Shown piece after piece: positions 1-38,136 of a DNA stretch of 38,136 nucleotides. Source of the DNA: Candidatus Kuenenia stuttgartensis (GTDB taxonomy: Bacteria; Planctomycetota; Planctomycetia; Planctomycetales; Planctomycetaceae); contig CAMAVB010000043.1 in NCBI GenBank assembly GCA_945861465.1, positions 1 to 38,136 of the forward strand, read 5' to 3'. A model generated the notes under the pieces. The model did not search any database and was not told the DNA's origin. It saw nothing but the letters and a program-made list of their open reading frames with translations. Numbering within the stretch: position 1 is the first letter of the stretch; each line of letters begins with the position of its first letter. Both the position numbers and the translations under genes were made by a program.

Positions 1-1998
1 TCCGCTGATAAAGCTGTCGCTCCGCTGTATGCTCGATCGATCGTACTGGACAATGGATCCGAGCGAGTTGCAATCGTCGTGGTCGATAGTTGTATGATCG
101 GTCGAGTCACTCTTGACGACGCCAAACACGTCGCCGCACAGCGTACAAAGATTCGCCCGGACCGGATGCTGATTTCAGCCACGCACACGCACACGGCACC
201 TTCGTCGATGGCCTGTCTGGGCACCGAACTGGATGAGAACTACATCGTCTTTCTCCGCGACCGACTTGCGGAAGCCATCGCTCTGGCAGAATCGCATCTG
301 GAGCCTGCGGAAGTCGGCTGGGCCGTTCGGAATGCTGCCGACTACACCGCGCTGCGGCGCTGGATCATTCGTCCGGATCGCATGGCAGTTGATCCTTTCG
401 GTAACCCGACACTGCGTGCGAACATGCACGCGGGTGCGAATCTCGACAACGTCACCGGCGAATCCGGCCCGGAAGATCCGGACTTGTCGATGATTGCATT
501 CAGGTCGCCGAAAGGCCGACCGATTGCCGTGCTGTCAAATTTTTCAATGCACTATTTTTCGGGTGTCGAAGCGCTCCATCCGGATTATTTTGGACTCTTC
601 TGCAATGGCTTTCAGGAACAGGTTGCAGATGCTGAAAAGGACGACGCTCATCCGTTTGTAGCGATCATGTCTCATGGATGCAGCGGCGATATCTGGAGAC
701 GTGACTACAACCTGCCTGCCGACGCACCGCTGCAAAGTCCGACAGTTACGGAATATACAGATGGCCTGCTGAAGATTGCGCTGGAGGCGTATCGTGCGGT
801 CACATATTCCGCGACATCCGAACTCACGATGGCAGAGCGACGCCTACCGCTCAACTATCGTGTCCCCAACAAACAACTGCTGGAATGGGCTCAACGAATT
901 TTGGCGGCGCTCGGAGACAAACCGCCGGCAACCACCGAAGAAGTCTATGCCCGCGAACAGGTGATCCTGCATCAGTTGCAATCCACGGAAGTTGTCCTGC
1001 AGGCGCTGCGGATCGGCGAGATTGCCATCGCGACAACTCCCAACGAAACATATGCGCTCACCGGTTTGAAACTGAAACTTCAGTCACCATTGCCCCAAAC
1101 GATGGTGATCGAACTGGCCAACGGTGGCGATGGATACATTCCTCCTCCGGAACAACATCTGCTCGGCGGCTACAATACCTGGGCCGCGCGATCGGCCGGA
1201 CTGGAAGTGCTGGCGGAACCGAAAATCGCGGAAGCCGATCTGCAGTTGCTCGAAGAAGTCACCGGAAAAACTCGCCGACCGTTTGTGCAGACTCAGGGCT
1301 CGGCTGCTGAAGAGATCGCTGCCCTGAAGCCCGTTGCATGGTGGCGGATGGACGAAATGGCAGCCCCCCACGCGATGGATTCATCGCCACATCATCACGA
1401 TGCCGTCTTTGAACCGGGTGCGGTGTTCTTTCTGGCAGGGCCGCGATCGGATGCGTTTTGCCTTGAGTCCGAAACCAATCGCGCGGCCCATTTTGCCGGC
1501 GGCCGACTGAGCGCTCGGTTTCCAGAACTGAATGATCATTATTCGGTTTCATTATGGCTCTGGAACGGCATGCCGAACGAAGGCCGCGGCACGGCGGGCT
1601 GGATCGTGTCACGAGACAATAATCACGGCCTGAGTCCTCATGGTGACCATCTGGGAATCGGCGGCACGGCGACAGTGCCCGGAAAGCTCATCTTTCAGCA
1701 TGGCGACAGCAGCGGCCATGATTCTGTGCTCGGCAGGACCACAATTGATCGCTGGACATGGAATCATGTCGTTCTGGTACGGGAAGGAACAACGATCCGC
1801 GTGTATCTGAACGGAAACGCCGAACCGGAGATTCAACAGGATTCGGTTCCCGTTTCCCCGGCAGAACTCAAACAGTTCTATTTCGGCGGTCGCAGCGACA
1901 ATGCCGATAACTGGGAAGGCCGTCTAGATGAAATCTCTGTCTTCGATCGAGCGTTGACGCCGGACGAGGTTGGAAAATTATCCGCACGCCAGGAATAG
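1..1998 (+). CDS. neutral ceramidase-like hydrolase with C-terminal LamG domain (5' end outside window)
   Basis: The reading frame is open from base 1, so the gene starts upstream of the window; an internal GTG at 79 is not a credible start because homologous sequence continues before it. The visible N-terminal half resembles the neutral/alkaline non-lysosomal ceramidase family: a VVVDSCMI strand, the metal-site type motif ATHTHTAPSS, a buried SNFSMHYFSG segment and SHGCSGDIWRRDY, which matches the family's GxSGD block. After about residue 440 (window numbering) the protein changes to a LamG/concanavalin A-like domain, with VAWWRMDE at its start and YFGGRSDNADNWEGRLDEISVFDRAL at its end shown here only as the block around 1880-1960. 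Family knowledge: ceramidases cleave N-acyl sphingolipids, but bacterial relatives in planctomycetes are mostly uncharacterised, so the substrate is unknown. The LamG domain suggests binding to a surface glycan. The signal peptide is not visible because the start is missing. Confidence 0.85.
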   Translation, partial: SADKAVAPLYARSIVLDNGSERVAIVVVDSCMIGRVTLDDAKHVAAQRTKIRPDRMLISATHTHTAPSSMACLGTELDENYIVFLRDRLAEAIALAESHLEPAEVGWAVRNAADYTALRRWIIRPDRMAVDPFGNPTLRANMHAGANLDNVTGESGPEDPDLSMIAFRSPKGRPIAVLSNFSMHYFSGVEALHPDYFGLFCNGFQEQVADAEKDDAHPFVAIMSHGCSGDIWRRDYNLPADAPLQSPTVTEYTDGLLKIALEAYRAVTYSATSELTMAERRLPLNYRVPNKQLLEWAQRILAALGDKPPATTEEVYAREQVILHQLQSTEVVLQALRIGEIAIATTPNETYALTGLKLKLQSPLPQTMVIELANGGDGYIPPPEQHLLGGYNTWAARSAGLEVLAEPKIAEADLQLLEEVTGKTRRPFVQTQGSAAEEIAALKPVAWWRMDEMAAPHAMDSSPHHHDAVFEPGAVFFLAGPRSDAFCLESETNRAAHFAGGRLSARFPELNDHYSVSLWLWNGMPNEGRGTAGWIVSRDNNHGLSPHGDHLGIGGTATVPGKLIFQHGDSSGHDSVLGRTTIDRWTWNHVVLVREGTTIRVYLNGNAEPEIQQDSVPVSPAELKQFYFGGRSDNADNWEGRLDEISVFDRALTPDEVGKLSARQE

Positions 1999-2083
1999 TT
2001 GTAGTCCTGAGCAACATCAGGATCTTTCTCTGTCCAGCGCGTGAACACGTGCGTAGAATACGGAAGCGACTTCAGCCTGAGAT

Positions 2084-2110
2084 GCAAGCGACGCTGACGG
2101 CGTCGTTTGC
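2084..2110. repeat. stem-loop after the ceramidase-like gene
   Basis: Two 11-base arms (2084-2094 and 2100-2110) pair with one G-T wobble around a 5-base loop. There is no T-run after it, so it is not a classical intrinsic terminator. It lies about 85 bases after the upstream stop codon and about 100 bases before the next start, and could end or stabilise either transcript. Confidence 0.4.
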
Positions 2111-2208
2111 GTGTCGGGTTGGTCGAGGCAATTATTTTTCAAGTAAGCCCTTGAACAATGATGCTTCGCAACCATTTTTTGTGTTGTGGTTTTTTCTGGA
2201 GATTGACT

Positions 2209-2568
2209 GTGAAGAAGTTTGTGCCAATGCTGCTGACCGGCGGGGTCATAGCATCCATCGCGGGCTGTGCAACTGAGGCGGATCCCGTTTCCGCTGAAGT
2301 TTCGCAGACACCCGCTGTTGCTCCTGCTGTCTCAAAGACGGCCGAGGGAGTTCTCGTGTCCCTGAGTGTGCCGAATATGACGTGAGGCAGCTGTGCCGCT
2401 TCCGTGCGAAGCGATCTGACAAAAATTGATGGAATTATCGACATTCAGACTGATACCGGAAATCAGGTGTGCAGTTTTCGTGTGACCAACCCGACACTGG
2501 ACTACAAGGCGAAACTCAATGAGTACGCCAAAACGAATACCCACCTGAAAGGCTTTTCAATTCAGTGA
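2209..2568 (+). CDS. candidate selenoprotein: HMA-domain lipoprotein with UGSC metal-binding motif (in-frame TGA)
   Basis: GTG start at 2209 with GGAGA six bases upstream; 119 residues if the TGA at 2383-2385 is read as selenocysteine. The N-terminus is a lipoprotein signal: KK, a hydrophobic stretch and the lipobox IAGC with Cys20 as the lipidated residue. An Ala/Val/Pro linker follows, then a heavy-metal-associated (HMA) ferredoxin-like domain from about residue 50. In HMA domains the metal site is GMTCxxC; here the sequence reads PNMT-TGA-GSC, so residue 59 would be Sec in a UxxC motif with Cys62. Downstream the same frame stays open for 60 codons with normal HMA pattern (SVRSDLTKIDGIIDIQTD) to TGA at 2566. 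A hairpin fitting a bacterial SECIS follows the TGA. Known: HMA proteins such as MerP bind soft metals through the CxxC pair. Inferred: an envelope-anchored metal or redox protein with Sec as ligand. A gene finder would stop at 2385 and truncate it. The alternative is a nonsense mutation, but it would have to hit exactly the metal-ligand codon and leave the rest intact. Confidence 0.8.
2386..2418 (+). promoter_or_regulatory. candidate bacterial SECIS element
   Basis: Directly after the in-frame TGA, CGCTTC (2397-2402) pairs perfectly with GAAGCG (2408-2413) around the 5-base loop CGTGC, and CAG (2388-2390) can pair with CTG (2416-2418) as a lower stem. The apical loop begins 17 bases after the TGA and has G at its second position. 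Both agree with the published bacterial SECIS consensus as I know it: a stem-loop shortly after UGA with a G among the first two loop bases. The fold was made by eye, without energy calculation. Confidence 0.55.
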
Positions 2569-2609
2569 TCAATGTCTGAATGGAAGTGACTCCATTTCCG
2601 CTCAATGAA

Positions 2610-2647
2610 GACGCCCGGACCGAAATGGTCCGGGCGTCATTTCATTT
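2610..2647 (+). terminator. intrinsic terminator after the selenoprotein gene
   Basis: A perfect 12-bp GC-rich stem (2610-2621 with 2627-2638) with loop GAAAT, followed by ATTTCATTTT. It starts 41 bases after the TGA stop of the selenoprotein gene and ends at the stop of the convergent phosphatase gene. The T-rich side serves the plus strand best; the stem could also slow transcription from the minus side. Confidence 0.8.
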
Positions 2648-3469
2648 TCAGCCAGCCAGCAGAGATTCAGCAGGCAGAACGTCATTCAGGAAATGCTGAA
2701 TTGTCGGTGACGGATCCAGGAGATCGGCAATGGAATCCACAACCAGATCTGGTCGGTACGCGAAATCCTTCAGATCATCCCGACTTGTCGATCCGGACAG
2801 GACAAGGATTGTGCGATAGCCCAACTGCACGCCGCCCAAAATGTCCGTGTCCATTGTGTCGCCGATCATCGTGGTACTCGCCGCCTCGAGGCCAAGTTCT
2901 TTGCGAGCCGCACGCATCATGACGGGGCTCGGCTTGCCGACACTGAAGGCTTTAACACCAGTCGCTTTTTCCAGCAAAGCCACTACGGCGCCGCAACCAG
3001 GACGAGTCCCCGTTTGCGTCGGGCAGTTTGGATCCAGATTGGTGGCAATCAGCTTCGCGCCTTCCAGAATCAGTTGCACGGCCCGTTCCACAAGTTCAAA
3101 TGACAGGGTTCGTCCTTCGCCCACGACGACATAGTCGGCGTGCGAATCCACAATCGAGTAACCGTTGCTGTGCAATGCATTCATGAGACCACTTTCGCCG
3201 ATGACAAATGCCGTTCCGTTCGGGAGTTGTCGAGCGAGAAAGCGGGCTGTCGCCATCGCGCACGTGAAAACATGCTTTTCCTGAATCGGAATTCCCATCC
3301 GATTCAGCTTCGTCTCCACATCCCGTCGACTGCGTTGACTGTTGTTGGTAAGAAACAAAAACGGGACGTCTTCATCAAGCAGCTTCACAATGAATTGCCG
3401 TGCACCGGGAATGAGCTCAGAACCTCGATAGATCACACCATCCATGTCGATCAGGAAACCACTACTCAT
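2648..3469 (-). CDS. HAD-superfamily (subclass IIA) phosphatase, NagD/phosphoglycolate phosphatase-like
   Basis: A protein of 273 residues from the ATG at 3469, chosen because the HAD motif must be near the N-terminus and AAAGG lies just upstream; an upstream extension to 3559 crosses a hairpin and looks non-coding. Motif I is DMDGV (nucleophile Asp8, general acid Asp10), motif II is LTNNS, the motif III Lys is in SVGKPSP and motif IV is GDTMDTD. The region between motifs II and III has the size of a class IIA (C2) cap, with TNLDPNCP typical of the NagD/AraL/PGP group. The family dephosphorylates small phospho-metabolites such as nucleotides or 2-phosphoglycolate; the sequence does not tell which. 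Convergent with the selenoprotein gene and probably transcribed alone. Confidence 0.9.
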   Translation of the reverse strand: MSSGFLIDMDGVIYRGSELIPGARQFIVKLLDEDVPFLFLTNNSQRSRRDVETKLNRMGIPIQEKHVFTCAMATARFLARQLPNGTAFVIGESGLMNALHSNGYSIVDSHADYVVVGEGRTLSFELVERAVQLILEGAKLIATNLDPNCPTQTGTRPGCGAVVALLEKATGVKAFSVGKPSPVMMRAARKELGLEAASTTMIGDTMDTDILGGVQLGYRTILVLSGSTSRDDLKDFAYRPDLVVDSIADLLDPSPTIQHFLNDVLPAESLLAG

Positions 3470-3783
3470 GAAACCTTTGTCCTTCTGTACGCGAATACTT
3501 CCTGAATGGTGCAGCATTCTTCCAATGAATGCTGCATGCCTGATATCTGCGTGACGCAAGTTCCGTACCGGTTGATAATCTAATCATTGCCACCAACGTT
3601 TTTCGAGGGATTTTCAGCCAATCGACATGTTCACCGGTGGCGATGCGTATCGCACTGATCACTCATACGGAGACTGAACAGGTGAGGCATTCGAACGCGG
3701 GAATCAGGCTAAGCTGCGCATTCGATCAGCAGGCAGCGGAATTGAAATAACCGGTCATCGACTCTGTGAGTTTCGGAGCAACC
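3470..3783. other. gene-free interval between HAD phosphatase and DUF1501 genes
   Basis: This 314-base stretch holds the 5' region of the phosphatase (minus strand) and the 3' flank of the DUF1501 gene. Apart from the 10-bp inverted repeat at 3510-3536 I see no coding signal, no clear terminator and no repeat shared with other intergenic regions. Confidence 0.6.
3510..3536. promoter_or_regulatory. 10-bp perfect inverted repeat upstream of the HAD phosphatase
   Basis: TGCAGCATTC at 3510-3519 and its reverse complement GAATGCTGCA at 3527-3536 are separated by TTCCAAT. It sits 41 to 67 bases upstream of the phosphatase start on the minus strand, where a repressor operator or a 5' leader hairpin would lie. 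The function is inferred from position only. Confidence 0.4.
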
Positions 3784-5175
3784 TCAAACACCGACGTCGC
3801 CGTACAATGCCTCAATCACCTTGCCCTGATTCAGATGCACCGGGCGATTGATTCGATCACGCACCACGGCATGTGGATCAATCCCCAGTGCCGTGTAGAC
3901 GGTTGCACCGATGTCGTCGGGGGAAAATGCTGCGGATGCCGGATAGGCACCGATGTCATCCGAGAGCCCCACCACTTTGCCGCCGAGCACTCCAGCACCG
4001 GCGAACATGCCTGTAAAACACGGGCCCCAGTGATCACGACCGGAATCCTTGTTGATCTTCGGCGTACGACCAAACTCACCCAGCAGCATAACCATTGTCT
4101 GGTCGAGCAATCCGCTTTCGTCCAGATCATCCAGCAGCGCGGAGACCGACTGATCGAGCGGCGTTAACATGCGTCCCTTGAGCGTTGTGAAGATCGCCTG
4201 ATGATGGTCCCAGTTCTGGACCGGGCCCATGTTCGCCTGGACGATCGGGACACCCGCCTGCACAAGTCGTCGCGCCAGCAGTAACGACTGGCCAAAAGCA
4301 TGTCGTCCGTAACGATCCCGAACGGTATCGGCTTCCCGGTTCAGTTCAAACGCCTGCGACAATTGCCCGGACGACAGCATCGTAAAGGCGAGTCTCTGAT
4401 CTTCCGTCATCCGATACGCACCGATATCGGAAGAAACGTCCGTCTGCTGATCGAGCGCCTTCAACAAACCTCGACGCTGATTGAGCCGCGTGGCATCAAT
4501 TCCCTGAGACAGCGTCAATGCGTCCACTCGAAAATCCGAACTGTTGGGATCGCCGACGATTTGCCACGGATCATATTTCGGTCCCAGAAACCCCGCATGT
4601 TGACCTGGCCATGTCAGCGGTGACGACATCAAAAACGTCGGCAGATTGACGCCGCTCGGGATACCGTCACTTCGACGCTGAAGATATTCACAGCCCGCCG
4701 AGTAGCACGGCCAGTCATCGCGGGACGCAACCTTGTCGAAGAAGGCCCCTGGTTGCAGATGACCAGTCAGGACATGATGCGTCGACATCAGATGATTGTT
4801 GTCCTGGTGCGACAGGCTGCGAACCAGCGCATACTTGTGAGCCCGCGCTGCAAGACGCGGCAGATGTTCACAGATCTGAGTTCCCGTGACTGAAGTGGCA
4901 ACCGGATTGAAATCGCCGCGAATCTCTGTTGGTGCATTCGGCTTCATGTCGAACGTATCGTGATGGCTGATTGCCCCCGTGCAGAAGACAATGATCAGCG
5001 ACTTCGCACGCGGTGCGGCGACAACGGGCGCTGGTGATTCGGCGGCCGTTGCTCCTCGCGGTCTGAGCGAATTCAGACCAAGTCCCATGAATCCGGAATA
5101 TCCAACCTGCAGCAAGTGGCGGCGCGAGGCAGATCGGATCTGATCGACAGGCGTTGTTTTGCGGCGCGGCATCAT
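3784..5175 (-). CDS. DUF1501 domain protein (Tat-exported, sulfatase-like fold)
   Basis: Start taken at the ATG pair 5170-5175, because the open frame above it runs into the palindromic repeat at 5292-5368. This gives about 463 residues, normal for DUF1501. The N-terminus has an Arg-pair export signal (ASRRHLLQVGYSGFMGLGL), as in other DUF1501 proteins, so it is probably Tat-exported. Family blocks are visible: FCTGAISHHDTFDMKP, ALVRSLSHQDNNH, HHVLTGHLQPG, YGRHAFGQSLLLARRLV, LDETMVMLLGEFGRTPKIN (as LDQTMV...) and GRDHWGPCFTGMFAGAGV near the C-terminus. Known: DUF1501 has an alkaline-phosphatase/sulfatase-like fold, is greatly expanded in planctomycetes and is often next to a DUF1553/DUF1549 cytochrome-like gene. 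No such partner is present here. The function is unknown. Confidence 0.9.
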   Translation of the reverse strand: MMPRRKTTPVDQIRSASRRHLLQVGYSGFMGLGLNSLRPRGATAAESPAPVVAAPRAKSLIIVFCTGAISHHDTFDMKPNAPTEIRGDFNPVATSVTGTQICEHLPRLAARAHKYALVRSLSHQDNNHLMSTHHVLTGHLQPGAFFDKVASRDDWPCYSAGCEYLQRRSDGIPSGVNLPTFLMSSPLTWPGQHAGFLGPKYDPWQIVGDPNSSDFRVDALTLSQGIDATRLNQRRGLLKALDQQTDVSSDIGAYRMTEDQRLAFTMLSSGQLSQAFELNREADTVRDRYGRHAFGQSLLLARRLVQAGVPIVQANMGPVQNWDHHQAIFTTLKGRMLTPLDQSVSALLDDLDESGLLDQTMVMLLGEFGRTPKINKDSGRDHWGPCFTGMFAGAGVLGGKVVGLSDDIGAYPASAAFSPDDIGATVYTALGIDPHAVVRDRINRPVHLNQGKVIEALYGDVGV

Positions 5176-5291
5176 GCGGGGGATTCGCAGCACGAAAATG
5201 GGTGAGGGAAATGGCGGGAGCAGAAATCTCTGCCATTGTATTCTACACGTTGCGCGATTGTGCAGGAAGGTCGTGCGTTGCTGCAGAATTC

Positions 5292-5368
5292 GTAGGGTGG
5301 GACCAGCGGAGCGCAGGCCCACCACATTGGACAAATGGTGGGCCTGCGCTCCGCTGGTCCCACCCTAC
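5292..5368. repeat. REPIN-like element 1 (GTAGGGTGGGAC family)
   Basis: Two perfect 33-base arms (5292-5324 and 5336-5368) face each other around an 11-base spacer. Each arm starts with GTAG followed by an imperfect palindrome (GTGGG...CCCAC with an inner GCG/CGC), the architecture of a REP unit recognised by RAYT/TnpA-REP proteins. A diverged copy of the same family occurs at 36873-36951. It lies between two minus-strand genes and could also act as a transcription barrier. Confidence 0.85.
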
Positions 5369-5414
5369 TTTTGGCGCACGGCCTTCCGCAAACGACATTG
5401 ACATCTCAGCCAAT

Positions 5415-6716
5415 TCAGCCAACGAAACAGGCCGACACATCGTCGTTGATTGCGAGCGTGGCTCCGCCATCGGACTGGCACTGGCGACCAATGCCACAGC
5501 GAGGCAGGTAAAATCCCTTGCCCATGCTGGAAAATACGCGGAGGTTAAATCCGCGCATTTCGGAGTCCGGAAGCAACGCACGAGTTACAAATTTTGACGG
5601 ATTGCGGCGCACGGCGTTCAGCATCGAATGTGTTTCGGACGCTGTCGCGGCGTCGCCGAAATACGGTCGCGCAGGATGCATCGGATCGTTTGTCCGCACG
5701 GCAAATCGTGTCGGATCTTCGCTCAATTCACGCATCGCTTCCGCTGCACAGCATGCTTGTGAAGTCGCGATCTGCAACGCAGGTTCCTCACCCAGAAATT
5801 CCCGAATCATCGTGGGCACAAGTTGCACGAAACTGCGAATGTTCGCGGCACTGCTGCCCAGTGGGTTCACGAGATTCACGAGACCGTTTTTCCATGCCTT
5901 GCAAAGTCCCGGCAGCCCGACCAGGGAATCCGGTCGAAAGCAATTGGGGTCGAGCAGATCGTCATCAACGCGATGCATGATCGTGTGGATTCTGGTTCGT
6001 TTCATGCCAGATACCAGCTCCACGCCGTCTTTCGTGACTGCCAACTCACCGGCGTGCGCAATCTGCGCCCCGATCGTACGCGCCAGAAATTCGTTTTCGC
6101 GAAACGTCGGATTGTACCGACACGGATCAAGCACGATCGCGGAACCAGAATCAGTACCGTCACCGTATGTCACCACGGATTCCGCCAGTCGGCGGGCCAG
6201 ATCATTAAACGCCGTGACAGATTCCCCTTGCGCGCGGTCGATCAGTCGGGCGAGAAGTTCCAGACCCGTTGGAGATGACAGGTTCTGATCGATGACTATG
6301 ATCCGACCATCGGCGGCAATGTACAAATCGGTCGATGCCAACCAACCCCATGAAATCGATTTTCGCGTCACTTCACCGATTTGATCCGTGAAGGTACGGA
6401 GCAGTCGTACGACGGAAGAACTCTGCAACAGAAATTCCGGGAACCTGCGGCCCATGAACACATGATCCAGACATGCCGAAACCGCTTCCATTCGCTGACG
6501 AATTCCACAGGCAATCTGCGCCCACTCGCCGAAACTGAGCGACTGTGGGGCAGTGACTCCTGAACTGCTGGCCAGTATTCTGCTGCGGTCACTCGCCTGC
6601 TGGATTGCAATGGTTGCTTCGCGACGAGTGCCCGATTGTTGAGCCGTCAACGCCTGCAAAGCTGGCATCGTGTCGGTCGCGGACCGACGACTCGGACGAT
6701 CGTCTTGATCATGCAT
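5415..6716 (-). CDS. circularly permuted ATP-grasp family protein
   Basis: The most conserved block reads MHRVDDDLLDPNCFRPDSL followed by VGLPGLCKAWKNGLV and, further on, IREFLGEEPAL. This is the signature of the circularly permuted ATP-grasp family (DUF404/DUF407 type). An upstream block around ADGRIIVIDQNLSSPTGLEL matches the family's 'GxxxVLEDNxxxPSG' region, and the C-terminus has NLRVFSSMGKGFYLPRCGIG where relatives have DLRVF...GGLTR. I chose the ATG at 6716 because GGAG lies nine bases upstream; an ATG at 6758 and a GTG at 6785 in the same frame are alternatives. The length (433 residues) is close to the family size. Relatives are thought to be carboxylate-amine ligases acting on peptides and often come with an alpha-E (DUF403) protein and a transglutaminase-like protein. 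Neither is in this window. The substrate is unknown. Confidence 0.85.
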   Translation of the reverse strand: MHDQDDRPSRRSATDTMPALQALTAQQSGTRREATIAIQQASDRSRILASSSGVTAPQSLSFGEWAQIACGIRQRMEAVSACLDHVFMGRRFPEFLLQSSSVVRLLRTFTDQIGEVTRKSISWGWLASTDLYIAADGRIIVIDQNLSSPTGLELLARLIDRAQGESVTAFNDLARRLAESVVTYGDGTDSGSAIVLDPCRYNPTFRENEFLARTIGAQIAHAGELAVTKDGVELVSGMKRTRIHTIMHRVDDDLLDPNCFRPDSLVGLPGLCKAWKNGLVNLVNPLGSSAANIRSFVQLVPTMIREFLGEEPALQIATSQACCAAEAMRELSEDPTRFAVRTNDPMHPARPYFGDAATASETHSMLNAVRRNPSKFVTRALLPDSEMRGFNLRVFSSMGKGFYLPRCGIGRQCQSDGGATLAINDDVSACFVG

Positions 6717-6868
6717 GGCGGACGTCTCCGTCAGTGTATTTTCTGTTTCCTGCAACATATTTCGGAGCCCTGGAAGAATCTGCACTCAGAGAACCCGGCC
6801 ACTGATCACATATGCAAAAGCAAACACTATGCCACAAGACCCCTGCTCGTCCGGAAAGGTTCGCCTAC

Positions 6869-7014
6869 GTAGCTCAGTCACTCCGCCGACTGAGATTCCC
6901 CTGTACCAGCGTGGTTCTGCCATCTCAGGTCGCTTATGGTTCCCTCCGCGTGGCATCGTCTCCGAGCGTTCGAGAAGTTGAATGCGAGTCGCGGAGCGAC
7001 GTCGCCTGCTCTAC
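6869..7014. repeat. degenerate REPIN-like pair upstream of queA
   Basis: Left unit: GTAG at 6869 followed by CTCAGTC (6873-6879), a loop and GACTGAG (6888-6894). Right unit, inverted: GTCGC-ggA-GCGAC around 6990-7002 ending in CTAC (7011-7014). The unit cores share the CTCCGC loop. This is a weaker, diverged version of the paired GTAG-palindrome layout seen elsewhere in the window. It occupies most of the 5' flank of queA, so an upstream in-frame extension of queA across it is not credible. Confidence 0.4.
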
Positions 7015-7045
7015 TCGTTCAATTCGCCCTTTGCAAAAATTGACA

Positions 7046-8146
7046 ATGTCACCATCGGACCCCGATCAACTTTCCACATGGCAGTTTAATCTGCCACCTG
7101 AACTTATCGCTTCACTCCCCGCTGCGCGGCGTGATGATTCGCGGTTGCTCGTCGTGGATCGCGAACAGGGCTCGATTCAGCATGCGCACATTCGTGAGCT
7201 ACCAGCGTTTCTGGATCCGGGAGACCTGCTGGTGTTCAACAACACGCAAGTCCTTCCTGCGCGGCTGTTTGGTTTTCGCATGGCAACCCACGGACGCTGG
7301 GAGGGCCTGTTTGTAGAGCAGTCGGACCGTGGCGAGTGGATCATCCTGTGTGACACACGCGGTCGATTGCAGCCTGGCGAAACAATTGCGGTGGTGCGGG
7401 CCTACGATCAGCAACCTGAAGTGGCTGAGCCTGTTCGCACGCATTCAGGCACGCTGCTGCTGACATTGAAACAAAAGCTGGACGACGGAAGCTGGCGGGC
7501 TGAGGTTGCCGATCCTCGCACACCACTGGAAATCCTTACGGAATACGGCAGTCTGCCATTGCCGCCCTACATGGGTCGCAAGCTGGCGAATGCGGACGAT
7601 CAAATTCGGTATCAGACAGCTTACGCCTCTCAACCCGGTGCGATCGCCGCTCCCACGGCCGGACTGCATTTTAGTCATGAGCTGTTGCAGGCGTGCAGAG
7701 ACCGAGGACTCAATTCCGCAGAAGTCACGTTGCACGTCGGGATCGGCACATTTCGACCGGTCACGACCGCACGGCTGTCCGAACATCGAATGCATGAGGA
7801 GTGGTGTCGTCTTCCTGCTGATGCATGTCATGCGATTGCAACCGCGAAATCAACCGGGCACCGTGTGCTGGCCGTCGGTACGACGACAGTGAGAACACTG
7901 GAATCCGCTCATGCAGCCTGTGGTCGGACAGAACCCTGGGATGGGCGGACGCAGTTGTTTATCCGCCCTGGTTATCAGTTTCAGGTGATTGATCGACTGC
8001 TCACAAATTTTCACCTGCCCGGCTCCACCCTCCTGGTCCTTGTGGCTGCGCTGGCAGGGTACGAATTGACGATGGAAGCCTATCGAAAAGCCATTGAGGC
8101 GCAGTATCGTTTTTACAGCTATGGCGACGCGATGCTGATCCGATAG
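7046..8146 (+). CDS. queA: S-adenosylmethionine:tRNA ribosyltransferase-isomerase
   Basis: QueA transfers and isomerises the ribosyl part of SAM onto preQ1 at position 34 of GUN-anticodon tRNAs, giving epoxyqueuosine. The ATG at 7046 gives 366 residues, the usual size, with the family's opening FNLPPELIASLPAARRDDSRLLV close to the N-terminus. The diagnostic blocks are FNNTQVLPARLFG, GAIAAPTAGLHFS (nucleoside-binding region), LHVGIGTFRPV and LTNFHLPGSTLLVLVAALAG near the C-terminus. An in-frame extension upstream to 6812 is rejected because it covers a palindromic repeat and has no QueA homology. No clear ribosome binding site precedes the ATG. The next enzymes of the pathway, queG and gluQ, are 8 kb and 30 kb away in the same window. 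Confidence 0.97.
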   Translation: MSPSDPDQLSTWQFNLPPELIASLPAARRDDSRLLVVDREQGSIQHAHIRELPAFLDPGDLLVFNNTQVLPARLFGFRMATHGRWEGLFVEQSDRGEWIILCDTRGRLQPGETIAVVRAYDQQPEVAEPVRTHSGTLLLTLKQKLDDGSWRAEVADPRTPLEILTEYGSLPLPPYMGRKLANADDQIRYQTAYASQPGAIAAPTAGLHFSHELLQACRDRGLNSAEVTLHVGIGTFRPVTTARLSEHRMHEEWCRLPADACHAIATAKSTGHRVLAVGTTTVRTLESAHAACGRTEPWDGRTQLFIRPGYQFQVIDRLLTNFHLPGSTLLVLVAALAGYELTMEAYRKAIEAQYRFYSYGDAMLIR

Positions 8147-8242
8147 AATGGTGTTCAACCGGTCTTTGTTGGTGATGCCGCTACGCCATTCTGACATTGC
8201 TGAAAACCCCGAATTTCGATCACATTGAAAGGTCTGTCTCAC

Positions 8243-8794
8243 GTGTCCGTGCTGACTCGCATTCTGAACGCCTTGTTTCTGACCACGGCCCGCTTGTTTC
8301 TTACCGCATGGATCGGCGGTGCCGCGTTGTTTGTGATCACCAGCATCGCCGAACAACGCACTCCGGAATTTGATTCGATCGACAAAGACCGCCTCGCTAC
8401 GATCCGGTTTCCACTCTATTACCTTTACGGAGCGATCTGCCTGAGTACCGCAACTGCTGCCACGGGACTTGCCATCGCGACGACACCGCCAGGAAACCGC
8501 AAAAAGCTGATCGCAGGATTTACCCTCTGCGTCCTCTCCGCTGCCATTGCGAGGTACGACTACGTTGCCGTCTATTCGCCTCTGCAGAAGGCGATTATTC
8601 CACCTGGCCAGGTGCGTGGTCCAGACTTTTTGTCACTTCATCAGCAATCAGAGTTCATTAACGAAGTCCATATTTCGTTGGCCCTGCTGGCCGCAATCCT
8701 GATCTGTCTGCCTGTACGTCAATCCTATAAAACACCGAACGTCTCAAACGCGACTGTGGCTGACATGCCGCCGCGAATTGCATCTCGCACCTGA
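8243..8794 (+). CDS. small integral membrane protein (DUF4149-like)
   Basis: The GTG at 8243 has GAAAGG about ten bases upstream and is preferred to a TTG at 8225. It gives 183 residues with four hydrophobic segments, roughly at residues 8-35, 56-78, 88-108 and 138-158. The overall pattern (an N-terminal helix with ALFLTTARLFLTAWIGG, a long loop, a charged loop with YDYVAVYSPLQKAI, then HISLALLAAILICLPV) resembles DUF4149/TMEM205-type four-helix proteins, but I do not see a defining motif. It follows queA by about 96 bases on the same strand and may share its transcript. Its 3' end overlaps the convergent RraA-like gene by 70 bases. No function can be assigned. Confidence 0.7.
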   Translation: MSVLTRILNALFLTTARLFLTAWIGGAALFVITSIAEQRTPEFDSIDKDRLATIRFPLYYLYGAICLSTATAATGLAIATTPPGNRKKLIAGFTLCVLSAAIARYDYVAVYSPLQKAIIPPGQVRGPDFLSLHQQSEFINEVHISLALLAAILICLPVRQSYKTPNVSNATVADMPPRIASRT

Positions 8795-9408
8795 TTCTCC
8801 GCGTGAACTTTATTCCATGCGGCGCGCACGACGGATGCCTCAACGTCCTGTGGGACGATGACGATGCCGTCCTGGTCGGCAGCAATCAGATCGCCGGGAC
8901 GAATCACAACGCCGTCGATCTCCACAGGCACATTGAAGTCTATCACACGCTGCCGATCACGGCTGTCGTACGGACAGCGACCTCGAGCGAATACCGGGAA
9001 CTTCATCCTGCGCATCTGAGCCAGATCGCGTACGGCACCATCGACCACGACACCGACACAGCCTGCGTTGCGGGCGGCGGTCGAAAGCAGTTCTCCCCAG
9101 ATGCCGGATCGCATCGAACCAGCCGCCGCGCATACAAGCACGTCGTCAGGACGGCACGCATCGACAACCGCAAGTTCCAGCTTGTATGGTTCCGGATCGA
9201 CATGAGCCATATCCGCCCACAGCGTCGTTCGGCACCGACCGATCAGGATCACATCCGGCAGCGTCACGGCAGGCATCTCCACCCGGGGAGATTGATGCGT
9301 CAACCCTGCAGCATCCAGAGCATCGCACAACAACGGCACGGAAAGGTTGGCACGCATCATCTCGAGTGTGATTGTCGTGTCCGCTGCAGCATCAGAGAAA
9401 TTTGGCAT
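8725..9408 (-). CDS. RraA-like / HMG-CHA aldolase superfamily protein
   Basis: A protein of 227 residues from the ATG at 9408, with AAGG eight bases upstream. The family core is clear: DVLVCAAAGSMRSGIWGELLSTAAR followed by GCVGVVVDGAVRDLAQM, where the GxWGE segment and the Arg-Asp pair form the metal/pyruvate-binding site, then PVFARG and a C-terminal VVIRPGDLIAADQDGIVIVP. The family includes RraA (which binds RNase E) and 4-hydroxy-4-methyl-2-oxoglutarate/4-carboxy-4-hydroxy-2-oxoadipate aldolases. In a non-proteobacterial genome without RNase E context, an aldolase or decarboxylase role is more likely than RNase regulation. It was formerly annotated as a 'demethylmenaquinone methyltransferase', which is wrong for this family. 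Confidence 0.9.
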   Translation of the reverse strand: MPNFSDAAADTTITLEMMRANLSVPLLCDALDAAGLTHQSPRVEMPAVTLPDVILIGRCRTTLWADMAHVDPEPYKLELAVVDACRPDDVLVCAAAGSMRSGIWGELLSTAARNAGCVGVVVDGAVRDLAQMRRMKFPVFARGRCPYDSRDRQRVIDFNVPVEIDGVVIRPGDLIAADQDGIVIVPQDVEASVVRAAWNKVHAENQVRDAIRGGMSATVAFETFGVL

Positions 9409-9462
9409 CGCGAGACCTTCGGAGTTTTCGATATATCATTTGCTAAGTGGTGAGTTTCCACG

Positions 9463-9497
9463 GTTTAACCGCGTGCCCGGTGGGCACGAGGTTAAAC
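9463..9497. repeat. palindromic element 3 (GTTTAACC...GGTTAAAC)
   Basis: GTTTAACC (9463-9470) pairs with GGTTAAAC (9490-9497), and inside it CGTGCCC pairs with GGGCACG around a short loop, with one unpaired base on each side. It lies in the divergent interval between the RraA-like gene (minus) and the M81 peptidase gene (plus), where both promoters should be. It could be a REP-type unit or a regulatory site. Confidence 0.65.
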
Positions 9498-9606
9498 GAG
9501 GCTGGAGAATTTGATTCCGCCACGGTATAGCGTACCGATTGACACACGGCAAGCTGTCCGTTCCAATGCGGAACCGTCAATTTCAACATTATAAAAGGAA
9601 CGGCTC

Positions 9607-11124
9607 GTGCCCCAACCGCCGCGAATCTTCATTGCCGGGCTGTTTCATGAAACTCATACGTTTCTGGACGGCACCACGAAATGGGACGATTTCAAGATCG
9701 TGCGTGGCAACGAAATCCTGACGCTGAACGGCGACAGCAGCCCGATGGGGGGGTGCCTGGAAGCTGCTGCGCGACTCGGATGGCACGTCGTTCCGGCACT
9801 GTCAATTGCGGCGTATCCGAGTGCCATCGTGCAGGACAGTGTGTTCGAACAGTACTGGACAGAATTTTCCGCAGCGCTCGCGAAGTGCCTCGAATCCGGG
9901 CCGCTGGACGGCATATTTCTGGTGTTGCATGGTGCCATGACCTGCGAGACCATTGATGACGTCGAAGGCGTGCTGCTTGAACGTCTGTCGCGACAGTTGC
10001 AGGCGACCAAACAACTCTCATCAAAGACCATTCCGATCTTCGGCGTGTACGATCTTCACGCCAATTTCACCCCCAGGATGGCGCAGTTTTCACACTGTCT
10101 GGTTTCGTACCGCGAGAACCCTCACGCTGACGCTCGCGAATCCGCCGTGCGCGCGGTGAATCTGCTGGATCGGTGCCTGCGAACTGCTGAGATGCCACGG
10201 ACTCTGCTGGCGCAACCGCCGATTGTCTGGCCGCCGACCGGCACGGGCTCGTCATCAGACCCGATGAAAACACTGCTGCAAATGGCTCGACAGCTTCAGG
10301 CCGGTCACCCGAACTTCTGGGAGGTCAACGTCACGGCAGGCTTTGCATTTGCAGACACATTCGACACGGGCGTCAGCTTCGGCATCGTCACGACTGGCAA
10401 TGACGACGAGGCCCGGTCTGCCTTGAACTTGCTGTGTGTTCGAGCCTTGCAGCTTGCCCCGCTCGGCAATGTCGTTGAACGACCAGTCGATGTCGTGCTT
10501 GCCGAACTGCCGCGGAACGAACCCGGCCTCACGGTGATCGTTGAACCGTCCGACAACATCGGCGGCGGCGCACCCGGCGATTGCACGGGATTGCTCCGTG
10601 CCTTCATTCAGCATGGCTTTACGAATACTTCCGTCTGTATTTGTGATCGGGAGTCCGTACGAAAGCTGCAGGGCCGATCACCCGGCGCGCACGTTGAACT
10701 TGCCATCGGCGGACGCGGCAGTCGGCTGGATCCAGGCCCGGTCGATCTCCAGGTGAGACTCGTGCGAACATGTGACGGTCTTTTCGAACTTCGCGATCGC
10801 CAGAGTCACCTGGCATCGATGGTCGGTGACCGTTTCAACATGGGAGATTGCGCAGTGGTGGAATACGAGGGTCTTACGATCCTGTTGACGTCCGTGAAAA
10901 CGCCGCCAATGGATCTCGGCCAGTGGCTGCAAGTTGGACTTGATCCGTCGAAGTTTTCCTTCGTCGGCGTCAAAGCGGCAGTCGCTCACCAGCGCGCATG
11001 GGATCCGATCAGCAAAGGCAACGTCTGGGTCTCAACGCCCGGACCATGCTCAAGTGACTTGATTCAGTTGCCCTACAGGAAACTTCGGCGACCTGTGTAT
11101 CCGCTGGACGTGATTGAATCGTAG
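9607..11124 (+). CDS. M81 family metallopeptidase (MlrC/microcystinase C-like)
   Basis: The GTG at 9607 has AAGGA eight bases upstream. The 505 residues match the two-part M81 layout: N-terminal DUF1485 domain and C-terminal MlrC domain. Motifs seen are AGLFHETHTF at the start, GIFLVLHGAMTCETIDDVEG, FGVYDLHANFTPRMA, VSYRENPHADARE, and in the C-terminal half EPSDNIGGGAPGD with HGFTNTSVCICD. The His and Asp/Glu residues in these blocks are the likely zinc ligands. MlrC of Sphingomonas finishes the breakdown of linearised microcystin; most homologues have other, unknown amide substrates, so the toxin link should not be assumed. There is no mlrA, mlrB or mlrD nearby. It is probably cytoplasmic, as no signal peptide is visible. 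Confidence 0.92.
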   Translation: MPQPPRIFIAGLFHETHTFLDGTTKWDDFKIVRGNEILTLNGDSSPMGGCLEAAARLGWHVVPALSIAAYPSAIVQDSVFEQYWTEFSAALAKCLESGPLDGIFLVLHGAMTCETIDDVEGVLLERLSRQLQATKQLSSKTIPIFGVYDLHANFTPRMAQFSHCLVSYRENPHADARESAVRAVNLLDRCLRTAEMPRTLLAQPPIVWPPTGTGSSSDPMKTLLQMARQLQAGHPNFWEVNVTAGFAFADTFDTGVSFGIVTTGNDDEARSALNLLCVRALQLAPLGNVVERPVDVVLAELPRNEPGLTVIVEPSDNIGGGAPGDCTGLLRAFIQHGFTNTSVCICDRESVRKLQGRSPGAHVELAIGGRGSRLDPGPVDLQVRLVRTCDGLFELRDRQSHLASMVGDRFNMGDCAVVEYEGLTILLTSVKTPPMDLGQWLQVGLDPSKFSFVGVKAAVAHQRAWDPISKGNVWVSTPGPCSSDLIQLPYRKLRRPVYPLDVIES

Positions 11125-11183
11125 GCAACACTGCCTCGCATTCTGCTTAGGACCGGCGGAGAAATAACTGTCGTCTTCCGGAC

Positions 11184-11230
11184 GTGGGGCACGTTTTTAA
11201 CGTGCCCGGCACGATGGAATCGTGCCCCAC
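11184..11230. repeat. REPIN-like element 4 (GTGGGGCACG family)
   Basis: Outer arms GTGGGGCACG (11184-11193) and CGTGCCCCAC (11221-11230) are perfect inverted repeats. Each half also folds on itself: GGGCACG...CGTGCCC on the left and GGCACGAT-gga-ATCGTGCC on the right. This gives two inverted, self-complementary units as in a REPIN. It sits between the 3' ends of two convergent genes. Confidence 0.75.
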
Positions 11231-11301
11231 TTAATTCTGCCGCAGTCCTTAGCTGCCGCGTGAAAACAGATCTGCGCGGAGGAACAGCATGTGCTGAGTC
11301 C

Positions 11302-11332
11302 AAAAAAGAATACCCGGTGAAATGTCACCGGG
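11302..11332 (-). terminator. intrinsic terminator of the coiled-coil protein gene
   Basis: On the minus strand, CCCGGTGA (11332-11325) pairs with TCACCGGG (11320-11313) around CATT, followed by TATTCTTTTTT. It starts 35 bases after the stop codon at 11367. This is a typical GC-stem plus T-run terminator. Confidence 0.85.
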
Positions 11333-11366
11333 GATTGACTGTCCAGGTCTCGCTTATCGGCAAACG

Positions 11367-12917
11367 TTATTCGTCGTCGGATGGGTTGGCATACAGTCCA
11401 CTGACAGCACCGTTGGATGCTTGTGGCTTGCGGCCCGGCTTGGAGAATATGCCTGAAACGGTGGCCGGAGATGGTTGCGGTCGTGGCTTGCCACTGACCG
11501 TTGAACTGAGTCCGCCATTCGTCAGAAAGCCGGGGAATTTATCGCCGGGCTTGAATGCGATATTTTTGCGAGAGTATCCGATCCATTCGAGGAAATTTGA
11601 CAGGCTGATCACATACACGCCATGATTCAATGCTGCATTATCCATTTTTGACGCATTCAGCTGCATTTTTTGATAGAGAGCCTGCTTGACGCTGTCCTGA
11701 GTCTGATTGGATGTTCCAAGGTCTCCGATGATCAGGAATCGCGTCTTCTCGGTAATCAGCGTCGCGATCGGGTCGGCTTCCGTCAGTTCATTCAGGTCCT
11801 GATCAACCAGTTTTGCATCATCGCTGATTTGAATCACAATCTTTGCATTCGCGCCATTCACCAGTCGGATAAACTCGTCCCGGTCAGCGAGGGGACTACC
11901 ATCGGAATCGACCAGTCCCGCCACCGCGATTTCCAGCTTCTGACCAGAGGCGAAAATGGGTGAGTAAATCGGATCTTCTTTTGCCAGCGGATCACCTGGG
12001 AGCTGATCGACGATTCGCACCACGGCATTATGGTCGCCGGTGATCTGAATGACTTCAATTTTCCCTTTGATGTCTTCATTGCTGCGTCGACCGACACCGC
12101 TGTTGTTCTTCTTGTAGACGGAGAAAGTCGTACCTACGCGAAGTTCGTCACGACTGCCAAGATCGATCGAGCCAGTGAGGGAACTCTGATCGACAAACAC
12201 CAGACGGCCATCCTCGCGCTCGAAACTCTGATCTTCCAGCTCGCGGGCTTTCTTCCGCAGTTCGGTCAGAGCAATGCGTTTTTCGATAATATCGTTTTTC
12301 AGTTCTTCGATCTCACGCGATGACTGCGTCTGCAATGTCGTGAACTTATCCTGCTCCTCACGAACGGTGATCTTGAGTTCATCGATTTGTTTATCGCGAG
12401 CCCTCAACTGTTCGCCGTGCAACGCTTCCATGTTTCGCAGCTCTTCTTCTTTTGCGCTGACCTGTGTCTGCATCGAATTCATCGTAGTCACGTGCCTGTC
12501 CTCCGCGGCTTTCTTTTCTTCCGCGATCGTTTGAGCCAGGATTCCACGTTCGGTTGCCGCAGCAATGTTGATGTCACGATCCGTAGTGTTCTTGATCAGG
12601 GCCGGTTCGAGGCTTAGAGCGCTCGCAGAACCGTCACCTGCCAGAGCTGCAATCTCCGTGCGGACTCCAGTGACAACCTCATCGGTTGGACTTTCAGGAT
12701 TCCCGTGCCCGATGACCTGCTTCAACACATTCAACTGCGTGTCTTTATCGATGATGATTCCTTTCGATTCCCCCTCCGCCTTCTTTGAAGCAGTCAATTG
12801 CGTCTGCAGGTCGGTGCTGTGAGCCCACGTCATGTACCACGCAACGCCCAGCCCAACGGTGAGGAGGACGAAGATCGAGAGCGAAATGACCAGGCCATTA
12901 CTGTCTTTTGAAGCCAT
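11367..12917 (-). CDS. membrane-anchored coiled-coil protein, unknown function
   Basis: The ATG at 12917 has AGGGG about eight bases upstream, giving 516 residues. Residues 1-9 are polar, then one transmembrane helix (LVISLSIFVLLTVGLGVAWYM) spans about residues 9-30. From about 35 to 225 the sequence is rich in Glu, Lys, Gln and Ala heptads, a long coiled coil interrupted near residues 70-130. A globular part follows (about 228-430) with predicted beta structure and two short blocks: VFVDQSSLTGSIDLGSRDELRVGTTFSVY and VYVISLSNFLEWIGY, the latter reminiscent of a BRCT/toprim-like edge but too weak to name. The C-terminal 90 residues are Ser/Pro/Gly-rich and repeat a VSG(I/L) motif. I do not recognise the family; single-TM coiled-coil proteins of this type are common in planctomycetes. 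The topology is unknown. Confidence 0.85.
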   Translation of the reverse strand: MASKDSNGLVISLSIFVLLTVGLGVAWYMTWAHSTDLQTQLTASKKAEGESKGIIIDKDTQLNVLKQVIGHGNPESPTDEVVTGVRTEIAALAGDGSASALSLEPALIKNTTDRDINIAAATERGILAQTIAEEKKAAEDRHVTTMNSMQTQVSAKEEELRNMEALHGEQLRARDKQIDELKITVREEQDKFTTLQTQSSREIEELKNDIIEKRIALTELRKKARELEDQSFEREDGRLVFVDQSSLTGSIDLGSRDELRVGTTFSVYKKNNSGVGRRSNEDIKGKIEVIQITGDHNAVVRIVDQLPGDPLAKEDPIYSPIFASGQKLEIAVAGLVDSDGSPLADRDEFIRLVNGANAKIVIQISDDAKLVDQDLNELTEADPIATLITEKTRFLIIGDLGTSNQTQDSVKQALYQKMQLNASKMDNAALNHGVYVISLSNFLEWIGYSRKNIAFKPGDKFPGFLTNGGLSSTVSGKPRPQPSPATVSGIFSKPGRKPQASNGAVSGLYANPSDDE

Positions 12918-13427
12918 CGAATTGCCCCTGAGCCAGCTTAAAGCGGGCGTGTTGGAAAGCACGAAACACAAACACTGCGATTTATCACTGACCAACTCTC
13001 ATGTCGATCAGCCGTCGTATAATACGGTCATTCCATCGTCAACTGCAATCGTTGGCGAATACGTCACTCACTGAAGTTCAGGCAAATTTTGCCGGAGTCA
13101 AGTGTTACAATTCGAATTCTCCGAACAAACTCTACGAACGGATGTCCGAATCGGCAGGTGACAGCAATCGCTCCGCTTTCTGGACAGTGACAACATCATC
13201 AATCACGTATTTTTGTCTTCAAGATATCGGGCTGTTTGGCAGTGTCAAGAGTTTATTGACTCATCCACCCGTCGGCTTGAAAAGAATGTCGTACACAGAG
13301 TTTCGGGACAACGAGTGCATCGTAAGTTTGGGCACGATGTCATTTTGAGGCACCCCGGCCCGCAACGCCGTTAAGGATTTGACAGCGTCCGAACCAGCGA
13401 ATAACCCCCTAGTCCGGCCTCCAACCA

Positions 13428-13455
13428 CTTTCTCCCGATTGCCAGGGGGAGAAAG
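13428..13455. repeat. inverted repeat CTTTCTCCC/GGGAGAAAG
   Basis: Nine-base perfect arms (13428-13436 and 13447-13455) around a 10-base loop, with AGTCC/GGACT outside as possible extra pairing. It lies about 115 bases upstream of hisH. It has no T-run, so it is a dispersed palindrome or a regulatory hairpin rather than a terminator. Confidence 0.5.
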
Positions 13456-13493
13456 GACTCCGAGAAACCCGGTGAAAACACGACGATAAATCA

Positions 13494-13521
13494 TTAAATG
13501 GCGTGGGGTGATCGGTATAAA
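13494..13521 (+). promoter_or_regulatory. possible sigma-70-type promoter of hisH
   Basis: TATAAA at 13516-13521 is close to the -10 consensus. The -35 candidate TTAAAT (13494-13499) at 16 bases spacing is poor. The predicted start would leave a leader of about 40 bases before the hisH ATG. Weak evidence. Confidence 0.3.
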
Positions 13522-13569
13522 TGAGACAGCAATTGATCGAGCGGTCCTTAGCGTTTTCTGAGCACATCA

Positions 13570-14217
13570 ATGTCTTCAACAATCATCATCGACTACGGAA
13601 TGGGCAATCTTCGCAGCGTTCAAAAGGCATTCGAACGTATTGGAGAACCCGCGATCATCAGTTCTCACGCTGCCACGATTGCCGCCGCAACGCGCGTCGT
13701 GCTGCCCGGCGTCGGGGCGTTTCAGGATTCGATTGCCGCGCTGCGTCAGCATGATCTGATCAATGTCATTAAGGATCATATTGACGCCGATCGACCGTTC
13801 CTTGGAATCTGTCTGGGACTGCAGTTACTGATGGATGTGTCACTGGAAGACGGTGAACACGAAGGACTGGGCATCATCCCTGGCACTGTCCAGCGTTTTA
13901 ACCTGCCTGCGGAATACAAGATCCCGCACATGGGCTGGAATCAACTGGAATGCAGTTCGCAACCGGATCATAGATTGCTTCAGGGTCTTGGTCCTGAACC
14001 ATGGTTTTACTTTGTCCATAGTTATCACGTCGCTCCGACGGATCGTTCGTGGATCGCTGCGACAACCGACTATGGTCGTCCGTTCGTTTCAGTCGTCGCC
14101 AGAAACAATGTCATGGCGACTCAATTCCATCCGGAAAAGAGTCAGTCATGCGGGATGCAGCTGCTCAGGAATTTCGTGGAAGTCACAGCAGACCTGGCGA
14201 CGGCAAGTGTCGAATAA
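13570..14217 (+). CDS. hisH: imidazole glycerol phosphate synthase, glutaminase subunit
   Basis: HisH releases ammonia from glutamine and passes it to HisF to form imidazole glycerol phosphate and AICAR. The 215-residue protein is of normal length. It opens with IIIDYGMGNLRSV, the oxyanion-loop region is LPGVGAFQD, the nucleophile elbow is GICLGLQL with Cys81, and the other triad residues are His187 and Glu189 in FHPEKS. A conserved HMGWNQL block is present at about residue 120. It is followed by hisA after 65 bases; hisF, the obligate partner, is not in the window. Confidence 0.97.
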   Translation: MSSTIIIDYGMGNLRSVQKAFERIGEPAIISSHAATIAAATRVVLPGVGAFQDSIAALRQHDLINVIKDHIDADRPFLGICLGLQLLMDVSLEDGEHEGLGIIPGTVQRFNLPAEYKIPHMGWNQLECSSQPDHRLLQGLGPEPWFYFVHSYHVAPTDRSWIAATTDYGRPFVSVVARNNVMATQFHPEKSQSCGMQLLRNFVEVTADLATASVE

Positions 14218-14282
14218 CTCTGCAGACAGCAAACATGGATCTCCCATATCTTCCCTTGACAAATCAGACCTGAAGTTCCTGC

Positions 14283-15026
14283 ATGCTCCAGCTTCTTCCT
14301 GCGATCGACCTCCTTGAAGGTCGCTGCGTTCGACTTCGTCAGGGAAATTATGACGACAGCACAGTGTTTTCAGATGACCCGGTCGAGATGGCGCTGCGTT
14401 GGCGGGATGAAGGGGCAGAGCGTCTGCATCTCGTGGATCTTGACGGCGCGAAAGCCGGACGTCCGGTGAATCAGGAGGTCGTACGAAGAATCGTCACGGC
14501 CACCGGAATTCCCTGTCAGCTGGGCGGCGGGATTCGCAACGAAGACAACGTCCGATCCACGCTCGAAAAAACCGGCGTTGATCGCGTGATCATCGGCACG
14601 AAGGCGCTTCGCGAACCGGATTGGTTTGCTGAGATGTGTGCTCTTTTTCCGCATCAACTGGCGCTTGGCCTGGACGCGCGGGATTCGATGGTGGCGACTG
14701 ATGGCTGGCTGGAAGTTTCCAAAGTCTCCGTGACAGAACTGGCGCACCGATTCGTCGGCGTGCCGCTTGCGGCTGTGATCTATACAAACATCGCGAATGA
14801 CGGCATGATGCAGGGCATTGACGAACAGACTCTGAACGATTTCCGTACCCTGGCCAATCTGGGTCTGCCAGTGATCGCGTCCGGAGGTGTCACAACAATG
14901 GACGACATTGCTGCTCTCAAAGAAATTGCCGCTGGCCATCCAAATCTGATCGGTGCGATCACAGGGCGGGCGATTTATGAAGGCACCATCGGCGTTCGGG
15001 AAGCGATCGAGTTTCTGAAGGCATGA
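14283..15026 (+). CDS. hisA: phosphoribosylformimino-5-aminoimidazole carboxamide ribotide isomerase
   Basis: HisA carries out the Amadori isomerisation of ProFAR to PRFAR in histidine synthesis. The 247-residue protein is a full TIM barrel. The acid/base pair are Asp9 ([15 protein letters not shown]) and Asp131 (LALGLDARD). Phosphate-binding glycines appear in [10 protein letters not shown] and in the second half as [13 protein letters not shown] and [11 protein letters not shown]. The lysine and RLRQG motif after strand 1 favours HisA over HisF. It shares a transcript with hisH, and its stop codon lies next to the ribosome binding site of the following PhyH gene. Confidence 0.97.
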
Positions 15027-15033
15027 GGCAACA

Positions 15034-15816
15034 ATGAAAACCGGATTTTTGACTCTGGACGCCATCGAAGCGTTCGACCGCGACGGCTACATCGTTGTTG
15101 AGAACCTGCTGGACGCGGCAGAAACGGAGCTGCTCGGTACAATTGCCCGTCGAGACCATGCACTTACGGCAGCTCGGGTATCTCGTGCCGACGGTGAAGG
15201 CGGTTCGGTCGATCTCGTGGTGGAAAATGAGCTGCCAGCCGATTCCCTTTACGCGGCCATCGTGCAGGCAGAACCTCTTGTCACAGCGATGGAATCGCTG
15301 CTGGGCGATGAAGTCTATCACTACCATCACAAAATGATCCTGAAAGAACCGCGTGTCGGCGGAGCATGGACGTGGCACCAGGATTATGGTTACTGGTACA
15401 ACAATGGCTGTCTGCTGCCCGATATGGCAAGTTGCATGTTCGCGGTCGATCGGGCGACCAGAGACAACGGCTGCCTGCAGGTTTTGCGCGGTTCGCATCG
15501 CATGGGCCGGATTGATCACATCAAACGCGGTGATCAGACCGGTGCCGATATGGAACGTGTCAACGTCGCGCTGCAACGCATGGAACTGATCCATGTGGAA
15601 ATGGCACCTGGATCGGCAGTGCTGTTTCACGGCAATACGCTGCATCGCTCAGATCAAAACGTCAGTGAGAATCCTCGCTGGGCTTTCATCTGCTGCTACA
15701 ACACCCGCAGCAACAATCCGTACAAGGATGGGCGTCATCCACATTATTCTCCGCTGCTGCGAGTGGCTGCCAATGACGTCGCAACGATCGGTCACAGACA
15801 TCTGCAACGACTGTGA
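15034..15816 (+). CDS. phytanoyl-CoA dioxygenase (PhyH) family protein
   Basis: A 260-residue Fe(II)/2-oxoglutarate-dependent oxygenase. The iron ligands are visible as His115 and Asp117 in WHQDYGYW and the distal His204 in FHGNTLHRSDQN; NPRWAFICCY follows with the Arg that usually binds 2-oxoglutarate. The block CMFAVDRATRDNGCLQVLRGSH is the standard PhyH core. The GAGG ribosome binding site (in the bases around 15023-15028) overlaps the hisA stop, only seven bases separate the two genes, and translation is probably coupled. The family hydroxylates many small molecules; a histidine-related substrate is possible from context but not supported by sequence. In planctomycetes, PhyH proteins are numerous, so chance adjacency is equally likely. 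Confidence 0.92.
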   Translation: MKTGFLTLDAIEAFDRDGYIVVENLLDAAETELLGTIARRDHALTAARVSRADGEGGSVDLVVENELPADSLYAAIVQAEPLVTAMESLLGDEVYHYHHKMILKEPRVGGAWTWHQDYGYWYNNGCLLPDMASCMFAVDRATRDNGCLQVLRGSHRMGRIDHIKRGDQTGADMERVNVALQRMELIHVEMAPGSAVLFHGNTLHRSDQNVSENPRWAFICCYNTRSNNPYKDGRHPHYSPLLRVAANDVATIGHRHLQRL

Positions 15817-15821
15817 TTAAT

Positions 15822-15900
15822 GTAGACGTCACTCTCCGAGTGACGAAATGCGATTGAATTGGCCACGTCAAACATCCATCACTCGGAGAGTGATGCCTAC
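15822..15900. repeat. REPIN-like element 5 (GTAGACGTCACTC family)
   Basis: Left unit: GTAG at 15822 followed by GTCACTC-tcc-GAGTGAC. Right unit is inverted: TCACTC-gga-GAGTGA ending in CTAC (15897-15900). The units are related but not identical, with a 30-base spacer. This is two oppositely oriented REPs with the GTAG tetranucleotide outward. It fills the gap between the PhyH gene and queG. Confidence 0.8.
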
Positions 15901-15921
15901 TTTGTACCCCCCACAAGTCAC

Positions 15922-17034
15922 ATGATTTCCCAACGCATCAAATCCCTTGGCCTTGAGCTTGGCTTCGCACAGATCGGGATTGCCCCCGCCGTGACGCCGA
16001 CGGGGTTTCATCGATTGCTGCAATGGATTGACAGCGGCCACGCTGCTGACATGCAATGGGTCGCACGCCGCAAGGATGCTTACCGCCATCCCGATGGAGT
16101 CATGCAGGGAACCCGCAGCGTCATTATGGCTGCGATGAATTACAACGACGGTGCAGAGCCTGCAGCGGGTGGACGAGTCGCGCGATATGCATGGGGATCG
16201 GCGGACTACCATGACGTGTTGAAACCGCGATTGCAGAAACTGGCCGATCTCCTGCAAACTGAGTTGCCGACGGCACGCACACGAGTCGTCATCGACACGG
16301 CACCGCTTTTGGAACGTGACTTCGGTCGACTGGCCGGCATCGGCTGGTTTGGAAAAAACACGATGCTCATCAGCCGCGCGATCGGCAGTTGGTTCTTTCT
16401 GGGTGCGGTACTGACCGACATCGAACTTGAATACGACAAACCCTTCGAACAGAATTACTGCGGCTCATGTACACGCTGCCTTGATGCCTGCCCGACCGAC
16501 GCATTTCCGGAACCCGGTGTTCTGGATGCGCGACGCTGCATCAGCTATCTGACAATTGAGCATCGCAGGGAACCGATACCACTTGATCTGCGAAATGGCA
16601 TCGGAGAATGGCTGTTTGGTTGTGATATTTGCCAGGACGTTTGTCCGTGGAATCGATTCTCGCCGGACGACACGCTGCAGGAATTTCAGCATCTACGGTC
16701 GATGAACCCTATCGACTGTCGTGAATTGCTGACACTGTCCGCTGAACAATTTGAGACACGCTTCAGAAATTCTCCGATGTCTCGACCGGGCAGGGCCGGG
16801 CTGCTGCGAAATGCCGCGATTGTCCTTGGCAATGCCGGAGATCGCGCGGCAGAACCGCAACTCATCGTGGCACTCGATGACACAGAACCCCTGGTTCGCG
16901 GCACCGCCGCATGGGCACTCGGACGGCTCAATTCTGCGGGCGCTGACTCTGCCCTGCGAACCCGCCTTACTTTGGAAGTCGATGAAACCGTTCGCATGGA
17001 GATCACAGTCGCGCTGCGAAATGACTTGTCCTGA
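15922..17034 (+). CDS. queG: epoxyqueuosine reductase (cobalamin and Fe-S dependent)
   Basis: QueG reduces epoxyqueuosine in tRNA to queuosine, the step after QueA. The ATG at 15922 gives 370 residues; an in-frame ATG at 15859 is rejected because it lies within the palindromic repeat. The N-terminal reductase-like part has GLELGFAQIGIAPA and the cobalamin-pocket block DTAPLLERDFGRLAGIGWFGKNT. Two 4Fe-4S clusters are marked by CGSCTRCLDACPTDAF and CDICQDVCPWN. The C-terminal 80 residues form HEAT-like repeats (AAWALGRLNS), as in characterised QueG. There is no obvious ribosome binding site. It needs vitamin B12, so the host must make or import it. Confidence 0.97.
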   Translation: MISQRIKSLGLELGFAQIGIAPAVTPTGFHRLLQWIDSGHAADMQWVARRKDAYRHPDGVMQGTRSVIMAAMNYNDGAEPAAGGRVARYAWGSADYHDVLKPRLQKLADLLQTELPTARTRVVIDTAPLLERDFGRLAGIGWFGKNTMLISRAIGSWFFLGAVLTDIELEYDKPFEQNYCGSCTRCLDACPTDAFPEPGVLDARRCISYLTIEHRREPIPLDLRNGIGEWLFGCDICQDVCPWNRFSPDDTLQEFQHLRSMNPIDCRELLTLSAEQFETRFRNSPMSRPGRAGLLRNAAIVLGNAGDRAAEPQLIVALDDTEPLVRGTAAWALGRLNSAGADSALRTRLTLEVDETVRMEITVALRNDLS

Positions 17035-17057
17035 CCCCGCGCCGCTCACATCAACGT

Positions 17058-17201
17058 CTACCCGATTGCCGCAGCAGCAAGCAGATCCCGCCAATCACCC
17101 ACCATAGCACCGAGTACATTGTCGTACGCTTCGATGTTCTCGCCTTGATTGTCCCGGACAAAGAATCGCTTGCGAACAATCGCCATCTGTTCGCCATGCA
17201 T
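17058..17201 (-). CDS. possible small protein of 47 residues
   Basis: An ATG at 17201 is preceded by GGGGAG nine bases upstream, one of the better ribosome binding sites in this window. The frame encodes a 47-residue product with mixed charged and hydrophobic residues (MAIVRKRFFVRDNQGE, then MVGDWRDLLAAAAIG) and ends with TAG at 17058-17060. The composition looks like a real protein, but the length is small and no family is recognised. It could be the C-terminal remnant of a longer gene. It is the only sign of coding in the 319-base gap between queG and the following gene. Confidence 0.3.
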   Translation of the reverse strand: MHGEQMAIVRKRFFVRDNQGENIEAYDNVLGAMVGDWRDLLAAAAIG

Positions 17202-17353
17202 TACACCGCTCTCCCCGAAGATTTTCTTAGTTCAGCGTCGCCAGAATTGCCCAAAGCTTGAATCATGGCTACACTGGAACAGTATGTACGCAGCGCATGA
17301 GGCGCTCTGGGTGATTATGGAGTCTCGAACTACTCTCCTTGCCCCTAAGTGAC

Positions 17354-19543
17354 ATGAATCCATCCTCCGACAGCCAGCCCAATCCGCAGTCTCCGGAACA
17401 GTTTGCCGAGTTTCTGAGGCAGCGAGCGCAGGAGGCCATTTCGGCGTCTGTGCATCACGCTTCACTTGCGCAGCAGTACCTCTCATTGTCGCAGCGATTT
17501 TCGGCACTTGCTGAACAGGCGTTGTCCGGCAATGCGTCGCTTGCATTTCATTCAGTTCACCAGTTGGAGCGCGAGGCATACACGGGAATTCCTGCCGCTC
17601 CCATCAACGCGACAATGTCAACTGTCGAAACCACAACTGCTCCTGCGATTGTGCGTCCAGCTGCAACTGCCTTGAGCCCTGCGAACGCAAATCCTGAGAC
17701 CCCGGATCCGGCACTGACCGGACGTGCGTTTTATTCTCCGTCTGCCAGATTTATGGCAGCGGAAATCGGAGCAGACCCCGCAACCACGAATGCATCGCCA
17801 TTTCCGAACGCGACAATCAATTCTATGCCTTCTGCACCAGGCGACAAGGCAGCCGACAAGTCAGCACCTGCTGCGGTCGCTCTCGCGCCCCGTAGGAAAG
17901 CAAATCGTCCAGTCTCAGTGCGTTCGGTTCTGGAACGCGCGAGACGGGTTGGGCTTGACGCCGCAGAAAAAGTTCGCGTGAAAGCGAAAGAATCGGATCT
18001 CAAACCACAGTTGCGTTCGACGAGTGAAGAACTGACGCTGGAATTGAAACGCAGCAGCAAACCTGCCGCCATGAGTTTTGTACTCACCGGACTGGTCTTG
18101 TTCATGCTTGCACTGAGGCAAATGGAATTCTTTGAAGACGTTCCTGTGCCGCCGATCATCGCCAGCATGTCCGACACAATGCAAGCAGTTGAAGAATCAA
18201 TTCCGATCGAACCACCGGCAGAAGAATCAGGCGAACAACTGGAACAGCCCGTAGAAGAGATGATTGAAGAACCGGAACCTGAGCCCGTTTCGGAACCTAT
18301 GCCCGAACCCGAGCCGATCCCGGAACCCATGCCGGCAGTCGAACTGGCCGATGCTTTGCTGCCCGAAACTCCCGAGGGAACAGCACCCTCGTCGCCAGAA
18401 TCAACGGAAGGCAATGACCTCGGAGCGATCGACAATCGCAGTGCAGCAGGTCGCAAGGTGCTGCTGGAAAAATTCGGCGGTTCAGCCGCCAGCGAATCCG
18501 CCGTCGGTTTCGCACTTGAATGGCTGGCCGCGCGGCAGCGAGTCAACGGAACATGGGATTTTGTTGACGTCGGACCATGCACGCATAAAGGTTCTGTGAA
18601 CAATCCTATCGGAGGCACCGCCTATGCGTTACTTCCGTTTCTCGCTGCCGGACAAACCCATAAGGAAGGACAGTACCAGAAACAGGTACAGGCCGGGCTT
18701 GCGTTCCTGACCAGTATCGGCATAGCAGCTCCCGCCGGATATGATCTGCGTGGCGTCGTGAACAAGGCGGATGACGATTCGGATCCGAATTATGCCTACT
18801 ACGTTCACGGGGCGGCGACCCTTGCACTTTGTGAAGCGTATGGCATGACGAAGGATCGCAAACTGAAACCTGCAGCAGAAGGGGCCGTCTTGTTCCTGAT
18901 CAATTCACAGGATCCACGCGGCGGCGGCTGGCGTTACAATCCTCAACACGGTGGTTCCACGTCCGCTACAGCCATTCAGGTGATGGCACTCAAGGCGGCG
19001 GAAAAAGCCGGGATCAGGATCCCGGATGCAGCGTGGAAAGGCATTTCGTTTTATCTGGACAGCGTCTCCGTCGATGGTGCCGGACGATACGGTTACGAAG
19101 TCGAAAAGAAGACATATGCGATGTCAGTCACCTCAATGGCGCTCCTGAGTCGGATGTATCTCGGCTGGGGCCGCAATGATGGCGATCTGCGCGCCGGTAT
19201 CGCATTGATTGACAAAAGCACTTCGACCGAAAATTACTACACAAACTACTTTGCCACTCAGGTCCTGAAAAACTGGGGTGGCCCGGAATGGGAGCGCTGG
19301 AACAGTCGCATGCGGGATGAGTTAATTACCCGGCAGGAAACCGACGGTCCCGAAAAAGGCAGCTGGATTCCGCGTGATCGAGCCGAATACAGTTTGTCAG
19401 GCGGTCGCCTCCTCACCACGTGCCTTGCTACGCTGACGCTGGAAGTCTACTACCGCCACAAACCTCTCCTGCCGGAAATCACAGTGCCCGGGACTCATGA
19501 GAGCAAGCCGGCAATCGAACCGCCATCGTCTGCGGAGAATTAA
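17354..19543 (+). CDS. membrane-anchored prenyltransferase/squalene-oxidase-repeat protein
   Basis: The ATG at 17354 gives 729 residues; a TTG at 17339 is an alternative. Residues 1-95 are a helical Gln/Ala/Ser-rich region, about 95-180 is low-complexity Ala/Pro/Thr, and 180-235 is basic. One transmembrane helix (MSFVLTGLVLFMLALRQM) lies at about residues 240-258. A Glu/Pro-rich linker (EEPEPEP, SEPMPEPEPIPEP) follows, then a C-terminal domain of about 330 residues with alpha/alpha-barrel prenyltransferase/squalene-oxidase repeats: FALEWLAARQRVNGTWDF, HGAATLALCEAYGM, GGGWRYNPQHGGSTSATA and YAMSVTSMALLSRMYLGW. The classical squalene cyclase DxDD motif is not visible, so cyclase activity is not supported. 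The topology suggests a cytoplasmic N-terminus and a periplasmic repeat domain. Proteins of this kind are frequent in planctomycetes and have no assigned function. Confidence 0.88.
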   Translation: MNPSSDSQPNPQSPEQFAEFLRQRAQEAISASVHHASLAQQYLSLSQRFSALAEQALSGNASLAFHSVHQLEREAYTGIPAAPINATMSTVETTTAPAIVRPAATALSPANANPETPDPALTGRAFYSPSARFMAAEIGADPATTNASPFPNATINSMPSAPGDKAADKSAPAAVALAPRRKANRPVSVRSVLERARRVGLDAAEKVRVKAKESDLKPQLRSTSEELTLELKRSSKPAAMSFVLTGLVLFMLALRQMEFFEDVPVPPIIASMSDTMQAVEESIPIEPPAEESGEQLEQPVEEMIEEPEPEPVSEPMPEPEPIPEPMPAVELADALLPETPEGTAPSSPESTEGNDLGAIDNRSAAGRKVLLEKFGGSAASESAVGFALEWLAARQRVNGTWDFVDVGPCTHKGSVNNPIGGTAYALLPFLAAGQTHKEGQYQKQVQAGLAFLTSIGIAAPAGYDLRGVVNKADDDSDPNYAYYVHGAATLALCEAYGMTKDRKLKPAAEGAVLFLINSQDPRGGGWRYNPQHGGSTSATAIQVMALKAAEKAGIRIPDAAWKGISFYLDSVSVDGAGRYGYEVEKKTYAMSVTSMALLSRMYLGWGRNDGDLRAGIALIDKSTSTENYYTNYFATQVLKNWGGPEWERWNSRMRDELITRQETDGPEKGSWIPRDRAEYSLSGGRLLTTCLATLTLEVYYRHKPLLPEITVPGTHESKPAIEPPSSAEN

Positions 19544-19575
19544 CGCGCGGCCACGGAGTTTTTAGGGGTTCTTAG
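19541..19575. repeat. left copy of an inverted repeat flanking the PKS-kinase operon
   Basis: The segment contains GCGGCCACGGA, a T-run and GGGGTTCTTAG. Its imperfect reverse complement lies at 33476-33510, on the other side of the operon, with about 80% identity over 30 bases by eye. On the minus strand it starts at the kinase stop codon. Confidence 0.55.
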
Positions 19576-22500
19576 TTTTTCGCAAAGTCCACGAGAGCCT
19601 GCGTGAGTCGTTCGACCTCGTATTCGAGGGATGCACAAGCCTCGTCCGCATCGGTCAGGTTATTGCTCCTGCCCATCATCTCCAGCCGTGCTGCCGCAGC
19701 CGCCGTGGGCTCGGCAGCAAAGCAGAACGCAGTCCCCTTGATCGTATGGGCCAGGCGATGCACATCCTCCATGCGCTGCGTTTTGATGGCCTCACGCAGC
19801 TCCGACAGAAGTTCGCCGCTTTCCTCGATAAACGGCGTGATCATTTCCCGCAACGTCCCGTGACTTCCGCCCATTTGTTCAAGCGCGGCGTCCCAGTCAA
19901 TGATCGCTTCCGCCGGCACGGAAACGCTGTCAATGTGCGCAGTCGGAATCAGACCATCCAGCATCGCATACAGGATTTTTGGACGGATTGGTTTCGTTAA
20001 ATAGTCGTCCATACCGGAGGCAAGGCATCGGTCTCGGTCGCCTTTCAGGGCATCTGCCGTCATGGCAATGATCCTGATGTGGTTGCCAGAGGTTTGTTCC
20101 CGCTGGCGAATGGCAGCAGTCGCCTCAATGCCGTCCATCTCCGGCATCCGCAAATCCATCAGCACGAGATCGAATGCCTCACGCTCAACTGCCTCGACAG
20201 CTTCGCGACCGTTGTTCGCCACAATCACTTTATGCCCGCGTTTCTCAAGCAGACCGCAGGCGACACGCTGATTGATCACCCCATCCTCCGCGAGCAGGAT
20301 GCGGAGAGATCGCGGGGATTCGGCCACCGACATCGGGACGGGCCGTCTCGGGGCGGACGGTACCACCTCGGTGCTCAGCGTTCGCAATATCGTTTCGCGC
20401 AAGTCAGAGTGCTTGACCGGCTTGATCAGGTATCGGGCAATCCCAAGTTCCTCGCAGCGCGTGGAGTCCTCCGTCTGTCCGGCCGTTGACAGTATGATCA
20501 GAGTACAGTCCTCCAGGCTGGGGTCCTCACGAATCAGTTCCGCCAGCGTAAAACCATCCATGTCGGGCATCATGACATCCAGCAATGCCAGGCGAAACGG
20601 CTCCCCGCGCTTCGCAGCGTCTTTCAATTGAACCAGTGCTTCCCGTCCGCCGACTGCCATACCTGGTCGCATCCCCCAGTTCGTGAGCAGATCTTCGAGG
20701 ATCCGGCGATTGGTGCGATTGTCATCCACAACGAGCACGGGCACGCCCGCCAGTCCTTCGGGACTCAGCCAAAAGCTGGCAGGAGCCCCTGATGCCAGAC
20801 CAAACGTGACCGTAAAATGGAACGCGCTCCCCTCGCCCGGCGTGCTCTCGACCCAGAGGTTGCCATTCATGAGCTTGACCAGTTGCATCGAGATCGCAAG
20901 TCCCAGACCAGTGCCACCGTATCGGCGGGTGGTGGAAGTGTCAGCTTGACTGAAAGCTGCAAAAATCTGCTGTTGTTTTTCGACTGGTATCCCTATCCCC
21001 GTGTCACTGACGATGAAGTGCAGCTCGACGTGAGATTCTTCGAGCGACTCAACGGTGACGACAATGACGATTTCACCCTGCTCGGTGAATTTGAATGCAT
21101 TTCCCACGAGGTTGATCACGATTTGTCGCAGTCGCCCCGGATCGCCGATGAGGGCGTCGGGCACATCCGGCGGGACGAGGTAGGTCAATTCCACACCTTT
21201 TTCGGCGGCCTTCAGACCGAAGGTGTGCATGGCATCGCCCAGGCTGTCGCGGAGGAGAAAATCAATCGTCTCCAGTTCCAGTTTTCCGGCTTCCACCTTG
21301 GAGAAGTCGAGAATGTCGTTGAGCAGCCGCAGCAATGCGTCAGCCGACTGCAACACGATGTTCAGATACTCTCGTTGTTGGTCCGTAAGAGACGTCTGAA
21401 GGGCCAACTCTGACATTCCCATCACGCCATTCATTGGAGTCCGGATTTCATGGCTCATGTTCGCCAGGAAATCACTTTTGGCGCGGTTGGCCTTCTCGGC
21501 AACTTCTTTCGCCGTTCGCAGTTCATCTTCGCTGCGGCGCAGCTCGGCCGCCGTGCGCTCCAGTTCCGTGTTGGACACTGCAAGTTCCTGAGCGCGGGCT
21601 TCGGCGGCCGCCGTGCGTTCCGCCACGCGTTGTTCCAGCGTGGCATTCAATTGCTCAAGTCGCGCAAAGCCTTCTGCGTTTTCGAGAGCCGCGCCAGCGA
21701 TGGTCGCGATGAACGAGGCCAGGCGCTCTTCATCTTCACCGAACAGCCCGCTGACGTTGCGATGATCGACATAGAAACAGCCAGCCGGTTGGCCACGCAC
21801 AAACACGGGCGCACACAGGGCTGAACGGACGCCAGCGAGCAACGCGCCTTCCTCTTCGGCCCTGTCTTCTTTGAAGACAATCACCTTGCCCGCAGCGAGA
21901 GCACGGTCAGCCATGCTGCGGCTGTAATCCGTGCCGATCTCTCCGGAGGATGCGGTCAGGTTCTCGTTGCCATCGTCCCCCTGAAGCTGGAGCAGCAAGC
22001 AACGTTCCCCACGCAACAGTCGCACCGCTGCGTCGCGGACTTCGTTGAAGATGGTCTTCCGCTCCAGCGCGGAGGCGATGCGACGTCCGGCATCAAGTAC
22101 CGTGTCGAAACGATCAACCAGGGACAACGTCGCCGTTTTCGCAGGTGCTTGTTCCTGTACTTGTGCCTCGTCCAGCGCAAAGTCCGCACCGAGAGCACGG
22201 AGTGCCTGCCGAGCAGTCGCTAAATCTCCTGCCGCACCCGGCCAGCCAACCTCCATGCCCACACGCCCGCGGGCCAGCAGCGTCTGAGCATGCTCAAAAC
22301 GTGCCCCCTGCCGCTCGGCCACTGCCAGACTTTCATCCAGATGTTTCCTCGCTCGCTTGACGGAACCCTGCATGGCGGCAATCAGCCCGGCTTCCCGCAG
22401 CGCATGAGGCAGGTCATTTTGAAATGTGCGGGCAACACGAATTGCTGCCGAAGCGACCTTGCTTGCTCGTCTGAGCAAAGCGGCCCGATGGCCCGGCAAC

Positions 22501-25500
22501 CAACGGGAAGTCCTCTCGGCCTGTCGACGCAAAGCTGAGGCAAGCCAGCAACGAAGCGGGTAGACCCAGGAATTGATGACCCCAGCTTCTTCCGCGTTTT
22601 TATATCCTGTTGCAAAGACGATTTCAGCCTGTTCGACGCGATCCATCATGAATAGGCGAACCCCTTCAGCCAACATCACCTGGGCACTCCCTTGAGCGTC
22701 TTCGCGCGTGCGATCGAGTTCGGTCTGCAGTTCTTCCAGATTTATCTGACCACCGCTGGCCCGTACCCAGACGTCGAAGCAGATTCCCGATGCCTGCACG
22801 TCACCAACTTCCAGCCCGGCCCTGTGGATTCGCTTGGCCTCAGCAACGGCACCGTCAAGGTCTCCCATCCGATAAAGTGTGTTGGCAATGTGATAACAGG
22901 CAATGTTAACCTCCCAATAGTCGCCCGTTCGCTCCATCATTCGCACGGCCTCGCGAAATTTCCCGATTGCTTCTTCAAACCGCGAGGCCGTGTAGTAGAC
23001 GATCCCTTCGAATGAAATGGACTGTCCTTGCCCCCAAATGTCACCGAACGACTTATATATTGCAAAGGATTTTTGCGCGTAAGAAATTCCACGTCTGAAC
23101 CAGGCGAGCAGGCTCATGACCGGGGCGTGTATCGAATAGGATTGAGCCAATTCCTGCGTAGGGGGATACTGCTCGGCCAGATTCATGCCGCGCAAGTGGC
23201 TCCAGAGGCACGGAATTGGTCCTCGCTTAAACCAATATGCGTATGCCAGACGATTTTGCAGACGGATTACGAGAAGCTCTTTCTCGGCGAGTTTAAGTTT
23301 TCTGTGCGCCAGAAAGAAGCGAGGAAACAATGAGTGTATGACCTGCACAATTGCTTCTCGCGCCAATTGGATGATGAATCCGACGGTCCATTGCGGTGCC
23401 TTCAACCGGAGGTGCGCCAGGGCACGTTCGATGGCCACCATTGCAGTCTTCATATCGCCTCGCTTGAAAGCGAGTTCGCCCAGCTTGCCTTCGATCTGGG
23501 CTTTCGCAACGTCGCCCTGGGCCAATTCACGGGCGGCTTCAGTATATTCTGCGGCTTCGGCATAGCGGCCCCGCAGCATGAGCACATCGCCCAGGCCCGC
23601 AGCAATCTCATAGCAGATTGCCCTGTCGGCAGGAGCACCTCGCTCCGCGATACGATACTGCTCTTCGGCAAGTTCCAGCGCATGGCGGGCTCGTGCATTC
23701 TCTGCGCCCGCCAGAGCAAACGGCAAAGCACGTTCGCTGTCTCCGGCTGCGTCGAAGTGATACGCCAGGTCGTAGACCCGATCCGGGCTCTCCGATTCGA
23801 GTGCGACTGCAGCACGCAGATGCAATTCCCGGCGATCATTCTCAGGCAAACGATCGAGCAATGTTCGACGCAACTTGTCATGCACGAAGGCGCATCCCGC
23901 GTCAGTACCCTTTGCCCAGACGATATGTCGTTGCTGCGCTTCGTGAAACGCCGCGATCGCCTGCGTCGAATCCTGACCTGCCAGCTTCGAAGCAGTGAAC
24001 AGGTCAAACTCCTTACCCAGGACCGCACCCACGGAGAGCAGCCTGATCGTTGTTTCAGGCAACAATTCGATTCGACGCGCGAGGAACGTGGCGGCGTGCC
24101 GCGAAGACTGCAGGTCCGCCATCGCCAAAGGCTCAACTCGCCATCCCCTTGGCATCGCAACCAGAGCGCCGGATTCCAGGAGTCCGCGCAACGTTGCCGC
24201 AGCCATGAACGGGCTTCCCTCGGCCAAGCGTTCGATAACATTGACTGCTTCATCGGGCAATGGCCCTGCCATGGATTCAACCAGTTTCCGCACGTTGTCC
24301 GCCGGAAACGAAGGCAGCGATATATGAGCGACCGACTGTAGAGTTCGCAACGGATGGCTCGCCGCAACTTCTTCCGAGCGGAACGCGGCGACCACAAGAA
24401 TCGGACTCCTGGGAGTTGTGGTGCGGCGCTGCCAGTTCACCAGAACCTTGAGAGTCAGCTGATCGGCCCATTGGCAGTCATCGAGCAGTATCACTAATGG
24501 TCGTCCCGTGCCCGCCATCGCATCCAGCAAACTCGCGAGCGCCTGCACACTGCGTGTTTCCGCGAACGTTTCTGGCCCCAGTTCACGAGTCACATTGTAT
24601 CCGAATATCTCCGCTAACTCTGGCAATGCGGAACAAGCAGCATCCAGTTGGTCTCCCAATCGGGTCCGGATCTGGTCCTCCACACCGGGTTCCAGTCGGG
24701 CCGCAGCGATCAAGCCTTCCGCCACTCCCGTCAGCAGTTGAAATGGACGCTGGGCGGTCTGATCCAGCCCCTGTCCGCGTAAAATCCAGATCCCCTGTTG
24801 CGCCCCGCGCAGCGCAAACTCGGAGAGCAGGCGACTCTTCCCGCCTCCGGATTCGGCTTCCAGCAACACCAGGCCTCCCCGGCCCTGCTGAGTGCGCATC
24901 AATTGCACTTCCAGCGCCGCCAACTCCTGACCTCGGCCAACGAATGCCGGCTCGGTGAGCGTACGACGGCGATCCTGCAACCCGACGACGAGGGCCGGCT
25001 CGGACTCGCCATTTTGCAGGGCGTCAGCAATCACATTGAGGTCGGCCACGACGGCATCGGCCGTTTGGTAACGGTCGCGCGGATCCTTGCGCAACAGCCG
25101 CTGGATGACTTCATCCAACACACGAGGCACCGTCAATCCCAGGCTGCGCAATTCCGGCGGCTGCACCGTCATATGCTGCCGTAAGACTTCTCCGACGTTT
25201 TTGCCAGAAAAGGGAGGTCGGCCAGCTAGGCACTCGAAGAGTACGATCCCGGTCGAGTACAAATCGGAACACGCCGTCACTTCCTGGTCCAGCAATCCGG
25301 CCGACTCAGGCGACAGATACTGCGCAGTACCAACCCATTCCTCCTGCACGCTCGAGTTCAAACCGGAGCTTTGCGGGAAGCCGAAATCGGTCAGCGTCGC
25401 CTCGAGCAGCGGCAGGCTTTCGTTCACGATCACATTGGCTGGCTTGACGTCGCGGTGCAGCACGTTGACAGCATGCGATGCACACAGCGATGTCAGGATC

Positions 25501-25871
25501 GCACGGCCTACGGTCATCGTGTCCATGACGGAAAGTGATCCTTGTCGCAACCGCTCCTCGAGAGTGATTCCGCGGACAAAAGGCATCACGACATAGACAA
25601 TATCACCCTCGGAGCCAAAGGCGATCAGCCGCGAAAATCCCTTATTTCCGTCTCGCGAGAGGACGTGGACCTCGTGCTCAAGCCGCATTTTCGCTGAGGC
25701 GGTAAACGCTGACGCCAATGCCGTCCTGAGCACCACCTTCGCGTCGCGTTTGAGATCGGTAGTCAGCAGCGTTTCTTTATTGTCCGCACTTTTCAGTCGG
25801 CACAAAACTTTGTAGCGACCGCCGATTACACGGCTGTCATCGGGTGCGTCAACAGAATCATTTTGTCGCAA
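19572..25871 (-). CDS. hybrid Ser/Thr and histidine kinase with AAA, TPR, GAF, two receiver and HPt domains (HstK type)
   Basis: The start is TTG at 25871, directly after the TAA of the PKS gene; AAGGGA lies seven bases before it inside the PKS coding end, so translation is coupled. In order: protein kinase domain (about 20-280) with HRD (Asp141) and DFG (Asp162); AAA/NACHT-like ATPase with Walker A SGGGKSR (Lys345) and a Walker [16 protein letters not shown]-like helices (about 700-1270); GAF (about 1300-1440); coiled coil; HisKA with HEIRTP (His1474); HATPase with an LVGNAFKF N-box and DTGIGIP; receiver 1 (Asp1765); receiver 2 (Asp1906); HPt with HTIKGTAF (His2042). All phospho-acceptor residues are present. 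In the Ser/Thr kinase, the glycine-rich loop is lost (RLKSADNKE) and the invariant beta-3 Lys is Arg49 (KVVLRTA), so its activity is uncertain. No membrane segment; cytoplasmic. Family knowledge: HstK kinases in Anabaena affect synthesis of a heterocyst glycolipid. Inferred role: control of PKS activity or expression. Confidence 0.95.
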
Positions 25872-28800
25872 TTACTCGTCCCTTCCTCTGGTCGCAGACT
25901 GGGCGAGGTGCGAGGCTAAATTTCCAGGGTGGTTTGCGGCAATTTCCTGCAGCGTGGCGACGATGAACGCCCGGTTGCGGTTCAGAAACCAATGGTCACC
26001 ATCAACTTCGAGGAGTTCAAAGGTACTGCACGTGTGTTGAGCCCATTCGCGAATTTCGTCGGTGTACACAAAGTCGTCTTGCCGGGCTGCAAACGCAGTG
26101 ATCGGGCAATCCAGCGGTGAGCGCAGCTGAAAGCGGTAGTTCTGCAATAATGGATAATCACGCCGCATGAGTGGCAGGATCGACTTGATGAACTCCGGAT
26201 CATCCACATACCGCGAAAGCGACATCAGGTATTCCGGACTGTTGTCTTCAACCATGGCCTTGAGCAGAACTTCACGCTTCTGCCATAAGTGAATCAGATG
26301 TGGTGCCACAGTTCCGGTCACCACAAAATGCAACGGCTCAAGGCTGTGCTGATCACACAAACGACGAATGACTTCCTGCGCCACGATGCCACCATAGCTG
26401 TGTCCCCAGAAAATCACCGGACGATCGAAAAGAGGAAGAAGATATGGTACGACTTGATCCACGAGGCTCTCCACATTCTCGACCGCGATCTCATCAATCC
26501 GATTCTCCCGCCCCGGAGTTTGCACAGCCAGAACGTCACAGCCATCCGGCGGATTGAGCAGGAAATTCGTGAACAGGGACGCACCGACTCCCATAGAATG
26601 AAAGCAGATCAGTCGGACGGGAGCATCGGCATCGCAGCTGCCGCGAATGAGCCAGCGGTTCAAGACACGCACTCCGTCCAGATCAGCCAGTGTGAAGGCT
26701 TCGGTCGGGACCGAGGCATGCTGCATGTTGTCCGGATCGTTTGCGTCACAGTTCTCAATCTGCGCCAACAATTCTGCGGCAAGCATCGCGATGCTCGGTC
26801 CCTTGAGAAGCTTGATGAGCGGGACACTGACATTGAGCGCGCGGACGATCGAGACCTGCAGGTCTGTCAGCATCAGCGAATCCAGGCCGAAGCTATCGAT
26901 GGACCTGGATACATCGAATCGCTCCGGAGAAACGTCAAGGATCCGCGCCAGCCTGTTCGCCAGTTCCTGCTGCAGGCGTTCAACTCGCTCGTGGCTTGCC
27001 ATTTCCGCAAGTTCTGTGCGCAGGCCAGTACCCCTGGGCCGAAATGCCCGCGCCAAAGCCGCGTCACTCATCACCTCTATGAATCGAGAATCACGCGCCA
27101 AATGAGGATATGCGATTCGGAACCATGGCCAGTCCAGTCGAGCGGTCATCCGCTGCACAGGCTGTTGAACCAAAGCCGCTTCCAGCTTCGCCAGCACGTC
27201 CTTCAGAGGCATGACGTACATACCCTGGGACTCCAGAATCCCCACGATGTCCTGTTTCTCGTTCGCAGAACTGGACATGCCTGCGTAGCTGCCCAGGACG
27301 CCAAGGTTGACCGAAGTTGCCGGCAGTCCAAGTTGTCGGCGGTATTGAGACAGCGCGTCCTGGAAGTAGTTGGCCGAGGCATAATTTGCCTGGCCATAGA
27401 GCCCCAGTACAGACGAGATGGAAGAAAGCATCAGGAAAAAATCCAGCTCTGCGCCGGTCGTTACTGTCGCCTCGTGCAGGTTCCAGGCCCCCTGAGCTTT
27501 GGGTTTGAAGACCCGAGCGAACCGCTCCATTTCCATCGTGGGAATCGACGCATCGTCAAGCACTGCGGCACCGTGGATGACTCCGGCCAGTGTCGGGGTT
27601 CGGCTCTGGATGCCCTGGATAACCTCATTGACTGCCGCTGGATCGGTGATATCGATATGGGGCAGATGAACGTGGGTACCTTGGGACCTGATCGTCTCGA
27701 TGGTCGCCAGATCGGCGTCGCTCTTCGGGCCGCTCCGGCTCAGCAGAACCAGATGCCGTGCACCGCATCTGGCCATCCAACGCGCGATCTCCAACCCGAA
27801 TCCGCTGGCACCACCGGAAATCAGATACGTGCGATCAGGCCGAAACGTCGCATTTCGCGGCGGCAGCGTTCTGACGTGATCGTGCCGCATGTTCATCACG
27901 ATCTTGCCCCGATACGCAGCGCGTGTCATGAATCTGAGCGCATCGGGAAGTTTAGAAATTGGAAACTCGGTGATTTCGTGCGGCACTAATTCGTTCCGAT
28001 CGAACATGGTGACCACCTCGTTGAACACCTGCTGATGCAACTGTGGCTTTTGAGCCGCGAGCCGGTCAACATCGACTACAAAGTAGGAGATATTCTCACC
28101 GAGCCGTTCGAGGTTCAGTTTGCTATTGCGATAGATATCCGCCTTTCCAAGTTCAACGAAGCGGCCAAATGGTGCAAGGCATTTCAGACTTTGGGCGATG
28201 AAACGACCTGTCAGGGAATTCAGCACGATATCTACACCACATCCATTAGTGACCTCCATCACCTGGTTAAAAAAGTCGAGCGACCGCGAATCAAAGACAT
28301 GCTCGACACCCATCTTCCGCAAATATGCTCGCTTTTCCCTGGTCCCCGCTGTGGCGATGACCTTTGCGCCTGCTCGCTGAGCTAACTGAATTGCCGCGCC
28401 ACCGACGCCGCCAGCGGCTGAATGCAGCAAAACTGTCTCGCCGCGCGTCATGCGTGCCAAATGGCACAACGAATACCACGCCGTAATGAAAACGACAGGA
28501 ACAGCGGCACCCTCCAGCGGTGTCAGCTGTTTCGGTCGCGGTGCCACGCAATGTCCGGGCGCGGTCACACGCCCACTAAAACCATTGGCCACTCGCGCTA
28601 TCACATCGTCGCCGACTTTCACATGACGAACATTTAACCCCGTATGAAGGACACGGCCCGCAACTTCCAGACCGAGCCGGTTAGAGGCCAACCCACCGGA
28701 AACCGCGTTTTCCGGCAACAAACCCATGGCGTTCATAATGTCCTTAAAGTTCAAGGCCGTTGCCTCGACAGCAATTTCCACCTCGTCGTCTCCAGGTTCG

Positions 28801-31800
28801 CCTGACCGAATCCGGCGAAAGACGATCTGGTCGAGCATGCCTGGATCACTTACTTCGGCACGATAGAAACCGCCACTACCGGCCTCATCAGAACTTGCAG
28901 CCTCCTCCGCGGCTTCCCGATCCACTGCTATCAACTGCCGCAAATATCTTTCGTCGCCGCGGATCGCAATTTCCGACTCGTCCCGATCACGGCGAATATG
29001 CAGTAACTCACCCATGAGCGCCACAAGTTCGCTCGGCGGGAATGTCGTGCTCAAATCGATCAGGGTCAGCGGAACTCTCGGGCATTCGTTGCGGATGACC
29101 CGCGCCAATCCATGCAGAATTGCCTGTCCAAGGTCAAGATGCCGGTCACCCGGCACACCGGCCGCTCCGTTGGTGACCACGACCAAACGTGGAACTCCTT
29201 CCCGCTTGTGCAAGGTTTGTGCGAGTTGCAGGAGCAACGGAACAGCAGGGCACTCGGCAAGTCCTTTCCAGTCGGAGGGGACCGATGATAACCCAGCCGC
29301 GAATACAATTAACGTCCGCCGATCCAGAGGCAGGTCTGCCAAGAGTTCGTCGAGTTGTCGTGATTCGCCGAAGGGAATGAGCAGCGGCTGAATGTTCTCT
29401 GCCGCAAGCCGTCCTGCCAACTCAGCGGCGACGCCCGCCGCATCGGCAATCAGCACGGCTGACGTGTAGTCGAAGATGCGGCCGTGAAGATTCTGGTCAC
29501 GTGCGGAGGGCAACCAGCGGTATTCATAACAACCCTCGTACAACCGATCCGCAATATGCGAACCAGCACCGGCGAGTCTCTTACAGGTCAAGCCGAGCAC
29601 CTCGGCGACCAACTCCCCGGCTTCATCAAAGATCAAGGTATCCGAACGAAGGTAGTGCTCGTCGTTACGCGTGACTCGAACGCTGGCCCACAAATTCCGG
29701 GTCGGCTGGCGGTAATACCGCATCCGGTCAACTCGATAAGGCAGATAGATACGATGAGCATCACCGTGGCGATGAACATCGGCGAATACGGCATGCAGAC
29801 AGGCATCAAGGATTGCCGGGTGAATGGCGTTCCGCTGCGATTCATGCAGAAGTTCATCAGGCAGCCGCAGTTGCGCGAGCATCTCATGGTCACGATGCCA
29901 CAGTTCCTGTATGCAGCGGAATTTCTCTCCATACGCCAGTCCCGCTACGCTGATCGTTTCGTAGAACGCCTCTGCGCCCAATGCATCGTCTTCCGAAAAG
30001 TGCTGCCGAAGTTCTTCGAGCGAGGCTGTTGATTTTTCGAATCGGTCATGGACGGTGTTGATGCGGCCCGACGAATGCTTCGTCCACGGAGACTCAGCCG
30101 ACGCATCGTCTGCTCGACTGCAGATGCGGTAGTCTCCTTCCCCCGAGACGATCTCAAGTCGAACGTCCAGCGGGTGACGGCTGTTGTCCGGCAGGATCAG
30201 GGGCAGGTCAAAATGGATGTTCTCCAGGAAAAATGACTCGTGCCGAAACTGCTCACTCGCCACGGCCCACGCCAGTTCGAGATGACCGGTGGCCGGGAAG
30301 ACGATTTCGCCATCCACCTGATGATCGCGAAGGTACGGAAACTTCTGGACGCTCAGAGTCGCCTCCCACATGGCCAAGCCGTCTTCCGTGACGAATTGGG
30401 TCTTTCGCTTCAGGAAGGGATGCTCGAAAGGCCCCATGCGCATCGCGGTCGCTGCCGTTGATTCGAACCAGTAGCGGCTGTGCTGCCACGGATAGTTCGG
30501 CAACCGGACATAGCGACAATCGGAACCAAACATCTTCGCAACATCCGGCTGAAGTCCGCGAGCAGCGAGTCGAGCAAGGCTCTGGAGGAACACGGTCACC
30601 TCGGGATCCCGGCGGTTCATCGACGGGGCTATCATGGCATCGGTATCACGCTTACTGAACAACGCCTCTGAGCCGCTCACCAGCACGGGATGGGGACCGA
30701 TTTCCACAAACGTGTCGTAGCGGTCCTTGAGCATGGCGCTCAGGGCATCCGTAAACAGAACCGGCTGACGCGCGTTCCGGAACCAGTACTCCGCATTGAA
30801 GTGCAGACCGTTTTCGCGATGGCCCGTGACGGTCGAGTACAATGATGTCTTCGCTTCGACCCCTTGCATATGGGCCAGCGAACTCAGCATGACATCCCTG
30901 ATCGGTTCCATATGATGGCTGTGATAGGCCACCTGAACGCGGACCGGTCGATTAAAGACACCACGAGTTTCCAGCACCTGTGCAATCTGTTGCAATGGTT
31001 CCGTATCGCCGGACAACGTGAGCATTTCCGGCCCGTTCACGGCTCCGATGGAAACGCGACCGTCGTAACCTGCGATCAGAGTGCGGGCGTCTTCCTGCGT
31101 GAGCCCGACCGCCAGCATACCACCCTTGCCGGATGCCAGATTCTGAGCCTGCGAACGATGATAAATGACCTGAACCGCTTGTTCGAGCGTCAACGCTCCG
31201 GCGGCAAATCCCGCAGCGACTTCGCCGATCGAGTGGCCGACAATTCCTTCTGGCCGGATTCCGTAGTGTTCGTAGAGTTTGACCATCGCGATCTGGATCG
31301 CCATGACCGCTGGCTGCACCACGACCGTGTCGTTCACCCGGGACTCACCGTCCTCCCTGCGAATCTCTTCCAGCAGGGACCAGCCTGCGAGTCTCTGAAA
31401 ACTCGCGTCAAGTTCTTCCATCCAGTGGCGGAAGACCGGTTCATGCTGCATCAATTGCAGTCCCATCAGAGCCCACTGGCCGCCCTGACCCGAGAATACG
31501 AAGGCGAGTTTGGGTTCTTTCCGGCGGGTGACCGTCGTTACCAGGGTGGTTGTATCAGCCTCGCCATCAGCAAACCTGCGAAGTTGGTTCTCCACGTCCC
31601 TGGCAGATTTACCAACGACCGCCAGCAGATGCGAATAGTGGCTGCGCCGGGTGAACGCGGAAAAAGCGATGTCCTCAAGCTGATGCGGATTTTCAACCAG
31701 AAAGTCGGCATGTCTCAACGCCAGCGTTCGCAACGCATCACGGTTGGTGCAACTGATTGTGTACAACGTGCCGCGTTGAACGAGGGTGTCTGGTGGCATC

Positions 31801-33311
31801 AGTCGGAACGCGCTAGCGTCCGGTTTGCCATCGGGAAGCATATCCGAACCGGGGGCTAGCGACCTGCGGCTGATTGTGGCCAGCGATTGCAACACGGCAT
31901 GGGCGTTGGCACCTCCTGCGCCGAACGAATTGACACCTACTGTCAATTGGCGGTCGCCGCACTTGAGCGAAGTCGGCTGCGTGGGCACCTCCAGACGATA
32001 GGGCTCCCACGGGATCGCAGGATTCGGCTCGTGGAAATGCAGGTTCGGTGCGGCGACACCATAATGGGCAGTGAGTACACCTTTGATGAACCCGGCAATC
32101 CCAGCGGCACCTTCCAAATGCCCAAGGTTTGTCTTGACAGAACCTATGAACAAGTTCCGCTGTTCGGAGGTTCTGTCAATCCCCAGGACGGAACCGAGCG
32201 CCGAGGCTTCCACAGGATCGCCCACAGGCGTGCCCGTGCCGTGGGCCTCAACAAAATCCACCGTCGAAGGATCGATCCCGGCCTCGGCGTAAACCGTCTT
32301 CAGCAATGCCACTTGTGAAAACACATTGGGCACGGTGAAGCCTTCCGGCAGATAGCCGTCCTGATTCGTTGCCGTGCCGCGCACGCAGGCGTAGATCTGG
32401 TCGCCATCGGCGATCGCTTTACGCAGCGGCTTCAGGATCACGATCCCCAGGCCTTCACCACGAACGTAACCATTCGCAGCTGCGTCAAACGCCTTGCAGT
32501 ACTGGTCCGGATTCAGAAACCCACCTTTGGACAACATGATCGACGGTTCCGGACGCAGCATCAGGTTGACCCCGCCGGCAATCGCCATCTCGGCTTCCCC
32601 ATTCCACACACTCTGGCAAGCCAGATGCAATGCCGTCAGTGACGCCGAACAAGCCGTGTCAAGGGAAACGCTGGGGCCCTTCAGGTTGAAGTCGTACGAG
32701 ATTCGATTCGACAACGAACAGACAGCAGTCCCCATTGCTGAATACGCATTGATCTCGTCGCGTTGTTCGCTGGCAGTCTGCATGCACAGATAATCATACA
32801 TGAACGACCCGATAAAGACGGACGTGCGCGTCCCGTCCAGCTGATCGCGCCGCAGACCAGCATCTTCCATGGCTTCATGAGTGACTTCAAGGAGCAGCCG
32901 TTGCTGCGGATCGATTCGCTGCGCTTCGGCAGGAAAGTATCCGAAAAACTCCGCGTCGAACTGGTCAACGCCGTTGATAAAGCCACCTCGCGCGTTCCTG
33001 ATGCAGCCGAATTTTTCCGGATTGGTGTCGTGAAACCGCGAATGTTTCCAGCGGTCGTCCGGCACGTCGCAGATGGCGTCGATCCCCCGGAGCAAAGCGT
33101 CCCAGAAAGCGACCGCCGAATTGATGCCGCCAGGGAGCCGACACCCGATCCCGATCACAGCCAAGGGTTCGCGATGGTAAGAATTCACATCGGAGATTGG
33201 ATTCTGTGGCTCAGAACTTACTGGCACTGGAGGCTCCTGGCCTGACTTCGGGACAACGAGTGGCACTCCGTAAAATGAATCTGGTATGAAGCCCTCCACC
33301 CCAAAAGCCAC
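25872..33311 (-). CDS. type I polyketide synthase, fully reducing single module KS-AT-DH-ER-KR-ACP-TE
   Basis: 2479 residues from GTG at 33311; no better start with a ribosome binding site was seen. KS (about 45-475): Cys221 in DTACSAS, His357 in VEAHGTGTPVGDP, His398 in NLGHLEGAAG. AT (about 600-900): Ser694 in GHSIGEV, with YHSHHM (796-801) where selectivity motifs lie. DH (about 960-1245): His997 in DHQVDGEIVFP and Asp1169 in HPAILDACLH. A structural KR half (about 1260-1460) precedes ER (about 1480-1810; HSAAGGVGGAA at 1629-1639). KR (about 1825-2060): SGGASGFG, LDD at 1918-1920 (B-type), Ser1964, Tyr1977 and Asn1981. ACP Ser2145 in FGLDSLM. TE (about 2230-2465): Ser2305 in GHSYGG and His2440 in DGDHWF. 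Every catalytic residue I looked for is present, so a working synthase is likely. One module with its own TE suggests iterative synthesis of a saturated, fatty-acid-like chain. The extender unit cannot be called. No phosphopantetheinyl transferase is in the window. Confidence 0.96.
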   Translation of the reverse strand: MAFGVEGFIPDSFYGVPLVVPKSGQEPPVPVSSEPQNPISDVNSYHREPLAVIGIGCRLPGGINSAVAFWDALLRGIDAICDVPDDRWKHSRFHDTNPEKFGCIRNARGGFINGVDQFDAEFFGYFPAEAQRIDPQQRLLLEVTHEAMEDAGLRRDQLDGTRTSVFIGSFMYDYLCMQTASEQRDEINAYSAMGTAVCSLSNRISYDFNLKGPSVSLDTACSASLTALHLACQSVWNGEAEMAIAGGVNLMLRPEPSIMLSKGGFLNPDQYCKAFDAAANGYVRGEGLGIVILKPLRKAIADGDQIYACVRGTATNQDGYLPEGFTVPNVFSQVALLKTVYAEAGIDPSTVDFVEAHGTGTPVGDPVEASALGSVLGIDRTSEQRNLFIGSVKTNLGHLEGAAGIAGFIKGVLTAHYGVAAPNLHFHEPNPAIPWEPYRLEVPTQPTSLKCGDRQLTVGVNSFGAGGANAHAVLQSLATISRRSLAPGSDMLPDGKPDASAFRLMPPDTLVQRGTLYTISCTNRDALRTLALRHADFLVENPHQLEDIAFSAFTRRSHYSHLLAVVGKSARDVENQLRRFADGEADTTTLVTTVTRRKEPKLAFVFSGQGGQWALMGLQLMQHEPVFRHWMEELDASFQRLAGWSLLEEIRREDGESRVNDTVVVQPAVMAIQIAMVKLYEHYGIRPEGIVGHSIGEVAAGFAAGALTLEQAVQVIYHRSQAQNLASGKGGMLAVGLTQEDARTLIAGYDGRVSIGAVNGPEMLTLSGDTEPLQQIAQVLETRGVFNRPVRVQVAYHSHHMEPIRDVMLSSLAHMQGVEAKTSLYSTVTGHRENGLHFNAEYWFRNARQPVLFTDALSAMLKDRYDTFVEIGPHPVLVSGSEALFSKRDTDAMIAPSMNRRDPEVTVFLQSLARLAARGLQPDVAKMFGSDCRYVRLPNYPWQHSRYWFESTAATAMRMGPFEHPFLKRKTQFVTEDGLAMWEATLSVQKFPYLRDHQVDGEIVFPATGHLELAWAVASEQFRHESFFLENIHFDLPLILPDNSRHPLDVRLEIVSGEGDYRICSRADDASAESPWTKHSSGRINTVHDRFEKSTASLEELRQHFSEDDALGAEAFYETISVAGLAYGEKFRCIQELWHRDHEMLAQLRLPDELLHESQRNAIHPAILDACLHAVFADVHRHGDAHRIYLPYRVDRMRYYRQPTRNLWASVRVTRNDEHYLRSDTLIFDEAGELVAEVLGLTCKRLAGAGSHIADRLYEGCYEYRWLPSARDQNLHGRIFDYTSAVLIADAAGVAAELAGRLAAENIQPLLIPFGESRQLDELLADLPLDRRTLIVFAAGLSSVPSDWKGLAECPAVPLLLQLAQTLHKREGVPRLVVVTNGAAGVPGDRHLDLGQAILHGLARVIRNECPRVPLTLIDLSTTFPPSELVALMGELLHIRRDRDESEIAIRGDERYLRQLIAVDREAAEEAASSDEAGSGGFYRAEVSDPGMLDQIVFRRIRSGEPGDDEVEIAVEATALNFKDIMNAMGLLPENAVSGGLASNRLGLEVAGRVLHTGLNVRHVKVGDDVIARVANGFSGRVTAPGHCVAPRPKQLTPLEGAAVPVVFITAWYSLCHLARMTRGETVLLHSAAGGVGGAAIQLAQRAGAKVIATAGTREKRAYLRKMGVEHVFDSRSLDFFNQVMEVTNGCGVDIVLNSLTGRFIAQSLKCLAPFGRFVELGKADIYRNSKLNLERLGENISYFVVDVDRLAAQKPQLHQQVFNEVVTMFDRNELVPHEITEFPISKLPDALRFMTRAAYRGKIVMNMRHDHVRTLPPRNATFRPDRTYLISGGASGFGLEIARWMARCGARHLVLLSRSGPKSDADLATIETIRSQGTHVHLPHIDITDPAAVNEVIQGIQSRTPTLAGVIHGAAVLDDASIPTMEMERFARVFKPKAQGAWNLHEATVTTGAELDFFLMLSSISSVLGLYGQANYASANYFQDALSQYRRQLGLPATSVNLGVLGSYAGMSSSANEKQDIVGILESQGMYVMPLKDVLAKLEAALVQQPVQRMTARLDWPWFRIAYPHLARDSRFIEVMSDAALARAFRPRGTGLRTELAEMASHERVERLQQELANRLARILDVSPERFDVSRSIDSFGLDSLMLTDLQVSIVRALNVSVPLIKLLKGPSIAMLAAELLAQIENCDANDPDNMQHASVPTEAFTLADLDGVRVLNRWLIRGSCDADAPVRLICFHSMGVGASLFTNFLLNPPDGCDVLAVQTPGRENRIDEIAVENVESLVDQVVPYLLPLFDRPVIFWGHSYGGIVAQEVIRRLCDQHSLEPLHFVVTGTVAPHLIHLWQKREVLLKAMVEDNSPEYLMSLSRYVDDPEFIKSILPLMRRDYPLLQNYRFQLRSPLDCPITAFAARQDDFVYTDEIREWAQHTCSTFELLEVDGDHWFLNRNRAFIVATLQEIAANHPGNLASHLAQSATRGRDE

Positions 33312-33369
33312 TTCGAAGGCTTTGTCAGCAGCCGAACTTGATGTGAAATCAATGGACCTTCAGGCGAAC

Positions 33370-33399
33370 ATCGTACCATCGCGATTGACTGATCGCCAA
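33370..33399 (-). promoter_or_regulatory. possible sigma-70-type promoter of the PKS-kinase operon
   Basis: On the minus strand TTGGCG (33399-33394) and TACGAT (33375-33370) are separated by 18 bases. The predicted transcript would start near 33363, about 50 bases before the PKS GTG. Four of six bases match consensus in each box; no experimental support. Confidence 0.35.
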
Positions 33400-33475
33400 C
33401 ACGAAGGAACGGCCACGAAGCAATTTGCCACATTGCGTGCGAAATCGTGAGCGGGACGGCGGAAGCGGTCTGTTG

Positions 33476-33510
33476 CTTTAGAACCCTTAAAAAAATCCGT
33501 GGCCGCGTTG
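33476..33510. repeat. right copy of the inverted repeat flanking the PKS-kinase operon
   Basis: Reads TAGAACCC, TTAAAAAAA, TCCGTGGCCGC on the plus strand. Its reverse complement matches 19541-19575 over about 30 bases with a few mismatches and a one- or two-base length difference. It lies about 165 bases upstream of the PKS start. The pair encloses 13.9 kb with only the two operon genes. Confidence 0.55.
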
Positions 33511-33972
33511 TGTCGAGAGTGGTCGAGCAGCAAGGAAGTTAACGTCGAGACGACAAATGTCGTCGAGGAGTGATGACGTTTCAGATCGACCGCTATCGAC
33601 GCAACCCAAAGGGACGCTTGTGGTTGCGTCTCAGGCTGCGTCGTTCGCAGTCCCGCCTTTAGCCGGAATTCGCCGGCGGTTCCGGCCAAAAAACCACCTG
33701 AAGGCCGTACTACAAACTTAAATCCGCAGCCCGGTAGCCCCATGCCGCACAAAGGAAGTTGTTTCGTGCCTGTTCTTAAAGCGGGCTTCGCCCGCGACCC
33801 AATGTGCCCCGACACTCCGTGGCGGGAAGACTCGCGTCGGAGACACGAGTAACAATGATGACCGCACGGTGCGAGCATAAAACAAAGTAAGACTTTAAGG
33901 ACCGGTCATCGCCTCAATTGTGGAGACTGTGATGTTCGCCGATGGCTGATTATGGCAGACCGATCGTATGTA
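33511..33972. other. gene-free interval packed with small inverted repeats
   Basis: No convincing gene. A minus-strand open frame across it has a composition unlike a protein and crosses all the hairpins. Five inverted repeats follow one another: 33550-33563 (ACGACA/TGTCGT), 33598-33630 (GACGCAACC/GGTTGCGTC), 33662-33686 (GCCGGAA/TTCCGGC), 33781-33795 (GCGGGC-ttc-GCCCGC) and 33830-33850 (ACTCGCGTC/GACACGAGT, one mismatch). It may be a decayed repeat element or a structured RNA. There is no terminator-like T-run. Confidence 0.55.
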
Positions 33973-36081
33973 TCAGGGTCGTTTCATGACGGCTTTGAGT
34001 GCCGTATCGACAGCTTCCTTAACCAGAGGATCCTGATCATTCTGAGCGGCCTCAAGAGCAGAACGGACTTCTTTTGATCCGGCTCCGATTGTGCCAAGAG
34101 TAGCGGCGGCTTCGACACGAACACGGGGATTCGGATGCTGCAGCGCCGTCAGCAAAAGTGGAATCGCGGCCTGGGCATTCTCCTTTGATGGTTCCACATG
34201 CACCAGAGCCCACGCCGAGAGGATTCTATCCAGTTCATCTCCGCGACGAAGTGTTTCACGTAGCAATGGAGCAGCACTGTGTGCTTCTTTCCCCAGAGTC
34301 CCCAACAAATAACGAGCAGCATTTCGAACCTTCGCATCGGGGTCATCCAGCGACGCGATGGCGACCGGCAGAGCCTGGGAGGCTGGTGCCTGAATCGCTG
34401 CCAGTCCTTGCAGAGACTGCATCCGGACAGAAGCGTCCGCATCGTTAGCGGCATGCTCAAGCAGTGATGGCAGGGCGGCAATGGCTGCGGGCCCCAAAGT
34501 GGTGAATGCCGTCATGGCTTCCTTCCGTACGAGTGGCAACTCCGCAGAAGTTGCTTTCAGCAGATGCGGCATCACGAGTTTCACGTTTTCGGCGTTCTGC
34601 GGATCAAGGGTAACCAGCGCCCAGGCTGCGGAACGCAGAACCCTTTCGTCGCTGGCGACTTTGATGAGCTGCTGCAATACTGGCAACGCTTTTTTTTCTC
34701 CGATGCGAGCGAGCACATACGTAGCGCCGGCCTGCGCGTCGGGAGTCGCGGGGTCCTGAAGTATCTTCATCATGGCTGATGTCGCTGCTGTAGCCTTCGG
34801 ACCAATCGAAGCCAGCGCAATGAAGATCTCACGCCGCAAATCCGCGTCGTCACCGGCCTGGCTGAGTAGTTCAACCAGAGCTGGCACTGCAGCTTCAGCA
34901 CCCGCGCCAATCTCCCCCAGAACCTCAATCACCAGCCTCCGATAGTTCTTGTCAGCAAGCTTTTGCACAAGTGCGGGCACCGCGGGTGCCCCCAGGTTTG
35001 ACAGGGCATTTGCGGCATTCAGTGTCACAGGAGCGTTTTCATCCGACAATGCCTTGATTAATGCTTCAATCACCTCGCCACGTGCATCCCCGGTTCGTCC
35101 CAGAGCGTCAGCTGCAGAGGCGCGTAGCATCATGTTCTCATCCGAAAGCAGGTTAAGCATCAGCGATGCAGAATCCCCCGCTTCCGGACCATAATCGGCG
35201 ATCGCCCGGACTGCAATGATCCGCACGGCAGCAGACTTTCGCTGAAGCAGAGCGTTTATCGCAGGCAGCACCGTTGTGGGCTCAGCGTGAATTTTTCCAA
35301 GAGCTGCGGTGGCGGCCCGGACAACCAATTCGTCATCATCTTTCAGATGCTTCAACAGATCAGGCACGGACGATGCCGCATCAGCACCAAGTTGTCCCAA
35401 AATCTCGCACGCCTTCAGTTGAACACGAGAATCTTTACCAGACAGCGTAGCAGCCACAGCAGGCACAACAGAAGGGCCGATTTCCACAAGTGTAACAGAC
35501 GCTTCGTTCCGAACATCAGCGCGGGTATCTCCGAGGGCCTCGACCAGTCGAGGGACGGAATTCTGTACGAGCTCACGATTCTCTGCACCCGCGATCTTCA
35601 CAAGACAGCGAATTGCTGAGATCGCAAGCGATGCATTCTGGTTCTGGCATAGAAGCTGAATCTGAGTCCGAGCTTCCGACGATGCCGTTCCAATACGTCG
35701 CAGGCTTTCGAGAGCAGCGGACTGCAACAGCTCGTTATCAGAGGTCAAAAAACCTGTCAGACTGTCAGCAGAATCATGTGCCATCGGCCCGATCTGGCCA
35801 AGCGCGACAATACTTTCGTGCCGCAGCGCGGGGTTTTCAGTTTTTAGCAAATTTACCAACGGCTCGATCGCGGGCTGAGCGTAGGGGCCCAATGAACCAA
35901 GTTGCACGACTGCTTCGATCTGTTCCTCCGCCTTTTCGGATCGCAGTCGCTCCAGCAATGACTGCACTTCAGAGCCGTCTGGCGACGCATCCTGACCACA
36001 GACCAGAGTCGGGAGCAACGGTCCAGCGCAAGCGAACGCGAACAGCAGACCAAACAGCGAAAAACGAGAAAACGCTATCAT
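33973..36081 (-). CDS. exported HEAT-repeat protein
   Basis: The ATG at 36081 is preceded by GGAGG with seven bases spacing, the best ribosome binding site in the window, and is followed by a signal peptide (FSRFSLFGLLFAFACAGPLL, cleavage likely after CGQ near residue 30). An in-frame ATG at 36141 is rejected because it lies inside the upstream gene and would bury the signal peptide. The mature protein is almost entirely HEAT/PBS-lyase-type repeats of 35-40 residues, at least 15 of them, each with a pattern like VVQLGSLGPYAQPAIEPLVNLL or ALGQIGPMA. 702 residues in all. HEAT solenoids bind other proteins; the partner is unknown. The ATG overlaps the stop of the preceding gene (ATGA), so the two products are made together and probably work together outside the cytoplasm. 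Confidence 0.9.
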   Translation of the reverse strand: MIAFSRFSLFGLLFAFACAGPLLPTLVCGQDASPDGSEVQSLLERLRSEKAEEQIEAVVQLGSLGPYAQPAIEPLVNLLKTENPALRHESIVALGQIGPMAHDSADSLTGFLTSDNELLQSAALESLRRIGTASSEARTQIQLLCQNQNASLAISAIRCLVKIAGAENRELVQNSVPRLVEALGDTRADVRNEASVTLVEIGPSVVPAVAATLSGKDSRVQLKACEILGQLGADAASSVPDLLKHLKDDDELVVRAATAALGKIHAEPTTVLPAINALLQRKSAAVRIIAVRAIADYGPEAGDSASLMLNLLSDENMMLRASAADALGRTGDARGEVIEALIKALSDENAPVTLNAANALSNLGAPAVPALVQKLADKNYRRLVIEVLGEIGAGAEAAVPALVELLSQAGDDADLRREIFIALASIGPKATAATSAMMKILQDPATPDAQAGATYVLARIGEKKALPVLQQLIKVASDERVLRSAAWALVTLDPQNAENVKLVMPHLLKATSAELPLVRKEAMTAFTTLGPAAIAALPSLLEHAANDADASVRMQSLQGLAAIQAPASQALPVAIASLDDPDAKVRNAARYLLGTLGKEAHSAAPLLRETLRRGDELDRILSAWALVHVEPSKENAQAAIPLLLTALQHPNPRVRVEAAATLGTIGAGSKEVRSALEAAQNDQDPLVKEAVDTALKAVMKRP

Positions 36082-36722
36082 TTCAGTGCCTCCTGGGCAT
36101 GATTGCCTTCGACCGAAAGACTCGTCAGGAATTTTCGACACGGCGCATAGTCCGCAGGGCCTAACACTCCATATTCACCGCTCAGAGTGCGCATCATCCG
36201 ATGGGATGCATCATAGATCGTTTTTGAAGTCCTGTCGTTCGGACCATATTCAGCCTGAGTCCGCAGCGCGTCTTCGACAGATTTCCTGTCGTCGGCATAA
36301 CCACCGCCCATCAGACAGCCAGGCCAGTGAATCTCGCCTGTCAGCGGATCGATTTGATCTGATGACAGCCTGGGGTAAAGTGCAGTGAGAGGTTTGGGTG
36401 GGGGCCGCAGCGCGGCTTTGGCCTTTTGCTCCTGTTTTTTCTGCGCTTCTCTGGCGTCCTTGATATCCCGATTTTCACGTCGCAGCTGGATGAACTTGGC
36501 CTCGTTATCGAGGTATGCACTGCGAGCCTCTTCTCTCGAGATGGCTGCCCTGCCGAGACTCTCTGCAGCAGCACCCCGCGCCATCGTCATCTCCGCCTCG
36601 CTGCGGACGGCAGCAGAGTACGGCGTCGCTGCTTCCGTAAATCCTCCATACCATTGCGCATGACAGTCCGCGCCAGCAATCGCCGCCATCGCGCTAGCAA
36701 ATATCAAGCACCAGCGTCCCAT
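36078..36722 (-). CDS. exported coiled-coil protein, unknown function
   Basis: The ATG at 36722 has GGAG seven bases upstream and starts a signal peptide (MGRWCLIFASAMAAIAGADC) with likely cleavage after CHA at about residue 23. The 214 residues include an Ala-rich helix with many Glu, Arg and Lys residues (about 45-105, SREEARSAYLDNEAKFIQL) that is probably a coiled coil, a Lys/Pro linker (KAALRPPPKPLTALYPRLS) and a C-terminal part with LTGEIHWPGCLMGG and three Cys in the mature chain. I do not recognise the family; similar small exported proteins are typical of planctomycetes. It overlaps the HEAT-repeat gene by four bases (ATGA), which points to coupled translation. Confidence 0.8.
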   Translation of the reverse strand: MGRWCLIFASAMAAIAGADCHAQWYGGFTEAATPYSAAVRSEAEMTMARGAAAESLGRAAISREEARSAYLDNEAKFIQLRRENRDIKDAREAQKKQEQKAKAALRPPPKPLTALYPRLSSDQIDPLTGEIHWPGCLMGGGYADDRKSVEDALRTQAEYGPNDRTSKTIYDASHRMMRTLSGEYGVLGPADYAPCRKFLTSLSVEGNHAQEALK

Positions 36723-36846
36723 TTGTTTTCTCCATTTTCGGCCGTCAGCAGGAAGCAATAACCAATGACGATCAGACTGACACGAACATACATGCTACAA
36801 GATTCCTGGCAGATTTCCAGTCATCCCGGTGGATAAGAATACGGTC

Positions 36847-36968
36847 GGCCTGTTCGTGAATTTACACAGGATGTAGGGTGGGACAAGCGACAGCGCCGGC
36901 CCACCATTTTGCCCAAAGCGGTGGGCCTGCGCTCCGCTGGTCCCACCCTACGCATTCACGAACTGGCC
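36847..36968. repeat. REPIN-like element 6 (GTAGGGTGGGAC family) nested in an outer inverted repeat
   Basis: The inner element (36873-36951) begins GTAGGGTGGGA and ends TCCCACCCTAC. Its right arm is identical to the right arm of the element at 5292-5368, while its left arm has several substitutions. Outside it, GGCC-t-GTTCGTGAAT (36847-36861) is matched by ATTCACGAAC-t-GGCC (36954-36968) with one mismatch, so the element sits within a second palindrome. It lies between gluQ and the two exported-protein genes, where it would separate the transcription units. Confidence 0.8.
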
Positions 36969-37007
36969 AGCTGTGGTTGATAAGAATCGGACCAGCAACG
37001 TGATTCA

Positions 37008-37856
37008 CTAAGCGAATTCGAATCGTCTACGCAATTCATGCGGCGAAAGCCCACGCGATTTCAGCGAACGCAGAGTTTCAGCTTCATCGCGTTTTGCGAG
37101 CCGTTTTCCATCCGGGTCACAGATCAATGGATGATGATGGTATTCCGGAGTCGGCAGGCTGAGCAGCGCCTGCAATAATCGCTGCACATGAGTCGCTTCA
37201 AACAAATCGACACCGCGCGTGATTCGAGTGACTCGCTGAAGTGCGTCGTCTATAACGACCGCCAGATGATAACTGCAACCAATGTCTTTCCGGACGAGGA
37301 CCACGTCTCCCAGAATCTCCGGCTGAGCTCTCTGAAGGCCGCGTTCCAGATCCATCCATTCCAGATGATCGCCCGCTTCCGCAATCGCCCGGTTCAAATC
37401 CAGACGCATCGCGAAAGATTCGCCGCTGGCAATGCGCGACTGGCGTTCATCGTCTGAAAGACTGCGGCACAGACCCGGATACAATGGTCCCTCCGGCCCA
37501 TGTGGCGCGGCACCTGAGGCATCAATTTCCCTCTGGATGTCCTTGCGCGTGCAAAAGCACGGATATAGCAAACCGCGAACTCGAAGCTGTTCCGCCACTA
37601 TCACATATTCGTGCCGATGATCCGACTGACGCCGCACGGGAGTTTCCCATTCGAGGCCCAGCCATGCCAGGTCTTCCAGAATTCCTGCTTCAAATTCCTG
37701 TCGGCAGCGTGTGAAATCGATATCTTCAATTCGCAGCAGAAAATGTCCGCCACTTCTCGTGGCGGCTTCAAACGCAAACAAAGCAGAATACGCATGTCCC
37801 AGATGCAGCAACCCTGTCGGGCTGGGGGCGAAGCGCGTGACAATGGCGGACGACAT
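37008..37856 (-). CDS. gluQ: glutamyl-Q tRNA(Asp) synthetase
   Basis: This paralogue of glutamyl-tRNA synthetase attaches glutamate to queuosine at position 34 of tRNA(Asp). The ATG at 37856 gives 282 residues, the short form without the anticodon-binding domain, which separates GluQ-RS from GltX. The HIGH-type motif is RFAPSPTGLLHLGHAYSAL; IEDIDFTRC follows. The zinc site is CFC...YPGLC (Cys-x-Cys-x(n)-Tyr-x3-Cys), and the KMSKS region is the degenerate KRLAKRD. An open frame upstream to 37916 has no homology and is left out. Together with queA and queG it gives three queuosine genes in one window. The gene is also called gluQRS or yadB. Confidence 0.96.
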   Translation of the reverse strand: MSSAIVTRFAPSPTGLLHLGHAYSALFAFEAATRSGGHFLLRIEDIDFTRCRQEFEAGILEDLAWLGLEWETPVRRQSDHRHEYVIVAEQLRVRGLLYPCFCTRKDIQREIDASGAAPHGPEGPLYPGLCRSLSDDERQSRIASGESFAMRLDLNRAIAEAGDHLEWMDLERGLQRAQPEILGDVVLVRKDIGCSYHLAVVIDDALQRVTRITRGVDLFEATHVQRLLQALLSLPTPEYHHHPLICDPDGKRLAKRDEAETLRSLKSRGLSPHELRRRFEFA

Positions 37857-37990
37857 AAAGAATGAGCAGCTGAAGAATGAACGACGTGTTGGCCAGACAT
37901 TGTGCTGACACAGCATGCCTCCGTCAACGGATTAACGGGGCACTCCTGTGCTCGGCGAAACGCGCCTCTCGCCGCGCGTTTCGACAGTTA

Positions 37991-38112
37991 GGCGAGCGGC
38001 AGAAATGAATTTACCGGTACGACGGACTTCCAGTCCGTCGCATGGTGCTACTCGACGGACTGGAAGTCCGTCGTACAAATTGCGGATGGTAAGTTCTATC
38101 CTGCCGCTCGCC
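37991..38112. repeat. REPIN-like element 7 (GTACGACGGACT family) nested in an outer inverted repeat
   Basis: Inner arms of 24 bases (38017-38040 and 38053-38076) are perfect inverted repeats around a 12-base loop. Each arm is itself a hairpin (GACGGACT-tcc-AGTCCGTC), so these are two inverted REP units with GTAC at the outside. Outer arms GGCGAGCGGCAG (37991-38002) and CTGCCGCTCGCC (38101-38112) are perfect, and TACC/GGTA lie between the two. It is located upstream of gluQ at the window end; the neighbour on the other side is not visible. Confidence 0.85.
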
Positions 38113-38136
38113 TTAATGATGATGTCTTGGTTTCAG

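Follow-up and report, generated by a model that had tools for sequence, protein, structure and literature searches.

Selenocysteine as the probable reading of an in-frame TGA in a planctomycete heavy-metal-associated domain lipoprotein

Does the in-frame TGA at positions 2383–2385 end a protein just before its metal-binding motif, or does it encode selenocysteine (Sec) at a ligand position of a heavy-metal-associated (HMA) domain? We addressed this question computationally in the window (the whole 38,136-nt stretch of DNA analysed here), in its genome of origin (G000, an 8.2-Mb draft in 474 contigs) and in related genomes, using the frame, the placement of its motif, a SECIS-like hairpin, homologues and the presence of SelA, SelB and SelD. 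Direct reading of the + strand gives a 119-residue frame at 2209–2568, which starts with GTG at 2209, contains a single internal TGA, continues for 60 more codons and closes with its own TGA at 2566–2568, as the first-pass annotation had described. The signals listed in that annotation are also present on the + strand: a Shine–Dalgarno sequence, GGAG, at 2198–2201, 7 nt before the GTG; a lipobox, IAGC, at residues 17–20 (2257–2268), with Cys20 as the predicted site of lipid attachment; and a terminator-like hairpin at 2610–2638, found in a hairpin scan between the gene and a convergent HAD hydrolase gene (two such sites in the region, 0.8 expected from shuffles). Gly19 and Cys20 are invariant in a four-member alignment. 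The sister genome G011 has ATG where the window has TTG at 2203–2205, so a start two codons upstream is possible; the Shine–Dalgarno spacing favours GTG 2209. With TGA read as U, the lipobox is followed by a linker and by the HMA domain from about residue 48 (2350–2565), in which the motif PNMT-U-GSC makes Sec59 the first ligand of a U-x-x-C loop.

A first homologue search of 59 genomes (G000 and 58 relatives, E ≤ 0.001) yielded matches in five, G000 included. The match in G011, from the same genus, is 90% identical to the window protein over residues 1–119, and those in G031, G023 and G024 are 37%, 29% and 35% identical; the first three contain one TGA each and that of G024 none, its motif being CPISC. 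A second G011 match (E = 7.3 × 10−4) was rejected as a family member, being a Cys protein of another kind. Of 18 genomes of the genus, G000 and G011 alone gave a match to the gene. The four TGA frames were then combined into a profile, which at E ≤ 1 × 10−4 found matches in 183 of 392 genomes of the phylum. Among the matches listed, 28 of the 29 TGA-bearing HMA frames (that of G000 excluded) have TGA at the first ligand position, and these 28 are spread over 26 genomes. Such placement is beyond chance and bears out the earlier claim that the TGA falls at the first ligand Cys, for which relatives with either TGA or Cys were to be sought. The remaining TGA-bearing match, in G065, was classed as Cys because its TGA lies elsewhere than at the ligand position. 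Identical placement is seen, for example, in G366. In total, at least 32 Sec frames occur in 30 genomes (the 28 listed plus those of G000, G011, G031 and G023).

The family varies around this position. Most listed relatives have GMT-U where the window has PNMT-U-GSC, and the Sec spacing is UxxC, UxxxC or UxxxU, the last in G279, G300, G336 and G368. A Sec gene and a Cys gene adjoin in G434, and genus g140 contains both forms, the Sec protein of G247 sharing 43% and 46% identity with the Cys proteins of G325 and G161. A tree of 45 HMA domains (76 columns, with 18 of 42 inner branches open) places the window, G011, G366, G031 and G023 in an all-Sec clade with support 95/85; it requires seven Sec/Cys label changes and may nevertheless be compatible with a single origin. 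A lipobox was found in 29 of 31 family members with a loose pattern, a count that includes G103 and the MerT-like G356 and G059, which are probably not lipoproteins despite the match. Rhodobacter-type loci, which are Cys HMA proteins matching part of the domain, were used for structure alignment only. Two proteins contain two HMA domains: one in G122 (L138, G122:C494) has a ligand-position TGA, and hence Sec, in both, and in one from G213 (L127, G213:C257) the second TGA motif is GMRUVRMC. MerT-like proteins ending in a Sec-HMA domain occur in G356 (L134, G356:C40) and G059 (L145, G059:C184), the former also with a CopZ-type iron–sulfur domain (NF047645, above cut-off).

Pfam recognizes the HMA domain of the window protein (PF00403) at residues 52–92 (E = 3.4 × 10−8; 34.2 bits against a cut-off of 24.8), as a partial match over profile positions 2–42 of 62, and gives no other domain above cut-off. 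A whole-genome HMA search flags the same frame with '1 TGA' at 25.1 bits; at E 0.001, the two HMA matches of G000 are this frame and a second domain, which lies in an open frame of 778 residues. The usual loop with two Cys residues, CxxC, is replaced by UxxC, the first Cys position being the TGA codon. An AlphaFold2 model built with ten sequences has modest confidence (mean pLDDT 69.8, pTM 0.52, blocks of 78–88 from residue 51 on) and predicts strands at residues 48–53, 76–82 and 87–92 and helices at 60–71 and 99–109, arranged as in HMA domains; Sec59 immediately precedes helix 1. The beta-alpha-beta-beta-alpha-beta fold is recovered, with a last strand of merely two residues in the model. The best fold match in the PDB is oxidized MerP (1osd; E = 3.0 × 10−4, TM 0.74 by target length, 0.47 by query length); copper chaperones and ATPase domains come next, and three matches reach E 0.001. 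Against PDB sequences, the family profile finds Cu ATPases first, then MerP (5.5 × 10−18) and mercuric reductase. The fold and sequence matches span MerP, Cu ATPases and copper chaperones and so point to no single metal; Hg(II) is favoured by MerP, by the MerT-linked relatives and by general selenolate chemistry. The mercury- or selenium-handling role proposed in the first-pass annotation seems a reasonable reading.

A genuine selenoprotein might still work by redox chemistry, the UxxC on an HMA scaffold acting as an envelope thiol/selenol oxidoreductase or as a peroxide or metalloid reductase. The available text of PMC13188914 attributes a presumed redox function to most of the bacterial selenoproteins that have UxxC-type motifs, and the U-x-x-x-C and U-x-x-x-U spacing of several relatives is unlike the usual CxxC metal site. 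Against this, the fold and the nearest solved relatives are those of metal carriers, Pfam adds no further domain above cut-off, and the Cys homologues in G121 and G024 share the CxxxC spacing, so that we regard a redox function as unlikely, and metal binding by a selenoprotein as the better account.

That the TGA lies within a functional coding frame is indicated by comparison with G011. The two sequences align without gaps over the 360 bases of the frame, and gaps begin just outside it. Before the TGA there are 8 nonsynonymous and 10 synonymous differences (dN/dS 0.26), after it 3 and 7 (dN/dS 0.11), all of these being small numbers, and a 44-nt run at 2377–2420, covering the TGA and the hairpin described below, is identical. 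The codons downstream of the TGA are under purifying selection. Decayed relatives lacking frame conservation, named in the first-pass annotation as the contrary case, were not seen among these homologues.

A SECIS-like hairpin (CGCUUC, loop CGUGC, GAAGCG) was located at 2397–2413 of the + strand by our own script, which applies published criteria and is not a dedicated SECIS program. In the available text of PMC13188914, the bacterial SECIS model has an apical loop of 3–9 nt with G in its first two positions and an upper stem of 4–16 bp, 16–37 nt from the UGA, with a minimum free energy limit of ≤ −7.5 kcal/mol. The window hairpin agrees with this model in its loop, its 6-bp stem and its distance of 17 nt from the TGA to the loop; the hairpin alone, at −6.6 kcal/mol, falls short of the energy limit, and the 50-nt fold from the UGA, at −11.4 kcal/mol, passes it. 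Hairpins in G366 (CGCCUCG-GUC-CGGGGCG) and G031 (CGCGUCG-GUU-CGACGCG), both at 18 nt, have changed stem bases, so the stem is kept despite substitutions. The loops GUC, GGUC, GGU and CGUG recur in the family.

Two tests compared such hairpins between Sec and Cys frames. In the first, the Sec frames, near-copies among them, gave p below 0.1 in 17 of 32 cases and a combined p of 1.3 × 10−7; for the Cys frames the values were 2 of 13 and 0.14. The stricter test used 28 deduplicated Sec frames, after removal of four near-copies, and 300 synonymously recoded sets; it should be conservative, as the recoding codons were drawn from the same pool of family sequences. The comparison excluded G326, whose motif lacks a Cys/Sec pair. 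A hairpin with a G-containing loop at ≤ −5 kcal/mol was present in 21 of the 28 Sec frames (recoded mean 5.4, maximum 10), and none of the 300 recoded sets reached the observed stability. Some results weigh on the other side: the Cys homologues show a certain excess as well (4 of 13, with 1.0 expected and equal stability in 5 of 300 sets), and in the Sec set hairpins lacking the loop G are also more frequent than expected (7 against 2.3), with a stability that 1 of 300 recoded sets reached. No qualifying hairpin was found in G023, G336 and G368, and those of some other Sec frames are weak.

The genome of the window encodes three parts of the Sec machinery, each above its curated cut-off: SelB, a 650-residue open reading frame on contig C130 (345.8 bits), SelA on C273 (440.8 bits) and SelD on C30 (236 bits). 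The first-pass annotation had made its reading depend on this machinery, and its expectation holds for these proteins and fails for tRNA-Sec, which was not found in the 474-contig assembly with the Rfam model, a pattern or a DNA search with the G011 tRNA, the model and DNA searches scoring part of their initial candidates (150 of 1,249, 52 of 1,219 and 15 of 23). Of twelve weak Rfam matches, all below cut-off, ten could be assigned to other tRNAs: the eight that have loci to Ser, Gly, Leu, Cys, Tyr and Trp, and those on C31 and C28 to Leu and Ser; the other two lie on C349 and C363. At the single pattern match, on C18, ARAGORN calls no tRNA. Within the genus, G011, G012 and G014 carry tRNA-Sec that is 99–100% identical to the G011 query, and G031 and G023 carry one as well. 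The gene that flanks tRNA-Sec in the genus, which we take to encode an M32-carboxypeptidase-like protein, is present in five of seven genomes and was not found in G000 and G006, so a stretch missing from the G000 assembly is possible. G003 and G005 keep the flanking gene and give no match to tRNA-Sec, which indicates that loss occurs in the genus. In G024, which has the Cys homologue, there is no SelB, neither the tRNA-Sec pattern nor the DNA query gives a match, and its Rfam matches stay at or below 48.1 bits, with accepted tRNA-Sec genes at 64.9 bits or more.

The TGA might, then, be a nonsense mutation of a Cys codon or a sequencing error, or the strain might just have lost its decoding machinery. 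The patchiness of the gene within the genus and the tRNA-Sec that was not found in G000, nor in several other genomes of the genus, would fit such decay. It is opposed by the same TGA in G011, G366, G031, G023 and 25 further genomes, by the unbroken frame with selection downstream, by the SECIS signal and by SelA, SelB and SelD in G000, and we consider it highly improbable.

Several observations were made at the loci of the Sec machinery. As G012 and G014 have tRNA-Sec and no match to the Sec-HMA gene, the Sec trait does not always bring this gene with it in the genus. In G012 (L082, G012:C602 8900–9648), an opposite-strand frame that by eye resembles a phage integrase follows tRNA-Sec, and the sequence downstream of tRNA-Sec in G014 differs; integration may take place at tRNA-Sec in this genus. 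The neighbours of SelA in G000 (L083, G000:C273 5346–9794) are a protein that has a methyltransferase domain and terminates in Cys-Cys, and a radical SAM/DUF3641 protein, for which we presume a likeness to the arsenite methyltransferase ArsM and to ArsS, respectively, and a link between selenium and arsenic handling is possible there.

Across genomes, the TGA form goes together with the Sec machinery. We surveyed 69 genomes: 30 with the TGA form, 29 Cys-only (a small HMA match without TGA among the matches listed) and 10 of the 18 family genomes listed without a match. SelB is present in 28 of the 30 TGA genomes, in 15 of the 29 Cys-only genomes and in none of the 10 without a match, tRNA-Sec (≥ 60 bits) in 27, 16 and 0, and one or the other in 30, 17 and 0. 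For SelB in TGA versus Cys-only genomes, Fisher's p is 0.0004, uncorrected for kinship. The TGA genomes without SelB are G031 (78% complete) and G356 (64% complete); those without tRNA-Sec are G000, G122 and G087, all three with SelB. Reading of the UGA as Cys or Trp through suppression or a reassigned code, to which the tRNA-Sec not seen in G000 might be taken to point, is the least probable account by our estimate, since TGA serves as an ordinary stop in this gene and in five of nine other G000 frames checked, that of SelB included, since the SECIS-like hairpins and the co-occurrence with SelB and tRNA-Sec indicate Sec, and since relatives have Cys at this position, the usual Sec/Cys exchange.

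The surroundings of the gene give no hint of a metal. It is flanked by genes for a Laminin_G_3-containing protein and the HAD hydrolase, and the five neighbours examined (these two, DUF1501, ATP-grasp and queuosine synthesis) include no gene pointing to a metal and no mer gene. In 11 neighbourhoods compared by eye, no metal operon recurs, the sole recurrence being the neighbours shared between the window and G011. Elsewhere in the window, a 33-nt perfect inverted repeat (GTAGGGTGGGACCAGCGG...) with an 11-nt spacer lies at 5292–5368. Because its core recurs at 36923–36943 and a peptide signature, SAGP, similar to that of the repeat occurs in open reading frames of contig C130, it may be an interspersed REP-like element.

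We conclude that the TGA at 2383–2385 is almost certainly read as selenocysteine, the reading proposed in the first-pass annotation and supported by the homologous TGA frames, downstream selection, the SECIS-like hairpin and SelA, SelB and SelD. The fuller statement, that this is a selenoprotein with a lipid-anchored metal-binding role, we hold with good confidence. The computation establishes the frame, the placement of its motif, the SECIS-like hairpin, the homologues and the three Sel proteins; for insertion in the cell, export, metal and physiological role, we infer the following mechanism. SelB would recognize the stem-loop just past the UGA and bring Sec-tRNA, so that the ribosome would place selenocysteine at residue 59. 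The product would be exported and lipidated at Cys20, displaying a small ferredoxin-like HMA domain with the metal loop Sec-Gly-Ser-Cys. Outside the cytoplasm, its selenolate and thiolate pair would most likely trap or carry a soft metal ion by chelation, after the manner of MerP for Hg(II) or CopZ/Atx1 for Cu(I), making the protein most likely a lipid-anchored, MerP-like metal-binding protein. More tentatively, and at somewhat less than even confidence, we propose that Planctomycetota have a widespread yet patchy family of seleno-metal-binding proteins, exported and often lipid-anchored, whose Sec is a metal ligand rather than a redox catalyst and whose UxxC, UxxxC, UxxxU and tandem Sec forms are tuned to different soft metals, Hg(II) among them. 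If gene calling treats TGA as a stop, the window protein is cut off just before its metal motif, and for this reason family members may be missed or truncated in planctomycete genomes. For some selenoproteins, direct coordination of a metal by Sec has been proposed (available text of PMC13188914), and a single-domain lipoprotein of 119 residues would be a simple system in which to test it.

Among known systems, MerP (TIGR02052) is likewise an exported single HMA domain, periplasmic and Hg(II)-binding, and is the best NCBIfam match to the window protein (2.9 × 10−7), at 30.9 bits against an equivalog cut-off of 92.55; the window protein passes no NCBIfam model. It differs from MerP in its lipobox, in U-x-x-C for C-x-x-C and in having no mer gene beside it. 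The CopZ/Atx1 copper chaperones share the HMA fold and the position of the metal loop (CopZ model 22.4 bits, cut-off 91), and are cytosolic and Cys only. NF041115 (UxxU_metal_bind) likewise has Sec at the ligand positions of a small HMA-like domain: each of the 31 family members scanned matches it at E ≤ 0.001 (best 9.6 × 10−20), none of ten scanned singly reaches its cut-off (best 58 bits), and the window protein scores 22.3 bits against 95, with UxxC rather than UxxU. NF045683, a MerT/CopZ fusion-like heavy-metal transport selenoprotein, has an HMA-like region within a metal transporter; it is matched by the window protein over the HMA part only (17.7 bits against 375), and the MerT-like regions of G356 and G059 match it and MerTP below cut-off.

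Selenoproteins of related kinds have been reported. As far as their available text goes, PMC4807772 reports Sec machinery and selenoproteins in planctomycetes; the GOS survey (PMC2398784) lists two sequences of a selenoprotein 'Mercuric transport protein MerP', known to us by description and alike in name; and PMC9312934 counts among the selenoproteins a ZntA-type ATPase, a mercuric transport protein and a putative mercuric reductase. Table 1 of PMC13188914 includes the UxxU motif of NF041115 and a UxxC cation-transporting ATPase E1-E2, which by its description has UxxC in a heavy-metal transport protein, as the window has, and is a P-type ATPase, unlike the small lipoprotein studied here. The same paper also lists a mercuric transport selenoprotein and others and, in its available text, states that selenoprotein roles in metal detoxification need further study; the available main text makes no mention of PF00403, 'lipoprotein' or 'planctomyc'. 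A standalone Sec-HMA lipoprotein family is not named in the available text of PMC9312934 and PMC12013277, and among the titles listed in literature searches none describes one. Sec-containing HMA proteins are already known, and the standalone lipoprotein family looks like a variant of them that may be undescribed.
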